This document shows, one piece after another, positions 1-64,000 of a DNA stretch of 64,000 bases. The DNA lies in assembly GCF_027257155.1 (NCBI RefSeq), contig NZ_JAPWDU010000002.1:124001-188000 (forward strand). The letters run 5' to 3'. Numbering within the stretch: position 1 is the stretch's first letter; each line of letters begins with the position of its first letter. The notes below the pieces were generated by a model that was given only the letters and a program-made list of their open reading frames with translations, was not told the origin of the DNA and ran no database searches. The position numbers and the translations under genes are program-made. The DNA is from Cerasicoccus sp. TK19100 (lineage in GTDB: Bacteria > Verrucomicrobiota > Verrucomicrobiia > Opitutales > Cerasicoccaceae).

Positions 1-881
1 GAGGTATTGCGCGCCAAAGCCTCACGGACTTCAACCGCGTCATCCACCGCCAAATGGTGCTGCAACGCGGCGGGTAGCTCGGGGTGGGCGGCCATGGCCA
101 CGCGCTCTTCCACGTTTTTCACCTGGCACAGACGGAGCATTTCCACATGGCCCAGCTTCATGCGCTCCGCCGCGGCTTGGCGAACGGCCGCATGCGGCGA
201 AAGTAACAACGACTTGACCAGCTTGTCCTTGAGCGAAGAGCGGCTCAGCAGCGCGAGTTGAATCTCCTCACGGTCGCTGTCGGCCCAGAATGGCAACAGG
301 TCATCCGGTGCATGGCTGGCGGCAGCCAGCGCGTAGCGAACCATGGGGCTTGGGTCCGAGGACAAGGCGACCCACAAATCCGGGTGCAGCGACTTGTTCT
401 GCGTCAGCGCGAGGCGGGAAGCCGGTTTGCCGTGCGCGGCGATGCGCGCTTGCGCGTTTAGCTTGAGCGCTGGATTGCCGGCCAAGGCTTGGACCACCTG
501 TGTATCGCCGTCTTCAAGCAGCGTCTGCATGTCTCGCGCGGGCAAATTGGGATTGCAGGCCACGGCGGCTAGCACCTCGGCATCTGGATGCTTCAGCAAG
601 GCACCCAGCTCAGTTGGCGGGGTGCGTGGGTTTTGCGCAAGTTCGACCAGGACCGGTGTGGTAAATTCCGTGTAACGCCGCACCATGCCTTCGAGCACGC
701 TGCTGGGGGTGAGGTGATAGCGGGCCAGGAACACGCACATCGCCTCATCCGGCTGCGACTCGCTGGCGGTCCGGAGAATGGTGCTCGGGATCGGCGGTTT
801 GCGAAAACGCTTGGCCACAGCCTCGGCCCCGTGCTTTTCCACCAGCGCAACCAAATCATCGACGTCTTCGGGCAATTTCAT
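1..881 (-). CDS. HEAT/leucine-rich-variant repeat protein (3' end outside window)
   Basis: Reading from an ATG at 879-881 on the minus strand, the frame stays open to the window edge, giving at least 293 residues. The protein starts MKLPEDVDDLVALVEKHG and is then built of repeating helical units with recurring signatures such as LAQNPRTPPTEL, VACNPNLPARDM, LAGNPALKLNAQ and LTQNKSLHPDL. This A-x-NP-x-(L/T)-P pattern is typical of leucine-rich-variant or HEAT-like solenoids used for protein-protein contacts. No signal peptide or membrane segment is visible. Its start lies 18 bases after the ftsK stop, so the two are probably co-transcribed. The function is unknown; a scaffold or adaptor role is inferred only from the repeat type. 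Confidence 0.75.
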   Translation of the reverse strand, partial: MKLPEDVDDLVALVEKHGAEAVAKRFRKPPIPSTILRTASESQPDEAMCVFLARYHLTPSSVLEGMVRRYTEFTTPVLVELAQNPRTPPTELGALLKHPDAEVLAAVACNPNLPARDMQTLLEDGDTQVVQALAGNPALKLNAQARIAAHGKPASRLALTQNKSLHPDLWVALSSDPSPMVRYALAAASHAPDDLLPFWADSDREEIQLALLSRSSLKDKLVKSLLLSPHAAVRQAAAERMKLGHVEMLRLCQVKNVEERVAMAAHPELPAALQHHLAVDDAVEVREALARNT

Positions 882-899
882 GTCAGCAGGCGTTCGGGG

Positions 900-2816
900 T
901 TAGCGCGGCAGCTCTGCCGGGGTGATGAAAACTTCGCGCGGTGCCGTGCCGACCTGCGGGCCGATGTGGCCGCGCACTTCCAGCTCTTCGACGAGGGTGG
1001 CAGCGCGATTGTAGCCGATCTTGAGCTTACGCTGTAGGAAGCTCGTGCTGGCCTTGCCGGTGGTGGCGACGACCGTCAATGCATCGATCAGCAGGTTGTC
1101 CGCACCTTCTTCGAATAGCTCACCTTGCTCGCCTTCGGGCAGATCGTCGTCGTGGAGTTCGACGCGGTAGCGCGGCGGGGCCTGCTCGCGCAGGTAGTCG
1201 GTGATGCGGTTAATTTCGTCGTCGTCGACGAACGGGCTCTGCAGGCGCATCAGGCGGGACTGCCCAGGGGGTGTGAAGAGCATATCGCCCTTGCCTTGAA
1301 GCGTCTCAGCACCCTTGCCGTCAAGGATCGTCCGGCTGTCTATTTGCGACGACACCTTGAACGCAATGCGTGTCGGGAAGTTGGCTTTGATGACGCCGGT
1401 AATGACGTTTACGCTCGGGCGCTGGGTCGCCAAAATCGTGTGGATGCCGACCGCGCGGGACATCTGTGCGAGGCGCGCAACTGGCGTTTCGACGTCGTCC
1501 TTGGCCGTCATCATGAGGTCCGCCATCTCGTCGATCACCAGCACGATGTAAGGCAGCGGGTCAAAGCCTTCGTTCTTGGCCTTCTCGTTGTAGCCCATGA
1601 TGTTGCGAACGCGCTTGGTCGCCATGCGCTCGTAGCGGGATTCCATTTCGCGGACGAGCCATTTAAGCGCCTGGCAGGCCTGCTTTGCGTCGTCCACCAC
1701 TGGGTGGATCAGGTGCGGCAGGTCCTTGTACATCGCGAACTCGACACGCTTTGGGTCGACGAGGACCATCTCCAGCTCGCCGGGTTTGAAGCGGTAGAGC
1801 AGGGACAGAATTAAATTGTTGATACAGACGGATTTACCCGCGCCAGTGGAACCCGCAATGAGCAGGTGCGGGGCCTTGGCCAAGTCGAACACCTGGATGC
1901 GGCCATTGATGTCCATGCCGAGCACAACGGGCAGTTGATGCTGATTTTCGGTCCAGGCGTTGGCGTGCAGCGCCTCCTTGAGCATGACGGTGCGGGCGCG
2001 CGGGTTAGGTGCCTCAATGCCGACAAACGGCTCGCCCGGAATCGGGGCCTGGACGCGGACCGCGTTGGCTTTGAGCGCCAGGGCGATGTTGTTGTCGAGG
2101 TTGGCGATGGTCTCCACACGCACGCCATAGCCGGGCTTAACGCGATACTGCGTCACACGGGGCCCCACGGTCGCATCGCAGACGAGTGCGTCGATGGCGA
2201 AATTATCAAAAGTAGTCTGGAGTGCATCGCGTTGTTCGGCGAGCTCGGCATCGTCGAGTGAGGGCGTGGCATCGCCGCTTGGGTCGGCCAAAAAGTCCAG
2301 GCTTGGCGGCGTGTAGTCCTCCAGGTCTTCCTCGCGGTAGCCCTCGACCGGCTCCGGCTTGGGCGCAGCCTGAGGCGCGGGCATGGTTTCGGCGACGGCT
2401 TCCTGATCTTCCTCAACGTCTTCCACGACTTCCGCCTTGGCGTTGAGAATGGCTTCCACGCGAAAATGACATTCTGCCATCCGCTTGGCGTGCAGCTGTT
2501 TACGCTGCTTGCGAGCGGCCATCAGCTCGTCCAGTTCGGCGGCCCATTCGGCATGTTTGTCCCACTCGGCATGCCAGATGGCTTCACGATCTTCGGCGGG
2601 CTCTTCGACGACTTCCGGCTCTGCTTCGGCCAGCTTTTCCGTGGGGACGTAGGCGTCCGCAGGAAGGTTTTCCCCATCGATGCTTTCGTCGGTTTCCAGG
2701 GCTTCAGTCTCGTCTTCGCCGGCGTCCTGATCATCAGGCGCGAAGGAGGTTACCCACTGCTTGAGGCGGTCAGTGAGTCGGGATTGCGTTATGGATCCAG
2801 TCAGCGAACGAAACAT
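900..2816 (-). CDS. ftsK: DNA translocase FtsK/SpoIIIE family, soluble form
   Basis: The 638-residue protein carries the FtsK motor: Walker A GSTGAGKS at about residue 321, Walker B with VLVIDEMADL near 425, the QRPSVNVITG and ANFPTRIAFKV segments, and a C-terminal winged-helix gamma domain in the last ~65 residues (LQRKLKIGYNRAA) that in this family reads KOPS sites. In relatives the hexamer pumps double-stranded DNA and clears the chromosome terminus before division. Unusually, there are no N-terminal transmembrane helices. The first ~200 residues are acidic and low in complexity (many E, D, A, P), so septal anchoring would need a partner. The start chosen (MFRSLTGS) is the first ATG of the open frame. 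The repeat-protein gene follows 18 bases downstream. The 153-bp gap to the divergent GH3 gene must hold both promoters. Confidence 0.93.
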   Translation of the reverse strand: MFRSLTGSITQSRLTDRLKQWVTSFAPDDQDAGEDETEALETDESIDGENLPADAYVPTEKLAEAEPEVVEEPAEDREAIWHAEWDKHAEWAAELDELMAARKQRKQLHAKRMAECHFRVEAILNAKAEVVEDVEEDQEAVAETMPAPQAAPKPEPVEGYREEDLEDYTPPSLDFLADPSGDATPSLDDAELAEQRDALQTTFDNFAIDALVCDATVGPRVTQYRVKPGYGVRVETIANLDNNIALALKANAVRVQAPIPGEPFVGIEAPNPRARTVMLKEALHANAWTENQHQLPVVLGMDINGRIQVFDLAKAPHLLIAGSTGAGKSVCINNLILSLLYRFKPGELEMVLVDPKRVEFAMYKDLPHLIHPVVDDAKQACQALKWLVREMESRYERMATKRVRNIMGYNEKAKNEGFDPLPYIVLVIDEMADLMMTAKDDVETPVARLAQMSRAVGIHTILATQRPSVNVITGVIKANFPTRIAFKVSSQIDSRTILDGKGAETLQGKGDMLFTPPGQSRLMRLQSPFVDDDEINRITDYLREQAPPRYRVELHDDDLPEGEQGELFEEGADNLLIDALTVVATTGKASTSFLQRKLKIGYNRAATLVEELEVRGHIGPQVGTAPREVFITPAELPR

Positions 2817-2969
2817 TCCGATAAGTCAAAGCGGTCGAGAAAGCCGATTTTTGTGGTCCGCTTCAAGGGCATAGTTGCGGATTTTTTGCAACGGGTGCAG
2901 CAAAAGTTCAGATTTAATATTTACCTGAAGGAACGGGCGGCTAAACCATGATCCTTTACGATCCCCTTT

Positions 2970-5213
2970 ATGTCTGAGATTTACAAAGATTCCTCCAAGC
3001 CGATCAATGAACGCGTGGCCGACCTGTTGGGCCGCATGACCATCGAAGAAAAAATTGGTCAGCTCATGCAGCTCGACGGCGGTCGTGGTGACCTCAACGA
3101 GCTCATCAACGAGAAACAAGTCGGCTCGCTGCTGCACATTCAAAACGAGCACGCGGCCAAGGCAATGGATATGGCCGGCCAAACGCGACTCGGCATTCCA
3201 ATTTTGTTCGGTGATGATTGCATTCACGGCCACTCGTTTCACGCCGGGGCGACCATTTTCCCGACGCAACTTGCGATGGCTTGCAGTTGGAATCCGACGC
3301 TGATTGAGGAAGCCGCTCGCGTGACCGCCAAGGAAGTCCGCCTGACCGGCCTTAAGTGGACCTTTTCGCCGGTGCTTTGCCTGACGCGAGATCTGCGCTG
3401 GGGCCGGGTAGGGGAAACCTTTGGCGAGGACCCGTTCCTGATTGGGGAGTTTGGCTGCGCGATGATTCGTGGCTACCAAGGCAAGGGGCTCGACGACCCC
3501 GAGGCGATTCTGGCCTGCGCCAAGCACTACGCCGGCTACTCCGAAACGCAAGGTGGCCGCGACGCCTCCGAGGCCGATTTATCGACCCGCAAAATGCGCT
3601 CGTATTTCCTGCCACCCTTTGAGCGGGCCGCGCGCGAAGGCTGCCTGTCATTCATGACCGGCTACCAGTCGATTGATGGCCTGCCGTCGACCGCCAACCG
3701 CTGGCTCCTCAACGACGTGCTTCGTGGGGAATGGGGCTTCGAGGGCATTCTGGTGACCGACTGGGACAACGTCGGCCGCATGCATTGGGAGCAAAAAATT
3801 GTCCCAACCATGAAGGATGCGGCTGCGCTCGCGATCAAGAGTGGCAACGACCTGATGATGTCCACACCCGGATTCTACGATGGGGCACTGGAAGCCATCC
3901 GCGAAGGCCTCGTCAGCGAATCAGACGTCGATCCGATCGTGGAGCGCCTGCTCGCGCTAAAATTCCGCCTCGGCCTGTTTGAGGACCCGGGCAAGCCTGA
4001 CATCGCGCGCCAAAGCGTTGTGATCGGCTGTGAAGAGCACCGCCGTGTCAACGAGGAGATCGCTCGCCGCTCCGTCGTCCTACTGCAAAACGACGGCCTG
4101 CTGCCGCTCAAGTCCGGTGGCTTGAAGCGCATTGCCGTGGTCGGCCCCAATGCGGACGACGCGCAAGTCCAAATGGGCGACTGGGCTGGGGCTAGCGGCC
4201 AAGTCGGCTGGATGCCCGATGGCCATCCGCGTGAACGCTCCGTGACTGTGCTGGAAGGGGTTCGCGCACTGGCAGGCGAGGGCTGTGAGGTTATTTACGC
4301 CAAGGGCGCGAAGCTGACTGAGCTTGTTGACGCCATCGACGATGGCTATGACGACGGCCAGGAGAAGCGCCAGGTGCAGGAGATTGCCGAGCCGGACGAC
4401 GCCTTGATCGATGAAGCAGTCCAGGCGGCAAGTGGCGCGGATGTCGTTGTGACGGTCGTTGGCGACAATGTCCGCCTCTGTGGTGAGTGCCGCTCCACGG
4501 CAACCCTCGAAATGCAGGGTGGCCAATTGGAGCTTCTGGATGCGCTGGCCAAGACTGGCAAGCCGATGGTGGTGGTCCTCATTAACACCAAGCCGCTGGT
4601 CCTGCCGAAGTCCGTGCAGAAGTCGGCCGCCATTATCGAGGCGTTTAGCCCGGGTATGATGGGCGGTAAGGCGATTGCCGAGGCATTGTTTGGCGCGATC
4701 AACCCATCCGGGCGTCTCACCGTTTCGATTCCGTATCACGTTGGCCAGCAGCCGGTTTACTACAGCCAGGTGCGCGGTCAACATGGCGACCGCTACGCCG
4801 ACCTGACGCAAAATCCGCACTTCGCGTTTGGTTACGGGCTGAGCTACACGACCTTTGAGTATACGGGCCTGAAGTTGGCAAACGGCGATGCGGCCTTGTC
4901 GCAAAAAGACACCGTGCAGGCGACCATCACCGTGAAAAATACGGGCGCCGTCGCCGGCCGTGAAACCGTGCAAGCTTACGTCTCGGATCTCGTCACCTCG
5001 GCAACCTGGGTGAACAAGGAACTGAAGGCCTACCGCCAAATCGATCTGGAGCCCGGTGAAAGCAAAACGGTGACGCTGACCATTCCGGTATCGGCCTGCA
5101 GCATTGTCAATTTCGCTGGTGAACGCGTTGTCGAGCCCGGTGAGTTCGAGCTACAAGTCGGCAGCAGCAGCCGTGACCAGGACCTGCAGAAGGTGCGATT
5201 CGTCGTGGCCTAA
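2970..5213 (+). CDS. Glycoside hydrolase family 3 beta-glucosidase-type enzyme
   Basis: The 747-residue protein has the classic GH3 order. The N-terminal TIM-barrel contains KYWTFSPVL-like and GRVGETFGEDP motifs. The catalytic nucleophile Asp264 lies in the VTDW motif. A second alpha/beta sandwich follows (VVLLQNDGLLPL, FSPGMMGG), then a C-terminal fibronectin-III-like domain (FGYGLSYTTFEY onward). Family members remove terminal beta-linked glucose or xylose from oligosaccharides with retention of configuration. There is no signal peptide, so it probably acts on imported oligosaccharides in the cytoplasm. An upstream ATG at 2949 runs into a stop after nine codons, which supports the start at 2970. 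It is monocistronic, with a strong intrinsic terminator after the stop. The exact substrate cannot be read from sequence. Confidence 0.93.
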   Translation: MSEIYKDSSKPINERVADLLGRMTIEEKIGQLMQLDGGRGDLNELINEKQVGSLLHIQNEHAAKAMDMAGQTRLGIPILFGDDCIHGHSFHAGATIFPTQLAMACSWNPTLIEEAARVTAKEVRLTGLKWTFSPVLCLTRDLRWGRVGETFGEDPFLIGEFGCAMIRGYQGKGLDDPEAILACAKHYAGYSETQGGRDASEADLSTRKMRSYFLPPFERAAREGCLSFMTGYQSIDGLPSTANRWLLNDVLRGEWGFEGILVTDWDNVGRMHWEQKIVPTMKDAAALAIKSGNDLMMSTPGFYDGALEAIREGLVSESDVDPIVERLLALKFRLGLFEDPGKPDIARQSVVIGCEEHRRVNEEIARRSVVLLQNDGLLPLKSGGLKRIAVVGPNADDAQVQMGDWAGASGQVGWMPDGHPRERSVTVLEGVRALAGEGCEVIYAKGAKLTELVDAIDDGYDDGQEKRQVQEIAEPDDALIDEAVQAASGADVVVTVVGDNVRLCGECRSTATLEMQGGQLELLDALAKTGKPMVVVLINTKPLVLPKSVQKSAAIIEAFSPGMMGGKAIAEALFGAINPSGRLTVSIPYHVGQQPVYYSQVRGQHGDRYADLTQNPHFAFGYGLSYTTFEYTGLKLANGDAALSQKDTVQATITVKNTGAVAGRETVQAYVSDLVTSATWVNKELKAYRQIDLEPGESKTVTLTIPVSACSIVNFAGERVVEPGEFELQVGSSSRDQDLQKVRFVVA

Positions 5214-5265
5214 GACGGTGCATTTCGCCACGGGCAGTCGATTGTAAAGAACAGAACTTTCACGA

Positions 5266-5306
5266 CGCCAACACTTTGCAGGCATGCATCGTGTTGGCGT
5301 TTTTTG
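5266..5306 (+). terminator. Rho-independent terminator of the GH3 gene
   Basis: A perfect 9-bp stem (CGCCAACAC / GTGTTGGCG) with a 16-base loop is followed directly by TTTTTT, about 53 bases after the GH3 stop codon. Confidence 0.9.
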
Positions 5307-5491
5307 TGGGCATTGCGAAGCTGGCGAGCTTGTAGTGGATGTGGGGTAGTGGGAATTAACGCAAATAATTTGCAACTTCACCAAAAATGAGCAGTTTATT
5401 TCAAACGACCGTTTACTCTTGAAGAATTAGTGATATTCTTTATAAATAACAGGAACAAAATCACCTGAGGTAACTCTAACCCTCAAAGACT

Positions 5492-6094
5492 ATGGCTGAA
5501 AGAAACGAACAAGCGCAAGTTGACGCTATCCTGCTCGAAAGATACCGGAGTGGAGATGCAGCCGCATTCAATGAAGTTGTCACCAAGTATTGGGACCGCA
5601 TTTTCGCCCGCGCCTTTCATTTGCTGAAAAATCGGGAAGACGCCGAAGAGATCGCCCAGGACACCTTTGTCCGTGCACAAAAGGGTCTGGAAAATTTCCG
5701 TGGTGATTCATCTTTCTCCACCTGGCTTTACCAGATAGCGACCAACCTTTCTCACAACCGTTATTGGTACTGGTTTCGCCGCAAGCGCAGCGCGTCCATT
5801 TCCCTGGACATGACGCTCGGCGACGACACGACCTCCACCCTGGAAGACATCCTGCCGGCAGAAGGCGAGGACCCGGGTGAGGCTACCCTGACCAACGAAT
5901 TTGTGCAGGAAGTCTCCGCACGCATGAAGGACTTGAACCCGAAACACCGGGAGATTCTGGAGCTGCGGAACGTATACAACCTTTCCTATGAGGAGATTGC
6001 GGAAGAGTTGAACATTAGCGTTGGCACCGTCAAAAGTCGCATTGCGCGCGCTCGCGATAGCCTTCGTGAAAAACTGGGTCGTGATTTCGAATGA
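5492..6094 (+). CDS. ECF-family RNA polymerase sigma factor (RpoE-like)
   Basis: The 200-residue protein has sigma region 2 (NEVVTKYWDRIFARAFHLLKN, then DAEEIAQDTFVRA) and region 4 (LNPKHREILELRNV, SYEEIAEELNISVGTVKSRIARAR). This matches group IV (ECF) sigma factors, which direct RNA polymerase to stress or envelope genes. The stop overlaps the next start by 4 bases (ATGA at 6091-6094), the usual coupling with an anti-sigma gene. Upstream, GGAAC at about 5451 and CTCTAA at about 5474 are spaced like an ECF promoter, which would suit autoregulation; that is a weak inference. The signal it answers to is not visible in the sequence. Confidence 0.92.
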   Translation: MAERNEQAQVDAILLERYRSGDAAAFNEVVTKYWDRIFARAFHLLKNREDAEEIAQDTFVRAQKGLENFRGDSSFSTWLYQIATNLSHNRYWYWFRRKRSASISLDMTLGDDTTSTLEDILPAEGEDPGEATLTNEFVQEVSARMKDLNPKHREILELRNVYNLSYEEIAEELNISVGTVKSRIARARDSLREKLGRDFE

Positions 6095-6822
6095 CAGAAG
6101 GACGTTTTAACGAATTAGTTAACCTTTATTTGGATCACGAGATTAGCCCTCGTGACTTCCAACTCCTCCGCAAAGAATTGGCGGTTGGTGAGCGCAAGCA
6201 ACAGTTTGAAGCGCTGCGCCGCATTCACAGTGCCGAAAAGCAGGTGCTGGCACAGCTCTGTGGCAACGCCTCGAGCGAACAGCGTCGCTGTAGCCTGGCC
6301 AAGCGTGCCACCCGTGCAATCAATGATGCGCGCGTCCAATTTGAAGAGCGCCGCAAAGGCTTGGTGCTTCTCGTACAATTTTCCGCGGCAACTGCCGCGG
6401 TAGCCGTGACGGTCAGTGTGCTCTATCAGGATTCGGTCCAAGCGCTCGACGTCGAGGTCAATGATGCCCAATTGGCCGAGGCACCCTCGGCGGAAGTTCG
6501 CGAGCTTTTCCTGGCCAATATGAATTCACCTAATGCGAATTCCCGTTTGGTGGTCGATCGGCAGGGACGCGCCTTGGCGTTGATTTCCTATCAAGACCAA
6601 GGCGAGGTGCAAATCCAGCCGCTACAAGCTGTCCCAGAGAGTAATATCTTCAGCCTCGGCAAAGTGCTTGAGTCCGCACGTCCGCAGATGCCCGATCCAT
6701 CCGAGCTTTTGGAAAACCGCAGCCCGACGATTCCCGTGCGTCAATTGCCCGGCACGGCAGCACCCATCGTTTTGGTTGAGGAAACTCAAGGTGCTGGCGC
6801 AGTAGTTGGCTTTGCTTACTAA
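6091..6822 (+). CDS. Putative membrane-anchored anti-sigma factor
   Basis: The 243-residue protein begins with a short helical region containing LVNLYLDHEISP, like the cytoplasmic sigma-binding part of zinc-less anti-sigma factors. One transmembrane segment follows at about residues 93-111 (LLVQFSAATAAVAVTVSV), then a ~130-residue extracytoplasmic tail with no recognised domain. No HxxxCxxC zinc motif is present. The translational overlap with the ECF sigma gene, the topology and the size are the reasons for the call. In such pairs the protein holds the sigma factor at the membrane until a signal destroys or changes it. Sequence similarity alone would not settle this. Confidence 0.72.
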   Translation: MTEGRFNELVNLYLDHEISPRDFQLLRKELAVGERKQQFEALRRIHSAEKQVLAQLCGNASSEQRRCSLAKRATRAINDARVQFEERRKGLVLLVQFSAATAAVAVTVSVLYQDSVQALDVEVNDAQLAEAPSAEVRELFLANMNSPNANSRLVVDRQGRALALISYQDQGEVQIQPLQAVPESNIFSLGKVLESARPQMPDPSELLENRSPTIPVRQLPGTAAPIVLVEETQGAGAVVGFAY

Positions 6823-6986
6823 TCCTTCTTGGACCGGGCCAATGGGCCTTCTGATAAGCTGCGAGTCTGTGATTGCGGAAATGTGTTTACCTAACTAACT
6901 TAAACATCATTTCACTTGGCTTTACGTGCAACTTTCTCAAACTGAGGCGGTTTAAGTAGATGACCAATCCGCAGTCTCAGCTCTAA

Positions 6987-7376
6987 ATGTCAGATCCAAA
7001 GAAGCACCCCGGAAAATTTAACGCCACCGTGGCGGTCGCAATGGTGGCAGTCGTAGCCGCCATCATCATAGTTCTCGTATTGGTGTTGCAGGGCAACTCC
7101 AGATCACGCTTGGAGCCTTTTCCCACCGCCGAGTATTTGACCTCGCCGCAGAACTTTCTGGGCAACTCATACCGTATCGATGCACAGGTGGATTCTATGT
7201 TGTCCTACCGCCCGGGTCTGGGTCGCTTGCTCGTGATTAAAAGCGAAGGCAAGTCCATCCCGGTCTTTTTGGCCGACGGCCTTGCGGACAGCATTCACAC
7301 CGGCCAGCGCTACCACATGGATGTGAGCGTCGGGGATGGTGGCCTTCTCTACGTACAAACACTTCAGAAATACTAA
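6987..7376 (+). CDS. Small single-pass membrane-anchored protein of unknown function
   Basis: 129 residues. A lysine-containing N-terminus is followed by a strong hydrophobic helix at about residues 12-34 (VAVAMVAVVAAIIIVLVLVL). A ~90-residue presumably periplasmic domain follows, with YRIDAQVDSMLSYRPGLGRL and FLADGLADSI. The sequence looks like a small beta-barrel-type domain (OB-like), but I cannot assign a family. It lies between the sigma/anti-sigma pair and the large secreted repeat protein, all on the plus strand, so these may form one envelope-related unit. The next gene starts 37 bases after its stop. Confidence 0.7.
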   Translation: MSDPKKHPGKFNATVAVAMVAVVAAIIIVLVLVLQGNSRSRLEPFPTAEYLTSPQNFLGNSYRIDAQVDSMLSYRPGLGRLLVIKSEGKSIPVFLADGLADSIHTGQRYHMDVSVGDGGLLYVQTLQKY

Positions 7377-7413
7377 ATTTTCAGCCAACGTATATTACTC
7401 CAGGAGCCAAGCC

Positions 7414-9405
7414 ATGAAACCGATTTTCGCAGTCATCACATTCCTGACCACCGCATCGTTGGCCCTCGGGCAGGCTTATGATCAGTCCGGTGCCGCATCG
7501 CCCAACTTTTTCGGCGGCGGTGGCGGTGGAGGCGAATCCGCCGCAACCGGCAGTGGCGCAGGGGCTCAATCTCCCGGCAACCAAAACAACGTCATGAACC
7601 TTGGTTCTGGCGGTAGTATTTTTGAAAGCCAGACCTCGGAGAATATGGTCGATCGCGTGTTCAACGTCGACAGTGATTCCGTGAATTTTGAGGACGGCTC
7701 GTTCAACTGGAAAGGGCGTACGTTTAACATTGGTAACAGCCGCGTCGCCCGAGCGCGCTTTGAACGCTATCTTGCCACACCAGACCTGACGCAAAACGAA
7801 GAGATTTACCTGGGTATTCTCGAGCGGATCGCACAACTACTCTCACTCGTCGGCGAAAATAACATCAAGGACACTGAGACGCTGAACAACGAAGTCTTTA
7901 CCGCCTGGCAGATGCTCTTCAAGGCAGGTCGCTATGAGATGGATCAGGGCATCTCGCTTACCGTTGCCAATCAGGTTTATAATATTTGGCGCATTCGCGA
8001 CGAAAACAATAACATCACCCGTGCGCGCCAATTGATGAACGAAGAGCGCGAGACGACACAGGGTGACTTGCTGTCCTACTCGAGGCAGGATGAAAGCGAG
8101 TTTGAATACAAGCAGAAGATGAAGGCCGAGGGTCGCCACACCGGTGCCGAGTTTGACGGCGTCACCGATACCAGCACCACCGCCCAGAAGCTCTTGTCGA
8201 TCGAAGCCCAGATTGCCGCCATGGACACCATGAAGGTGGCCAACGGACAAGTGGCGAAGTTACAGTTTCAGTCGCAATTGGTAAATCTGCTCCTCTCACG
8301 CCGCTTTGAGCATTGCCAGATTGCTGCGCAGTTTTACCGCTACGCCTTTAAAGGGTCGCACCAGACCATCACCGTGGGCAGTGAGCAGTTGGCTGGCTTT
8401 GTGCCGATTTCGGACTTCACCCCCACGGTGGAGACGGTTGAGCTGATGGCCCGCGAGGCGGAGTCGGACGTCAAGACCGGCATGAAGACCGTTGAGAGCC
8501 TCTACGAAAGTAATGAGCTTTACGGTGCTTTGGAGCGCTTACAGGAGACGTTTTTTCTCGGCGAATATCAGCCTGAAGTGCTGCAATTCCCTGCCGAGAA
8601 GAAGCGCAAATTACTGGAGCTCTACCGCATCACGCGTGAGCTTCAGGTGCTCCTCGATCACAAGGACTACGAGGGCATCGAGCGCGTTACCGAGCAGGCA
8701 AAACTGCTCGCCTACGATTTCCCTGCATCGCAGGTGCTGTCCGGCGTGCAATCCGTACAGCGCATGAGTAACTTGTCCCTGATGGCCGCCCGCCAAGCCG
8801 TGGGGCAGGGCGACTACGCCAAGGCGGAGTCCATGCTCGAGCGCGCCACCGGTCTTTGGCCGCAAAATCCCGCCATCAAATCCTACATGGGCGAAATGGC
8901 GAACAAGGCCGACATCGGCACACAGGCCTCCATGATGTTCGACGAAATGTTCAATCGCCAGGACTACCGCGCCATCTACGAAGAGAGTGCCAAGTTTAGC
9001 GGAGCGCTGATCAATGACCCCGTTCGCCGTGAGCAGTTGAAGGAAGCCGTGGATAAAATTGCCCGCGTGGACTTCCTGATTGTCGGCGCACAGGAGCTGG
9101 ACGGGCAGGGGCACTCCTATGCGGCTTGGGAAACACTCGCGGATGCCGAAAAAATTTACTCGGATGACCACGTTCTCGCGCGCGCTCAAGCCAAACTTGC
9201 CCCACGCGTGGCAGACTTTGTCGGCGCGATCGACCGCGCCGAGCAAGCCGAGAACAGCGACCAGTTTGCCCTCGCTTTGACCCGCTACCTGGAGGCCAAG
9301 GAAATCTATCCGACTTCCAAAATCAGCCATCACGGCATTGAGCGCGTTAGCGAAGAAATCATGGACAGCATTCGTCTGCCCGCCAAGGCAAGCAGCGATA
9401 GTTAG
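7414..9405 (+). CDS. Large secreted protein with TPR-like helical repeats
   Basis: The start at 7414 is preferred over an upstream in-frame codon because CAGGAG lies just before it and it gives a clean signal peptide (MKPIFAVITFLTTASLALGQA). The mature part (about 640 residues) starts with a glycine-rich linker (FFGGGGGGGE) and continues as all-helical repeats. These include AVGQGDYAKAESMLERAT and ALTRYLEAKEIYPTSK, close to TPR units that bind other proteins. No enzyme motif is seen. It is secreted, probably periplasmic or surface-linked, and may be a target of the ECF sigma factor upstream. A short hairpin (TTAGGC / GCCTAA) lies just after the stop. Confidence 0.8.
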   Translation: MKPIFAVITFLTTASLALGQAYDQSGAASPNFFGGGGGGGESAATGSGAGAQSPGNQNNVMNLGSGGSIFESQTSENMVDRVFNVDSDSVNFEDGSFNWKGRTFNIGNSRVARARFERYLATPDLTQNEEIYLGILERIAQLLSLVGENNIKDTETLNNEVFTAWQMLFKAGRYEMDQGISLTVANQVYNIWRIRDENNNITRARQLMNEERETTQGDLLSYSRQDESEFEYKQKMKAEGRHTGAEFDGVTDTSTTAQKLLSIEAQIAAMDTMKVANGQVAKLQFQSQLVNLLLSRRFEHCQIAAQFYRYAFKGSHQTITVGSEQLAGFVPISDFTPTVETVELMAREAESDVKTGMKTVESLYESNELYGALERLQETFFLGEYQPEVLQFPAEKKRKLLELYRITRELQVLLDHKDYEGIERVTEQAKLLAYDFPASQVLSGVQSVQRMSNLSLMAARQAVGQGDYAKAESMLERATGLWPQNPAIKSYMGEMANKADIGTQASMMFDEMFNRQDYRAIYEESAKFSGALINDPVRREQLKEAVDKIARVDFLIVGAQELDGQGHSYAAWETLADAEKIYSDDHVLARAQAKLAPRVADFVGAIDRAEQAENSDQFALALTRYLEAKEIYPTSKISHHGIERVSEEIMDSIRLPAKASSDS

Positions 9406-9559
9406 GCCGTTTGAGAGCCTAAATCTACGCGGATCGAATCGGGAGCCCTTGCCCGTGAAATCGATAATTTTTCAGGAAATAAAGTTTTTTGCCGATCAGG
9501 GCTTGACGGCATGGTGACCGATCAGCATACACATCCCTTTTGATTTATTTGGCCCGCAC

Positions 9560-11325
<1,766 letters not shown>

Positions 11326-11474
11326 TTTGTCTGAATGTTGTTAGTTCGTAAATTCGTTCTTATAAAATGTGTATCAATGCGAACTTCTTTCGGCAAGCCA
11401 CACTTACGTAGACAAAAGCAGCATTTCGATTCGTATTATATGATATTTCGTGATTTTTTGTTCGCATTTGGTAT

Positions 11475-12116
11475 CTAATGTTTTGCGGAGTGAAAACTGA
11501 CCCTTCCGCACAAGAATTCTTTGGCGATGACATCGCCGAATGCGGTCTTGATCAAAATGGGCTTACCGGGATTCAAAAACGTCGCGCCTCTTTGCTGATT
11601 TTGGTAGTCATACCAAATCCGATCGAGGGTCTGCCGTGGAATACCGCCGAGCGATTTAATCCAGGCTGCTATGTCGTCAGTAATCAGCAATCGGTCGTAG
11701 GGATTTTGATTGGGTATGTCCCAGAAATCCTGAACAGATTTCGTGGACGCTTCGATGACGGGGTTCTGTGCAACCGGCATACGAAAGGAAAACGATTCCT
11801 CGCTGGAATTAAAGCAGAAGGCGTCCCCGGACGCCAAGTAGAGGCGAATTTCAAAACGCGCATTTTCAAGCCGCTCGGGAGCCATGCTCATGAGGTGCCT
11901 GGTTGATAAAAATTCAACATCAAGCACCTCACATTTGAAGGTGTTGATCAACGAGGAGAATTTTTCGGAAATGAATGCCGTATAGATTTTGGGTGGGTCC
12001 ATGCTGAGCACGACGTATTTGTCCAATTGCATTCGCAGGATTTGGCGTGGACTTTGATCCGAGGTCACCCGCAGGGAGTTCTGGAGATTGATAGCTTGGA
12101 GAGGGATGAATTGCAT
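11475..12116 (-). CDS. Array A, ~210-aa two-domain family, type 1 (unknown function)
   Basis: 213 residues, no known domain, no signal peptide. It aligns end to end with the 54183-54824 gene of array B, which has exactly the same length. Shared blocks include DQSPRQILR / DQTPRQILR, FEIRLYL / FEIRLHL, and the C-terminal PGKPILI followed by FLCGRVSFH / YLCGRVSFH. The N-terminal ~105 residues resemble the whole ~110-aa family (12989-13333). The C-terminal half has the W-x-D-(Y/F) motif (IWYDYQ) found in the other ~210-aa proteins of both arrays. The repeated architecture suggests recognition or structural paralogues, but no function can be assigned. A perfect hairpin with a T7 tract lies upstream of the start. 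Confidence 0.8.
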   Translation of the reverse strand: MQFIPLQAINLQNSLRVTSDQSPRQILRMQLDKYVVLSMDPPKIYTAFISEKFSSLINTFKCEVLDVEFLSTRHLMSMAPERLENARFEIRLYLASGDAFCFNSSEESFSFRMPVAQNPVIEASTKSVQDFWDIPNQNPYDRLLITDDIAAWIKSLGGIPRQTLDRIWYDYQNQQRGATFLNPGKPILIKTAFGDVIAKEFLCGRVSFHSAKH

Positions 12117-12173
12117 TGTTGGAATAGGTTGGGGATGAACTAGGGCTTGGCGTTCGGATGCCAGTGCGCGGAC

Positions 12174-12199
12174 ACAAAAAAACGAGCCGTCGCGGCTCG
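12174..12199 (-). terminator. Intrinsic terminator/attenuator-like hairpin before the type 1 gene
   Basis: The stem CGAGCCG/CGGCTCG with a 3-base loop is followed on the minus strand by seven T residues. It sits about 60 bases upstream of the 12116 start, so it is either the end of an upstream transcript or lies in the leader of this gene. The rest of the 12117-12442 gap shows only small hairpins (for example GAGGTGCATGGCCTC near 12321) and no gene. Confidence 0.7.
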
Positions 12200-12442
12200 C
12201 ATGGAATATGGGTTAATGTTGGGTGGGGTATCGTTGTGACTCAGTGACCAGCAGAGACATTAAATCGGCAAGCCCACTACCGGAATACTGTCAATTAATG
12301 TCACCGGTCGGAGCTCTCTCTGTGAGGTGCATGGCCTCACCGTTGCAAGCGTTAAGACAAGAAGAGTATAGGAACTATTCTGCTCGATCAAAACTCAGCG
12401 GAACGTATATCTACCTTTATGTGGGGGCGTAAGCATTTAGGT

Positions 12443-12751
12443 TCATGCTACGAGGCGATAAGAGGTGCTCGGCCCCCTTCCGCGTTTGATTACGGCGCCA
12501 TTGTCCAAATGAGGCTTCAAACGCCGTCGGACCGTGGAAGCATCAATCAGCATAGCATCGGCGATGCAGGCTGCCGTTGCTTCGCCATGGGTGGCGAGGA
12601 CGCTTAAGACGTCCTCCTCACCGTCTACGTTTTTTCGAACCGCCTTTCGTCTTGCTTTCACAGGCAAATTCGGTTGACTAGTAATCGCTGAAGCAATTCC
12701 TCGGGCCAGAATTTCTCCAATTTCTTTTAACTTTTCTTCACGCTGGTGCAT
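12443..12751 (-). CDS. Winged-helix DNA-binding protein
   Basis: The start at 12751 (MHQREEKLKEIGEILARG) is preferred; 18 further codons upstream are open but unlike the rest. The 102-residue protein has a basic linker (KARRKAVRK) and a C-terminal winged helix. That domain covers LSVLATHGEATAACIADAM, a recognition helix DASTVRRRLKPH and the wing NGAVIKRGRGPSTSYRL. This is like MarR/ArsR/GntR-style regulators of ~60 residues. It lies inside array A in the same direction as its neighbours and is a candidate local regulator. No counterpart is seen in array B. Confidence 0.7.
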   Translation of the reverse strand: MHQREEKLKEIGEILARGIASAITSQPNLPVKARRKAVRKNVDGEEDVLSVLATHGEATAACIADAMLIDASTVRRRLKPHLDNGAVIKRGRGPSTSYRLVA

Positions 12752-12988
12752 GAAAAGTGTAACTGAGAACTCTCGTTGAGAAAAGTAGTAAATTCGGACG
12801 GCCATCGCTAAGTATTAGAGAGGCTAATTCATGGGGGCCTTGAATTAATTCAACGAGCGAAGCTATAATAAGCCGAGATTAAGCAAAATTCGCCGAGTTA
12901 CCTCGAAACCGACCACTGAGGATTGCCCAGGAATCGGTTTCTTCGGCTGGGGGATACTGGGATACCAATGAAATATGCCTAATTTTGT

Positions 12989-13333
12989 TTAAGGTTCATC
13001 AAGGACGATGATGCCGTCGAATGGGTTGATCACGTAGATGTCGCCTCTTTTCGTATAAAGACGAACTTCGATCTCTTGGGTGCCGACTCTCGCGTGATCT
13101 CGGCACAATAGAGGACGTATCGTGCTCAGTTCGACATCAACAATGTCACTACGCAGATCGCCGATGACGCTGCTTAGATCAGGCGAATCGACGCCGAGCA
13201 TGACGTTTGTGGCATCGTAACTGACGACCAAGTATTGGTCGCCGCCTAGGCGGAACAGACGCCTGGGGGCTTTGGCGGAGCTAAGCAGCTTGGCCTGGGA
13301 AAAATCGATTTGGGCTGGAGTAAGTAACTTCAT
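12989..13333 (-). CDS. Array A, ~110-aa one-domain family (unknown function)
   Basis: 114 residues, beginning MKLLTPAQIDFSQAKLLSS. It aligns along its length with the array B gene at 53698-54033 (MKLLPPRFIDFSKATLISS). Common blocks are PRRLFRLGG / PRQLYRLGG, DIVDVELSTIRPLLCR / EIIDVELTTLRPVICR, and EVRLYTKRGDI / EVRLHLKRGDI. The same pattern (PR-x-h-x-R, then hDVE-x5-R, then E-h-RL-x4-GD) marks the N-terminal half of the ~210-aa proteins, so this is probably the same domain standing alone. An unusual structured leader lies upstream (13373-13410) in both copies. No catalytic residues are recognised. Confidence 0.8.
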   Translation of the reverse strand: MKLLTPAQIDFSQAKLLSSAKAPRRLFRLGGDQYLVVSYDATNVMLGVDSPDLSSVIGDLRSDIVDVELSTIRPLLCRDHARVGTQEIEVRLYTKRGDIYVINPFDGIIVLDEP

Positions 13334-13372
13334 GAATAACTAACTTTGGTGGTTTGAAAAGTACGTTGTTGA

Positions 13373-13410
13373 GGCGCCTTTTGACGACCTGTGGAAGGAG
13401 GTCGTGGCGC
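13373..13410 (-). promoter_or_regulatory. Conserved leader hairpin with anti-Shine-Dalgarno-like loop
   Basis: On the minus strand an outer GCGCC/GGCGC stem encloses an inner ACGACCT/AGGTCGT stem whose loop side contains CCTCCTTC, the sequence of the 16S rRNA 3' end. The same arrangement precedes the homologous array B gene (54078-54116), where the outer stem GGTGCC/GGTGCC is kept through G-U pairs. The plus strand reads AAGGAGGT, but no open frame follows it. A leader RNA element controlling the ~110-aa gene is inferred. Confidence 0.5.
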
Positions 13411-13422
13411 TATAAAGAGCAA

Positions 13423-13449
13423 AGCCGAGCCCCGATATGGGACTCGGCT
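13423..13449 (-). terminator. Hairpin between type 3 gene and ~110-aa gene
   Basis: AGCCGAG/CTCGGCT stem, 69 bases after the stop of the 13518-14147 gene. The T-tract on the minus strand is poor (TTTGCTCTTTAT). A closely similar GCCGAGCCC/GGGCTCGGC hairpin lies at the same place in array B (54130-54152), so the sequence and not just the fold is kept. Confidence 0.6.
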
Positions 13450-13517
13450 GAATTAATGAAATGCTGGCGGAATGTCGGCGTTGCGTTGGAGCAGACACTG
13501 ACGGTAATTCCCGCCGA

Positions 13518-14147
13518 CTATGGCAGGTCGAATAGCACCGTCCGATCAGGTTGAGGGGTGGCTAAAAAACAGGTAAACTCACCGTGGATCATGTATGGTG
13601 GTGCATCCGAAAAATCATTCTTGGGATTGCCGAGTGCCGTCTGGTAGTCGGTCCAGAAACGGAGAAGCATTTTGCTTTGATCGATTCCGCCGCTGTATTG
13701 CTCGATTGCGTTGACAAAGCGGTTGGACATTTTCATCGACTCTAGATATCCCTGATTTGTGATGCCCCAGATGTCTTCGGCCGTATACATCTTCTGATTC
13801 TTACATGAATCGCCGGTGAATGGATTAAGCAAAAAAATCTCGTCCCTCTCATTGAGCAAAACATTTTCGCGGTGCGATAGTCTGAGCCGCAATTCCCTGT
13901 GGGATGCGCCAGCGCCTTCAATGACCTGGAGTTTGACGAATTGAATTTCGACAACCTGAATGTTAGGCCGCAAGTCGAAATAATCACCGAGGATTTTTGA
14001 CTTGAATGCAAAGATGATGGCAGTGGAAATACTATCGTGGAGCGTGAATTGGTATGTGCGGATTCGCGTCAGGACAATCGGACAGTTGGGGGTCGTAAGG
14101 ACGGCGTGTGAATCCAGGAAGGATGGCTTGTATGGAATTTCTTTCAT
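13518..14147 (-). CDS. Array A, ~210-aa two-domain family, type 3 (unknown function)
   Basis: 209 residues beginning MKEIPYKPSFLDSHAVLT. It is strikingly similar to the array B gene at 55267-55923 (MKEIKYKPSIKDSNAVLT) over the full length. Shared blocks include LGDYFDL, KELRLxLSHxE, LNERDEIFIL, MSNRFA/V and LLRFWxDY, then GEFTxFLxTP. The N-terminal half fits the ~110-aa family pattern; the C-terminal half has the W-x-DY and GEF motifs. A hairpin with seven T residues ends only ~17 bases before the start codon. The function is unknown. The high similarity between copies suggests recent exchange or strong constraint compared with the other pairs. Confidence 0.8.
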   Translation of the reverse strand: MKEIPYKPSFLDSHAVLTTPNCPIVLTRIRTYQFTLHDSISTAIIFAFKSKILGDYFDLRPNIQVVEIQFVKLQVIEGAGASHRELRLRLSHRENVLLNERDEIFLLNPFTGDSCKNQKMYTAEDIWGITNQGYLESMKMSNRFVNAIEQYSGGIDQSKMLLRFWTDYQTALGNPKNDFSDAPPYMIHGEFTCFLATPQPDRTVLFDLP

Positions 14148-14163
14148 TGGTTTGTGTGTGGGT

Positions 14164-14197
14164 TAAAAAAATGGCGGAGCCATAGACTGGCTCCGCC
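14164..14197 (-). terminator. Strong hairpin plus T-tract immediately before a start codon
   Basis: A perfect 10-bp stem GGCGGAGCCA/TGGCTCCGCC with a 5-base loop is followed on the minus strand by ATTTTTTT. The start codon of the downstream gene follows about 17 bases later, so any promoter for that gene must overlap or precede the terminator. Confidence 0.8.
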
Positions 14198-14523
14198 GTG
14201 GATGTTCGCATTTAATTACTTGTTGGGGATGCTCATACGCCTTGGCGCTTAATGCTTGGTGCACATCTGAAGGATGCACGCATCAAGCTCTCATTCCATT
14301 CCCGTCATAATTCGAGTATACTGCTCCAGAAGCCGAGTTGGTTGGCCTTTCTGAAAAAAACAGCCTCCCAGAATGGCCCAGGATTCGCTTTAAGCGAACG
14401 ATGCAGGTAATGGTATACCCCTAAACGGAGCATTTTCTCGTAGATGGTTGGGTTTGCGATGGCACTGACTCGGGAGGATCAGGCACGACAGCTCTTCTCT
14501 GCGAAGAGAACTTGCTGCCTAGT
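14198..14523 (-). other. Intergenic stretch in array A, no gene seen
   Basis: No supported frame. A hairpin TTCTCT/AGAGAA lies at about 14491-14506, some 20 bases after the stop of the 14524-14811 gene, and probably ends that transcript. A short GC-poor stretch near 14400 (GGTATACCCC) shows nothing recognisable. Confidence 0.5.
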
Positions 14524-14811
14524 TTATCCTTTGCTGTCCGAAGTCCATATTAAAACCCATTGCCGACTATGAGGGGGAAGCCAACGGGTCATTATGGGCA
14601 TGGCGTTGAGAGCTGAGATCGATTCTCTGGTTAAGAATTCTCGTAATTGATAAGAACGAAAGGCTAGCAGGGCATCGTTCCTATTTGAGCAAGAATAAAA
14701 GCCAAAGGCCGAGTCGCCAAAATCGATGACGTAAGCGCTGCCGACTGGTGTGATTCCTTCTGCCTCATCGGGTTGAAACAACTTTAGCATATAAAATTTT
14801 GGAATTAGCAT
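14524..14811 (-). CDS. Array A, ~95-aa companion protein (unknown function)
   Basis: 95 residues starting MLIPKFYMLKLFQPDEAEG. It overlaps the upstream ~210-aa gene by 7 bases (start inside its stop region), so the two are translationally coupled. In array B the gene in the same place (54970-55263, 97 residues) starts 3 bases after its ~210-aa partner. The two small proteins are only weakly similar: a PEQAG/DEAEG-like block, a central aromatic/valine strand (SAYVIDF / DVWVLKI), and a C-terminal P-x2-RRHWV / PHSRQWVLI. Position, length and coupling make them likely counterparts. No motif indicates a function. Confidence 0.65.
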   Translation of the reverse strand: MLIPKFYMLKLFQPDEAEGITPVGSAYVIDFGDSAFGFYSCSNRNDALLAFRSYQLREFLTRESISALNAMPIMTRWLPPHSRQWVLIWTSDSKG

Positions 14812-15437
14812 AGATCAAATACAAATTGGTTGTTCACGATTTGACGGACGGAGAAATTAAACCACTCCCCAGAGATGATTACATTGTCCCCAAAAACTAG
14901 AGGAAAACGGCTCGCGTTAATCTTCGCCTCAAAATCACGCCACAGAATGTGCAAGATGTGTTCTTGTTGTTCACCGTCGGCTATTTCCACGATTTTCGTG
15001 ATCAATCGCTCCGTTAATGCCATGTTGAGATACGGACTTCGATTGGGTACAGCCAGGATTTCAGTGGCGAGGTACTCATGGCACTGTAAGGTTAGTGGTG
15101 AAATTGCCCAGATACTAATGAATATCTCATCACAGTGAGTCAGGGTGATGAATCTACGATCATCCAGGCTGAGGCGAAGCTCCCGCTTTGCATCAAATTC
15201 CCCTGCACCGACTGAAATTGTTTGGATGATTTCGACCTGGGGGATCTTCAGGTCCGGATATTTCTCCAGGAAATTTTCAAGCGCATGACTTTCAAAGACG
15301 AGAATGACCTCGTCCCGGAATGTCTTGCTAAGAACATATACGCTTCCGCGCACATGAGAAAGCGTGATGGGTGAAGTAGGTTCGGTGAGTGGTGTTCGGT
15401 TCTTGATCGAATTGGGTTTTAGACTAATTTCTTTCAT
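14805..15437 (-). CDS. Array A, ~210-aa two-domain family, type 4 (unknown function)
   Basis: 210 residues, beginning MKEISLKPNSIKNRTPLT, like the type 3 proteins. Family signs are PITLSHVRG, VFESHALENFLEKYPDL, KRELRLSLDDRRF and CDEIFIS in the N-terminal half. The C-terminal half has VPNRSPYLNM, ILWRDFEA, IISGEWFNF and VFDLC. It is more diverged than the two type 3 proteins are from each other and has no direct match in array B. It is coupled to the small gene downstream. A 12-bp perfect hairpin with six T residues lies just before the start. Unknown function; probably a duplicate of the type 3 gene. Confidence 0.78.
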   Translation of the reverse strand: MKEISLKPNSIKNRTPLTEPTSPITLSHVRGSVYVLSKTFRDEVILVFESHALENFLEKYPDLKIPQVEIIQTISVGAGEFDAKRELRLSLDDRRFITLTHCDEIFISIWAISPLTLQCHEYLATEILAVPNRSPYLNMALTERLITKIVEIADGEQQEHILHILWRDFEAKINASRFPLVFGDNVIISGEWFNFSVRQIVNNQFVFDLC

Positions 15438-15451
15438 AATGGATATTGGTT

Positions 15452-15486
15452 AAAAAATAAGCGGAGTCACATGGGTGACTCCGCTT
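15452..15486 (-). terminator. Perfect 12-bp hairpin between two array A genes
   Basis: AAGCGGAGTCAC/GTGACTCCGCTT with a 4-base loop, then ATTTTTT on the minus strand. It lies 26 bases after the stop of the 15512-16111 gene and ~15 bases before the next start codon, in a gap of only 74 bases. Confidence 0.85.
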
Positions 15487-15511
15487 TTCAGATTCGGGTT
15501 TTATGGTTTCG

Positions 15512-16111
15512 CTAGGCCGATTCGGCTTCCATGAAGGGAAGCAGTGGTTCATGGACCGTAGCACTTATCTGGGAAATCCAGAGGTCAACAATCGCGTAGA
15601 TCTGAGCCAGGTGTGGCATCAGAATGTAGGTGTCGACAAGCAAGGCCGCATTATACGCAGTCAACTGGGGCAGGTTCTCAGGATCGGTATGTAGGATTTC
15701 AGCAACCTTTTTAACTTGAGGTTTCGTTGCCGGGTAGTGATACCACTTTTTATTATCATGCTGGTAACGCTTGGGGAGCAGGCCAGAAATACTGGAAGCG
15801 GACGTCGAGGATTTCCGACTCCATTTTCCTTGAGCGTAGGCGAGCGTCAGGCACTCGCCGCATTCGTGATGGAGTATGTGCAGGGTGATTTTCCTCCCGA
15901 AGTCTTCCGCCGCAACGATATGCGGGTATGGCAGTTCGGGAAATTTCGCATTCCACCGGTAACGCTTGCCATCAGGCGTCGGCAGGTCCACGGCGAAGCT
16001 GGTGGTCTGGCTCGGAAGTGTGGTGTGATTATACAAGCCGTTGATGCGAGCCAGTATTTTCTTGGGCAGTCTTGGGCAGTTCTTGCCCGATAGGGTGTGT
16101 TTTTGGTTCAT
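15512..16111 (-). CDS. Array A, LTAYNA-motif family (~195 aa, unknown function)
   Basis: 199 residues. It matches the array B genes at 55998-56591 (closest) and 56860-57420. Blocks common to all three are LP-x-E/K-I-x-x-R near residue 18, the RWN tripeptide near residue 53, a PAT-x2-Q segment near residue 128, and the LTAYNA motif followed by an LMPH or MMKH helix. The first two also share HTTLPxQT, VDLP and the C-terminal EPLLPFMEAESA-type end. The PAT-x2-Q helix followed by LP-L-S/TAYNA-A resembles the small ATxKQ helical motif at the C-termini of some phage and helicase-like proteins; this is a weak resemblance. Cytoplasmic, function unknown. Confidence 0.78.
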   Translation of the reverse strand: MNQKHTLSGKNCPRLPKKILARINGLYNHTTLPSQTTSFAVDLPTPDGKRYRWNAKFPELPYPHIVAAEDFGRKITLHILHHECGECLTLAYAQGKWSRKSSTSASSISGLLPKRYQHDNKKWYHYPATKPQVKKVAEILHTDPENLPQLTAYNAALLVDTYILMPHLAQIYAIVDLWISQISATVHEPLLPFMEAESA

Positions 16112-16461
16112 TTATTCTTTTATTATTGGGTTTAGATGACGCAGCGCGTCATTGGCTTACGAAGCCAACACCAATCCCCTTAAGAGGTCTCGAAGGGCGG
16201 GAACCAAACCGACATGAGACCTAATTTCCATGCCCCGCAGGCATGGTCCTTCTTGGCAGAATCCAAAGCGAAGCGTCCTCTTTTCTCACTTGCGGCACCC
16301 GTGATGGATGCGCCTTCGGAGCGAATCCTCACTGCAAAAAAGAATTCTGAAGCGAGTTCATGTTGATCAGCTTCAGCAAATAAACCAAATGTTATTCTTG
16401 TAATTGTTGGGTTATTTTGCTTGTACTACCATTATAAATCAGCTACAAGAGTATCCCTAAT
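16112..16461. other. Divergent intergenic region of array A
   Basis: No gene is seen. It holds a perfect ATGACGC/GCGTCAT hairpin at 16136-16152, 25 bases before the 16111 start; a GGCTTACGAAGCC hairpin just after it; and a CATGCC/GGCATG hairpin near 16230. An AT-rich stretch with ATTATAAAT near 16432 is the likely -10 region of the nuclease gene. Confidence 0.45.
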
Positions 16462-17040
16462 ATGAAAAAAGAATCTACACCCATCAACGTTACCCAATTT
16501 TCTAAATCACTTGCCACTGAATATCTACCATGGACCCAGTGGCCCAAGCGCCTGCCTGATATTTTGCTGGATTATAAGGCAAACTATCCCATGGCCCATC
16601 TCCCCTCCTTGCAAATTGGCGAAGAACTCCACGAGCATTTATCGCGTTTCCTAAAATATGGAAAATGGATACCTCCTGAATATTACTTTCCATGCGTGAC
16701 AATCGCAGACGCCTTATTGGCAATCGGGTTTCGACTTGAAGATATCAACTCGGAACTCAGCGTTCAGTGCGGGCCTGTGGCGGGCCAAGTCGATGTGTGC
16801 GGCGTGTTAGGAAATGGCCGTCCTTGCGTAGTTGAGGTCAAAGCCACGCAGGGCAAATATGTTTTGCCGCCTCGAGCGTCTGAAGTTGTCCAAATGGCCA
16901 CTTATGCCTATGGCTTAGGCTATAGTGAGCCCGTATTGGCCTGCTTACGCGTGGCAGTGAGAAAATGCTGCGTCAGTGCATTTATCGTTGATGACGGAAG
17001 CGCCATGGTTACAGGTGCCCAGCAAGCGCTAGTCGCCTAG
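16462..17040 (+). CDS. RecB/Cas4-like PD-(D/E)XK nuclease of array A
   Basis: 192 residues. The nuclease core is clear: Asp111 in QVDVCG, Glu125 and Lys127 in VEVKAT, and the Gln144-x3-Tyr148 helix (QMATY) that marks RecB/Cas4-type exonucleases. The array B protein (57870-58421) has the same residues at the same spacing. There is no iron-sulfur cysteine cluster of the Cas4 kind, as only scattered cysteines are present. It is transcribed opposite to the rest of the array and its stop overlaps the convergent 361-aa gene by 4 bases. A DNA-cutting or trimming role is predicted from the active site; substrate and partners are unknown. Confidence 0.83.
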   Translation: MKKESTPINVTQFSKSLATEYLPWTQWPKRLPDILLDYKANYPMAHLPSLQIGEELHEHLSRFLKYGKWIPPEYYFPCVTIADALLAIGFRLEDINSELSVQCGPVAGQVDVCGVLGNGRPCVVEVKATQGKYVLPPRASEVVQMATYAYGLGYSEPVLACLRVAVRKCCVSAFIVDDGSAMVTGAQQALVA

Positions 17041-18122
17041 GATTGGCCAAGCTTTTTACGGATGCTTTGCAGTTTGGTGATTTCCTCATCCAACGTCTGA
17101 CGATGCTTAGAGAGCATCGTTTCCGGCACTGCATCAAAAAAGGAACTGAAGGCTGAAATACGGCTTATCGCCGAATCAATAAAGAGCTGCTTATCCGCTT
17201 CGCTTTTCTTGTTGAAACGCATCATCGCTTTATCGGATTCTAGCTTGAGCAGCGAAGTGAAATCAACGGTCGCTTGCGACTTCGGTGGTCTTGAATCCCT
17301 CAATGTAAGCGCATGATCAATGCATGCTGGGATGAGTCCGACGGTTCGTTCGTAGAACTTCCTGAGAGCTACTCGGTCTTTGATGGAAGGGACCTTCAAG
17401 CTTTTATACTGAGCCATGCATTGGCAGTATTGAAGAGTGAGGCGTTGCTCCAAGGATTTTAAAGCCGAGGCTCCTTTACCAAGCACCTGGCCTAAATCAT
17501 TCGTAAATTGCTTTTTGGCAGACCTGACGCTCACTTTGTCCATTAACGAAAATTGAATTTTCGCGTGGATTAGTGCAGCGCCCAGGTAAAGCGATACTTC
17601 AAGATATTGACGACTGCTTTGGCTATAAAGCGCCAGGCCTTGGGCGATTGATTGAATCATGCCAGTAATCTGTTCCATTGAAGTATTTTTGCTTAGCGCC
17701 GGCATGCCTGGTAGGATCTCGCTCCCCGTGGAAATGACCAATTCAATTTCGGCGGGCACTGCCGGAGGGTTGTCCTCATCGTCATCGGGCAATGTTTGAA
17801 CACCCTGTTCCACCGGAAGGGCCGCGATATCCACTTTCCACATTTCCTTGGCGAGGTATTTGATGGGTTCTTTATTCTGGTGATTTTCGGCAATTGATCG
17901 AATTTCCTTTCGCGCCTCTTCCTTGATGGTAAATACACCTTCGGTCTCGGTTTCGATCAAAGCCTTATGTATCTTTTTGAGTGGAGCAGTATAGTTTGAG
18001 ACAGCCGTATCTCCATTCACTTTCAAGTCATCGAGCGTCAACTTAGGGGCCCCCTTCGGCTTTTCAATGTACTGCTGGAGCTTCTTAACGAAGCCTTCAT
18101 TCATGTATTTGGGATCAGACAT
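17037..18122 (-). CDS. Unknown 361-aa helical protein next to the nuclease
   Basis: The protein is predicted mainly helical and charged, with an acidic DDDEDNPP linker near residue 112. A long region follows (residues ~150-300: SIAQGLALYSQSSRQYLE and GALKSLEQRLTLQYCQCMAQYK types). A basic C-terminus contains LDEEITKLQSIRKKLGQS. No signal peptide or known motif is present. The gene converges with the nuclease gene (4-base overlap) and lies just downstream of the RHH regulator on the same strand, with a 59-base gap, so it may be in that operon. No counterpart was recognised in array B, so it is specific to array A. Confidence 0.65.
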   Translation of the reverse strand: MSDPKYMNEGFVKKLQQYIEKPKGAPKLTLDDLKVNGDTAVSNYTAPLKKIHKALIETETEGVFTIKEEARKEIRSIAENHQNKEPIKYLAKEMWKVDIAALPVEQGVQTLPDDDEDNPPAVPAEIELVISTGSEILPGMPALSKNTSMEQITGMIQSIAQGLALYSQSSRQYLEVSLYLGAALIHAKIQFSLMDKVSVRSAKKQFTNDLGQVLGKGASALKSLEQRLTLQYCQCMAQYKSLKVPSIKDRVALRKFYERTVGLIPACIDHALTLRDSRPPKSQATVDFTSLLKLESDKAMMRFNKKSEADKQLFIDSAISRISAFSSFFDAVPETMLSKHRQTLDEEITKLQSIRKKLGQS

Positions 18123-18181
18123 AACCTAAAAGATGATTCAAATTGAATCTAAAATTGGGTGATTTTAAATATGATTTATGC

Positions 18182-18388
18182 TTATTCGGCCAGTTTTTCC
18201 AACTCGGTGGCGATAAAATTCGAGCGATTGCGATTTTGCGCGGTGGCAAGGACGTCAATGCGCAGGACAAGCTCAGCTGGCAGGCTGATCGAAATCTGAG
18301 TTTTTCCAGGGGCGCGTCTTATGGCTGCAGCCTTTTTCTTGTTGGCTGATTTCTTGGTCGGCTTCTTCGATGATTTCTTCCTGGGCAT
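18182..18388 (-). CDS. Ribbon-helix-helix DNA-binding protein
   Basis: 68 residues. The lysine-rich N-terminal tail (MPRKKSSKKPTKKSANKKK) is followed by the RHH core: a beta strand with TQISISLPAELV, then helix DVLATAQNRNRSNFIATEL. Proteins of this size (CopG/ParG/Arc class) bind operators as dimers and often control plasmid copy number, partition or toxin genes. A functionally similar RHH gene lies beside the nuclease gene in array B (57565-57810), although the two sequences are not close. Probably the regulator of this side of array A. Confidence 0.75.
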   Translation of the reverse strand: MPRKKSSKKPTKKSANKKKAAAIRRAPGKTQISISLPAELVLRIDVLATAQNRNRSNFIATELEKLAE

Positions 18389-18502
18389 GGCAATCTACTT
18401 GTTATCCAGAGCGTTAAAGCATGTGACACTGAATGGAATTTCCGCGGAAGGCAAGTCGCCACTCCTGCCTGACAAGGCCATTTGATCCAGCACCAGATTG
18501 GA

Positions 18503-19612
18503 CTATTTCTCTTCAGGATCGGCTACTTTTCGGACCTTCTTAATCCCGCCCTTTTTCGTTGGATTCTTGTTGGGGTTGGGAGTGGTCGTGAATCGTTTAC
18601 AGTGGTTATTCATCCAGCTGCGGTTGTATTTGCAGATGTCTTCGAAGATGACCGCAGTCAAATAAACCATTTCATCAGGGCTGCATTCGGGATCTTTGCC
18701 AACCAAGAAGAAGGCGCTACGGGCTAAATCTTTCGCTGCTTTCGCGAGTTGGCTCTTCCAGAGGGCATAGTGGGGCAATTCGTCGTCGGGGAGGGCCTTC
18801 TGGCGATCAGGTGGTCCAGGGAGCTGACAGAGGGACTGAGTCTGCTTCGATTTCGTGGAGTCAGGCCTTTTGTCGACGTCGGAAGACGTAGCTGGGCGCT
18901 GTTGTTCAGGACCAGCCTCTTTAGCAGCAGATGCTTGAGCCTTCTGATATTCAGATGAATGACCACCTTCGATATGTGTATATTTGTTTATGTTATTCTG
19001 ACTGGAGTTGGGCTCCTCAAATTCACCTGTGCTCTTTTTCGGCGTGGATACCGAGGTAGCTGTGGTCGTTGCTTCAGAGGCTTTGGCCTCCGATGGTAAG
19101 TCCTTTTGACCCGGCACAGGGGGCTTGCTGGTAGCAGAAGTCTTCTCTTGCTGAGACGTATTGGAGGCTACGGTCTGCTGGGACTTGGTTGGTTCAGTCG
19201 TCCCTGCTTCCACCCTCTGACTTTGCGCAGCGCGCTGTTGCTGATCATTGGACGACGCCTGGGAGTCAGGTGCGGCCTTGACTCCCGGCGAAGACTGGGG
19301 AACGCCACTGGGTCTTGACGTCTCGTGTTCAGTCCTCGCCGCGTCCGGTTTTCTTTCTGCAAGTCTCTGGGAAGCACCTTGCCCGGCCTGATTCTCCGTT
19401 GTTGGCTGAACCGGCTTTGACTGAGTGGCAGCCGTATGCTGAACGGCTTGAGCGGGAGTTGACGCCTGCCCACCTGCCGTTTGCCTGGTCACGTTGGCTA
19501 GCCGATCAGCGCCAGCTAAAGACTGTGCCTGTTGAGGCCCAGTCGCGTTATTGTCGTTTCGTTCGGCTGAAACCGAGTTCGAAGGTTTTTGAGTATCATT
19601 ATTATTGTCCAC
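18503..19612 (-). CDS. Low-complexity Q/S/T/A-rich protein with short C-terminal domain
   Basis: 369 residues. Residues 1-260 are a disordered region rich in Q, S, T, A, P, K (for example QQAQSLAGADRL, TAATQSKPVQPTTENQ). A ~90-residue ordered part follows (DDELPHYALWKSQLAKAAK, then FFLVGKDPECSPDEMVYL and ICKYNRSWMNNHCKRF) and a lysine-rich tail. I do not recognise the ordered domain. Such layouts occur in mobilisation or replication accessory proteins of mobile elements, but that is only analogy. It is transcribed divergently from the candidate structured RNA and relaxase-like gene. Confidence 0.6.
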   Translation of the reverse strand: MDNNNDTQKPSNSVSAERNDNNATGPQQAQSLAGADRLANVTRQTAGGQASTPAQAVQHTAATQSKPVQPTTENQAGQGASQRLAERKPDAARTEHETSRPSGVPQSSPGVKAAPDSQASSNDQQQRAAQSQRVEAGTTEPTKSQQTVASNTSQQEKTSATSKPPVPGQKDLPSEAKASEATTTATSVSTPKKSTGEFEEPNSSQNNINKYTHIEGGHSSEYQKAQASAAKEAGPEQQRPATSSDVDKRPDSTKSKQTQSLCQLPGPPDRQKALPDDELPHYALWKSQLAKAAKDLARSAFFLVGKDPECSPDEMVYLTAVIFEDICKYNRSWMNNHCKRFTTTPNPNKNPTKKGGIKKVRKVADPEEK

Positions 19613-19689
19613 AAGGATTCTAGTGGAACTATTTGAAGATAAAAAAAGAAAATAATGACTTTTTTTCTGAATTGATTGGCGGTGACTTC

Positions 19690-20269
19690 CGGCGCGGGAC
19701 TGTTGGACACGAACCGTCTGCTGGTTTGGACTGAGCCCGCGAATCGCCGGTCAGAACTTCGCGGCGTTATGTCGTCGCTGGGATGTCGCCAGATAGTGGT
19801 TTGGGCCCATGAGGTGGGTTCACTGTCAAGATACGTTCATCCAGCATGTAGCTTAAGGCTTGGGTAGTTGATGTTTACTTGAGGCAATTCTGGCGGCTTC
19901 TTGTCGCGTTCATGGTTGGCCGAACCATGGTGCTTATCAGCAACTGTGGCTCGTTACGAGGCACAGTCGTCTGTTTCTACCTTGTGGCGCTCCGAATTGC
20001 ACGGCGACTTCTACATGGTATAGGCAAGTAACATTGAAGTAACTTGCGAATTACTTGCTTCACGCGCTGAAGATTCATCGAGCGCACTTGTGCGCTACTT
20101 TCGATCTTCTTTATGGGCGCACTCGCAAAGCAGATCCACTACTTTGCTCATTCTTAAACGTCCGCACGAAGTAAGGACCGAGTGAAATTTGTAGATGTTC
20201 TCGGTTACATCCGAGAAACACAAATTTCTATACTCGCCTCCAATTTTCGACTAAAATTGGAGGATTTTT
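19690..20269 (+). ncRNA. Candidate large structured RNA (~580 nt) ending in an intrinsic terminator
   Basis: There is no credible gene here but an unusual density of strong hairpins. In order: CGCGGG/CCCGCG (19693-19741) enclosing AACC/GGTT; CATGGTT/AACCATG (19911-19929); ACTGTG-x-CTCG/CGAG-x-CACAGT with a 3-base loop (19943-19967); GAAGAT/ATCTTC enclosing AGCGCA/TGCGCT (20069-20109); GCAAAG/CTTTGC (20125-20147); GAAATTTG/CAAATTTC enclosing TTCTCGG/CCGAGAA (20184-20228). Last is an 11-bp terminator stem with T5. AAGTAA occurs twice directly and once inverted near 20025-20056. The 5' end is a guess and the strand is set by the terminator. The stretch could instead be an oriT/replication region. 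Confidence 0.5.
20237..20269 (+). terminator. Intrinsic terminator with no coding gene upstream
   Basis: A perfect 11-bp stem CCTCCAATTTT/AAAATTGGAGG with a 5-base loop is followed by ATTTTT. The nearest plus-strand gene upstream is over 3 kb away, so it most likely ends a non-coding transcript. Confidence 0.85.
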
Positions 20270-20582
20270 GATGGTTTCCTGACCATCGGCGCTGATCGGT
20301 TGATGGCGGATCAGCGACTGCTTGTAGCCAAAAGAAAAGCGCAGCCAAATAGATTCGTGTATCCAGGCACCAGAATTTCTAGCGCCGGATACACGGCCCG
20401 AGTGATCCCATCCACGGCGTCGTGCCAACACAGCGCCTTCCAGGCCTCGGGGACCTCGGGTATGCCATCGGGTTCTTACTGTTCAGGGAGCAGACAATAG
20501 TTCTAAACGGCGTCACCATAATAATGTGCGATTTTTGGAAAAACTAATGTCGCTATCGCCTTTTTTAACTATAGAATAAGAT
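20270..20582 (+). other. Hairpin-bearing region upstream of the relaxase-like gene (possible oriT)
   Basis: Two perfect inverted repeats occur: CGCTGATC/GATCAGCG with an 11-base loop (20290-20316) and CGTGTATCC/GGATACACG with a 22-base loop (20356-20395). Inverted repeats next to a relaxase gene are the usual look of a transfer origin, but no known nic sequence is recognised. No gene is seen. Confidence 0.35.
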
Positions 20583-22481
20583 ATGTCGCTTCCAGTTTTA
20601 GAACCAGTCGAGGTCGGAGAGGTCGCACACCTTTCGAAACATTTGATTCAAAAGTCGAAACGTCACATCCGTGACGCCGAATTCCTCGACCCCTGGTCGG
20701 AGCGGATGACGCTGCTGGATATGCCCACCATTAACGAATTCCGGGGCGGCGCTCGCGATCGTGATCACTTCCTGGAGCTCAATCAATTGGCCGTTGGCCG
20801 TCGAAACCGGAAATTCACGGCTTATCGGTTGACGGTTTCTCCGCCTGACATCGTCCAGGCTTTGCTCATGGTACTTCAACCAGATCAGCGAAATGAATTC
20901 ATTGGGCTTTGGCTCAAAATGGTTGATGAGTTTTTTGTCGAACGATGCGGAGACGTGCCAAGGCAGTTCGCTTTCCATACGGACAAGATCCGTCTTCATG
21001 TTGAGATACTCTTTTTGCGCGCTAACGAAAAAGGCAAGGCCTATCCAATGCCCAATGGGCTTGGGGACACCCGCCGGCGAGACCTAATCTCGCTTGCAGT
21101 TTATGCCGGGCTCTATTGCATGCCAATGGCGGAGGACTACCATACGCCTGAATTGGCCTATTGGGCCTACGAGTTGACCACGATCACCAAAGAGTTCTTG
21201 CGGCAGAAAGTGGATGGCTGGAGTGCAGAGTCGGAAGTTCGACTAATGAGCTTGGCGGCTGAGGCATTATCGATTCTTGAAGTGTGTACATCCGATCCAA
21301 CCTTGGACAATCGGCCCAAGTTTTGTGGGCAATTACGCAAAGCTTTCGGTCCCACATTCCCGGTGCCGGGATCGCATCCGAGTCAGCAATTGAAACAATT
21401 CTTAGACCGCCCGGCACCAGAGCTAATACCGGTCGCAGACGATATTCCTCGCTGGCTTGAAACTGGACGTCTTCGTCGACTCGAGGTTGAGGCGCGGCGG
21501 AAGGAGGATCAGGATATGTTCAAAGAGAGACCCAAAAGGCAAAGGACATACCTCAAGCAAGCGGCCTGCGAGAAGCGGGAGAAGTCAAAAGCAGGCCAAG
21601 CATCCCAGGTCGGTGGAGGGGCAACATCTGCTTCTGGAGAACAGAGCACTGATTTGGAGGATGTCATTGTTCCGCATGAGAAGTTGAGCACTTCGGAGGA
21701 AGTCTTGGCCCCAGTAGGGCCATTCATGCCACGCCAAAGCAAGCTGGATGAACACGCAAATAAAGATGAAGCCAATGAATATGCTTCAACCAACCTCGAA
21801 GCCTCCGGGCACGAGCCAGAATCTGAATTGGGTGAGGGTGACGCCGACGAGCCCGAAGCGTTCCCGCAGGAGGACCCAGATGAAGCCAAGACAGCCATCT
21901 CACCCGAGAAATTGATGAGCGTATCCGTTGCAGGCTTAGTTTTCGAACTCTACCGAGCTCCTCAGGTTAAAGTCTGGCGCGTTCACCACAGCGAAGAGCC
22001 AGACGAGAGCGAAATGTCCGACGAAGAATTGGAAGGATTTCAAGCCTGGATTCAACAAATGGATTTACGGATCGATGTGATGTTTGGAGAAGATGTCGAA
22101 AGACGCTTGCGCTACATGATAATGTGGTATCAAAAAGAGCGCAAGGCGATGGTAAAGCCAAGCCAGCCAGGTCGAGAACCGGAAAGTCCTGTCGAGCAAC
22201 CGGAAGAGTTGACGGGGGGTAATTCAACGCCGCCCACGCTTGGAATTCACGAACCCAAAACCACCGAGTCAAATGGGGATGACATACCCGATGATGAACG
22301 AAAGGCCTTTGCTGAATGGGTGGAGAAGCAGGATATGAGACGCTTTATTCAACTAACATGGGACTCAAGCATCGATCCGGTGCTGTTGCAAACAGAGATG
22401 TATAACGCGTATTTGAAGGAAAAACGTGAGCAGAGTAAATTGCCCGAATCCCCGGAGAAGCCAAAGTTCGGGTCGCCGTAA
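20583..22481 (+). CDS. Divergent relaxase-like (mobilisation) protein
   Basis: 632 residues. The N-terminal ~190 residues show the layout of MOB relaxases. A strand with FTAYRLTVSPP is followed by a helix and then HTDKIRLHVEILFLR. That matches relaxase motif III (H-x-D-x5-H-x-H) except that the third histidine is Glu. GKAYPMPNGLGD follows, as in relaxase active-site loops. After residue ~290 come charged, partly disordered stretches (RRKEDQDMFKERPKRQR) and two repeats of a D-E-x-(L/A)-F-x-x-W type segment (LEGFQAWIQQMDLRI and RKAFAEWVEKQDMRRFI). The family assignment rests on this short motif and is not secure. A divergent DNA-nicking enzyme for transfer or replication is inferred. Confidence 0.5.
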   Translation: MSLPVLEPVEVGEVAHLSKHLIQKSKRHIRDAEFLDPWSERMTLLDMPTINEFRGGARDRDHFLELNQLAVGRRNRKFTAYRLTVSPPDIVQALLMVLQPDQRNEFIGLWLKMVDEFFVERCGDVPRQFAFHTDKIRLHVEILFLRANEKGKAYPMPNGLGDTRRRDLISLAVYAGLYCMPMAEDYHTPELAYWAYELTTITKEFLRQKVDGWSAESEVRLMSLAAEALSILEVCTSDPTLDNRPKFCGQLRKAFGPTFPVPGSHPSQQLKQFLDRPAPELIPVADDIPRWLETGRLRRLEVEARRKEDQDMFKERPKRQRTYLKQAACEKREKSKAGQASQVGGGATSASGEQSTDLEDVIVPHEKLSTSEEVLAPVGPFMPRQSKLDEHANKDEANEYASTNLEASGHEPESELGEGDADEPEAFPQEDPDEAKTAISPEKLMSVSVAGLVFELYRAPQVKVWRVHHSEEPDESEMSDEELEGFQAWIQQMDLRIDVMFGEDVERRLRYMIMWYQKERKAMVKPSQPGREPESPVEQPEELTGGNSTPPTLGIHEPKTTESNGDDIPDDERKAFAEWVEKQDMRRFIQLTWDSSIDPVLLQTEMYNAYLKEKREQSKLPESPEKPKFGSP

Positions 22482-22568
22482 TTGCCTGCCCATGTGTTTG
22501 CAGGGCGCATGAAGAGATATCCTATATCCTCAGCGAAAAATGGTATTTACCATTTACCCAAGCAACCT

Positions 22569-24314
22569 TCAGATTAAATATTCATCATTCATGTCAGGAT
22601 GCGGCTCAAAGCATGGGTATGAAACATAAATCAGGCCGTTTTCATCGCGGTATTTTGTGTGGCGGGCAAAGAGCTGATTTGCCATTTCGCATAGCGAGTC
22701 GGAGAGGTAGAATTGGTGTTTCCTCAGCCATTCAAGAATTGCGCACGCCCGGTCGTCGTCCAATGCGGAAAGACTTAACACCGCATTTACTTCCTTCTCT
22801 GCATTCTCAAGCTCGCTGCGCTTCAGTTGCGGCTTCAGGTTGGGTATCCATTCGGCGTTCCCATCTTCAGAAACTATGATTGCCATGCATTCATTTTTAT
22901 CGGCGATGTAGCGAACGCTTGAATTGTAACGGGCTCCTCGGCCCGGATCGCCCAATTGCGTAGCCATACCGTCTAAAATGACACCAATTGCATAGCAAAT
23001 GCCCGTGGGGTCGATCAATAGCGCCCCATCAATTGAAGTTAAACGACCAACCAGATCAGTTGTCAGCGATATCGGCTCAATCGGCGTGGCTTGGTTGGCC
23101 AAACGCTTTGCCTCGGATTCTGCGTCCTGAATAACAATCAATAGTGTTCCCTTTTTCTGGGCGTAGGCTGCTTGAGAAAGACCGACAAGCCGGTCTACAT
23201 CCTTAGTGGCAATGTCAGGGAAAATCCTGCGAATGTCATCAGCAAGCTTGATCAGGTCAATTGGTGTCAGGGGCAATTCAGGAGTACCATACCGGACTCG
23301 CATTAATGCGTGCCCATCGTGGCGCAGTTCCCATAAATAATGTCCATAAAACCGCACCTCAAAGAGATCTGCGCTGGTCTGATCATATTTTCCCCGAACG
23401 TGGCCAAAGCCCAATATAGCACGCCCGTCACAAATAAGACGTTCTGCGTGCCCAACCATTTCCAGCAACTTGCGAACTTGGCGATATGAAGTTAGCGGTA
23501 CGGGCTCCAAGAGGGTCAATGCAAACTCAATATTGGGATGGTTTCGATTGACGATAAGCATCCCTCCCGAAATTGCCGCCTTCTCATAGGTGAGTGAAGC
23601 GATGACATTACACGACCGGAAAAGGCCGTACAGGCCTTCAATTTTCTTTACCGCCCAAATGGGCGTGTCCATCAGTCTGGCCCCAGCCGCTCGCAAGGTC
23701 TCTGCTGGTGAGCGTTCACTAAAGATAGCAATGAACTCGGGCTCAGGTTTATACAGAGACCTACGACAATCCGTAAGAAATTCGGCGATTACCGCATCTA
23801 GAAATGACTTGGACGGACCGTAGCGTCTTTCCGCATGCACTTTGGCAAGGTTTAAAGCGCCATGTCCTTTCGGGTCATGAACATAGAGGACGACTCCAAC
23901 ATCATAATTCAGCACAGGCAATAAGCCTGAGAAATGGTAGGTTCCTGGGCGTTGATTTCTCCAGCCATTGAGAACGGATGATACCGCGTCGTGCATCGCA
24001 TGTGCCCGCACCCTTCGCTGGATGGAGTCATAGTGCGATTGAACTGTCGTGATGATATCCCGCTCAGGGGCCAAGGCATACCGGTGCTCAGCATCTTCTC
24101 TGACTCCGGAAAAGTCCTCGGGCTTAAATCCACAGTTTTCAGGTTCGAGGCAGACTGGGTGCGAATTCTCCTCCTCTTCGCGGCGTAATCCCAGCAAGAA
24201 AACCTCGGTTTCAAAGTCGGGACTGAGTTCTTTAAACAGATTAGCAGCGGCATTCTTGACTGAAATCTGAAAGGTACGTTGATAGCCCCACATGAATAAA
24301 CGTATAGTCTGCAT
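22569..24314 (-). CDS. DisA_N (DAC)-like domain protein, probable nucleotide sensor
   Basis: 581 residues. Near residues 430-500 the sequence follows the diadenylate cyclase (DisA_N) pattern: DGALLID (the DGA motif), a glycine-rich turn where the RHR motif is expected (GARYNSS instead of RHR), and IIVSEDG. Loss of the RHR motif argues against cyclase activity and fits the DAC-related sensor domains (DACNV type) found in predicted nucleotide-based conflict systems. The N-terminal ~400 residues have no recognised domain, apart from a WAVKKIEGLYGLF segment and strand-rich repeats. It is the last gene of a tight operon: 6 bases separate it from the DUF3800 gene. A defence role is inferred from this setting. 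Confidence 0.65.
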   Translation of the reverse strand: MQTIRLFMWGYQRTFQISVKNAAANLFKELSPDFETEVFLLGLRREEEENSHPVCLEPENCGFKPEDFSGVREDAEHRYALAPERDIITTVQSHYDSIQRRVRAHAMHDAVSSVLNGWRNQRPGTYHFSGLLPVLNYDVGVVLYVHDPKGHGALNLAKVHAERRYGPSKSFLDAVIAEFLTDCRRSLYKPEPEFIAIFSERSPAETLRAAGARLMDTPIWAVKKIEGLYGLFRSCNVIASLTYEKAAISGGMLIVNRNHPNIEFALTLLEPVPLTSYRQVRKLLEMVGHAERLICDGRAILGFGHVRGKYDQTSADLFEVRFYGHYLWELRHDGHALMRVRYGTPELPLTPIDLIKLADDIRRIFPDIATKDVDRLVGLSQAAYAQKKGTLLIVIQDAESEAKRLANQATPIEPISLTTDLVGRLTSIDGALLIDPTGICYAIGVILDGMATQLGDPGRGARYNSSVRYIADKNECMAIIVSEDGNAEWIPNLKPQLKRSELENAEKEVNAVLSLSALDDDRACAILEWLRKHQFYLSDSLCEMANQLFARHTKYRDENGLIYVSYPCFEPHPDMNDEYLI

Positions 24315-24320
24315 GTTTGA

Positions 24321-25448
24321 TTACTGCCTATCGGCATCCCCCTTCATGGTTTCCATCATTCGTGTGAACACCGCCACGCTGAATTGACCTGAAGACATCA
24401 TGGTTCCGGTTTTCGGAGTGCCACCGAGAGTCGGATGCATGCCCGTCAACATTTCACACACCCAGCCGCCGATCGCGGGATGCGCTGCACGAGTTAAGTA
24501 TTCATCAATGGACTCTCCCTTAAAGGCGCGTTTCGTATACTCACGCACTGCGGCAATCATGCAATCTGCCCCCCGGATCAGTGGTTGAATTTCTGAAGAG
24601 GCAAAAGTGAGGGATGTGATGTTTTCCAAGCCATAATTTATTCTCCTGCCGTCCTTAAATAGAATAGCCCCTGGCTTAGCATTTTTGTATAAACCAAAGA
24701 CTTTTTCAAAGCATTGGGAAAACTCCTTGATTGAGTCATGCACAAGGTCAATCGATACTGGAAAATGATTTTCAATGTCTTGGAACATTCCTACGAATAA
24801 GGGCATATTTAAACTGCTCCAACCGGTGATTTGTTCGTTGATCGCTGCGGATTCTGAGCCCACATCCTCTCCGATGGTGGATTCAATCCCTTCCAGGCGA
24901 CGTAAGCTTTCTTCGTCGTTAGTTTGCCTGAAGTATTCGATCCACGCCTGGTAGTTCGCCGTGATGGCACCGGCCTCGCCATCCTGATAGGCTTTTGCGA
25001 ATTCCTCGATTAGCTGGTCTGGACCTTCATAAAATTTCTGCGCCCAGCTTTGGCGTGCGTCGGGATCAAGCAGCTCAGAATTTTCAATGTTGGCGTTATA
25101 GGCAGGGTCGTAGAATGATTCGACGATCTTTGCACATACGGCAAAACGCTTTTCGGCTAAGTAAAAATAGGGAATGGCTTTCTGCGCCATGAGTTGTATC
25201 AAGGATGCTATGTATTGGCGGCCTCTTTGAGATTTGATGAGTTGAGCTCCCTTCACTTCCTTGCCGGAATCAAAGCCATTATCACGCTCAAAATCCTCGA
25301 TCGCCCTCATTAAGGATGGGCGATCTTCGTGTTTTACGAGCCACCCGCCATAAACGAAAATGGGTTGTTGCGGATCGATGAAATTTCTTCCGCTATTTCC
25401 TGTTTCGTCGCAGAAGAACGAATGGTCTGATCGGTTTATGGCATCCAT
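24321..25448 (-). CDS. DUF3800-family protein (RNase H-like fold, putative nuclease)
   Basis: 375 residues from the ATG at 25448; a longer frame exists upstream but overlaps the preceding gene. The N-terminus has the DUF3800 hallmark DETGNSG followed by VYGGWLV. Further acidic residues of the RNase H-like core are in VSIDLVHDS and the ADCMIAAVREY helix. DUF3800 proteins are common in defence islands and beside toxins, and are predicted to cut nucleic acid; activity here is inferred. The start is joined to the preceding gene by TAG-A-ATG (stop 25450-25452, start 25448), so the two are translationally coupled. The DAC-like gene follows directly. Confidence 0.8.
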   Translation of the reverse strand: MDAINRSDHSFFCDETGNSGRNFIDPQQPIFVYGGWLVKHEDRPSLMRAIEDFERDNGFDSGKEVKGAQLIKSQRGRQYIASLIQLMAQKAIPYFYLAEKRFAVCAKIVESFYDPAYNANIENSELLDPDARQSWAQKFYEGPDQLIEEFAKAYQDGEAGAITANYQAWIEYFRQTNDEESLRRLEGIESTIGEDVGSESAAINEQITGWSSLNMPLFVGMFQDIENHFPVSIDLVHDSIKEFSQCFEKVFGLYKNAKPGAILFKDGRRINYGLENITSLTFASSEIQPLIRGADCMIAAVREYTKRAFKGESIDEYLTRAAHPAIGGWVCEMLTGMHPTLGGTPKTGTMMSSGQFSVAVFTRMMETMKGDADRQ

Positions 25449-25449
25449 T

Positions 25450-25728
25450 CTATCGGGTAGAATCTGAATAATTGTGTATGAGACCCTCCGCACGATCAAC
25501 GTAAGTCGTAATCGTGGTTTCCCGCTCATTGGGACTAATCGGCCAGATCGGTTCACTGGCATGCTGATCAATCCTGGAACGAACTTCCTCTAAATCGATG
25601 GCCAATCCAAGTGCGTCGTAAACCTCGCCTATGGCATAGTCGAAGCGATCAAGGTCGATGGGGTGGAATGTGTTCCAAGTCGGTGTTTTGGCCCATTCTT
25701 CAATGGGGAAGTAGGGATCTGAGTCCAT
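25450..25728 (-). CDS. Small first gene of the DUF3800/DAC-like operon (unknown)
   Basis: 92 residues, acidic and aromatic (MDSDPYFPIEEWAKTPTW, FDYAIGEVYDALGL, ending YSDSTR). No known domain. Its stop is one base before the DUF3800 start, so it is part of the operon and may be a partner or an inhibitor of the putative nuclease. The same gap pattern is seen in toxin/antitoxin and small-regulator operons, but nothing in the sequence shows which it is. Confidence 0.65.
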   Translation of the reverse strand: MDSDPYFPIEEWAKTPTWNTFHPIDLDRFDYAIGEVYDALGLAIDLEEVRSRIDQHASEPIWPISPNERETTITTYVDRAEGLIHNYSDSTR

Positions 25729-25778
25729 TCAAGCATCATGGGATGTTCGACTGCTAAATTCAATTAATTTTGGTTAGA

Positions 25779-26564
25779 TCATTGTTCTTTGTATACTACA
25801 TCTTTGTCGCCGGACTCCTGACCTCCAATATCCATTGCGATTTTAATGATCTTCGGCATAACTAACTTGATTTGATTTTTGATCTGCTTGCGATCGGCAT
25901 CGTTAATTTTCAAATTCGGCTTTTGAAGAGATTTGCGCACATGCCAGCGAGTCCGTGCGCTACAGCGCCATGCCAACCAGCGTATGGTGTCATCCAATTC
26001 ATCAAGCTGCTGAACGACATTTCCTTGATGGGCTTCTACTTTGTACTCCTGTATAGCTGGATGGAACATCAGTTCTTCGAATATGGACTCCGCTTCCCTC
26101 TGGTAGCTTTCCAGCGAGCTGATGAGAATTTTAATGTTCGTGGAGCCACTAAGCTTATAGGCAGCAACGGGATCTCGTTCCGATAACTGATCCAGCGCGC
26201 TATAGAAAGATGACTGAAATGCCTCTGGAAGCATCCCGAACTGCCGAAATATGCTGCTTAGCATTTGGTTTATCAGTCCGCTAATTTTTTGGAAAGCCTG
26301 ATCAAACTCTTCATCGCTCTCAATCCCGTGCTCTCGAAATGAATCCTTAAAAATTTGCAGAAACTCATCCAAAAAGCTCTGAGGAATCGGTGTGTTTGAA
26401 ATTCGTAGAGAATACCGTAGTTCCAAGAGGTAAAACAGAACGCGCTTAGCCATTCGCTTCTCTTCTGCTCGGGTGCGAAAATAGTAGGTGCCGGTCGCAG
26501 TTAGTATCGATATGGGAATCGCCAGATCATTGATCCAGGGCAAAATATCGGCTTTGAAGTCCAT
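25779..26564 (-). CDS. Single-pass membrane protein of unknown function
   Basis: 261 residues from the ATG at 26564 (MDFKADILPWINDLAIP); an upstream open stretch overlaps the small RHH gene and is not used. One transmembrane helix lies at about residues 10-27 (WINDLAIPISILTATGTYYF). A ~230-residue cytoplasmic helical domain follows (KRMAKRVLFYLLELRYSL, FQSSFYSALDQLSER, ELDDTIRWLAWRC). The topology resembles phage-defence membrane effectors with one anchor and a helical sensor, but no family is recognised. It lies 50 bases upstream of the three-gene DAC-like operon in the same direction. Confidence 0.65.
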   Translation of the reverse strand: MDFKADILPWINDLAIPISILTATGTYYFRTRAEEKRMAKRVLFYLLELRYSLRISNTPIPQSFLDEFLQIFKDSFREHGIESDEEFDQAFQKISGLINQMLSSIFRQFGMLPEAFQSSFYSALDQLSERDPVAAYKLSGSTNIKILISSLESYQREAESIFEELMFHPAIQEYKVEAHQGNVVQQLDELDDTIRWLAWRCSARTRWHVRKSLQKPNLKINDADRKQIKNQIKLVMPKIIKIAMDIGGQESGDKDVVYKEQ

Positions 26565-26613
26565 AGTTAAATGATCGCCTAGTAGGATCTTGCCTCGCAA
26601 AGGTTCAGATCGC

Positions 26614-26769
26614 CTATTCAATGAGGCCTCTGGCCTTGAGCCCTTCCATGAGTAGCTTTCGAGCCATTGCAGCTGTTGGACGTTCATCCTCCTTGGCGAG
26701 TTTTTTTATTATTTTTAAGACGTCGTCATCCACTCTTACGCCAATCGTGGTATTCTTTTTGTCCTTCAT
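26614..26769 (-). CDS. Small ribbon-helix-helix protein (51 aa)
   Basis: A short frame from the ATG at 26767-26769 encodes MKDKKNTTIGVRVDDDVL, then KIIKKLAKEDERPTAAMARKLL and MEGLKARGLIE. The strand TTIGVRVDDDVL and helix-turn-helix EDERPTAAMARKLL are a textbook RHH (CopG/MetJ) fold. It precedes the single-pass membrane protein by 49 bases on the same strand and probably controls that gene and perhaps the defence operon after it, in the manner of an antitoxin or autorepressor. Confidence 0.78.
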   Translation of the reverse strand: MKDKKNTTIGVRVDDDVLKIIKKLAKEDERPTAAMARKLLMEGLKARGLIE

Positions 26770-26868
26770 GCTAGCGAAGTTAGCTTTTTGGGCTTGCCGG
26801 CACGAATGTTTGCGCGCTTATTGTGTGCGCGTATGCTAGCAAAATAATAAACTCTACTATATATTCCT

Positions 26869-27657
26869 ATGCGCTTAACATTAATTCGCCCCGTCTGTCT
26901 CGTCTTTCTATCCCTGCCTCTGCTTCCCTGCATTTGTGAGGCGGTTTTTGCTATCAATGATACCCTTGCTATAGATTTTTCTAAGCTGGACACGACAACA
27001 GGGCCAGCGGAAGACCCAAGTGGAGCATGGAACAATATCACTGGACCAAGCTTGGGTTTCGGCGTAAATGCAGATCCGATCCCAACAGCTACAAATCTCG
27101 TGCGGTACGCCGACGGGGCATCAACGGGTGTTTCCTTAAGCCTACTATTACCTGCGACATCGCAAGTTGGTATTAGCAGTTCTACCATACTGGTGGATCC
27201 CAGCGCCAGCTTTACTGCGACTGGGGCTATCCCTAGCAGTGCTCAAAGTGATGCCGTAGTCGGAGCGAAAATTCTGGACGCTCACTCAGAAACAACGGTT
27301 ACCTTTCGTTTTAACAATTTGAATGATGGGTTGCTCTATAACCTTGAATTTCAGTCATGGAGCAATGCATACGATTATAACGTAAAAGACTATATCATTC
27401 AATTAGGCCTACTAAGCGAGCAAACGATTTCTGTCGACCCGAATAGCCTACCGTCTGTCTACGGTTTTAACAACATTGCGACCAATGGCTCAGGGCAGAT
27501 CACTCTTACTATTCAGGGCCTTGAGAAAGGAGCGGATACAGCGGTTATCAATGCGATGGCCCTGACCGCGATTCCCGAACCAGCCACATATGCCTTAGTA
27601 CTTAGCACGCTAAGCCTCCTTGGAATTCTCATCCGTTCAAACAACAAGCGGATGTAG
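26869..27657 (+). CDS. Secreted PEP-CTERM protein
   Basis: 262 residues with an N-terminal signal peptide (LVFLSLPLLPCICEAVFA). A beta-rich body follows (GVSLSLLLPATSQVG, ETTVTFRFNNLNDG, GQITLTIQGLEKGADTA). A C-terminal PEP-CTERM signal closes the protein: IPEPATYALVLSTLSLLGILIR and a basic end (RSNNKRM). PEP-CTERM tails are recognised by exosortase, which moves the protein to the cell surface or matrix. The body resembles carbohydrate-binding or PEP-CTERM fold proteins but is not assigned. It is divergent from the RHH gene. Confidence 0.85.
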   Translation: MRLTLIRPVCLVFLSLPLLPCICEAVFAINDTLAIDFSKLDTTTGPAEDPSGAWNNITGPSLGFGVNADPIPTATNLVRYADGASTGVSLSLLLPATSQVGISSSTILVDPSASFTATGAIPSSAQSDAVVGAKILDAHSETTVTFRFNNLNDGLLYNLEFQSWSNAYDYNVKDYIIQLGLLSEQTISVDPNSLPSVYGFNNIATNGSGQITLTIQGLEKGADTAVINAMALTAIPEPATYALVLSTLSLLGILIRSNNKRM

Positions 27658-27714
27658 GGTAAATTTCAACAACTGACGCTTCAGTTGTATACGAAAAATA
27701 TCATATATTACTAC

Positions 27715-27912
27715 ATGTCACTGATCCCTCTGGCTTGGGCAATCCTGGGTGCATTATATTTCATATGGGATACGCTTGAAAATGAAACTCGCTGGACTCG
27801 GGAGGGAGGCGAGTTGACACCATACGTCCTAGCAGGACCATTAATCTGGCTACTGCTGGCTTGTGTCTATTTTATGGCGGTGGTGAGAGTATGCTGGGTA
27901 CGGTCGAAATGA
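27715..27912 (+). CDS. Small two-helix membrane protein
   Basis: 65 residues from the ATG at 27715; a TTG ten codons upstream is also possible. Two transmembrane helices are clear (SLIPLAWAILGALYFIW and YVLAGPLIWLLLACVYFMAVV) with a short charged loop (TLENETRWTREGGEL) between them. It lies 57 bases after the PEP-CTERM gene. No family recognised; it could also be a chance frame, though the helix content argues against that. Confidence 0.5.
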   Translation: MSLIPLAWAILGALYFIWDTLENETRWTREGGELTPYVLAGPLIWLLLACVYFMAVVRVCWVRSK

Positions 27913-28152
27913 CGTTTGCATTGTTTTCTTCTCGGAAGGGTAGCTGATCCTGAAAAAAAAGGTTCGGCGACAAGGGAGTTCTCTGCTTTAGATAAACGCA
28001 GCGGGTCAAAAAATGCAAGAATCTAGCACTCACGCTGGACCGATGATTGGGAGCACGTCACATAGTATTGAGGGAGAAGGATACAGTGTCATGCTCTTCT
28101 GTGATCTAAAGCCCATATCCGAGAATCGGGAGTAAGAATATGAGTTGACCGT

Positions 28153-30444
28153 TTATGCTTTCTTCAAGCTAAGGCTGTATGTGCCAGGGCTATATTCAGC
28201 TTCGGAGGCGGTGAATCCCTCCGGTATTTCTAGGCTGGCATGGGAACCTTCCGGAATCGTGATCTCTAGTTTGAGCTCTGATTCGGACAGTTGCCAGTTG
28301 ATGGACACTAGCCCCTGCGGCGTCTTTAGAGAGGCCTTAGCCCATGTGATGGAACCACCGGGTCTTGGTCGAAAAATGATATGCCTATATCCGGGCTCAT
28401 TTGGATCGAGCTCTAGGCCAGCCACTGTTTGATACATCCAGGCACCAACTGCACCGTAAGCGTAGTGATTGAAAGAATTCATGCTGATGTCCTGAAAGCC
28501 TTTTTCGGGAGTCCAACCATCCCAGCGCTCCCAGATAGTAGTAGCACCATTCTTGACTGGAAAGAGCCATGAGGGGAAGCTTTCTTGTTCCAGAAGTTGG
28601 TATGCAACATCCAAGTACCCAGCATTTTCGAGCACCTCCAGAACGTATGGGGTGCCGACAAATCCAGTGCCAATGTGCATTTCCTTGTTTTTGATATTGC
28701 GCACGAGCTCTTGCGCCGCAATAGGACGCAAATGCTCCGGTAGGAGATCGAAATGCAGTGCAAGCACGTAGGCTGTTTGAGTCGCTGAAACCAGCAGTCC
28801 ATCCGGCGTTACAAATCGCCGCTGAAATGCAGAAACAACCTGCGCTCGAAGCGCATGAAATTTGTCTGCGTCTTCGGTGCGCCCGAGGATCGATGCTATC
28901 TTGGCCATCAACTCTGCGTCATAGGCATAAAACGCGGTGCCAATTAAATCGTATGCGGTTAGACCTTGAACGGTGGCACCACCATCCAGTGCCAGCCAAT
29001 CCCCGAAGCCAGGGAAAAAGTCTAGGTCCGGGTGCGATGGAATGCAGTCCTTGCTCGCATGCTCCTTGAGATAATTCATGTAACGACACATACTCTCATA
29101 GTGGTCCATTAGGATTTGATTGTCGCCGTAACAGAGATAGATTGTCCAAGGGCATATGATCGTGGCATCGGACCATGCCGGTCCACCATTCTTGATCTCA
29201 TTGAACATGTTAAAGTGAGGCACGACCGGTGGTATATTGCCAATTTCGCCTTGGGAGTCACGGTGGTCTTGCATCCATTTGTGAAAGAAGCGCTGCACGT
29301 CCATGTTGAAGCAAGCAGTACGGATAAATACTTGAGCGTCTCCGGTCCAGCCAAGGCGTTCGTCTCGCTGTGGACAATCTGTCGGCGCTTCCAAGAAATT
29401 ACTTTTCTGCCCCCAGAGAATATTGTGCTGCAGTTGATTAAGCAGTGGATTGGAACATTCAAACTGCCCCGTAACCTCCATATCGTTGTGTAATACGACG
29501 CCGGTTATTTCGAAACTGTCTGATACGTTAAGTTCGGTTATGTCGACTTCAACATATCGGAACCCATGAAAAGTGAACTTAGGCTCCCAAGTCTCCGAGC
29601 CATTACCATTACATATGTAGTAATCGGTGGATTTAGCGGTACGCAGATTCTCGGTATATAAAGTTTTCTCCTGAGTTACCATTTCACCGTAGCGAAAGCG
29701 CAACTGGGTGCCTTTCGCCGCTAAGATGTGCAGTTTGATCCGACCAGCGAAATTCTGTCCGAAGTCAAAAATCCGATAGCGACGACCATCGGCGTACAGG
29801 TCCCACGCATTCTGAGCGGGCATCGTCTGTATCCGTCGAACAGGTTGCACGAGAGGTTCGCAAAGCTCAGGTTCCAATACTGGTGACGCCTTCTTTGCAG
29901 ACTGCCAACCCGAATCATTGTAGCCGGATTGCGACCAGCCTACGAGTGCCTTGCGCGCATCAAAGATTTCGCCCATGAGGAGGTCATTGCCCACGATTGG
30001 GCCAGTGTTTTCTTTCCATGTGGCGTCAGTAGAAATGACTTCTTGGCTTCCGTCAGCATTATCGATGACCAGTGCAGCACGGAGGCAGCTTTGAGGACCG
30101 TAGATCCCACGTCCCATCCAAGCAACATGCCCACAATACCATCCATCACCTAGGGTGACGCCGATAACGTTCTCTCCCACGCTTAGCAACGCGAGGACGT
30201 CATATCGCTGGAAGGGAACGCGTTTCTCGTAGCAGGTCCAACCAGGCGCGAAGACTTGATCGCCAACTGTGGCAGCATTAATTTCTGCGTCATATAATCC
30301 CAGAGCGGTAATGACCAAATAAGCTGAGCTTGGCATATTTTTGATAATAAAACTTTTCCGAAAATAAGTTGCCGGGCTTGGCATATCATTTTGCGGTGCT
30401 GCTTGGCTGGATATCCAGGAGGTTGCTTCAAGTAGGGTTTTCAT
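28153..30444 (-). CDS. Alpha-L-rhamnosidase, GH78 family
   Basis: 763 residues from the ATG at 30444. Features of GH78 are an N-terminal beta-sandwich (YDAEINAATVGDQVFAPGW, GVTLGDGWYCGHV), then DCPQRDERLGWTGDAQVF of the (alpha/alpha)6 catalytic barrel, which holds the acidic catalytic residues. SFNHYAYGAVGAWMY and the PGYRHIIFRPRPGG beta-domain at the C-terminus complete it. The enzyme removes terminal alpha-L-rhamnose with inversion. No signal peptide, so it is cytoplasmic and works on imported oligosaccharides. It is divergent from the AraC-type regulator, the standard arrangement for rhamnose-responsive control. Confidence 0.93.
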   Translation of the reverse strand: MKTLLEATSWISSQAAPQNDMPSPATYFRKSFIIKNMPSSAYLVITALGLYDAEINAATVGDQVFAPGWTCYEKRVPFQRYDVLALLSVGENVIGVTLGDGWYCGHVAWMGRGIYGPQSCLRAALVIDNADGSQEVISTDATWKENTGPIVGNDLLMGEIFDARKALVGWSQSGYNDSGWQSAKKASPVLEPELCEPLVQPVRRIQTMPAQNAWDLYADGRRYRIFDFGQNFAGRIKLHILAAKGTQLRFRYGEMVTQEKTLYTENLRTAKSTDYYICNGNGSETWEPKFTFHGFRYVEVDITELNVSDSFEITGVVLHNDMEVTGQFECSNPLLNQLQHNILWGQKSNFLEAPTDCPQRDERLGWTGDAQVFIRTACFNMDVQRFFHKWMQDHRDSQGEIGNIPPVVPHFNMFNEIKNGGPAWSDATIICPWTIYLCYGDNQILMDHYESMCRYMNYLKEHASKDCIPSHPDLDFFPGFGDWLALDGGATVQGLTAYDLIGTAFYAYDAELMAKIASILGRTEDADKFHALRAQVVSAFQRRFVTPDGLLVSATQTAYVLALHFDLLPEHLRPIAAQELVRNIKNKEMHIGTGFVGTPYVLEVLENAGYLDVAYQLLEQESFPSWLFPVKNGATTIWERWDGWTPEKGFQDISMNSFNHYAYGAVGAWMYQTVAGLELDPNEPGYRHIIFRPRPGGSITWAKASLKTPQGLVSINWQLSESELKLEITIPEGSHASLEIPEGFTASEAEYSPGTYSLSLKKA

Positions 30445-30514
30445 GGCACATAGTGTACACGATCCAAGTGATAGAATCCTTGAATTTTGCGTCAAACTTT
30501 AGCATTTTTACGCC

Positions 30515-31381
30515 ATGTCAAATCAGCCCGTTCTCAAAGCCGACACCTACTACAGTCGAAATGCAGCGATTGGCATCTTCCGAATGCCTGACCAAAATAC
30601 GATACCGGAACATGAACATGAGTTTGTTGAGATCGCGCTGGTCATCGGAGGAAAGGGGGTTCACGTAACGGGGCAATATCGGCATAATATCGGCCGGGGG
30701 GATGTACTCGTCATACGTGGACAGCGGAGCCACTTCTATGAGCAAACCCGCAAGCTAAGTCTGATCAATATCATGTTTGCTGAAGATCTGCTCCGCGAGT
30801 CGACACTACGTATTGGTGCATTAGACGGCTTTCACCCGCTCTTTACCTTTGAGTTCACACGTTGGGAACAGCGGGAATACACTGGACATTTCCGCTTGGG
30901 AGAATCAGATCTTCGTGCGTCTGTTGACTGTATCAATGGTATTGAGACCGAACTGAACTTAGGCGGCATCGAGTCAGACTATCTTGCTCGCTGCCGACTT
31001 CAGATATTGTTGGGCATGTTAGCCCGCTGCTATGGCCGGTCGGAGCAGTCACCGTCCAATCTTGATCGGCGATTGGGTGAGGTGCTCACTCGCATCGACA
31101 AATATCCCCATGTCCCCTACACGGTTACGGACATGGCTCTGGATGCTGGCATGTCCAAGCGATCGCTCTTGCGCTATTTCAAAAAGGCAACGGATCAATC
31201 GCCTACGGCCTATGTATTGAAAAAGCGCATACAGTTAGCTGAAATCCTCCTTAAAGAGGCTCGAGCTGATACGATGACGGACATTGCATTCCACTGTGGT
31301 TTTTCAGATAGTAATTACTTTAGCCGTCTGTTCAAACAACACACCGGGATGTCGCCCAGGCAGTATCGTCAGCTCGAGTGA
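30515..31381 (+). CDS. AraC-family regulator, RhaS/RhaR-like
   Basis: 288 residues. An N-terminal cupin sensor domain has the metal/sugar-binding style EHEHEFVEIALVIGGKG and VTGQYRHNIGRGDVLVI. The C-terminal AraC double helix-turn-helix starts at ~190 (TVTDMALDAGMSKRSLLRYF, then MTDIAFHCGFSDSNYFSRLF and GMSPRQYRQL). It faces the GH78 gene across a 70-base gap. The likely role is activation of the rhamnosidase in response to rhamnose or an oligosaccharide; the ligand is inferred from the partner gene only. Confidence 0.9.
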   Translation: MSNQPVLKADTYYSRNAAIGIFRMPDQNTIPEHEHEFVEIALVIGGKGVHVTGQYRHNIGRGDVLVIRGQRSHFYEQTRKLSLINIMFAEDLLRESTLRIGALDGFHPLFTFEFTRWEQREYTGHFRLGESDLRASVDCINGIETELNLGGIESDYLARCRLQILLGMLARCYGRSEQSPSNLDRRLGEVLTRIDKYPHVPYTVTDMALDAGMSKRSLLRYFKKATDQSPTAYVLKKRIQLAEILLKEARADTMTDIAFHCGFSDSNYFSRLFKQHTGMSPRQYRQLE

Positions 31382-31974
31382 AGTTCACTAAGCGGCCTTA
31401 AATCGCAATGGATCACGCATGGGGGGGGGAACAACTACCCAACCATTGCAAACCTGTACATGAGAATTGGCAGTTAGTTATAACTCTTCAACTCCCCGCT
31501 CCCAGATTACCTGGTCCTTGATGATTTAAGCTACTGGGCGTCAGGCGACATGGTGGGTATACTCATGCTCCCTCTCAATCCTATCCCAAATACGCTTCTC
31601 ATATGATGTCATCATAAAAAGGCCCATTTGCAGACGTGTCGCCAAAACGCCAACCTGCTTTTCATTTAGGACACTCCCCGGTCGGAGCACAGTTTGACTA
31701 TCAGTGTGTTGCTTACGATGTCGATCTATGGCAACACAAGCTTCATCGCGGCTTTTATAATGTGGGAATTTTACTATTCAGATTCGGCGAATTAGAACTA
31801 AGGCGATCATTGAAGCCTTTGTGATGCATGTGCGGATACCATCGGAGTCACAACCGTTATTTGCGATCACGACTTAAGCTTGTTGTCCTTCGAGCAAGGC
31901 TTAGGCTTGCGTGTAGTCAGTGTCATTACCGCCAACTAGCGAGAGTTTACCTACAATCGGAAATTCATAAAAGT
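31382..31974. other. Intergenic stretch before the beta-helix operon
   Basis: No supported gene. Short frames are present but have no family features. A run of eight G residues occurs near 31421. The right end leads into the LacI-type palindrome and must hold the operon promoter. Confidence 0.5.
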
Positions 31975-31990
31975 CTTGGACTAGTCCAAG
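31975..31990. promoter_or_regulatory. LacI-type operator 1
   Basis: Perfect 16-bp palindrome CTTGGACTAGTCCAAG, ending 45 bases before the start of the 32036 gene. Three related sites occur in this window upstream of genes of the same kind, one of them in the intergenic region of a LacI-family repressor gene. Confidence 0.75.
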
Positions 31991-32035
31991 AAGGAAAGCT
32001 TGGTGGTCTACCTTCGACTTAGACATGATTAATCC

Positions 32036-33631
32036 ATGTTCAGAATATCAAGCTGCCTTTTTTGCTCTCTAGCAATACTCGCTGCCATAACAGCTGCACA
32101 GGCGACCCAGGCCATTGCCAATTGGGATGTCGTCCCCTACCAACGTATTAGCGAACCCTTCAAGGCCGGTGTCGTCGCCTTTCATGAGAGCGGTGTCAAT
32201 GTGCAGTTTCATATCAATGGGGAAGCTACCGCGCTGATCGAAGAACCTACTTTGAATCCGCGCACGAATGTCTGGGAATACTGGATCGAGATCGATCCGG
32301 CTAAATATCCGGATGGCCCATTGCGTGTATCCGCAACAGCGATACCCGACGACCACGGCCACGAAGCACGCGACTTGGAAACGATCACCCTCTACGCCAA
32401 CAGCCAAGGCTCACTGAATTATAGCGAACCGGTCTGGGCCGACGCCGCCAAGGGTAGCGACGAGACCGGCAACGGCTCGGAGGCCAGTCCCTTTGCCAGT
32501 ATCAAGAAAGCGGTCGAGTCTACTCAAAGTGGCGGTACGGTATATCTTAAGGCCGGCGACTACAAGTTGCAGGGCATGTGGGGCTTTAATGGCGACTACT
32601 GGACGACCATTAGTGCCGCTCCAGGACTCAGTCGTGAAGATGTCACCGTGCTGACGGCAGGCAAGGTCCCCGAGAGCAGCACGGCGCGTTATGCCGCCAA
32701 TAAAATACGCTGGCAGAACCTGAGTCTCTACTGCGACCGCAATCCGGGTCCAGGCTACATTTTCTATATCAACAATGGCCAGCACGTCTGGTTTGATGGG
32801 GTGGACATCAGCGATAAGCAAGGACGTTGTGCGGGAACCGATTTTGCCAATCCACATGGGGGTAAAATCGTATATCTCACCGACAGCATAGTGCGTGACG
32901 TAGCCAATGTGCAGATCAACTTCCAGCGCAACTGCGAATATCTGCACATTCTGGGCGACGTTTTTCGCGGAGCCAGCAACCTGACTGCGATCAATATTAA
33001 GATTGTCGATATCAATCGTGAAGACAGCCAGGCGCACCCGGACTTCATTCAATTCTACAACCCAAATCAAGCGATTGAGAACGTCATCATCTACAATGTG
33101 AGTGCTTACGACATGAGCAGCCAGGGTTTCTTCGGAGGCGGGAACACTAGCGATGTTGCTTTCGTCAATATTCTGATCGAGAAGGATCCGGTCGATAAAC
33201 CTTACTTCAGCCAAGTCGGTGGAATGACCCATGTATTGTTTTGGAACATCACCATGGTGGACCAGATTTTCAATTTTCGAGGAGCCGACAGTATGGATCA
33301 AATCTACGTAAAGAACGGAGCTTACACCGCACTCGCTTCGAAGGTTCCGGAAAAAGAAGGCTTCTTTATCGACGCCTGCCATTCATCCCAGAAGGTTTTC
33401 TCGATGAGAAAGCTGCTCGGCGTTCACGCGACGACGGGCGAGATGATATTTGCTGATGTCGAAAAAGACGATTACCGTCAAGCTCCGGACTCCCCCGCCT
33501 ACGGCAATGGAATCCTGCCTCCCGGCGTGCCTGCCGACATGGATGGGATACCCTACGACACAACAGCTCCAAACCGGGGCGCTTTTGCCAAAAAGAATCC
33601 TGGTGGCCGAAAAGCCGTCGCACTTTATTAA
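32036..33631 (+). CDS. Secreted right-handed beta-helix protein (putative polysaccharide lyase/hydrolase)
   Basis: 531 residues with a signal peptide (CLFCSLAILAAITAAQATQA). A ~100-residue beta-sandwich comes first (GVVAFHESGVNVQFHINGE). A parallel beta-helix starts at ~135: WADAAKGSDETGNGSEASPF, then the DUF1565-style KAVESTQSGGTVYLKAGDY. Repeated rungs follow with asparagine ladders (NVQINFQRNCEYLHILGD, NVIIYNVSAYDM). Such folds occur in pectate/alginate lyases and sulfated-glycan enzymes, but no specific active site is recognised. It is in an operon with the deacetylase 28 bases downstream, under operator 1, and probably acts outside the cytoplasm on an algal polysaccharide. Confidence 0.82.
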   Translation: MFRISSCLFCSLAILAAITAAQATQAIANWDVVPYQRISEPFKAGVVAFHESGVNVQFHINGEATALIEEPTLNPRTNVWEYWIEIDPAKYPDGPLRVSATAIPDDHGHEARDLETITLYANSQGSLNYSEPVWADAAKGSDETGNGSEASPFASIKKAVESTQSGGTVYLKAGDYKLQGMWGFNGDYWTTISAAPGLSREDVTVLTAGKVPESSTARYAANKIRWQNLSLYCDRNPGPGYIFYINNGQHVWFDGVDISDKQGRCAGTDFANPHGGKIVYLTDSIVRDVANVQINFQRNCEYLHILGDVFRGASNLTAINIKIVDINREDSQAHPDFIQFYNPNQAIENVIIYNVSAYDMSSQGFFGGGNTSDVAFVNILIEKDPVDKPYFSQVGGMTHVLFWNITMVDQIFNFRGADSMDQIYVKNGAYTALASKVPEKEGFFIDACHSSQKVFSMRKLLGVHATTGEMIFADVEKDDYRQAPDSPAYGNGILPPGVPADMDGIPYDTTAPNRGAFAKKNPGGRKAVALY

Positions 33632-33658
33632 AAGAAACATTCAAAAACAAACGGATTT

Positions 33659-34873
33659 ATGAAATTCCCCAATTTTGATTCCAAACTTTCAGTAGCATTG
33701 CTTTTGTGTCTCTGCCTTTCCGTCGAAGCAGAAGAACCCATCTCAACTGGCCTGCCTCAAACCAAACCATATGTGCCCAGTGATCCGAATCAATTGATGA
33801 CTCTGGGAGCTCCCGAAGGCGTTCGCTTCGAAGTGCCCCAGAACCTCATCTGGCCCGAAACCCCAGGCGAGGCGGATATCTGCCTCTGGAAAGACGATAA
33901 ATTTGCGGCCGCAAGTATCACGATCGACGATAACTGTAAGCCCGACCACAAATACTGGCTCGAACTCTGTGATGAGCTTGGCATCAAGATCACCTGGTTC
34001 ATGATTACCGGCGGCGAGAATCGGGGGAATCTGAGTTTCAACGGCACTTGGGAGGACTGGCAGAAACTCGTCGATGCAGGCCACGCGGTCGAAAGCCATA
34101 CAACCGACCACAGGGCGGCAAACAAGTGGATCAAAGAAGAAAAACGCTTCGAGCCCCTTTTGACTGAAGAGGAAATACGCGAGGGCTACGGTGCTTCCCA
34201 ATATCTGCTGAATAATGAAATGATGAATAGCCGCTGCCTGACCATCGCCTACCCGTATGGTGCGGGTAATGCCGAGATCGCCGCCCAGTATTTCATCGCG
34301 GCTCGGGGAACGAGCGGGAAGATCAACGAAGCCAATCGTATCAACTATATATATACCACAAAAGGTGGACTTCGACAGGCCTATATCGATGTTCTGCTGA
34401 CTGGTCAGACCGAAAATGAACCGAGATGGCTAAACATGAGGAATAAGGAAAACATGCGTGGTTGGATAGCCCCCCTCTATCACTATATTTCTAGTGGCGG
34501 GACTGCTGAAGAAAAGGCGGCATCTCGCGAACGGGTTTTTGCAGATGTGCGCAACTTAGCCTCCTACAAGGATCGTATCTGGATCGACACCTTCCCTGCC
34601 GTCGCCAAGTATGGCCAAGAACGCGACAGCGCCACTCTAAAGGTAATTTCGTCCAACACGGACCAAATCAGCATAACGCTCATAGACCGAATGAAGGACG
34701 ACATCTTCGATATGCCGCTCACCGTGAAGGTTCGCTTGCCTGATAGCTGGTCTGCCGTCACCGCAACCCAGAACGGCAAGCCTATCGAGGTGTCCTACCT
34801 CAAGCACGAAGGCAATCCATACGCCTTGGTGCAGGCTGTTCCAGATCGCGGCGAGATCTTACTTGTGCCCTAA
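33659..34873 (+). CDS. Secreted polysaccharide deacetylase-like protein (NodB fold)
   Basis: 404 residues with a signal peptide (LSVALLLCLCLSVEA). The NodB-type catalytic domain has ASITIDDNCKPDHKYW (motif 1, with the Asp pair), ITWFMITGGENRG and HAVESHTTDH (motif 2, metal-binding histidines), plus TIAYPYGAGN. A ~100-residue beta domain ends the protein (VRLPDSWSAVTATQNG). Members remove acetyl groups from glycans or act as carbohydrate esterases in a metal-dependent way. It follows the beta-helix gene by 28 bases and is probably in the same operon, suggesting that an acetylated polysaccharide is the target. Confidence 0.88.
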   Translation: MKFPNFDSKLSVALLLCLCLSVEAEEPISTGLPQTKPYVPSDPNQLMTLGAPEGVRFEVPQNLIWPETPGEADICLWKDDKFAAASITIDDNCKPDHKYWLELCDELGIKITWFMITGGENRGNLSFNGTWEDWQKLVDAGHAVESHTTDHRAANKWIKEEKRFEPLLTEEEIREGYGASQYLLNNEMMNSRCLTIAYPYGAGNAEIAAQYFIAARGTSGKINEANRINYIYTTKGGLRQAYIDVLLTGQTENEPRWLNMRNKENMRGWIAPLYHYISSGGTAEEKAASRERVFADVRNLASYKDRIWIDTFPAVAKYGQERDSATLKVISSNTDQISITLIDRMKDDIFDMPLTVKVRLPDSWSAVTATQNGKPIEVSYLKHEGNPYALVQAVPDRGEILLVP

Positions 34874-34943
34874 ATGTCTTTATCAAATTGATGTGGCGGT
34901 ATGATTCAGCGCTGTTTTGCAGAACTGACAAGATTACGAGCCC

Positions 34944-35960
34944 TCACCGACTCGGCAGCGTCTCGCCTTCATGCCAGCCGCAATCTATGGTTTGCGTACA
35001 AGGAATTTCAGGTGGGCCCCAGCGCCCGCATTCAACTAGCATGGATAATTGGTCGATCGCCAGTCTGCCAATGATGTAGTTGGGCTGGCTAATTGCGGTA
35101 GTAGTATTAGGGTGTTCATCGTCATTGGCAACGAATCCAACATCTTCAGGGATAAGAACGCCATGTTGGCGCAATTCCTCCAATAAGCCGCTGGGCCCCA
35201 TGATTACTGGCGCCTTGGATTTTGATAGTTGGCCAAGGATGTAGCCAGGAAGGTTGCGATAATCATCGACTTTGAATTTTATCTTTTGCCGGCCATGAAT
35301 CGCCTGCAGAGCGCTAGCGGCACTAAGCCAACGCCGTTCAGCCCGCTTGTCAGTGTCTTGCTCAAAGGCAAAGATAATGGTTTGATATTTACGAGCGAAA
35401 GCGCGGTCCGCGAAGTCCAATATTGCTTTCTGATAATTGGAGTTGAATCGGCTCAATTCTGGTTTCACCACACTATGGCCGTAGGCAATGGCTGCGACAG
35501 AAGACCAATCGAGATCTAGTTTGGTATATGCTTGTCCACTGGGCCCGATGAGGAGGCCTCGAATGCCGCGGGAGAAAATGATCTGGCTAAGGCGTGCTCG
35601 GCTCATCTGCCCGGGATCGCATATGATGACCTCAAACGGATAGCCAAGCTTTTCCGCTTCGAACGATGCGCCCGCAATGATGTCTTGCTCGAAAAGATAT
35701 TTGACGTGCCTTGGCTTGCCGCTAATTGGATCGAGACTGGACAGGTAGCATAGCGAATACTGGCGAGATTTCTCCACCTTACCTTTGCGCATTTCCTGCA
35801 TATAAGCCTTAACCAGCGGATTCGGGTTGTAGCCGTTTACCTTTGCCAGCGCCTGAATCCGTTGCCGTACTGACTCGCTGATGCGTTGGTCGTTCTTCAC
35901 GGCATAAGCTGCCGTGGTTTTGCTGACACCCGCCAAACGGGCAAGTTCTCGAATATTCAT
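34944..35960 (-). CDS. LacI-family transcriptional repressor 1
   Basis: 338 residues. The N-terminal LacI helix-turn-helix is MNIRELARLAGVSKTTAAYAV with hinge KVNGYNPNPLV. A periplasmic-binding-protein-like sensor core follows (RGIRGLLIGPSGQAY, DVGFVANDDEHPNTT, AIDQLSML) and the tail IDCGWHEGETLPSR. It is paralogous to the repressor at 43283-44296 (same HTH layout and same tail). A TGGACTAGTCCA palindrome in the intergenic region shared with the divergent PEP-CTERM gene is its likely own operator. It is expected to release DNA on binding a sugar from the degraded polysaccharide. Confidence 0.92.
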   Translation of the reverse strand: MNIRELARLAGVSKTTAAYAVKNDQRISESVRQRIQALAKVNGYNPNPLVKAYMQEMRKGKVEKSRQYSLCYLSSLDPISGKPRHVKYLFEQDIIAGASFEAEKLGYPFEVIICDPGQMSRARLSQIIFSRGIRGLLIGPSGQAYTKLDLDWSSVAAIAYGHSVVKPELSRFNSNYQKAILDFADRAFARKYQTIIFAFEQDTDKRAERRWLSAASALQAIHGRQKIKFKVDDYRNLPGYILGQLSKSKAPVIMGPSGLLEELRQHGVLIPEDVGFVANDDEHPNTTTAISQPNYIIGRLAIDQLSMLVECGRWGPPEIPCTQTIDCGWHEGETLPSR

Positions 35961-35998
35961 AGGATATTGTTCTAATAGACTGTCACAGGCAAGCCAAG

Positions 35999-36010
35999 TG
36001 GACTAGTCCA
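35999..36010. promoter_or_regulatory. LacI-type operator 2
   Basis: Perfect 12-bp palindrome TGGACTAGTCCA between the divergent repressor 1 gene (start 35960) and the PEP-CTERM gene (start 36119). It is placed to control both. Confidence 0.75.
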
Positions 36011-36118
36011 ACGTGGAGGATATTGTTTTAAATTTCGCTGCCTACATACTGAATCCTGTTTTGCCTATTATTACGGCGAACAATCCCAATTCACACTTAA
36101 CAAACACCTCTAAGACTT

Positions 36119-36862
36119 ATGAAATTACCATCAACATTGTTTACACTCACCTTGGCATTGTCCAGCTTTTCGGCCTCCGCCACGGTCTTCACACTTATCT
36201 CGGATACAGCGGACACCTATATAGGCCTCAATTCTTCGGACGAGCCAGTCATTGGTGATGTTAACGGCGGACTTTTGCTGAACGGTGACAACAACTCTGC
36301 CTTTAACAATTTGGATGGTGCGTCGATCCTAGTTTTTGAACTCCCGGACCTGGCCGGCGAAACGCTCGCCGACGCTACTTTGGAGTTCACCATTACTGGC
36401 GGTAGTTATCTGGCACTCGGTGGATCGGGGACACTGCCCAAGGGAATTGACTTATATGGCCTGCGCTATAATTCGGCGTCTACCGTGCAGATATCTGATT
36501 ATGGCTTTGGCGATAATCCCGGCAATGGCACAGAGCTCCAGCAGGATGTTTTTGAAATTACGACGAATGATAATGGGAGCGGCTGGCCCTCGACAATTAG
36601 CTCCGACATCCCAGGCGGCGCGAACATCGCCTCCTGGATACAGTCACTCTACGATTCAGGCGCTGTCGCTGGTGACTACGCATTCCTCCGCTTGAATCTA
36701 GACGATGGCACGAATAACGCGCTTTTCATTGCCTCGGGCAATTCTACTGACATCAGCGTTCGTCCGAACTTGACACTTACCACTGTGCCAGAGCCGTCGA
36801 TTTACACTGCGTTGTTTGGCCTGTTGACTTTGGGTTTCGTACTGCAGCGTCGGCGCCGCTAA
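36119..36862 (+). CDS. Secreted PEP-CTERM protein with a disaggregatase/DNRLRE-like beta domain
   Basis: 247 residues: a signal peptide (LFTLTLALSSFSASA), then one beta-sandwich domain and a C-terminal PEP-CTERM anchor (VPEPSIYTALFGLLTLGFVL, RRRR). The body matches the C-terminal domain of the 41109-43043 protein. Common blocks are VFELPDLAGETLADATLEF / VFQLPELLDGQMIANANIRF, DLYGL, and GDYAFLRLN / GDYVFLRVN, then RPNLTLT / RPVLTVE. The fold resembles the DNRLRE/CBM96-type domains that bind polysaccharides. It is controlled through operator 2 and is probably shown on the cell surface. Confidence 0.82.
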   Translation: MKLPSTLFTLTLALSSFSASATVFTLISDTADTYIGLNSSDEPVIGDVNGGLLLNGDNNSAFNNLDGASILVFELPDLAGETLADATLEFTITGGSYLALGGSGTLPKGIDLYGLRYNSASTVQISDYGFGDNPGNGTELQQDVFEITTNDNGSGWPSTISSDIPGGANIASWIQSLYDSGAVAGDYAFLRLNLDDGTNNALFIASGNSTDISVRPNLTLTTVPEPSIYTALFGLLTLGFVLQRRRR

Positions 36863-37091
36863 AGAATTCCCAGTTTGCGCCAAACAACTTAGACAAAAGC
36901 TCGTCCATTGGTCGAGCTTACGTAATTGAGTCCGCTTGAATCGTTAGTTTGGCGCTTTAGTGACCCGCTCCCAATCTTCATGCCATAGGCAGTGCTAGGG
37001 TTTTCCGCTTCGATTGGGTTGTTGTTGTCTTGGATGCAGCTTGCTGGGCGTATTCGGCCGGAGGCCGATAGCCCAGCGAGCAACTGTGTTT

Positions 37092-38015
37092 TCATGCAAG
37101 TGTTAATTGCTGTGTTTTTATTACCGACTGTATGTGGATGAGCAGCTTTCTCATGGCTGCGACGATGGCGCATTTATAGGGTTTGCCACGCTTACGCAGA
37201 CCTTCCACGTACTTTTTGATTACGGGATTGTGAACTGCAGCGCAGGTTGCAGCCATATAGAGGCACTTTCGGACCTTGGCTCTCCCAGCATAGATGGAGC
37301 GCTTTCCTTGCCGCAAACCACTATCACGATTAAATGGTGCCAATCCGGCGAGGGCAACGAGTTGGTTGCGTCCTATTGAACCGACCTCCCCCAGGTAACC
37401 GAGTATGGTCCAAGCCGTGGTTTCTCCGATACCTTTGATTGCCTGCATGCACTGCGCTTGTTGGCTCATCTCTGGATGATTCTGTAAAAGTTTGCGTATA
37501 TGGTCCTCGATTGCTTTCAGGCGAGTTTCGATGTAGTCGACCATGGCTCTGATGTCATCACGCAACTCGGAAACACACTTGGCCATACGATTCTTCTCTC
37601 GAGCCAGTTGCTCGGTGAGTTGGCTACGTCTGTCCAACCAGGCAGTTAATTGGGCTCGGCCTGGTGCAGGAGGAGGTGTTCCCAGCGGCTTCTTTTCCTG
37701 CGCATAGTTCAGGAGTATTTCTGCATCGATAGGATCCGTCTTGGCATTGATGCCTTCGCTTCGGGCAAAGGCACGTACACGTGCTGGATTAACGAGAGCG
37801 ACAGCAATGGAACGTTCATGCAGGAAGTCCAATAATGTGCGTTCGTAACCACCTGTAGCCTCACAGACTACCAATGGAGCATGGTATTTCAGGGCGATAT
37901 CCCGTAAACGAGCAAGCCCAGGTTCGGAGTAAGGTAAGCACGTCGTTTCAGAGATGCTTTTGACTTGCAGACTATCCTTGGAGATATCAATGGCGATGTA
38001 ATTTACTGAGTTCAT
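37092..38015 (-). CDS. IS110-family transposase (DEDD recombinase)
   Basis: 307 residues. The N-terminal RuvC-like DEDD domain has AIDISKD (Asp), VCEATGGYE (Glu) and KTDPIDAEIL (the DxxD pair). The C-terminal Transposase_20 domain has QAIKGIGETTAWTILGYLGEVG and LAGLAPFNRDSG, with the conserved serine region AGRAKVRKCLYMAA. In this family a structured RNA from the non-coding end guides both donor and target choice. The gene appears intact. It uses the same strand as the disrupted IS3 genes. Confidence 0.93.
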   Translation of the reverse strand: MNSVNYIAIDISKDSLQVKSISETTCLPYSEPGLARLRDIALKYHAPLVVCEATGGYERTLLDFLHERSIAVALVNPARVRAFARSEGINAKTDPIDAEILLNYAQEKKPLGTPPPAPGRAQLTAWLDRRSQLTEQLAREKNRMAKCVSELRDDIRAMVDYIETRLKAIEDHIRKLLQNHPEMSQQAQCMQAIKGIGETTAWTILGYLGEVGSIGRNQLVALAGLAPFNRDSGLRQGKRSIYAGRAKVRKCLYMAATCAAVHNPVIKKYVEGLRKRGKPYKCAIVAAMRKLLIHIQSVIKTQQLTLA

Positions 38016-38318
38016 GGCTTATATCGGGCTTGTAGAGGGGAGCTCAAAAGCCTTACGGCTTATTGGCTCAGACAACTGTTTGATATTAAGCCAGGAAGCT
38101 TCGAAGGATCCCGGCTCACTGATGTACTCGGCAAAAGCCCGTACTCGCTGTGTGTGGATCTCATTCGAAGCCTTGCTGCTATGGCCGTCACCGCAGTAGC
38201 AAGCCCTGGCTCCCTTGATGCTTAAACATTCAAGGGTATTTTTCGAGTCCTTCCTCCGACGAGTTTCATTGACCCATTCTCGGAAGGACTCGAAAAAGCG
38301 TAACGCCGTATAACCTAC
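38016..38318 (-). ncRNA. Expected bridge (seek) RNA region of the IS110 element
   Basis: The region is non-coding, 303 bases, 5' of the transposase, where IS110 elements encode their guide RNA. It contains a long stem of 16-bp perfect arms at 38239-38254 and 38282-38297 with a 27-base loop, and several smaller hairpins. Two short stretches equal pieces of the IS3 target around the insertion point: GCTGTGTG at 38147-38154 and AGCAAGC at 38198-38204. Matches of this length are not far above chance. RNA boundaries cannot be set by eye. Confidence 0.45.
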
Positions 38319-39073
38319 AAGCTGTGTGGTCTATAGGTATTATAATCGAGGCGATATTCTTCAAGCTTTTCCCTGGCCTCGGACAGGGAAAAGAAAATCT
38401 CAGTGTTTAACAGCTCATCGCGTAGCTTGCCATTGAAGGACTCGATATAGCCATTTTCGGTAGGTTTGCCTGGTCGGATAAAATCAAGCTGGACCTCATT
38501 GGCATAAGCCCAGGCATCGAGCACTTTGCCAGCAAACTCAGGTCCATTGTCAACGGTGATTGCTTGTGGCAGCGCACCGGAAGTGCGGGCAGCCAGATCC
38601 AGGGCATCAGCAACTTTGGATGCGGTGATGGACCGGTCTGCGTAGAGCACTGGGCATGTACGGTCATACTGATCCACGACGGTCAGCACGCGAAAACGCC
38701 TGCCATCGTTGAGCTGGTCCGTAATAAAGTCCATCGACCAGCGTTGACCGGAAGCATCCGCCTGAGCTAATGGAGCGCGAACGCGGGAACCGCGCTTTTT
38801 GCACTTTTTACGCTTCAGATCCAGTCCTTCAGCCTTGTAGATGCGGTAAACCCGCTTGGGGCCAACTTGCCAGCCCTCACGCTTGAGCAGAACCGTTAGG
38901 CGGCGATAGCCATAGCGCACGCGTACAGATGCCAAATCAAGAATACGCAACCGCAAGGCGCCTTCATCCGGCGGCTCCACATGTCGATACGCGAAAGTCG
39001 AGCGGTTCAACTCCAGCAGCCTGCACCCGCGACGGTCGCTGATCCCATACGCATCAGATGCCCAGTGAATCAA
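38315..39073 (-). pseudogene. IS3 orfB transposase, 3' end displaced by IS110
   Basis: The IS3 integrase core is readable: WSMDFITDQL (first Asp), VDNGPEFAGK (second Asp) and GYIESFNGKLRDELLN (Glu). The frame then runs NTYRPHSL and stops at a TAG supplied by the IS110 end. About 30 residues of the normal C-terminus are missing and lie beyond the IS110 (36990-37077). All three acidic catalytic residues remain, so partial activity cannot be excluded. The N-terminal part lies downstream of orfA by 20 bases, where programmed frameshifting normally fuses the two. Confidence 0.85.
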
Positions 39074-39093
39074 CTCCGCCTTGAGCGCAGGCT

Positions 39094-39366
39094 TCAGAGC
39101 TTTTTTGACACGATCTCCTGCAGGATATGTTTATCCAAACTCAAGTCAGCAACCAGCTTGCGCAAACTCTGGTTCTCATCTTCAAGCTTCTTCAGGCGGC
39201 GCAGCTCGCTCACACCCATCCCAGCATACTGACGCTTCCAGCGGTGAAAGCTCTGCTCGGTTACGCCAAGCTCTCGGCAGACATCAGCGATCTTCCGACC
39301 GCCTTCAACTTGCCGAAGTGCATAAATTATCTGTTCCTCTTTGAATCGTTTGCCGTTCTTTTTCAT
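39094..39366 (-). CDS. IS3-family orfA (helix-turn-helix) protein
   Basis: 90 residues: KRFKEEQIIYALRQVEGG, then the HTH segment IADVCRELGVTEQSFHRWKRQY and a leucine-zipper coiled coil (LRRLKKLEDENQSLRKLVADL). In IS3 elements this binds the terminal repeats and, joined to orfB by -1 frameshifting, makes the full transposase. Intact here, though its orfB is disrupted. Confidence 0.9.
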   Translation of the reverse strand: MKKNGKRFKEEQIIYALRQVEGGRKIADVCRELGVTEQSFHRWKRQYAGMGVSELRRLKKLEDENQSLRKLVADLSLDKHILQEIVSKKL

Positions 39367-39454
39367 CTATTGAATTCCTTTCTGGTGGAACCCAATCTAG
39401 GCAGCAAATCATAACACTAGCGTGGCTCAGTTTCAGGGGAGCAGGTCAGATCTA

Positions 39455-39920
39455 AAGGACGGCATGCAAATAGCGTGGTATGAGAGTTGAGTTAACTTTG
39501 CCTTGAAAAGTGAGTTGACAGGACTGCGGTGATGCTTGGGATGTGGAGGCATGCCCACTGCCGAAGCCCAGTTTGAAGCGCTCGGCGGGTGTTTCGTGCT
39601 TGCCCGCCTTCAGAGCCCGACGCTCGTAAGCAATGCTTTGCGATGCAGAGTCTTCCAGTTTCCGCTCCAGCGCATTGAGCTGCAGGCGCAACTGCGCGGC
39701 ATCCAGTCGTTCGCTTTTGCCCGAGCCAAAGAGCTGCTGCTTGAGCCAGCCAATCTGCTCCTTGAGTAGATTATTTTCCAGCTTTAGTTGCTGGTTCTCC
39801 TCAAGAATGACCTCGGCGCCGGACATGCGACCATGCCAATGATGGGCGCATTAATGTCAACTCACTTTGCATCGCAAAGTCGGATTAAGTTTCATGCCAG
39901 GCCTTCTGCATGCCGTCCTT
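39455..39920. repeat. Inverted repeat around the IS66 TnpC fragment
   Basis: Two ~70-base segments, 39449-39520 and 39855-39928, are alignable in opposite orientation. The best-matching pieces are AAGGACGGCATGCA (39455-39468 / 39907-39920) and AAGTGAGTTGACA (39508-39520 / 39855-39867). They contain the orf2 3' end, so a partial inverted duplication of the IS66 has occurred. Confidence 0.65.
39521..39826 (-). pseudogene. IS66 TnpC N-terminal fragment
   Basis: About 100 residues match the N-terminus of IS66-type transposases: a coiled coil (EENQQLKLENNLLKEQIGWL) and LKQQLFGSGKSERLD. The frame then leaves the family after LGFGSGHASTSQ at ~39521, where an inverted copy of other IS sequence begins. 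The last ~23 codons of the open frame (to 39452) belong to that joined sequence. The catalytic domain is absent. Confidence 0.75.
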
Positions 39921-40040
39921 CAGGTCGATCCCGTTAATCAACATCTTCAGTGCCGCGGGCTTGATCGTGAGCTTCTTGCTATCGCTGCCCAGCGGCCAGG
40001 TCAACCGACCTTGCTCGATACGCTTGAGTCCTGACACACA
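39885..40040 (-). pseudogene. IS66 TnpB (orf2) C-terminal fragment
   Basis: About 50 residues read LKRIEQGRLTWPL, SKKLTIKPAALKMLINGID and KDGMQKAWHET, the well-conserved C-terminus of IS66 orf2. A TAG at 40041-40043 cuts it off upstream, and the rest of orf2 is missing. With the TnpC fragment it marks a decayed IS66 element. Confidence 0.8.
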
Positions 40041-40287
40041 CTACCCCTTAACTTCATATTGTTCATAAACAAGGGATTAGGATTTGGGATTCGTGCTCAT
40101 GCGGGGCCTTTTGGCCCGCAATATGGGCGTTGACTTAGTTTTGGACTGCTGGTCGCTTAAGATCTTCGGCTTCGATGAGCCATGGAGCGCCTTTGGTTAC
40201 TTGGTTTGCTGGCAACATGCGATGCCTTACCATGGTTCTAATAACGCATTCGCTAACACCAACCATGCAACCCAGTCCAACTTCCTT

Positions 40288-40439
40288 CAATTGTAAGCGT
40301 CACGCCAAGCACCTTCAGATAAGACTCCCGAGCAAGCTTAAGTCGTCATATTCATCGTATTATGTCCGCTACGACGAATACGATCCAGCTGCGTCAAGTA
40401 CACGTCATAGGCGCTTCGCGTGACGCTTACCTTCAATTG
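40288..40439. repeat. 152-bp imperfect palindromic element (MITE-like)
   Basis: The left arm (40288-40310) and the right arm (40413-40439) are inverted copies sharing TAAGCGTCACGC, a flanking AATTG, and most bases between. An inner pair ATCGTATT/AATACGAT lies near 40338-40373. The transcript or single strand would fold into one long hairpin. No coding content. A non-autonomous transposon or a folded recombination site are both possible. Confidence 0.55.
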
Positions 40440-40525
40440 GCATTATCCACTATTTCATCAGCGTCAAAAATAATAAGGAAGCTTAATAGAGGTGGCTGAT
40501 TCATTGAAAATTAATCGGCACCCGT

Positions 40526-40553
40526 AATTGCCCCTCGGAGGGGGCAATTTTTA
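40526..40553 (+). terminator. Terminator-like hairpin
   Basis: Perfect 9-bp stem AATTGCCCC/GGGGCAATT with a short loop, the last TT continuing into TTT. No gene upstream on this strand is recognised for several kb except the repeat element. Confidence 0.6.
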
Positions 40554-40998
40554 GCAGCCTTGAGAATTCGAGGCTTCCTTTAAACTGGTTGGCGATTCCC
40601 GCCACATGAGTGAATGAACCTTTGAATGCCCAAGGGGGGCATATAGCTAGCAGCTATGACTCCTGCATAACACGAGGGAACTCAAGGTAGGAATTCTCTG
40701 CTTGTCTTGTGTCTCAGATGTCTAGCTCCAGTGATCCCAAAGGATCACCAAGTGCGCTAGCGCTTAGAAGGTTATTATGCTTATTATATATAGGCATGTA
40801 CTATATTTTAGCAACTAACTATGTAATGGGTGGCGATGATAGTAGCGTTTGGGGGCAGGCCGATCAGTTTAACTCTTCAAAGATACGCTCGTAGAAGTAA
40901 CCATGGCGATTGGCTGCGATTAGCTGTCTTCAGGCCGGAGGCCCTATGGGAATTAGTGCAAAAGCATATTTTCTAATTGGATAAATTAGTTGAATGCG

Positions 40999-41012
40999 GT
41001 GGACTAGTCCAC
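40999..41012. promoter_or_regulatory. LacI-type operator 3
   Basis: Perfect 14-bp palindrome GTGGACTAGTCCAC, 97 bases upstream of the 41109 start. Confidence 0.72.
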
Positions 41013-41108
41013 TTCCAACTCGCTTGTGAATACTTTTTATGTGCTTCATGGTTCTCATCGTAACTCCCAGTCAATTATTCGAACTCAAACCCCTAAATCG
41101 AAATAATA

Positions 41109-43043
41109 ATGATAGCTTTTGCTCGTATTCTATTATGTTACTGTACTACCTCAATGTTGCTTGCTTCCACGTTCTACCTTGATCCAGTGAGTGGAAGCAT
41201 GAGTGGTGATGGTAGCCAACAAGACCCTTGGGGGTCTTTGGAGGATGTTTTCTCTAGTGCTTTAATTGAATCCCAAAAGCCAGCTAGTTACCCCTATTCT
41301 GAAGGTGCGCCGCTTGTCGCTCGCAATCCCGGAGCTCCTGTTCAGCCGGGGGATACACTTATATTAATGAGTGGTGACCATGGAACAATTGATATTCTGG
41401 CATGGTACAATGAAACTCCTATTACAATTGAAGCAGCTCCTAATGAGACTCCAGTATTGGGCTCTTGGCGTTTGCGTGGAGGTAAGAACTGGGTGTTAAG
41501 GGGATTAACTATTTCTCCAGATGTTTATGATGGTACAGGACAAACAAATCTACTAGGCATAGAATCCCACGGTTGGCAAGGACCTGCAAGTGAGTGTGTA
41601 ATTGATCGCTGCGAGATTTTTAGTGTAGATGATTCATCGTTATGGTCTGCTGAAGATTGGGCTAGTGCTGAGAGCGGAGTCTATATTAGTGGTAATGACT
41701 GCATCATTCAAAATTGTAATATCCGAAATGTTCGTTTTGGGATTGTTGTTTATGGAGACGATTGTCTTATTGAATACTGTGAGATAAATGGATTCTCCGG
41801 TGACGCACTGCGCGGTTTAGGGGATTTTGGCACATATCAGTACAATCTCATCATGAATAGCTACGATGTAGACTGGAATCATGATGATGCTTTTCAGTCA
41901 TGGGGAAATAATGGTAACGGTCCAGGCAGTGGAACTGTCGAAGGCGTTGTGATCCGTGGTAATGTCATTTTGCAGACGGATGACCCAAATCGTCAATTCA
42001 ACGGACCACTTCAAGGAATTGGCTGCTTTGATGGTAATTACGATGGATGGTTGATCGAGAATAACCTCATCATAATTGATCAGTGGCACGCCATTGCACT
42101 AGGTAGCCCAACTGAATGTATAATTAGAAATAATACTATTGTTGATCTAGAGGAAGGTGGAGCTTCGCCATGGATTAATATTGGAGTTGCAGGCAGTGGC
42201 GTCACGCCCGAGGGAAATATTGTTGCCAATAACATTGCCTGCTCATTTCCGCTCTATGAAGGAACTATCGACGAATCAAACTACATCATATTTCCCAGCG
42301 AATATATAGAGAATTTCCGAGATCCGGATAACTTTAACTTTCAGTTACTTTCAACTAGCTACGCTGTTGATCAGGCCGATATGTTATATGCTTCAAATAT
42401 TGATTTACTTGGTACCCCTAGGCCGCAAGGTTCTGGTTTTGACATTGGGGCATACGAATATTTGACACCAATTGAAATTCTTGGATCTGAAGCAGATAAT
42501 CATATTAATGACGACGGTACAGAGACATGGTCTGGGAATGTATCGTCTCGGATAGGGGGATCAAGTGGGACGACCGAAGGAGCAGTTGTATATGTATTTC
42601 AGCTCCCTGAATTATTAGATGGTCAAATGATTGCGAATGCGAATATTAGATTTAGTTTAATTACAATAGCAAACGGGCCATTCATTGGTAATGCTGATTT
42701 GTATGGCTTACCATGGCGTGAATCTCCTGTGGTTTCTGCAGCTACAGATTTTTACAATGGAGCGTTTGGAAATGATTATTATTCTACTCCAATTCAACAG
42801 GCAATAATGGTCAATTCGGAATCGATTGGTTCAATCTCTAGCAATGCGGACGGTAACTTTCACTTAGCACAATATTTAAATGCGCAATACGCCGATGGAG
42901 CAGAAGGTGGAGATTACGTTTTTCTACGCGTAAATTCAGATCAAATTGATCATTTACCTTACCGATATTGGTCTGTTGCGACCGCAGATCATACTGACCC
43001 TGATTTTCGTCCGGTACTAACTGTGGAAATCGGACTCAAATAA
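41109..43043 (+). CDS. Secreted beta-helix protein with C-terminal DNRLRE-like domain
   Basis: 644 residues: a signal peptide (ARILLCYCTTSMLLAS), a right-handed parallel beta-helix (DPVSGSMSGDGSQQDPWGSL, then many asparagine-rich rungs such as SGNDCIIQNCNIRNV and YGDDCLIEYCEINGF), and a ~190-residue beta-sandwich. The C-terminal domain is homologous to the whole mature 36119-36862 protein. The fold suggests a polysaccharide lyase-like or binding protein of the cell exterior; no catalytic residues were assigned. It is more AT-rich than the 32036 and 33659 genes and is flanked by IS fragments, suggesting a separate origin. Under operator 3, so it belongs to the same regulon. Confidence 0.8.
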   Translation: MIAFARILLCYCTTSMLLASTFYLDPVSGSMSGDGSQQDPWGSLEDVFSSALIESQKPASYPYSEGAPLVARNPGAPVQPGDTLILMSGDHGTIDILAWYNETPITIEAAPNETPVLGSWRLRGGKNWVLRGLTISPDVYDGTGQTNLLGIESHGWQGPASECVIDRCEIFSVDDSSLWSAEDWASAESGVYISGNDCIIQNCNIRNVRFGIVVYGDDCLIEYCEINGFSGDALRGLGDFGTYQYNLIMNSYDVDWNHDDAFQSWGNNGNGPGSGTVEGVVIRGNVILQTDDPNRQFNGPLQGIGCFDGNYDGWLIENNLIIIDQWHAIALGSPTECIIRNNTIVDLEEGGASPWINIGVAGSGVTPEGNIVANNIACSFPLYEGTIDESNYIIFPSEYIENFRDPDNFNFQLLSTSYAVDQADMLYASNIDLLGTPRPQGSGFDIGAYEYLTPIEILGSEADNHINDDGTETWSGNVSSRIGGSSGTTEGAVVYVFQLPELLDGQMIANANIRFSLITIANGPFIGNADLYGLPWRESPVVSAATDFYNGAFGNDYYSTPIQQAIMVNSESIGSISSNADGNFHLAQYLNAQYADGAEGGDYVFLRVNSDQIDHLPYRYWSVATADHTDPDFRPVLTVEIGLK

Positions 43044-43060
43044 AGAGCCAGTGTTGTTTG

Positions 43061-43109
43061 AAGGAAAATCACTCCATCAGCAATGGATCACTTTTCGGGG
43101 GCCCAACCA
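43061..43109. repeat. Stray end of IS3-family element 2 (inverted copy)
   Basis: This ~49-base segment is the reverse complement of the left end of the IS at 44384-44432 (shared ATCACTCCATCAGCAATGGA and the CCCAACCA tip). It lies just after the 41109 gene, so repressor 2 is bracketed by inverted IS ends. Confidence 0.75.
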
Positions 43110-43178
43110 ATATGTCACTGATATTCAGTCAGATACGGCGTTTTTTAGGGGCGACTTTAATACTGGATTCAAAAAGCC

Positions 43179-43217
43179 AATCAAAATGCTTAGCTAGGTA
43201 AGCATTTTGATTTTTCG
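43179..43217 (+). terminator. Strong intrinsic terminator
   Basis: A 14-bp perfect stem AATCAAAATGCTTA/TAAGCATTTTGATT with a 6-base loop and a T-tract. It probably ends the transcript of the 41109 gene, now separated from it by the stray IS end. Confidence 0.8.
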
Positions 43218-43282
43218 TGGTAATCATAGTTGCGTGTCTAGATGTTCTTGAAAAATCTGCGATTCGAGGTCAGCGTAGCTCT

Positions 43283-44296
43283 ATGAATATCAGGGATTTG
43301 GCCACGATAATTGGAGTGAGCAAGTCAACTGTCGCTTACGCTCTTAAAAATGATCCGCGAATCTGCCAGGCTACCCGTATAATGGTTCAAGAAATGGCTA
43401 AAATTCACGGTTATAGAGCAAGCCCTGTCGTCAATCGCTTCATGAATGAAGTTAGAGGTGGTAGATTGAAAAATCGATCTATTAATATGGCATATATTGC
43501 TGGAGGGTCTGAATTAATAGCTCGTAAGCGTGGTTTACATGAGCGTCTGTTAATTGAGGGGGCCAAGTCAAAAGCTAAGCAATTGGGTTATCACTTAGAT
43601 ATAATTTCTTGGGAGGCGGAGCAGCTTACCGAGGGGCGACTAAATCAAGTTCTTAAAACGCGGGGAATTAGGGGAATTTTAATTGGTCCTGCTAATTCCA
43701 CGCATGCTAGCATGAAGCTCAATTGGGATGAATTTTATTCCTTGGCAAGTGGATATACGCTAGAAGACCCTCAGCTTGATCGTATTGCTGCTAACTTATA
43801 CCAATCCTCTTTTGATGTTGTTGATAAGGCATTCGGGCGCGGTTATCCCAAGGTTGTTTTGGCTGTCAATACAGTCTCAGATCAGCGAGTAGGGCATCGC
43901 TGGTTGTCGGGAACACTAGTTCAGCAATGGATATATGGAAAGGGGCGAGTGCAGATTCTATTTGGTGATTGGAATAGCCCATGTAAGCGGTTACTAGGTG
44001 CCATAGCGAAAAGCAGAGGGAGTGCAATAGTGGGGCACGACATTGTATATCGCGCATTGATGGAATATGGGTATCGAATTCCGGGGGATTTTGGATTTGT
44101 TGCACTTGATAGTTGCCCTGATACTAATTTTATATCTGCTGTGCAGCAGCCTCATAGAGGTTTGGGAGAGAAGGCAGTCGAGCGGATAGCTAGTATGATA
44201 GAGAGAGACGTGACTGGCCTGCCAATGGCCCCCCTTCGCTTGACTGTAGACTGCGGCTGGCATGAAGGCAGCACGCTTCCTTCAATTACATGTTAG
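43283..44296 (+). CDS. LacI-family transcriptional repressor 2
   Basis: 337 residues from the ATG at 43283 (22 extra upstream codons are open but lie before the HTH). HTH MNIRDLATIIGVSKSTVAYAL, hinge KIHGYRASPVV, sensor core with RGIRGILIGPANSTHA and GDFGFVALDSCPDTNF, tail VDCGWHEGSTLPS. It is paralogous to repressor 1 over its whole length, and the recognition helix is nearly the same (SK-T/S-TxAYA), which suits binding to the same palindrome. AT-rich like the 41109 gene. No operator was seen in its own promoter. It is bracketed by inverted IS ends. Confidence 0.9.
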   Translation: MNIRDLATIIGVSKSTVAYALKNDPRICQATRIMVQEMAKIHGYRASPVVNRFMNEVRGGRLKNRSINMAYIAGGSELIARKRGLHERLLIEGAKSKAKQLGYHLDIISWEAEQLTEGRLNQVLKTRGIRGILIGPANSTHASMKLNWDEFYSLASGYTLEDPQLDRIAANLYQSSFDVVDKAFGRGYPKVVLAVNTVSDQRVGHRWLSGTLVQQWIYGKGRVQILFGDWNSPCKRLLGAIAKSRGSAIVGHDIVYRALMEYGYRIPGDFGFVALDSCPDTNFISAVQQPHRGLGEKAVERIASMIERDVTGLPMAPLRLTVDCGWHEGSTLPSITC

Positions 44297-44383
44297 TTTT
44301 CTTATTTGTTAGAGTTAAATTTTAATTTTTATGAAATGAAAGGAAAATGTATAAAGCCGCTTATTGATTAAAAATAAGCGACT

Positions 44384-45532
44384 TGGTTGGACCCCCATTA
44401 GGTGATCCATTGCTGATGGAGTGATTTTCCTGCAAGACAGGAGAATCAAATGAAGAAGAGCAGACGCACGACCGAACAAATCATCGGCATATTGCGTGTG
44501 GTCGACACAGGGCTGAGCGCCGAAGAGCTATGTCGCAAGCACGGTATCAGCTAGCAGACGTTTTACCGTTGGCGCGACAAGTACGGCGGCATGGACCTAA
44601 AGGAGGCGCAGCGTTTGCGGGACCTTGAGAAGGAGAACGCCACCGCTCCGGGCGGGCTATCAGCCGCTGGCTGGGCTTTAGTCGTTCCAGCCTCAGGTAT
44701 CAAGCGAAGCCCCTGACCTCGAAGCAACGATTGCTAGAAGCGCAGATCGTCAAGGTGTCACGTGAGCATCCGACGTTGGGCTACAAGAAGGTCGCCGGGC
44801 TGCTGCGTACTCAAGGCCTCCATGTAAACAAGTAGCTCGTGCAACGGATGCGACGGGAGGAAGGCTTGCAAGTGCCGCTTCCGAGACCGCGTCTGCGCCG
44901 CTAGTGCCTGTCAACGGGGCTGCCACAGTAGGCGATGCACCGCAACCACGTCTGGGCTTGGGACTTCGTATCCGACTACACCCAGCGTAGCGGTAAGTTG
45001 CGCTACTTAAGTCTCATCGACGAGTTTACACGGGAGTGTCACTGCATCCACGCGTACCGAGCCATCCGCGCCGCCGATGTCCTGGAGGTCCTGCAGGACT
45101 CCATCTCTGAACATGGGGTGCCGCAGTATATTCGCTCTGATAACGGACCGGAGTTTATCGCCAAGGCCATCCAGAACTGGCTCGCCGAAAACGACATCAA
45201 AACACTCTACATCGACCCCGGCTGTCCCTGGCAAAAGGGCTATGCCGAGTCCTTCAACTCACGCTTCCGTACCGAGTGCCTCGACCGCGAGCTGCTTTAC
45301 ACACTCAGCGAATCTCGCGTCGTCTTCGCCGACTGGCGCGAGTATTACAATCACGTCCGACCGCATCGCTCTCTGGGCGTGCTCTGCCCAAGCGACTTTG
45401 CCAAAACTCTCACTCAACAAGGCCACGGCTACGGTCGTCCTACGAACTCCCTCCGCCTGGGCCTAAACACAACCCCAAAACAATCCAAGGAAGATACCCA
45501 TCAAGACTGGATTAACTTAAGGGGGCCAACCA
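44384..45532 (+). mobile_element. IS3-family element 2 (decayed)
   Basis: Ends TGGTTGG-(A)CCCCC (44384) and GGGGG-CCAACCA (45532), about 1150 bp. It encodes the degraded orfA/orfB below. No clear target duplication. Confidence 0.75.
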
Positions 45533-45558
45533 GGCTTTTTCATAAAAAACGAAACTGA
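44450..45558 (+). pseudogene. IS3 transposase with in-frame TAG codons and an internal deletion
   Basis: OrfA starts at 44450 after a good AGGAGA (MKKSRRTTEQIIGILRVVDTG, HTH region, then YRWRDKYGG) with TAG at 44552. An internal deletion joins it to orfB (ISRWLGFSRSSLRYQAK). OrfB has TAG at 44833, 44902 and 44929, then a long open stretch from 44935 with the integrase core (HVWAWDFVSDYT, SDNGPEFIAKA, GYAESFNSRFRTECL). All four stops are TAG. The core alone might still be made from 44935. Its end runs past the IS border (stop at 45558). Confidence 0.85.
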
Positions 45559-45589
45559 ATGTCATGTTAGCGAATCTCAAGAAATGTTT

Positions 45590-46429
45590 TTAAATTTTGA
45601 TACGACGCCTGGAGTTTAGTGCTGTGAGCATTATGCTTAGGCCTATGAATATAGAATATAATTTAGGTTCTGGGATTGCAACGGTCGATACGTTGAAATT
45701 GTCGAAATTATCTGAGATACTCGAACTTACACCGCGGTTTGAAAAAACTAGATAATTCTTGCCGCCATCCCAAGTGCTGGTCAAACTTGTTGATGGGGTA
45801 TCAGGGTCTAAGTCAATAGTGCTGCCTGCAACTGTCATAGATATTGTGAAGCTCGTACTGGCGTTGAAATTTTCTGTTAGTATTGTTAACTCCACGAAAT
45901 CAAGTGAGCCTCCACCTGTCCAAGTGATCGCGCCATTTTGATCGCTAACATTTGTTCCGTTGGCGAAGATCGCCAGTCGACCATCGTCCTCCATCAGGAG
46001 TCCAATATCTGTATTGCTGCTGATGACTGGGCGGGTTGCAATAGGCGATGATGCACCTATGCTGAATGCCGAATAGCTTCCATCTGTTGGTGTCATATCG
46101 AAACTAACCGTAAAACCTTTTGCAGCTATAATATCGGAGTTAGTAGCAAAATCATAATCTAGAGATGCACCTGAATCTACCGGACTAGTTACTTCAGCAT
46201 CCAACCTTCCGTTGATTATTCCGTAAATCCCATTTGAGTTGGTGATCCATGAGGTGCCTGCTTGGGTGCCAGCCTGACGCGTGTTGAGACTGGCGTTGAT
46301 ATCTGAGGTATCGTCTATATTGAAATCATCTGAGATGATGAGTTGAGCCGAGGTGGTGCTCGCAAGCAATATGCCTGTTAGGCTGATTTGGAGTATACTA
46401 TTTATTTTCATAATGAGGATGGTTTGCAT
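45590..46429 (-). CDS. Secreted PEP-CTERM protein, LacI-controlled
   Basis: 279 residues (start at 46429, or 46411 which gives MKINSILQISLTGILLASTTSAQ, a cleaner signal peptide). The body is beta-rich: ISDDFNIDDTSDINASLN, FTVSFDMTPTDGSYSAF, FVELTILTENFNASTSFTI. This resembles concanavalin-like/LamG-type jelly rolls that bind or cut polysaccharide. The C-terminus has the PEP-CTERM signal IPEPKLYSIFIGLSIMLTAL and RRR. Operator 4 lies 39 bases upstream of the start, so it belongs to the LacI regulon. Confidence 0.83.
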   Translation of the reverse strand: MQTILIMKINSILQISLTGILLASTTSAQLIISDDFNIDDTSDINASLNTRQAGTQAGTSWITNSNGIYGIINGRLDAEVTSPVDSGASLDYDFATNSDIIAAKGFTVSFDMTPTDGSYSAFSIGASSPIATRPVISSNTDIGLLMEDDGRLAIFANGTNVSDQNGAITWTGGGSLDFVELTILTENFNASTSFTISMTVAGSTIDLDPDTPSTSLTSTWDGGKNYLVFSNRGVSSSISDNFDNFNVSTVAIPEPKLYSIFIGLSIMLTALNSRRRIKI

Positions 46430-46467
46430 TCCACAATATTGATTCCAAAAGGTAAATTTAATTCAAG

Positions 46468-46481
46468 TTGGACACGTCCAA
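46468..46481. promoter_or_regulatory. LacI-type operator 4
   Basis: TTGGAC-AC-GTCCAA: both 6-base arms are perfectly inverted around an asymmetric AC centre. It lies just upstream of the 45590-46429 gene and ends 7 bases before an IS5 element. Confidence 0.65.
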
Positions 46482-46488
46482 AATATTA

Positions 46489-47327
46489 GGGCTAACGGAC
46501 ATTCAACCGTCTTCATTTTAGGCTGTACATACTTTCGATTATTTGCCTTAAAGTCTTGATGGCCAATCGATAAGAACTGAGCAATGAACAATACGACTTA
46601 ATCAAGGACCTGCTGCCAGGTAAGGCTAGCAATCCTGGGCGAACAACCGCAGACAACCATCGCTTCCTAAACGGTGTGATGTGGGTGCTGCGCAGCAGCG
46701 CCTTTTGGCGAGACATGCCAGCGCGCTACGGCAACTACGAAACCACCTACAAGTGTTTCAGTCGATGGGCCAAGAAAGGAGTCTGGGAGCAGGTTTTTGA
46801 TCGATTACTTAAAGACCCCAAAAACGATTACGTGATGATCGACTCGACCCTCGTGAAGGCCCACGAAAACGCTACGACGGGAAAAAGGGGGCGGCCCATC
46901 AGGCTCTGGGGCGATCCCGCGGAGGACTGACCACCAAGGTGCACATGCTCTGCGACGCGCTCGGCAGGCCGCTTAAAATCAAGCTAACCGGCGGCAATCG
47001 CAATGACTGCACGCAAGCTCAAACCTTGCTCGAAGGGCAACAAGCCAAAGGCGTGATCGCCGATAAAGGCTATGACTCCGATGATATCCGCACCTTCATT
47101 ACGAAGGCTAAAATGATCGCGGTCATCCCAACTCGCCGAAACAGAAAAGTCCAAATCCCTCACGATAAGAAGCGATACAAAGAGCGTAACCGCATCGAGC
47201 GCCTCTTCGGTAAACTAAAGCAAAACAGAAGAATCGCCACACGCTTTGACCGCAACGACGCAAACTACTTGGCCTTCATATACCTCGCATGCTCAATCCT
47301 ATGGCTAAGCTGAATGTCCGTTGGCCC
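46489..47327 (+). mobile_element. IS5-family (IS427-type) insertion sequence
   Basis: Inverted ends GGGCTAACGGACATTCA and TGAATGTCCGTTGGCCC with flanking TA on both sides (target duplication), 839 bp. Confidence 0.85.
46559..47313 (+). pseudogene. IS5-family transposase with early nonsense codon and frameshift
   Basis: The expected start MANRYELSNEQ is at 46559 but codon 5 is TAA. The frame then continues (LIKDLLPGKASNPGRT, FWRDMPARYGNY, MIDSTLVKAHENA). A -1 shift at AAAAAGGGGG (46881-46890) is needed to join GAAHQALGRSRGGLTTKVH and the second half (GNRNDCTQAQ, DKGYDSDDIR, RIERLFGKLKQNRRIATR). The slippery run is a usual programmed-frameshift site of this group; the early TAA is decay. The catalytic DDE residues are present. 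Confidence 0.85.
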
Positions 47328-47370
47328 TAGTGCCTTTATCGCTATCACCGAAGTACAATGCTTGTGTGCT

Positions 47371-48490
47371 TATTAACCCGCTGAAAATATAGATGACATT
47401 TCCTAGCGCATACTTCATGCTTTGGTGCATGGAAAAACGGGATGCTCGGATGTTAGGGCAGCAGGCACAGGAGGAGGTGCGACGCCAAGCGGTTAAATTG
47501 TTGAAGTCTGGCTATACGCATGTCGCTGTTGCTGAGCGGTTGGATGTTTCTCGGCAGCATGTTTCTGAGTGGTGGAGTCGTTATCAGGAGGGCGACTGGG
47601 CGGCATTGAAGAAGCGCAAGCGCGGAGTGCCCAAAGGGGCTTCGCGCAAGCTTACGGCGGAGCAGAAGGTCGAAGTTCAGCGTCTGATTACGGACCAGAT
47701 GCCCGACCAGCTCAAACTCTCCTTCGCGCTGTGGACGCGGGAAGCGGTTCGTCAACTGATCAAAGAGTGCTGCGGAGTAGACTTTGCGCTGCAAAGTATG
47801 AGCGTGGTTTTGAAGCGCTGGGGCTTTACGTCGCAACGACCGGTCAAGCGCGCCTACGAGCAGCGTCCGGCTGAAGTCAAACAGTGGCTCGATGAGACCT
47901 GCCCTCAAGTCAAGGCCCGCGCTGCTGCCGAGGGCGCGGTGATTTATTGGGGCGACGAGACCTCGGTAAAACCGAAGGCCACACGCGCCGTAGCTACGCG
48001 CCTAAAGGGCAAACGCCGGTAGTGCGCCAGAGTGCCAAGCGCTTCCACGCCAGCGTTATCAGCGCTATCAACAATCAGGGAAAAATGCGGTGGATGGCCC
48101 TGAAGAAGGCGCTCAATGCCGAGACCTTCATCGACTTTCTCAAGCGGCTCATCAAGCATCGAAAACGCAAAATATTCCTCATTGTGGACAACCTCCGCGT
48201 CCACCACAGCAAACGCGTCAAGCAGTGGCTCGTGAAGCACAAGGAGTGCATCGAATTGTTATTCTTGCCCAGTTACAGCCCCGAAATGAACCCAGACGAA
48301 TACCTCAATCAGACACTCAAGCATGAGACCTTCAAGGCCGGACCAGCACACGATGAAATTACACTAAAAGCAAACGTCAAGGTCGCTATGTTCATGCTCT
48401 CAATCCAACCACATAAGGTCGCATCGTGCTTCCGGCACCCACTCACCAAATACGCCGCATAATGTCAGCTTTTGTATTAGCGGAATAATA
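47371..48490 (+). mobile_element. IS630-family insertion sequence
   Basis: Imperfect ~30-bp terminal inverted repeats (TATTA-x2-CCGCT...TGACATT at both ends), with TA at the outer edges as expected from IS630 targeting. Confidence 0.8.
47429..48462 (+). pseudogene. IS630 transposase in two frames
   Basis: The first half from MEKRDARMLGQQAQEE holds the HTH domains (ERLDVSRQHVSEWWSRYQEG) and the first catalytic Asp in YWGDETSV. The second half, in another frame, holds GHTRRSYAPKGQTPV, LIVDNLRVHHS (second Asp) and PSYSPEMNPDEYLN (Glu). A single-base shift near 47960-47975 (GTAAAACC) separates them. It could be programmed frameshifting or a mutation; most IS630 proteins use one frame, so a mutation is more likely. 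Confidence 0.8.
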
Positions 48491-48635
48491 ATTCATGTTT
48501 TATATACACACCTATCGCAAGTTCTAGGTTTGAGCCTCAACTATAATTTACCACCGATGGGTATTCGCGTATCTGCTGGCTCGATTTACGCTCAAATTTC
48601 TCAACTTGACGCAATTGCCGCGATATTTGCAGCCA

Positions 48636-49106
48636 TTATCCACGTTTTGTTAGTGTCGGGGATTGTAGAATTGAATCAATAGACCTGATTTGTTCCATAG
48701 CAGGAAGCTGTGAAAGCTTCCGAATTAAAGTCTCTGGAAAGGCGGATTTCGCCTTACTTGGTTCTATTTTCAGAATCTTATCAATGACTTCCTGCCTGAG
48801 GTTCGCTAGGCGTGTGATCTGCCTCACACGGCCAGAACTAAGGCCAGTTTCTCTGGCAATAGTTGAGCTGCTAACATATTTACTATCAACTATTTGCTTT
48901 TTCCACCTGATTGCCGTGAAGAGGATGTGCTTCGAGGTATCGATGGAGTATGTTGTTGATGCATTGGTGTCATTCAGGAGATCTAGGCCAAAGCTAAATG
49001 GGGTAACAATGGCTACGCCTGCTTGCCAATCGTCTGAAATTACTCCAACATTAAACGATTTCGTTATAGAGGTTCGTAATCCACGCTCCTGCTCTCCGCC
49101 ATCTAT
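48636..49106 (-). pseudogene. ParB-like HTH protein with lost 5' end
   Basis: An open frame of 156 codons has no ATG, GTG or TTG before codon ~94. It reads TKSFNVGVISDDWQAGVAIV, YSIDTSKHILFTAIRWKKQI, then a ParB/KorB-like HTH (VSSSTIARETGLSSGRVRQITRLANL). Proteins of this kind accompany site-specific recombinases in mobile elements. The frame begins just inside the tRNA-Ser-like sequence (DGGEQERGLRTS), so the start was probably removed when the junction formed. Translation from the internal GTG at 48827 would leave only the last 63 residues. Confidence 0.6.
49064..49102 (+). other. Degraded tRNA-Ser 3' end (possible attachment-site relic)
   Basis: In order, the pieces GAGG, TTCG, AATCC, CTCC and CTCTCCGCCA of the tRNA-Ser end at 9621-9649 occur here with a few inserted bases between them. 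The site lies 41 bases before the tyrosine integrase gene. See findings. Confidence 0.45.
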
Positions 49107-49142
49107 TTAAGCGGGTTCCGGCTTGCCATTCAGTAGCATTCA

Positions 49143-50612
49143 GTGCAGAATAGCGCTCAAATGCCACTAAAACCCAAGCGCAAGGCTCTACGTGAGCCCT
49201 CAGTCTTCAAGAACGAGACCACGAATCAGTGGGTCTGTGAGTTCGAGGAATTTGATGAAGCGGGGAAGATCGTTACGCGCCGCAGATCATTCCGGCAATC
49301 GCTGATTAAGGACGGAAAAGAGGGTTCCTTGCCTGAACAGCGGGCAGCGGCGCTTACCTTCAAGAAGGAATTGATTCAAAAGCACGAGAAAGAGTATAAC
49401 CTCAGCCGTGCCGAACGGCAACAAAAGATATTGAGCCCGAAACAGCTTGAGCAGGCTAAGACAGCATTTGGCCTTCTGGAACAGCTCCCGAAGAAGCAGC
49501 AGGACATTATCAAGGCAGTTACTGAGTATGTCAGCGCCTGTAAGCCAATTGATGCTTCACCCTCCCTGGAGATGTGTCTGCAAATCTTTTTGGCAAACTA
49601 TGATCATAAGGATCCCCAATGCACCTATTCCGTGAATACGATCAACACGGTGCATCGTCACCTGCGACCGTTCCAAAAATACATGTTGGCGGTCGATCAG
49701 AAGATAAGAATCGGTGAAGTGACCAGTCAGCACATCATTGATTTCGTCAAGTCACGTGAAGTCAGTGGCAATACCCGGGGGAACTACTTAAATTACGTGA
49801 GCCAGTTTTTCAGGCGCTTTTCTGATCCCAAGGACAAACACCGATTCCTCAACGAGAATCCTGCAGATGCTGCGAAGCATCACTTTATCTATAAAGAAAA
49901 ACATGTGTTGAAATCGTCTAGAAAGGGAAAGGTAAGGCTTGTTCGTATTCTTCAATATCCCGAAGCCAAAGACGCACTTAAGTTGGCTTACCAGGCTCGG
50001 AAGCATGGCATTTTAGGCTATGCCGTCCTGGCAATGCTGGTGGGCATGCGACCCAGCGAGATTTACGACCTGGCAAAGTTGCCAGATGTTTGGGAATCTT
50101 ACATCAAGCTTGAGGAAGGCGTTCTCAATGTTGATGGCTTCGGCAAACAAATGGACCAACGGTCTGTTGATCTTCAACCGGTGGCCGTCGAATGGCTCAA
50201 ATTGATCCACCGTGAAGGTTGGCCAATTTGCTACGACCACAACCCTGAAGGCCGGAATATCCGATACTCCAATTTTCGGGCGCTTAGTTTATTGCCAAAA
50301 GATGAGGGCGAGCGCTATGTGCGGATTCGACGGCTTGTCGACCAACAGAAGCCGATTTCGGCCGATGAGGAAGCGTTCCTCCAGTCACGCCGGCCACTAC
50401 TATCGGGTAAGAGTGTGGACGTATTTCGCCACACCTACGGAACGAATTTATACTACCACTGTGGGAAAAAATTGGATTATGTCACCTCGCAGATGGGTAA
50501 CAGCGAAGCGGTCTACTACAAACACTACAAGGGTAAGCTTGACCACCCGAAGGATTACGAGAAATTCTTCCAGCTCGGGCCAGCGGCAATCATGGAGCAG
50601 GATACTGGGTAA
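49143..50612 (+). CDS. Tyrosine recombinase/phage-type integrase
   Basis: 489 residues. An N-terminal DNA-binding part (KTKSF-like arm then VTSQHIIDFVKSREVSGNTRG as the core-binding helices) is followed by the catalytic domain. Its first Arg is in GMRPSEIYDL (about residue 303), the RHTYGT box is near 429, and the nucleophile Tyr is in YYKHYKG near 462. The usual HxxR is reduced to V-F-R, and the LGH box is MGN. Substitutions of this kind occur in accessory integrases. It should integrate the right-hand element; the tRNA-Ser-like relic just before it fits an attachment site. Convergent with the phosphatase gene. Confidence 0.88.
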   Translation: MQNSAQMPLKPKRKALREPSVFKNETTNQWVCEFEEFDEAGKIVTRRRSFRQSLIKDGKEGSLPEQRAAALTFKKELIQKHEKEYNLSRAERQQKILSPKQLEQAKTAFGLLEQLPKKQQDIIKAVTEYVSACKPIDASPSLEMCLQIFLANYDHKDPQCTYSVNTINTVHRHLRPFQKYMLAVDQKIRIGEVTSQHIIDFVKSREVSGNTRGNYLNYVSQFFRRFSDPKDKHRFLNENPADAAKHHFIYKEKHVLKSSRKGKVRLVRILQYPEAKDALKLAYQARKHGILGYAVLAMLVGMRPSEIYDLAKLPDVWESYIKLEEGVLNVDGFGKQMDQRSVDLQPVAVEWLKLIHREGWPICYDHNPEGRNIRYSNFRALSLLPKDEGERYVRIRRLVDQQKPISADEEAFLQSRRPLLSGKSVDVFRHTYGTNLYYHCGKKLDYVTSQMGNSEAVYYKHYKGKLDHPKDYEKFFQLGPAAIMEQDTG

Positions 50613-50659
50613 TTTGATAATAAGCCCTTGAAGGGTAATCCTTCAGGCTTCCTGCAATC

Positions 50660-51334
50660 TTATTGAGATAATGCCTCAAACGTATCGCACCGTCTTGAAT
50701 TCTGATCATTGACCTGCCAGAAAGCGCGCCGCTGGGCATTGACTGCACTCAACCATCCTCGTCCATTCGTGCCGAGTGTATCAATGCAGATGCCGCTCCC
50801 CCAAAACCTGGGCAATCCACTGCTTTGTTCTGTGTGTCCACATATGACAAACTTGCCTGATTGGTGAATGGGCGGATCTTCCAGAAACCGCCAGAGTAGG
50901 TCTGATTCGGACTGGGATGCCATGGGTATATCTGGGTCTAGATTAGCATGAACATAAATATCCCGTTCAGTCTCATGGTAGAGATGGCTGGATTGCAGGA
51001 GTGCCCAATCAGCTTCAGGAATATCGTCAAAGGTATTCGCCCGATAAGACTCCAGAGTGGCGTCTCCACCGCAATCTATCCAATGGGCAATCGCAGAACG
51101 ATTGTTGCGGGCCTTCAGGGCCATTGCCTCGTGGTTGCCTCGCAGGTAGATAACCTTGTGCGTACGCTGCAACTGGTGAACCAGCGCAAGAACCCCAGCA
51201 GAATCTGGCCCGCGATCAATTAGGTCGCCCATGAATATGATTGTGTCCTCCCTGTGCAGGGGGAGGTAATCGAGCAGTGTCTTGAGCAGTTCTGCTTGTC
51301 CATGCACGTCGCCGATTGCCCAGGTTGTTGCCAT
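50660..51334 (-). CDS. PPP-family metallophosphatase (serine/threonine or Ap4A-type)
   Basis: 224 residues with the three metal-binding motifs of the PPP family: GDVHG (residues 8-12), GDLIDRGPDS (36-45), and GNHEAM near residue 67, plus HTEQSSGLPRFWGSGICIDT with the later histidines. Bacterial members act on phosphoproteins or on dinucleoside polyphosphates. Short, single-domain and cytoplasmic. It lies between the integrase and the AbiE-type pair; a role in the element is not evident. Confidence 0.88.
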   Translation of the reverse strand: MATTWAIGDVHGQAELLKTLLDYLPLHREDTIIFMGDLIDRGPDSAGVLALVHQLQRTHKVIYLRGNHEAMALKARNNRSAIAHWIDCGGDATLESYRANTFDDIPEADWALLQSSHLYHETERDIYVHANLDPDIPMASQSESDLLWRFLEDPPIHQSGKFVICGHTEQSSGLPRFWGSGICIDTLGTNGRGWLSAVNAQRRAFWQVNDQNSRRCDTFEALSQ

Positions 51335-51475
51335 CTTACCCTTGAGAAAATTATATAATGCAACTGAACCCTATGCCGCCAGTCTCAAGATGGCTGAGTC
51401 GAAAAGTTGCATTGCCAGTTTACTAAGATGAGCCACATCCACTTCCAGGCTGCAGCCTTGAATCGCGAAACCATA

Positions 51476-51499
51476 ATATGACGACTGAACTTGTTTCTC
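51476..51499. repeat. Direct repeat, left copy (flanks AbiE-type pair)
   Basis: 24 bases, TAATATGACGAC followed by TGAACTTGTTTC. The right copy at 53570-53593 differs at one position (A for G). They bracket the 51534-53455 operon. Confidence 0.85.
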
Positions 51500-51533
51500 T
51501 GGTAAGATTACAACAGGTCACTGCCAGCGAAGA

Positions 51534-52379
51534 TTACTCTCGGAGCAGCGACAAGAGGGAATCGACATAACCGTGAGCGTCGGCCTGAATTGCTTCATCT
51601 GGCTGCCCCATGAGAAATTCTGCGGTGCGCATCGGACCGATGCTGTCGATGCTAGTGAAGTCATCTTTGAGAAAGGAAAGCGCCTGACCAGTAATCGGGT
51701 CATCCAGCAAGGATTGTATCTCCATGGCCACATCGTTGGGGCTACTGCCATAGTTACGGAGCAAATAGAATAAATCGTAGGCGTCCTTGTTTTCTCCCCG
51801 GTAATGGAAAGCCAGCGCCTTGAGGATGGTGAAAGCTCCGGCTCCGCAGACCCGGATGTCCCGCCTTGCCCGTTCCCCAAAAATCGTTTTTTCGTCAAGG
51901 GTAATGGTCTTAAAATTGCGGAAAGCCAGATGCAACCCGGGTGCAATTATGGCAGCCCAATCTTCGCTTAGGTGAAATAATTTACCTGCCTGCTTGGGGT
52001 CGTCTGATCGTGGGTCGATGAGAAAGTCGACTGTTATACGGGGCACACGGATGCGCCACCGCTGCTGGGTCTTGTTCCCCTCTCGGTTGGTGTCCGGTTC
52101 GAAGCCCGCGCTGGCCAGACGTTCGACCACCTCAGTGTAACGCTCCTCGTTGACTAGAGCGAAGGCGAGGCCTAGGTCAAGATCCATAGTGCCGGCATGT
52201 GGATCGGTGTCATGAGGAAGGTTTGCTTGGTCGATGAGCAGCGAGGGTACGAGGCCACCAACAACCACGATCTCCTCCATCAAGTCCCCCAGCTTTGTGG
52301 CCAAGTAAAGGCAGGCGCCACGTACTAGTTCGACCATTTCCGGGGCGTATCCACTAGCGGTTTTGGGTTTTTCACTCAT
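51534..52379 (-). CDS. AbiEii-like nucleotidyltransferase (putative type IV toxin)
   Basis: 281 residues. Nucleotidyltransferase motif: GG at 41-42 with Ser46 (VVVGGLVPSLL), then the DLDL pair Asp66/Asp68 (GTMDLDLGLA). A central region follows (RWRIRVPRITVDFLID, the third carboxylate) and a helical C-terminus (KDAYDLFYLLRNYG), as in AbiEii/AaiA toxins that add nucleotides to tRNA or other RNA. It overlaps the upstream antitoxin gene by 4 bases (ATGA at 52376-52379). Expected to kill or arrest the cell if released, for example in phage infection. Confidence 0.8.
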   Translation of the reverse strand: MSEKPKTASGYAPEMVELVRGACLYLATKLGDLMEEIVVVGGLVPSLLIDQANLPHDTDPHAGTMDLDLGLAFALVNEERYTEVVERLASAGFEPDTNREGNKTQQRWRIRVPRITVDFLIDPRSDDPKQAGKLFHLSEDWAAIIAPGLHLAFRNFKTITLDEKTIFGERARRDIRVCGAGAFTILKALAFHYRGENKDAYDLFYLLRNYGSSPNDVAMEIQSLLDDPITGQALSFLKDDFTSIDSIGPMRTAEFLMGQPDEAIQADAHGYVDSLLSLLRE

Positions 52380-53455
52380 AAATTACTTTCCATTCTTGCC
52401 TGATCGTGAGGAAAAAGCATCTCCAGCAACGCCTCCGACGCCTCATCCGCTCGCTCAGGATGCTGCTTCAAGTCGACGTAAACTTGGACGGGATGGACAC
52501 ACTGCACCTTGCTGCGCTCTTGGCTCCCTTGAAAAACTCCGCTGTCATTGGGCCGAACGAGCCATAGGTTGGCCCCCCTTGACTCCTCACGGAAATTCAG
52601 TTCCTTAATAAGCTTATCCGGTAGAGATTCGTCATGGTAGAGGATTGCCAGTCGGTAGCCAGCAAATGGATTGATGAGCCAGGCACCTGCTAGACCGGTT
52701 GCCGCATAAATGAGCCCGTGTGCTTCCATCTGCCGTGCAACCGTATTGATCAATTCCGTTCCGGAACGTGCGGCGACATGCCCCTTGGTGATTTGGTGCT
52801 TATTGAAATCATAGGCTTCCCGCCATGCTTCGAGTAGAAGCCTGGGATTGCTTGCCCGAACCGCGCCCTTATGATCGCGGATCAGCAAATCCTGGGATTC
52901 CATTTCCCGCACAATGCGACTGGTAAACCCCTCGTCCAGTCCGCTCTGCTCCGCCAGTTCGCGTTGTGTGAGTGCGGTGTCAGGCGACATCAGAAGACGG
53001 CGAGTGATGCGGGCGCTCTTCGGAGCAAACAGATTCTGGGGCCTTCCGGGTGATTTGAATCGGTTCGGCTTCCCTTCGATTTGGATGCGTAAACCAGGAC
53101 GACCACTCAGTGACGCGTTGCCGGACAGGTCCAGCCAACTGACGCGGGCTTCGCCACAAAGTTTGCGGCCCACGTCCCCCATATAAGGAACAACCACCAG
53201 AGGAAGCGCTTTCGAACCCAGGGCGTCCGCACCACTCAGTACATGACGGATCGCCTGCCCGACCGAAGCCGCATCCCCTTTCTTTTTGATCTCAACGACA
53301 AATACCAGCCCGCCAAAGTCCACTACCATATCGGCCTCCGAGCTCCCCAGTTTGGCATTAGACCGAACCGTTGCAGCCTCGGTGCCCACGTCTAGTAAAT
53401 CAGCTAGATGCACCAGCACCTTGCGACTGTCGGACTCTAGGGAAAGCTCTTTCAT
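52376..53455 (-). CDS. AbiEi-like antitoxin with N-terminal PD-(D/E)XK-like domain
   Basis: 359 residues. The N-terminal ~120 residues have a nuclease-fold signature (Asp46 in MVVDFGG, Glu55 and Lys57 in VVEIKKKG). The middle has a winged helix (TQRELAEQSGLDEGFTSRIVREM) and the C-terminal half an AbiEi-type domain (TGLAGAWLINPFAGYR). AbiEi proteins repress their operon and neutralise the transferase partner. The nuclease-like part is an extra element compared with the ~200-aa classical AbiEi; whether it cuts DNA is unknown. First gene of the operon. Confidence 0.75.
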   Translation of the reverse strand: MKELSLESDSRKVLVHLADLLDVGTEAATVRSNAKLGSSEADMVVDFGGLVFVVEIKKKGDAASVGQAIRHVLSGADALGSKALPLVVVPYMGDVGRKLCGEARVSWLDLSGNASLSGRPGLRIQIEGKPNRFKSPGRPQNLFAPKSARITRRLLMSPDTALTQRELAEQSGLDEGFTSRIVREMESQDLLIRDHKGAVRASNPRLLLEAWREAYDFNKHQITKGHVAARSGTELINTVARQMEAHGLIYAATGLAGAWLINPFAGYRLAILYHDESLPDKLIKELNFREESRGANLWLVRPNDSGVFQGSQERSKVQCVHPVQVYVDLKQHPERADEASEALLEMLFPHDQARMESNL

Positions 53456-53569
53456 GTTGCAAATATGAACTAACTTGATTGCGCAATCAAGTGAATTAAT
53501 TTAAGCAAGCTTGATTTTGCGTATCTATGCCTTCGGGCAAAGTTGAGACGTAACTATAGAATGAAAGCG

Positions 53570-53593
53570 TAATATAACGACTGAACTTGTTTC
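53570..53593. repeat. Direct repeat, right copy
   Basis: Right partner of 51476-51499 (23 of 24 bases equal), upstream of the operon. Confidence 0.85.
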
Positions 53594-53697
53594 AGTCATT
53601 AGAGTCCAACTTCGCTTATTGCCTCACGTTGCAAGCTATATCCCTAAGTTCGTTCAACATTGTGGCGCATCAAGAAAGTGAAATGGCATTATGTGCA

Positions 53698-54033
53698 CTA
53701 CGTGATAGTGTACCCAAAGTAAGAGTGTATGACGATGATGTCGCCGCGCTTGAGGTGTAAACGAACCTCAAGTTCTTGGCCACCTACACGCTCTGATTCG
53801 CGACAGATCACAGGTCGTAATGTTGTCAGTTCGACATCAATAATTTCGCAGTTCAGATCGCTGATAATTGCATCCATATCCACTGATTCTATTGCGAGCA
53901 TGGCCTTTGTGTTATTGCTACATTTAATAAGGAATTGGATACCGCCCAAGCGATAAAGCTGGCGCGGTGAACTGGATGAACTGATCAAGGTTGCTTTGGA
54001 AAAATCAATAAACCTTGGTGGTAGTAATTTCAT
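53698..54033 (-). CDS. Array B, ~110-aa one-domain family (unknown function)
   Basis: 111 residues from the ATG at 54033; 27 further codons upstream are open but cover the conserved leader, and the array A homologue starts at the equivalent MKLL. It aligns with 12989-13333: IDFSKATLISS, PRQLYRLGG, DVELTTLRPVICR, EVRLHLKRGDI. The C-terminus (HSYFGYTIT) differs. It is the last gene of array B in the direction of transcription. Unknown function. Confidence 0.8.
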   Translation of the reverse strand: MKLLPPRFIDFSKATLISSSSSPRQLYRLGGIQFLIKCSNNTKAMLAIESVDMDAIISDLNCEIIDVELTTLRPVICRESERVGGQELEVRLHLKRGDIIVIHSYFGYTIT

Positions 54034-54077
54034 GCTAGTGCCTAGAAATTTTTGGGGTCGGATAAAGAATCTGGAGA

Positions 54078-54116
54078 GGCACCTTGGGTCGACCCAATGA
54101 AGGAGGTCGGGCACCG
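54078..54116 (-). promoter_or_regulatory. Conserved leader hairpin, array B copy
   Basis: The minus strand reads GGTGCC, CGACCTCCTTC, a loop, GGGTCG and a second GGTGCC. The inner CGACC/GGTCG stem and a wobble-paired outer stem match the array A leader at 13373-13410. It lies ~45 bases before the 54033 start. Confidence 0.5.
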
Positions 54117-54129
54117 TTTAAAAGGTAAA

Positions 54130-54152
54130 GCCGAGCCCGAGGTGGGCTCGGC
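54130..54152 (-). terminator. Hairpin between type 1 and ~110-aa genes of array B
   Basis: GCCGAGCCC/GGGCTCGGC, 30 bases after the 54183 stop, followed by TTTACCTTTTAAA on the minus strand. Same stem sequence core (GCCGAG) as the array A hairpin at 13423-13449. Confidence 0.65.
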
Positions 54153-54182
54153 CAAAACAAGACGTGACTAACTCGTACTACA

Positions 54183-54824
54183 CTACGTGGCACAGTGAAA
54201 GCTGACACGGCCGCAGAGATATTCCGCTGCATAGAATTGGCCAAATTCGCCAATGATCAAAATTGGCTTGCCCGGTTTAAGCAGCTCCCGGTTTTTTGCG
54301 TGGCATTTAAAGTCGCGCCAGAATGCCTCAATGACCTGTTGGCAATTTCCTGATAATGTCAGCGTGCTAATCCACTTGGCAAATTCGTCGGTAACCAATA
54401 TGCGATTAAACGGTCTTTGATTCGGCAATGAAAGTGCCTCAGTTGCCGGCTTTCTGCTTTCTTCTAGCAGGCTTTTCGCACTTTGCCCCTGAAGAGTGAA
54501 TGATTCCTCCTCAGAAGTGAAAATGATGCTTTGGCCATTCTCGAGGTGTAACCGGATTTCAAAGCCGGTCGTTTGAGGGGCGATAGTGCGTGAGGTATGG
54601 ATGTAGCGCGTTGCGATCACCTCAATATCGATAATTGCGCACCGCAGTGTATTAATAAGCTCAGAGAGCTTTTCCGATTCAAAGGCCGTGACCATTCTGG
54701 CCCTCTCCATGTCAACGATTACATATGTATCGAGATCAATTCGGAGGATTTGTCGGGGTGTTTGATCCGCGGTGACTCTGATGGAATGGTCGAGGCTAAC
54801 CTCGCTATGTGGGATGAATTTCAT
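54183..54824 (-). CDS. Array B, ~210-aa two-domain family, type 1 (unknown function)
   Basis: 213 residues, the same length as its array A counterpart (11475-12116), and alignable end to end. MKFIP start, RVTADQTPRQILR, AFESEKLSELINT, GFEIRLHLENG, IPN/LPN-x-RPFNR, AFWRDF, LKPGKPILI, YLCGRVSFH. The N-domain is shared with the ~110-aa family and the C-domain with the type 3 and 4 proteins. Order relative to the ~110-aa gene is adjacent here, whereas a winged-helix gene separates them in array A. Confidence 0.8.
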   Translation of the reverse strand: MKFIPHSEVSLDHSIRVTADQTPRQILRIDLDTYVIVDMERARMVTAFESEKLSELINTLRCAIIDIEVIATRYIHTSRTIAPQTTGFEIRLHLENGQSIIFTSEEESFTLQGQSAKSLLEESRKPATEALSLPNQRPFNRILVTDEFAKWISTLTLSGNCQQVIEAFWRDFKCHAKNRELLKPGKPILIIGEFGQFYAAEYLCGRVSFHCAT

Positions 54825-54915
54825 AAGTATTGGATTTTAATGGTGGTTGTGAACAGCAATTTAATGCCCCGTGACGATCGACCTTTGGGGGTAGCGATAG
54901 GGCAGTAACAAGAAT

Positions 54916-54941
54916 GCCGTCCCTTTTTAGTGTGGGACGGC
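54916..54941 (-). terminator. Hairpin after the ~95-aa gene of array B
   Basis: GCCGTCCC/GGGACGGC with a 10-base loop, 29 bases after the 54970 stop. The T-tract is weak. Confidence 0.55.
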
Positions 54942-54969
54942 TGCGGAAATAAACGAAAGTGCTGTCGGG

Positions 54970-55263
54970 TTATGTTCTGGCAAAAAGTGCAACCCAATGG
55001 CGGCGTGTTTTATCAGGCTGCCTTAAGAGCCAGATGGGGTAGGAGTCTATTCGGTGAACATCAGGAAGAATTTTCAGGATCTCACGTGTGACACTGCCAT
55101 CATTCACTATCATTCCAGGATGACAGTCTCCTCTACAGCAGTTTAGTCCAATTAGGTGATTGCAAATTTTGAGTACCCAGACATCTCCGATTTTTACTTT
55201 ATCTCCCGCTTGTTCGGGTTCGATCGTGTAGATGACTAGGTGTGTATATAGAAATACCTTCAT
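54970..55263 (-). CDS. Array B, ~95-aa companion protein (unknown function)
   Basis: 97 residues: MKVFLYTHLVIYTIEPEQAGD, VKIGDVWVLKI, CCRGDCHPGM, ending RRHWVALFART. Starts 3 bases after the type 3 gene stop, so it is translated with it. It is the positional equivalent of 14524-14811, with weak sequence similarity (see that entry). A C-C-x3-C cluster is present here but not in the array A protein, so a metal site is not a conserved feature. Confidence 0.62.
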   Translation of the reverse strand: MKVFLYTHLVIYTIEPEQAGDKVKIGDVWVLKICNHLIGLNCCRGDCHPGMIVNDGSVTREILKILPDVHRIDSYPIWLLRQPDKTRRHWVALFART

Positions 55264-55266
55264 GAG

Positions 55267-55923
55267 TTAGATGGAGTTTGGGGGTTGCTTCTCTGGGGGC
55301 ACATCGAAAATGATTTTTCCATCATCAAGCGGTGTGACGAGGAAGGTGGTAAATTCGCCGCAAATTAGATGTGGCGGTTTACCATCAAGCTTTTTGCGCG
55401 GATTGAGACTGGCGGCGCGGTAATCCAGCCAGAAGCGTAGTAGCGTTTGTTTTTGGTTCAGCCCTCTACTGTAATGTTCGATGATATGTGCAAAACGATT
55501 GCTCATGAGTATTAGGCCCAGGAAGCCCTCGTTGGGCAGTCCCCAAATACATTCAGGCGTATAAGTGGCTTCATTGTTGCCACTAGTCCCCTTGAAACGC
55601 TGCAATATGAAAATCTCATCTCTCTCATTGAGAATGATCTTCTCCTGATGACTTAGCATGAGGCGCAGTTCCTTCTTCGAGGAAATTACTCCTTCACTTG
55701 CATGCAACTGGATAAACTGAAGATCGACCGCTTTTACGTTTGGGTTTAGGTCGAAGTAATCCCCCAAGGCTTTAGACGAGAATGCGTAGATCAGCGCGGT
55801 GGATACCTGTTCGCGGAGAATGAATCGGAAGGGTCGAATGCGGACTAATAAACAAGGACAGGATGGTTTTGTAAGGACTGCATTGGAGTCTTTAATAGAC
55901 GGTTTGTATTTGATTTCTTTCAT
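55267..55923 (-). CDS. Array B, ~210-aa two-domain family, type 3 (unknown function)
   Basis: 218 residues, close to the array A type 3 protein (13518-14147) along its length: AVLTKPSCP, YAFSSKALGDYFDLNP, KKELRLMLSHQEK, LNERDEIFIL, MSNRFAHIIEHYS, LLRFWLDYRAA, CGEFTTFL. It ends with a short extra PPEKQPPNSI tail. A hairpin with nine T residues lies just upstream of the start. Unknown function. Confidence 0.8.
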   Translation of the reverse strand: MKEIKYKPSIKDSNAVLTKPSCPCLLVRIRPFRFILREQVSTALIYAFSSKALGDYFDLNPNVKAVDLQFIQLHASEGVISSKKELRLMLSHQEKIILNERDEIFILQRFKGTSGNNEATYTPECIWGLPNEGFLGLILMSNRFAHIIEHYSRGLNQKQTLLRFWLDYRAASLNPRKKLDGKPPHLICGEFTTFLVTPLDDGKIIFDVPPEKQPPNSI

Positions 55924-55934
55924 GAGATTTTGGG

Positions 55935-55971
55935 AAAAAAAAATTAGGCGGAGCCATATTGATGGCTCCGC
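55935..55971 (-). terminator. Perfect hairpin plus T9 before the array B type 3 gene
   Basis: GCGGAGCCAT/ATGGCTCCGC with a 4-base loop, then TAATTTTTTTTT on the minus strand. It is 26 bases after the 55998 stop and ~12 bases before the next start codon. The GCGGAGCC stem recurs in array A at 14173-14197. Confidence 0.85.
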
Positions 55972-55997
55972 TTGTTAGGGTGTGGATTGATGAGAAT

Positions 55998-56591
55998 CTA
56001 TGCTGATTCCAGCTCAGTAAATGGGAGCAATGGTGCTCTAGGACTGTGACCCAGCTCTGCGAGCCAAAGGTCGATCATGCCACGAATTCGCCGCATGTGT
56101 GGCATCAGGCGGTGAGTGTTGATGATCATATTGGCGTTGTATGCGGTGAGGGGAGGCAGAGAATTCGATGTATCTTTCAGGATTTTACGCATCATTTGGA
56201 GTTGGGCGGTGGTCGCCGGTTTTCGGAACCATCGTTTTGATCCATGCTTATGGCGGTTGGGGACATCCTTTTCTGCCACATTCAGTGTCTTCAAGGAACT
56301 GCGTCGCCACTCTCCATTTTCATAGCAAAGCGAGAGCACTTTGCACGATTCTTCATGAAGTAGGTGAAGTGACATGACCTCGCCACGATCATTGGAATCA
56401 ATGATGTGTGGCAGCGTAAGCTGTTTCAGCTTACGGTTCCAGCGGAGTCGCTTTCCATTGCCGCAGGGTAAGTCGACAGAAAATGTCATCGTTTGCTGCG
56501 GTAGTGTCGTGTGTTGATGAAGGCTTTCCAGCCGGTCGATAATTTCAGGTGGCAGAGTACGGTCACCGTCTGAGTTCTTTTGGGTATGCAT
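55998..56591 (-). CDS. Array B, LTAYNA-motif family, copy 1 (unknown function)
   Basis: 197 residues. Closest relative in the window is 15512-16111: HTTLPQQT, VDLPCGNGKRLRWN, LPHII, KPATTAQLQMMRKIL, LPPLTAYNA, LMPHMRRIRGMIDLW, and the C-terminal APLLPFTELESA. A second, more diverged copy lies just upstream. Basic, cytoplasmic, no catalytic motif recognised. A small AGACGCC/GGCGTCT hairpin (56620-56635) lies ~29 bases before the start. Confidence 0.78.
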   Translation of the reverse strand: MHTQKNSDGDRTLPPEIIDRLESLHQHTTLPQQTMTFSVDLPCGNGKRLRWNRKLKQLTLPHIIDSNDRGEVMSLHLLHEESCKVLSLCYENGEWRRSSLKTLNVAEKDVPNRHKHGSKRWFRKPATTAQLQMMRKILKDTSNSLPPLTAYNANMIINTHRLMPHMRRIRGMIDLWLAELGHSPRAPLLPFTELESA

Positions 56592-56802
56592 ATTGAGTTT
56601 GGGTTATGTATTTCTTAAAAGACGCCTCGGCGTCTACTATTTGCCTAGTTGCAAACAACATTCATTTCATTAAGGACCTCGTGTGCGTAGGGAACCGACA
56701 GCACAGGACGGTCAATAAAATTGCGGTGATTACTCCTCGCCTGAAGATTACAGAATCCAGACGCTTTTGGGGGCATGATCACTCTAGCTCGGGGATAGTA
56801 AA

Positions 56803-56829
56803 AGGCGGAACCGCGATGCAGTTCCGCCT
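56803..56829 (-). terminator. Hairpin after the second LTAYNA gene
   Basis: AGGCGGAAC/GTTCCGCCT with a 9-base loop and TTTTA on the minus strand, 31 bases after the 56860 stop. The 56592-56802 gap shows no gene. Confidence 0.75.
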
Positions 56830-56859
56830 CATACTATTATTTTGAGCGCTTGATACAAT

Positions 56860-57420
56860 TTATGCAGTCCTCTGAAGCTGCTGCTCTGAGTGCCAAATTC
56901 TGCAAAGTAGGTTGACGCGTCTCCAGTGCTTCATCATGAGCGCTGCGTCAATGACAAGAGCGGCATTGTATGCGCTTAGCAGTGGAAGCTCCTCAGTTGG
57001 AATAGACAGCAATTTGGCAATGTGGCTTTTCTGACCTGCAGTTGCAGACATTGGAACCCATGCGGCATTGGTGTAGTAGGTCTTTTGTTCCGAGGCGAAT
57101 AGCTTCAAGGTGATGGTTTTGACTTTATGCCAGGCGCCGCAATTACACTGCAAAGTTAGGACGCTAGTTAGGTCCTTGGATAGGATATCCAGTGTGATCA
57201 GTTTTGACTGACTTTCTGAATCAATGCAGTGGTGATAAGGTAGGCACAGCATGGGTTTGTTCCAGCGTAACGCCTTTTTTCTCGAAACCGGCAGAAGCTC
57301 AGAGAACACATCTATCTGATCTTCGATTTCTTTGAAACTGTAGAGGCAGTCTAAGCGGGCGAAAACTTCGGGAGGTAGTTGGGGCATACATTGAAATGCC
57401 ATTTTATTCTTTGGATACAT
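56860..57420 (-). CDS. Array B, LTAYNA-motif family, copy 2 (unknown function)
   Basis: 186 residues, clearly related to the other two family members but diverged: PQLPPEVFARLDCLY, LRWNKP, LPYHHCID, TLDILSKD, LPLLSAYNAALVID, MMKHWRRV. It lacks the C-terminal PLLPF-type end. The copy is specific to array B and suggests that this family duplicates in place. A CACGCC/GGCGTG hairpin lies 22 bases before the start. Confidence 0.72.
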   Translation of the reverse strand: MYPKNKMAFQCMPQLPPEVFARLDCLYSFKEIEDQIDVFSELLPVSRKKALRWNKPMLCLPYHHCIDSESQSKLITLDILSKDLTSVLTLQCNCGAWHKVKTITLKLFASEQKTYYTNAAWVPMSATAGQKSHIAKLLSIPTEELPLLSAYNAALVIDAALMMKHWRRVNLLCRIWHSEQQLQRTA

Positions 57421-57564
57421 TATTTGGGTTTATGGATGTTACACGCCAACGGCGTGACTGAATACGAAACATCAGCATTACCCAGTCTTAATACCGGTTT
57501 GTGTCACTGAAAGGGGCAACAGACTACCGGTACACCCAATGATCATCCTGTTAGCATTGACCTA

Positions 57565-57810
57565 CTAATGCTTTTTCCTCGGCTTACCTGGCTCTTCGAC
57601 AACCACTTTTAGATGATCCTTACGGGGCCAGTCATATGCCCCGATTTCATCCCGATGTTTGACGAGTCCTTCTACCCCTTCCACGACGAGTCGACGCATG
57701 ATGGTCGATCTCTCAACTTCAAATCCATCAACCAGTTCATCGATCAGATCAGCGATGGTTTGAGGAATGCGAAATGAAACGGTAGTCATGACAGTCTTAT
57801 TATCAGCCAT
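57565..57810 (-). CDS. Ribbon-helix-helix regulator of array B
   Basis: 81 residues from the ATG at 57810; longer upstream frames run across the nuclease promoter and are rejected. RHH core: strand VMTTVSFRIPQTI, helix DELVDGFEVERSTIMRRLVVEG, with a basic C-terminus (EEPGKPRKKH). The intergenic region shared with the divergent nuclease gene is only 59 bases and contains an inverted repeat that touches the start codon, so autorepression and control of the nuclease are likely. Confidence 0.75.
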   Translation of the reverse strand: MADNKTVMTTVSFRIPQTIADLIDELVDGFEVERSTIMRRLVVEGVEGLVKHRDEIGAYDWPRKDHLKVVVEEPGKPRKKH

Positions 57811-57844
57811 GACCATATTCACGTAATAAATTATTGCATGGTCA
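57810..57844. promoter_or_regulatory. Candidate RHH operator between regulator and nuclease
   Basis: TGACCAT (57810-57816) and ATGGTCA (57838-57844) form a perfect 7-bp inverted pair 21 bases apart, centred on the small palindrome AATAAATTATT. It covers the only space for the two divergent promoters. Confidence 0.5.
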
Positions 57845-57869
57845 AGGTTATTGGAGTAGCTTGTTGAAA

Positions 57870-58421
57870 ATGCGAAATGTAAAATCCAGATCGGAGAGCC
57901 TAGCCAAGTCTCCACCAAGTTGGTCAATTTGGCCAAGACGGTTGAGCAACATGATTTACCGATATAGGTCTGATATGTTGCCTAAAGGGGATGCGCTGTG
58001 GGTTGGAGAGCGACTCCATCAGTGCCTAGAGGCTTGTATCAATGGCCAATGGGTGCGGTCTGATTATTACTTTCCTTGTCTGGCGATCCTGCATGCACTG
58101 GAGGAGTTGGATATGGTGCGAAGCTCGCTTCGATCCGAACTGTGTGTCAGTAAGCTTGGCTATCGTGGGCGCATTGATATTCATGGCCTCTTAGCAGATG
58201 GGCGCGTCTGTATCGTTGAAATTAAGGCAACGGTTGGACCTTATTTAAGGCGTCCCAAACCAGCCGAAGTGATACAGATGGGTTGCTATGCTGCTCTCAG
58301 CGATGCCCAAGCGCCTCGCCTTGCTTGTGTGAGAATTTCTCTCCCAAGTCGCCGTTTAGGCGTATTCATCATGGATATTTCCCCCAAGACCATGCAGCAA
58401 ATTCGTCGCGACGTTGCATGA
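57870..58421 (+). CDS. RecB/Cas4-like PD-(D/E)XK nuclease of array B
   Basis: 183 residues from the ATG at 57870. Asp103 (RIDIHG), Glu117 and Lys119 (VEIKAT), and Gln136-x3-Tyr140 (QMGCY) match the array A nuclease (16462-17040), as do the SDYYFPCLAI and PRLACVRI segments. Keeping all four active-site residues in both diverged copies argues for a working enzyme. Divergent from the RHH gene and convergent with the 58481 gene; a shared hairpin (58436-58462) lies between. Confidence 0.83.
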   Translation: MRNVKSRSESLAKSPPSWSIWPRRLSNMIYRYRSDMLPKGDALWVGERLHQCLEACINGQWVRSDYYFPCLAILHALEELDMVRSSLRSELCVSKLGYRGRIDIHGLLADGRVCIVEIKATVGPYLRRPKPAEVIQMGCYAALSDAQAPRLACVRISLPSRRLGVFIMDISPKTMQQIRRDVA

Positions 58422-58435
58422 TGAATTGTAAAAGA

Positions 58436-58462
58436 GGTGGGCCGCATTCTGTGCGACCCACC
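58436..58462. terminator. Bidirectional hairpin between convergent genes
   Basis: GGTGGG-x-CGCA/TGCG-x-CCCACC between the stops at 58421 and 58481. It can serve both directions, although T-tracts are short. Confidence 0.6.
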
Positions 58463-58480
58463 CCTTGTAATGGTTGCTAC

Positions 58481-58933
58481 TTATGCTGCGAATTCAGGCC
58501 GTTTGACTTGATTGTCCCAGGGGGTATCCAGTGTAGACAGTCGATCTGAGACTTTTGCGATTACATCAGACTGGCCCCAGTGCTGTGTCATGGCTGCAGC
58601 TGCGCTTTTGGCGCCGCGAACCTTGGTGCCGTCGAAGATGCCATTCAGCATTTTCTCGAGTTCATCGATGGCCATTTCGATGCCAATGGCGGCACGTTCG
58701 ATCGAAACCGCTGGCGGGACGGCGACAAAAATCCGCCGCCAGGTAGCTGTTGGCTTTTCATTCTCTTTGACCTCGCGGACAAAGCGGAAGCCTTCCGTCT
58801 TCAGTCTGTCGCGGATGATGTATGCCCCTCGGACATCGACGATGAGTTCGACGAATCCATCGGTGGCAATGTTCGCGGTGATCAGTAGGTTGGTGGTTAC
58901 CTTGACGTTATTCTTTTCTAGATGAGTATTCAT
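58481..58933 (-). CDS. Unknown 150-aa protein at the end of array B
   Basis: 150 residues: VKVTTNLLITANIATDGFVE, a strand-rich centre (AYIIRDRLKTEGFRFV, TWRRIFVAVPPAVS), a helix (ERAAIGIEMAIDELEKMLNG) and a polar C-terminus. No recognised family and no array A counterpart. It has its own upstream hairpin with five T residues (58971-59002), like the other array genes. Confidence 0.65.
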   Translation of the reverse strand: MNTHLEKNNVKVTTNLLITANIATDGFVELIVDVRGAYIIRDRLKTEGFRFVREVKENEKPTATWRRIFVAVPPAVSIERAAIGIEMAIDELEKMLNGIFDGTKVRGAKSAAAAMTQHWGQSDVIAKVSDRLSTLDTPWDNQVKRPEFAA

Positions 58934-58970
58934 TTTATATTGTTTGTTGTTATTACTTTTTCGGGGTCAC

Positions 58971-59002
58971 GAAAAAGGGCACAGCCATTCGGCCATGCCC
59001 TT
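58971..59002 (-). terminator. Hairpin plus T5 upstream of the 150-aa gene
   Basis: AAGGGCA-x2-GCC/GGC-x2-TGCCCTT, with TTTTTC following on the minus strand. No gene is recognised upstream on this strand before 59860, so the terminated transcript may be non-coding or decayed. Confidence 0.7.
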
Positions 59003-59859
59003 GAATAATGAATCTGCGATAAACGACAGATCGAAATCCGGATGCGGCTATGATCCAGACCTTAATCCCTAATCTTAAGTGCTCGTAAGCCAACTCGAAG
59101 AGTAGGCTCATAGAGCTCATCATCGATTATTACAGGATCTACCTTCAGGAATTATACGTTGGCAAGCGGAGCAGAAAGCAACCGCAGCCTACTCATCCTA
59201 CCCCCCATTTTCATCCGTGGCACCACGCCATCACCAAGGGAATTTTCAACCAGCGGCAATCAAGATGCGAGCGAATCAAGCGCTACGCTCGTGAAAGAAA
59301 GAATTAGTCCTAAGAATATAGGACCATTTATTATCCTCAACGTTCAAGATCTTCAGGCAAGCGTCCCCACGGTTTAGTCCTCGTCTAATGAGAGATGCTA
59401 ATGCCGTTGCCTTCCTGCCACCTCCGTGCAGGTCCTTAGGTAGCGTTGAAAGATTTCATTGGCCTGGGATTTAAACGGGAACGATAATACCACGCATCCA
59501 GTGCCTGTACTACAGCGCGGCTATCAGACTTATCCTTGACGCTGACCGTCAGATATCATCCTCGGAGTTTAGCAAACCTCGCGTACCCAGCTTCGACCTT
59601 CTAGCGGTATTGTAGCTATCGCATATGTGATCGGGGCATGTGCTACATGGCTCAATCGCAGTCAAGGCTGTCACAGTAGTGCTGCATGTAACACTTACGC
59701 TGTAATGCTTGGTCGGCGTTATGTTTTTCATCTTTCATCACTCGGATTCTTTAGTCGGAATCCGGTACCGGCCAACTTTTTAAGCAAAGCTAAAGCCGTC
59801 TCATCAGGAACATCCTCCTATGGGTGACTGTGATTTGGTTGCATTACGTTGCGAGATCG
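59003..59859. other. Gene-free stretch beside array B
   Basis: No supported gene in 857 bases. Hairpins occur at 59268-59291 (CGAGCG/CGCTCG), 59307-59324 (GTCCTA/TAGGAC) and 59414-59432 (CCTGC/GCAGG with CACCTCC in the loop), fewer and weaker than in the array A region at 19690-20269. It occupies the matching position next to the array and ends in a minus-strand terminator, so a decayed or diverged RNA is possible. Confidence 0.4.
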
Positions 59860-60738
59860 TTAGATTATGTTCGCCGGGCGACGGGCGATTGAAAACATGA
59901 TATCACGGCAATCTTCATTCTGGTCAAATAGGTCAATCCCCCTGCCAATTTGCAACCATCGTGCTTCGGCGTTTAGAAATCTTTCGTGTGGAAAGTCGTC
60001 GCCCCCCGGATAGTATTTAAGTTCTATGGAGTAGCCTACGTCTGCCCTCAGTTGATTGATGAATGCTTCTACTCGAAGTTGCTGATTATCTAATGTGTGG
60101 ATTTTCAAGCGTGCCACTGTAGGATCCGAGAAGTTGTCGTTCAGCCAATGAATCCATTTTTTTAAATTAAATTTATGGTTTTCGCCGAAGTACTTACCGA
60201 TCGAATAATCGACGATTTGCACGCTATCTGTGTGTTTGATCAGCTTGCGGAAATAGGTATTCCAGATGCCATGCGCATTGTCGTGACCTGGTTTTTTAAT
60301 AACACAGGGACGATACTTTTGTCGAACCTCCTCGAATCGTGTGGCGTATACCAGTTGAAGATTGCATGCTTCCCACTTACACTCGGTTTGAATGATTGAA
60401 TCGCTCGGGGTCAAAATAAAGTCGATTTCAGCGGTCTCTGCTTTTGATTTGGCGAGTTCCAATAGTGAACTGATCCCGTCATCACCTTCAATGAAGACAA
60501 ACGGTCCATTGGAATAGATTGCAACTGCCAATTCGATCAGGAGTTTTCTTTCATGCTGAAATTCAATGGCTTGAATTTTCTCTTTAAGTTCTTCACCCAA
60601 ACGCCATGAGTCAGTCTCGGAGAAAATGCAGTCATAGCGATGTTCGCGCAGAAAATTGATCAACTGCCCTAGGCCAGCTTCCCCCGTTTGGCTAGCGTCA
60701 GTGACTACCTCGGGGTCAATAAAAATGTAGGAATACAT
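59860..60738 (-). CDS. Putative effector partner of the AAA ATPase (unknown family)
   Basis: 292 residues: MYSYIFIDPEVVTDAS, a central domain (LAVAIYSNGPFVFIEGDDG, ICRKL-like KYRPCVIKKPGHDN), and a C-terminus with DFPHERFLNAEARWLQIGRG that looks like the H-E/D-R-(F/Y)-L-I signature of phospholipase-D-like or MIT-type domains. It follows the ATPase gene by 11 bases, so the two form an operon. Two-gene units of a DUF3696/OLD-like ATPase and a small effector are common in phage-defence islands; the effector's activity here is not proven by motif. Confidence 0.6.
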   Translation of the reverse strand: MYSYIFIDPEVVTDASQTGEAGLGQLINFLREHRYDCIFSETDSWRLGEELKEKIQAIEFQHERKLLIELAVAIYSNGPFVFIEGDDGISSLLELAKSKAETAEIDFILTPSDSIIQTECKWEACNLQLVYATRFEEVRQKYRPCVIKKPGHDNAHGIWNTYFRKLIKHTDSVQIVDYSIGKYFGENHKFNLKKWIHWLNDNFSDPTVARLKIHTLDNQQLRVEAFINQLRADVGYSIELKYYPGGDDFPHERFLNAEARWLQIGRGIDLFDQNEDCRDIMFSIARRPANII

Positions 60739-60749
60739 CGGGCTCGCGG

Positions 60750-62744
60750 TTAAAAGAGTTCTTCTAGGCGTTCTTCAAAGAATCCGTTGGGCCAGTCATC
60801 GACGAAGCGTCCTCGTTTGTCGATTTCCAGAGTGGTAAATTTGGAGCCTTTGGATCCACCTTGCACCCAGACGACTGAAATATCTTCAGGCGTCAGCTTC
60901 TTTTGCTCTTGGCGATTTGGCCAGTTCGATTCCCTAATACGTCTCATCAGCCGCAGGATGATATGTTCACTGTGCGTTTCCATGATGAGGGATTTGTAGT
61001 CCTCTGTTCCAATAAGCTTCTTGTAATAAGATTTACCAAACAAGGATTCAATAATGACATCGGCTAGATCACTCTGCATCTTCGGATGCAAATGCACTTC
61101 CGGCTGTTCGATGCATATCACACCATCTTGAACTTTCATGAGTTCTGCGATCAGCGGTAATACCTGACTAATGCCGAAGCCCACGTCGCAAAAGTCCACT
61201 TCTGCCCCATTTCGAGTATCGACGAGATATACCCCGGCTTTGGTCCTACCTTCAGACATTCGGGTAAGCGTTTCCCGTATGAAATTCTGGTTCCCTTGCG
61301 ATCTCTCGCGTTCGTTGGAACGTTGAAGTTCCTCCTCCAGTTGCCGAATGTCTAGCGAGGGTGCAATCAGTCGTGCCTCCAGGCGGTAAGGACTGTTCAG
61401 GATATCCTGGAAGACATTGGTGATTTCCCGGACAAGGGCTGGGTCGGATGCTATCCGCCTTAAGGTTTGGTAACCTTGGTCAACTTCGTCTGATTCTGAA
61501 TCTTTAGAGATTTGAAAGAATCGTTCCGGGATCGAACGATAGGGGCCGATATATTCTGTCCTACCGAGCCAATGAGCCATCCCGTTCAAACAGGCATCTA
61601 TAACCAACTCTAAATCGAATCGCATTGCCTTGGCCAAGGCTTCAACGGGACTCTGTCCTTCAGCATCTGGCATGGTCAGGAAGAAATGCACGGGGTCGGC
61701 GATGGCTTCGGTTTCTTGAGTTCCACGCATTGAGGTGCCCGTGTCTTCTATTTCACCGCCTACAATTGAAACCAGTGGATCATACCGGGTTGAAGGGCCG
61801 CGTTTCTTGGGATCATTTACTAGCTGTAAACCCTGTCCAGCAATCCGAAGCTTGCGAACCGGTTGCTTAAGTTCGTCTTGTAGGGCTTCTAGTAATGGCT
61901 TTGCGCATCGTGCGAAGAGGTCCGAGTCCTCAAATAACTTGATGACTTTGTTCAACGCAATTGAATCCTCTGAGTCATGGTGATGAGGATCATTAGCACT
62001 TGGTTCGTTAAACAACTTGTCCTCGATTGTTTCACGCAGACGCTCTAGCTGCTCGCTGATGGATCGAAGGTCGCTGTCGAAGGCTTCGCTCCCATCCAAT
62101 GCCAAGCCTTCAAGAAGCTCCCCAGGAGTATCGTCATTTTTTTCGCCCTCATGTTGAAGGTAGCTATGCAATAGATATGCCAGGCCTAAGTAAACAGCGG
62201 GGTTAGATTCATTGAGAGAGGCAAGCTCGAGGCCGTCCTTGTTGTCGTCAATAAAGGAAAGTAGCTTTTCTCCATCGGCATGTAGTTCAGCGCTGATCAC
62301 CCGGTAATTTTCCTTGGAGCGGGTATTCTTTTGGGTGCGCCCGACTTCAAACCGAACCTCCAACAGGTCAATCTGATTAAGGAAGGAGAAACTCCAGCGC
62401 AACTTGCCCATACTTGTCCTTTCAAACAGGGCATCCTGAGGGGTGTTTTGTTTGTCTGCAGTATCCCGGCGAAAGCTGAAACCAAGCTGGAGCTTCCTAT
62501 CCACCTCATGCTTGTGGATATACTGTCGAAAGCCGCCAAGATCAATTCGCTGCCCCCAGCGTTTGATCGATGAAAAGTCAAAGCTTCCACGATTCAGAGC
62601 ATGCTGGCAGAGCAACAATGATTGTATTATGCTGGATTTGCCGGCACTGTTCTGGCCAAAGATCAAGGTGATCGGACGAATCGGTAATGTCTGCGGTTCA
62701 CTAATCGCCTTGAAGTTCCCAATCGTGTAGGCCGTAGGTGTCAT
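60750..62744 (-). CDS. AAA ATPase, DUF3696-type (defence-associated)
   Basis: 664 residues. ABC/SMC-like ATPase start: FKAISEPQTLPIRPITLIFG with Walker A GQNSAGKSS (residues 30-38). A long helical insertion (residues ~180-350) follows. Then come the signature-like DFCDVGFGISQVLPLI, Walker B VICIEQPEVHLHPK, and the H-loop region METHSEHIILRLMRRI. The end KFTTLEIDKRGRFVDDWPNGFFEERL is the DUF3696 tail. These proteins sense a trigger and drive a partner effector. The start at 62744 is 122 bases from the divergent ring-nuclease gene. Confidence 0.88.
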   Translation of the reverse strand: MTPTAYTIGNFKAISEPQTLPIRPITLIFGQNSAGKSSIIQSLLLCQHALNRGSFDFSSIKRWGQRIDLGGFRQYIHKHEVDRKLQLGFSFRRDTADKQNTPQDALFERTSMGKLRWSFSFLNQIDLLEVRFEVGRTQKNTRSKENYRVISAELHADGEKLLSFIDDNKDGLELASLNESNPAVYLGLAYLLHSYLQHEGEKNDDTPGELLEGLALDGSEAFDSDLRSISEQLERLRETIEDKLFNEPSANDPHHHDSEDSIALNKVIKLFEDSDLFARCAKPLLEALQDELKQPVRKLRIAGQGLQLVNDPKKRGPSTRYDPLVSIVGGEIEDTGTSMRGTQETEAIADPVHFFLTMPDAEGQSPVEALAKAMRFDLELVIDACLNGMAHWLGRTEYIGPYRSIPERFFQISKDSESDEVDQGYQTLRRIASDPALVREITNVFQDILNSPYRLEARLIAPSLDIRQLEEELQRSNERERSQGNQNFIRETLTRMSEGRTKAGVYLVDTRNGAEVDFCDVGFGISQVLPLIAELMKVQDGVICIEQPEVHLHPKMQSDLADVIIESLFGKSYYKKLIGTEDYKSLIMETHSEHIILRLMRRIRESNWPNRQEQKKLTPEDISVVWVQGGSKGSKFTTLEIDKRGRFVDDWPNGFFEERLEELF

Positions 62745-62866
62745 GATCTGAGGCTAGTAATGATGCTATAACAGTTGCAATATAATGTTTCAGCTGGCTA
62801 GAAGTTGAATGTCATTTGACGTCAGCGGACTATAAATAGCGACGTTTATCGTGTATAAATCATTTT

Positions 62867-63985
62867 ATGACCGCAGAACAGAAGCATGTAGTTCTCCTCA
62901 GTCTTGTCGGCACCGCTCCTGCAGTGCTCACCGAGACCGTTTGGGCGCTCGCCCACGACTCCGAGCCAGTCATCCCCAATCGCATTATTGCGATGACGAC
63001 GGCCACCGGTGCAGCCCGCCTCCGAGAAAAGCTTTTTGATGGAGGGCATTGGGAGCAACTCCAAGCGGATTTGAAAGCAGACGGTATCGAAATTGTGGGA
63101 AAGTTACGCTTTGGACCAATATCAGAGTCGATTCGGGTTTTCCCGGACGCAAGCCGATCCAGGGAGTTGGATGACATTCGTTCTGCCGAGGACAATGAAG
63201 CGGTCGCCGAGTTTTTCATGGAGATTATCCGCTCGTTCGTCGAAAACGACTCGATTAGGTTGATCGTCTCGATTGCCGGGGGTCGTAAAACGACCAGCGC
63301 TTTACTTTATTCGGTGATGAGCCTCTTGGGCCGAGCAGAAGATCAGATTCAGCACATCCTGGTTGATGACCAGTGGGTATTGCAGCCCGATTTCATGTAT
63401 CCTGGTTGCAAGGGGCAGTTTATTGACCGTGACAGCGGGAATTCTCTCTGCAGTAAGGATGTGAACCTGCAACTGGTCGATGTGCCGTTTGTGCCTTTAC
63501 GTTACCTCTTTGAACGTGATCTGCAGCATTCTGCAGGGAGTTTTGTCGCCCTGATCAATCAGGTTCGGAACCGTTCCATCAATGTGTCCGAGGATCTGGC
63601 CATCCAGTTGGGCACCCTGGCCGGACGTTTGCTCATCTCAGGGCAAGAGATCGCATTATCCGCAAATGAGTTTCTACTCTATCTCTACTTTGCACGTCGG
63701 GTATGTGAAGGGCGTGGTCCCATCGCCAGCTACGGGGTCATCACCGAGGACGAACTCTCGGATCTGGCCGAAGAATTCAAGGTATCCGACAACTTCAACC
63801 ACTGGAGCCACAATGCCCTGAGTAATACTTTTGATTCCAATGAGGACCCCCGCAAGTGGCTTTCCAGCATCCGGGGCAAGCTACGGAAGGCAGGCTTTGA
63901 AGGGTATCAAGTTGACCGGCTCGTTCCCCGCGCCGGGCACATCGCTATCGAATTACCCCAAGAGAGCGTTAGCATCGAGGCGTGA
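62867..63985 (+). CDS. CRISPR-associated ring nuclease, Cas_NE0113/Csm6-type
   Basis: 372 residues. The N-terminal CARF-like domain begins VVLLSLVGTAPAVLTETVWAL with NRIIAMTTATGAARLREKL, and LIVSIAGGRKTTSALL provides the cyclic oligoadenylate-binding loop. This matches the TIGR02584/Cas_NE0113 family, whose members bind and cleave cyclic oligoadenylates or act as RNases with type III CRISPR systems. The C-terminal half (NEFLLYLYFARRVCEG, DLAEEFKVSDNFNHWSHNAL) is a helical domain. No array or cas gene precedes it here; the remaining locus is expected to the right of the window. Confidence 0.85.
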   Translation: MTAEQKHVVLLSLVGTAPAVLTETVWALAHDSEPVIPNRIIAMTTATGAARLREKLFDGGHWEQLQADLKADGIEIVGKLRFGPISESIRVFPDASRSRELDDIRSAEDNEAVAEFFMEIIRSFVENDSIRLIVSIAGGRKTTSALLYSVMSLLGRAEDQIQHILVDDQWVLQPDFMYPGCKGQFIDRDSGNSLCSKDVNLQLVDVPFVPLRYLFERDLQHSAGSFVALINQVRNRSINVSEDLAIQLGTLAGRLLISGQEIALSANEFLLYLYFARRVCEGRGPIASYGVITEDELSDLAEEFKVSDNFNHWSHNALSNTFDSNEDPRKWLSSIRGKLRKAGFEGYQVDRLVPRAGHIAIELPQESVSIEA

Positions 63986-64000
63986 CGCACGGGCTGACAG

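Follow-up and report, generated by a model that had tools for sequence, protein, structure and literature searches.

A hairpin array beside a candidate HUH relaxase-like gene in a Cerasicoccus genomic island, with a possible role in DNA transfer or replication

We analysed a 64,000-nucleotide stretch of the Cerasicoccus sp. TK19100 genome (contig NZ_JAPWDU010000002.1, positions 124,001 to 188,000; hereafter the window) and found that it contains a real, non-random array of hairpins at 19861-20460. Intrastrand pairing there exceeds that of shuffled sequence on both strands, as judged by a 120-nt scan, regional folds and stem counts. The array lies in an island at a tRNA-Ser gene, immediately upstream of a gene for a candidate HUH relaxase-like protein. 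We tentatively read it as a cis-acting DNA-processing region of an integrative mobilizable island, either oriT-like or a combined origin of transfer and single-strand replication, and rate this reading at somewhat less than an even chance. The two readings that compete with it most closely are a regulatory region between divergent genes and a structured RNA that is transcribed. The latter had been put forward in an earlier sequence-only reading of the same stretch, in which the array was misread in extent and probably also in nature.

Composition, extent and strand symmetry of the array

The strong hairpins that had been named from the letters, two of them compound, are all present and exceed chance expectation. 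Eight perfect stems of 6 bp or longer occur in 19690-20269, against 1.66 +/- 1.23 in dinucleotide-preserving shuffles, none of which (0/300) attained this number, and stems of at least 7 bp number 5 against a shuffle mean of 0.49. Folding of the whole region gave z scores of -5.1 for the plus strand and -5.2 for the minus strand. Folding was also compared among 20 ORF-free gaps, each 400 bp or longer, taken from the window plus sixteen samples of 20 kb each from this genome (384 kb in all); the gap holding the array ranked second. The absence of a coding gene across the region also held, as no long ORF runs through it.

Among its hairpins are CATGGTT-GGCCG-AACCATG (19911-19929) and ACTGTG(G)CTCG-TTA-CGAG(G)CACAGT (19943-19967). 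These are followed at 20024-20058 by the overlapping inverted repeats GCAAGTAA, AAGTAACTT and TTACTTGC, from which mutually exclusive hairpins could form. The first compound hairpin, at about 20069-20109, has GAAGAT..ATCTTC enclosing AGCGCA-CTTG-TGCGCT, and a simple hairpin, GCAAAG..CTTTGC, occupies 20125-20147. In the second compound hairpin (20184-20228), GAAATTTG..CAAATTTC (GAAATTTGT..ACAAATTTC) surrounds TTCTCGG-TTACAT-CCGAGAA, and an alternative inner pairing, GATGT..ACATC, is possible. A terminator-like plus-strand hairpin of 11 bp, followed by ATTTTT (T5), lies at 20237-20268. Beyond it are two further hairpins, CGCTGATC..GATCAGCG at 20290-20316 and CGTGTATCC..GGATACACG at 20356-20395.

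The extent of the signal differs from that first proposed. The sequence-only reading described an object of about 580 nt starting at 19690; its first 200 nt or so fold no better than shuffles, the regional fold, scan and stem counts agreeing on this for 19660-19860. In regional folds with the base-pair span capped at 100 nt, 19660-20000 did not depart from chance (z -1.4 on the plus strand, -0.4 on the minus strand), whereas 20000-20275 gave -4.0 on the plus strand and -6.8 on the minus strand. In the 120-nt scan both strands carried the signal from about 19861 to about 20460. An 11-bp hairpin with T5 does exist where a terminator had been said to close the structure, but strong hairpins continue beyond it, and 20270-20470 scored about -4 on both strands. 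Nor does strand favour a plus-strand RNA: in 20000-20275 the minus strand matches or exceeds the plus strand in significance, and G-U pairs show no plus-strand enrichment there (5 plus, 7 minus). Pairing on both strands, together with structure past the terminator, fits DNA palindromes and is not expected of an RNA ending at 20268; the pattern is compatible with transcription too. Series of hairpins seen in raw sequence need checks of strand symmetry and extent before they are labelled giant RNAs.

The downstream 632-aa protein and its candidate HUH family

Directly downstream of the array, on the plus strand, lies a gene for a 632-aa orphan protein (20583-22481). No homologue was found in 388 genomes of the phylum, viral contigs, plasmids or genome contigs, no match in protein-family libraries, and nothing relevant in PDB sequence searches. 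AlphaFold2, run on the N-terminus without an alignment, returned no usable model (pLDDT 37).

A link to HUH proteins came by way of the neighbouring genes. A 361-aa protein encoded on the minus strand at 17037-18122 has rare relatives, a profile search locating them in two other genomes only, and both loci contain strongly structured gaps (L019 and L020). In L019, which belongs to genome G004 (Verrucomicrobiia MAG record JAUIHT010000008.1), the structured gap (z -9.6) adjoins a gene for a 508-aa protein. The family of this protein has an invariant H..LHxH motif and matches Pfam Relaxase (1e-4) and, also weakly, NCBIfam MobV (0.0036), on which basis we regard it as HUH relaxase-like. In L020 it is downstream of the 361-aa relative that the structured gap is found, and the 19-kb locus yielded no HUH gene, so this locus was not counted as support. 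Direct comparison of the three structured gaps, in the window, L019 and L020, detected no sequence similarity. We also observed that 7000-8280 of L020 consists of AT-rich repeats and then a hairpin-rich gap, in which TCACCCACTTGTCG recurs as three near-repeats and which adjoins the 361-aa relative.

We compared a profile of the HUH family with about 170 real proteins from the compared loci and 150 shuffled sequences. The N-terminal part of the 632-aa protein was the top match, scoring 32.0 against 25.5 for the best other real protein and 23.1 for the best shuffle. A larger profile again gave 32.0 with the same alignment (best shuffle 22.7). In this alignment FAFHTDKIRLHVEILF (HTDKIRLHVE) falls in register at the family's H-x-D-x5-H motif, with Glu replacing the second His of the HxH pair (HxE). 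Family member L067 reads SCHTDTSDLHVDLLFSR where the window protein has AFHTDKIRLHVEILFLR, and L067 also carries SCHTDTSDLHVDLLF. HHalign gave a probability of 11-13%, with E about 0.002-0.003 for one comparison. Together these profile and local alignments provide a weak but specific indication that the 632-aa protein is HUH relaxase-like.

Structured sequence also tends to precede HUH genes elsewhere. Taking the lowest z of four windows on each side of the gene, upstream sequence was more structured than downstream sequence in 13 of 18 HUH loci (Wilcoxon one-sided P 0.003). With the window and one near-duplicate set aside, the same held for 11 of 16 (P 0.01), a difference that is inflated if, as is probable, the upstream windows are intergenic more often than the downstream ones. 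This is a tendency and no rule, and a strong upstream array is absent from many of the HUH relatives. Clear arrays, with long inverted repeats and several hairpins at most about 300 nt from the start codon, occur in L019, L031, L072, L073 and L077. No convincing k-mers are common to the regions upstream of the HUH genes, and no conserved nic motif was recognised.

Some of these loci have features of their own. In L031, the stretch before the HUH gene at about 7195-7260 has the same layout, reading CGCCGAAGCCCGCCGG..CCGGCGGGCTTCGGCG TTTTAACCCC..ATG. L077 and L073, which are 93% identical, hold the long inverted repeat GGCAAGGGCAAAAATGGATACT..AGTATCCATTTTTGTTCTTGCC within the 300 nt before the HUH start codon, and in L072 a CCGGA.G.CAAG stretch that resembles L077 and L073 is followed by a long inverted repeat. 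The upstream repeats of these three loci could be oriTs.

Island setting and a possible role in DNA processing

The gene for a large serine recombinase (9589-11325, minus strand) reaches into the tRNA-Ser gene at 9560-9649. A related serine integrase occupies the same tRNA-Ser in congener G002, and the gene to the left of the tRNA is vertically conserved within the genus; on these grounds we consider the site an integration hotspot. A search for the right end of the island and an attachment repeat found neither, and no direct repeat of the tRNA end was detected. Between the recombinase and the array, a small minus-strand gene (18182-18388) encodes a ribbon-helix-helix (RHH; CopG-like) protein that scores above the cutoff for Pfam RHH_1 and is possibly a relaxosome accessory factor. 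It is followed by a gene for a 369-aa low-complexity protein of no matched family (18503-19612, minus strand), divergently transcribed from the 632-aa gene.

Palindromes standing directly before a relaxase-like gene make a start of DNA transfer or replication more likely than a giant RNA. A long oriT or replication region had been the second option of the sequence-only reading, and the tRNA-Ser island, the serine integrase and the HUH-like gene downstream fit it better than they do an RNA; no nic-site consensus was identified. Inverted repeats upstream of a relaxase gene are a feature of oriTs and are seen here if the HUH-like candidate is taken as that gene, and the pairs of the array are rich in Watson-Crick pairing. 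On this model, supercoiled or single-stranded DNA would let the unique palindromes extrude as hairpins, one of which would be the binding and nicking site of the HUH relaxase-like protein, perhaps with the RHH protein assisting. Transfer or single-strand replication would ensue, and the serine integrase would excise the element and insert it at tRNA-Ser. A further function of the terminator-like hairpin at 20237-20268 may be to shield the relaxase gene from read-through.

The closest parallel is the MOBV oriT of pMV158 (relaxase MobM), in which overlapping, mutually exclusive hairpins lie upstream of the relaxase gene (PMC5863519). The window likewise has inverted repeats capable of alternative hairpins 5' of the gene for an adjoining HUH-type protein. 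The pMV158 oriT, however, is compact and built of three overlapping repeats, whereas in the window 600 bp hold nine or more separate hairpins, the HUH-like protein has HxE in place of HxH, and no nic site was recognised. As for the RHH protein, PcfF offers a precedent, described as an accessory factor of the RHH type by which a relaxase is recruited at oriT (PMC6514445). A site-specific recombinase at a tRNA gene, a relaxase-like gene and a possible accessory RHH protein are shared with integrative mobilizable elements (IMEs; PMC5704250). The window differs from those in having a serine integrase, where tyrosine integrases are listed at tRNA sites (PMC5704250), and in that its right end was not located and its mobilization is a prediction.

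Should the oriT-like reading be right, the window would hold a Verrucomicrobiota mobilization module and its likely transfer origin, together with a member of a relaxase-like family that goes almost unnoticed by Pfam and NCBIfam. A much broader proposal, to which we give little credence at present, is that Verrucomicrobiota islands share a widespread and fast-diverging transfer or replication origin made of long arrays of unique hairpins instead of one nic hairpin, served by a divergent HUH family (HxH, HxD, HxE) and conserved in array shape over sequence.

Other parts of the island are also of note. A run of small orphan genes, some mutually similar, fills 11475-16111 on the minus strand, with protein starts such as MKEIPYKPSFL.., MKEISLKPNSI.., MKLLTPAQIDF.. 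and MQFIPLQAINL... At least two of them are preceded, 15-45 nt before the ATG, by a strong hairpin and a T-run ending in AACC (for example 14195-14150 and 15485-15435); this leaves little room for a promoter, which suggests control by attenuation or read-through. To the right of the 632-aa gene, the minus strand encodes a diadenylate-cyclase-like protein, which has DACNG and DACNH sensor domains, beside a DUF3800 protein (22569-24314 and 24321-25571). The pair resembles an antiphage signalling module; PADLOC returned no match for it and no defence family worth noting.

Regulatory, RNA and repeat-based alternatives

The array could instead be a regulatory intergenic region, supplying terminators, operators and leaders to the divergent 369-aa and 632-aa genes and having no part in transfer. 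We hold this to be unlikely, if still deserving of weight. Its location between divergently transcribed genes and its one terminator-like hairpin are in keeping with such a role, palindromes can serve as operators for RHH or HTH proteins of the island, and strong terminators close before start codons recur across the island. An array of nine or more unique stems within 600 bp nevertheless exceeds ordinary regulatory needs, and the hairpin sequences differ from one another, which further argues against this explanation.

We consider it improbable that the region encodes a large structured non-coding RNA, a plus-strand transcript that would start near 19.68 kb, stop at the 20268 terminator and form a new ornate class in a mobile element. 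The sequence-only reading had compared it to GOLLD and ROOL, which are found in phages and prophages close to tRNA islands (PMC12286853), and the likeness lies in a long structured non-coding stretch of a mobile element near a tRNA. The plus-strand z of the whole region, the compound hairpins, the plus-strand terminator and the lack of an ORF are what such an RNA would lead one to expect. So is L019, which shares the 361-aa gene and whose gap, 416 nt long and divergent to the 361-aa operon, has a similar layout, ending with a hairpin and then a T-rich stretch. The comparison with GOLLD and ROOL breaks down over strand bias, over a 5' third folding at chance and over pairing that goes on past the terminator. 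It also finds no backing in homology searches: cmscan at the Rfam gathering threshold matched the tRNA alone in the window, and at E<=5 nothing matched in 19500-20700. DNA searches of phages, plasmids, the genome itself and nine family members returned the query or chance matches only. A covariance model built from the single sequence of 20020-20236 matched itself alone in 530 kb of comparison loci and 54 related genomes, so that neither approach yielded a homologue to supply covariation. No sigma-70-like promoter was detected in 19400-20700.

Least probable of all is that the array consists of palindromic repeats of a dispersed kind or of a piece of a decayed mobile element, rich in inverted repeats by chance; such repeats probably occur in this genome, where the L040 gap scores high through GC palindromes, but a DNA search of the 5.07-Mb genome turned up no further copy of the window hairpins, and the array is not GC-rich. 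L040 was the gap that ranked first of the 20 by folding, and it owes its top score to being packed with GC palindromes such as CACAGGCGTCCCGCCTGTG. These palindromes, of the types GTAGCACAGGCGTCCCGCCTGTG and GGAGCGGGGACGCTCCGCGCTACC, lie at 180-400 and 2300-2710 of that locus and are probably dispersed repeats.
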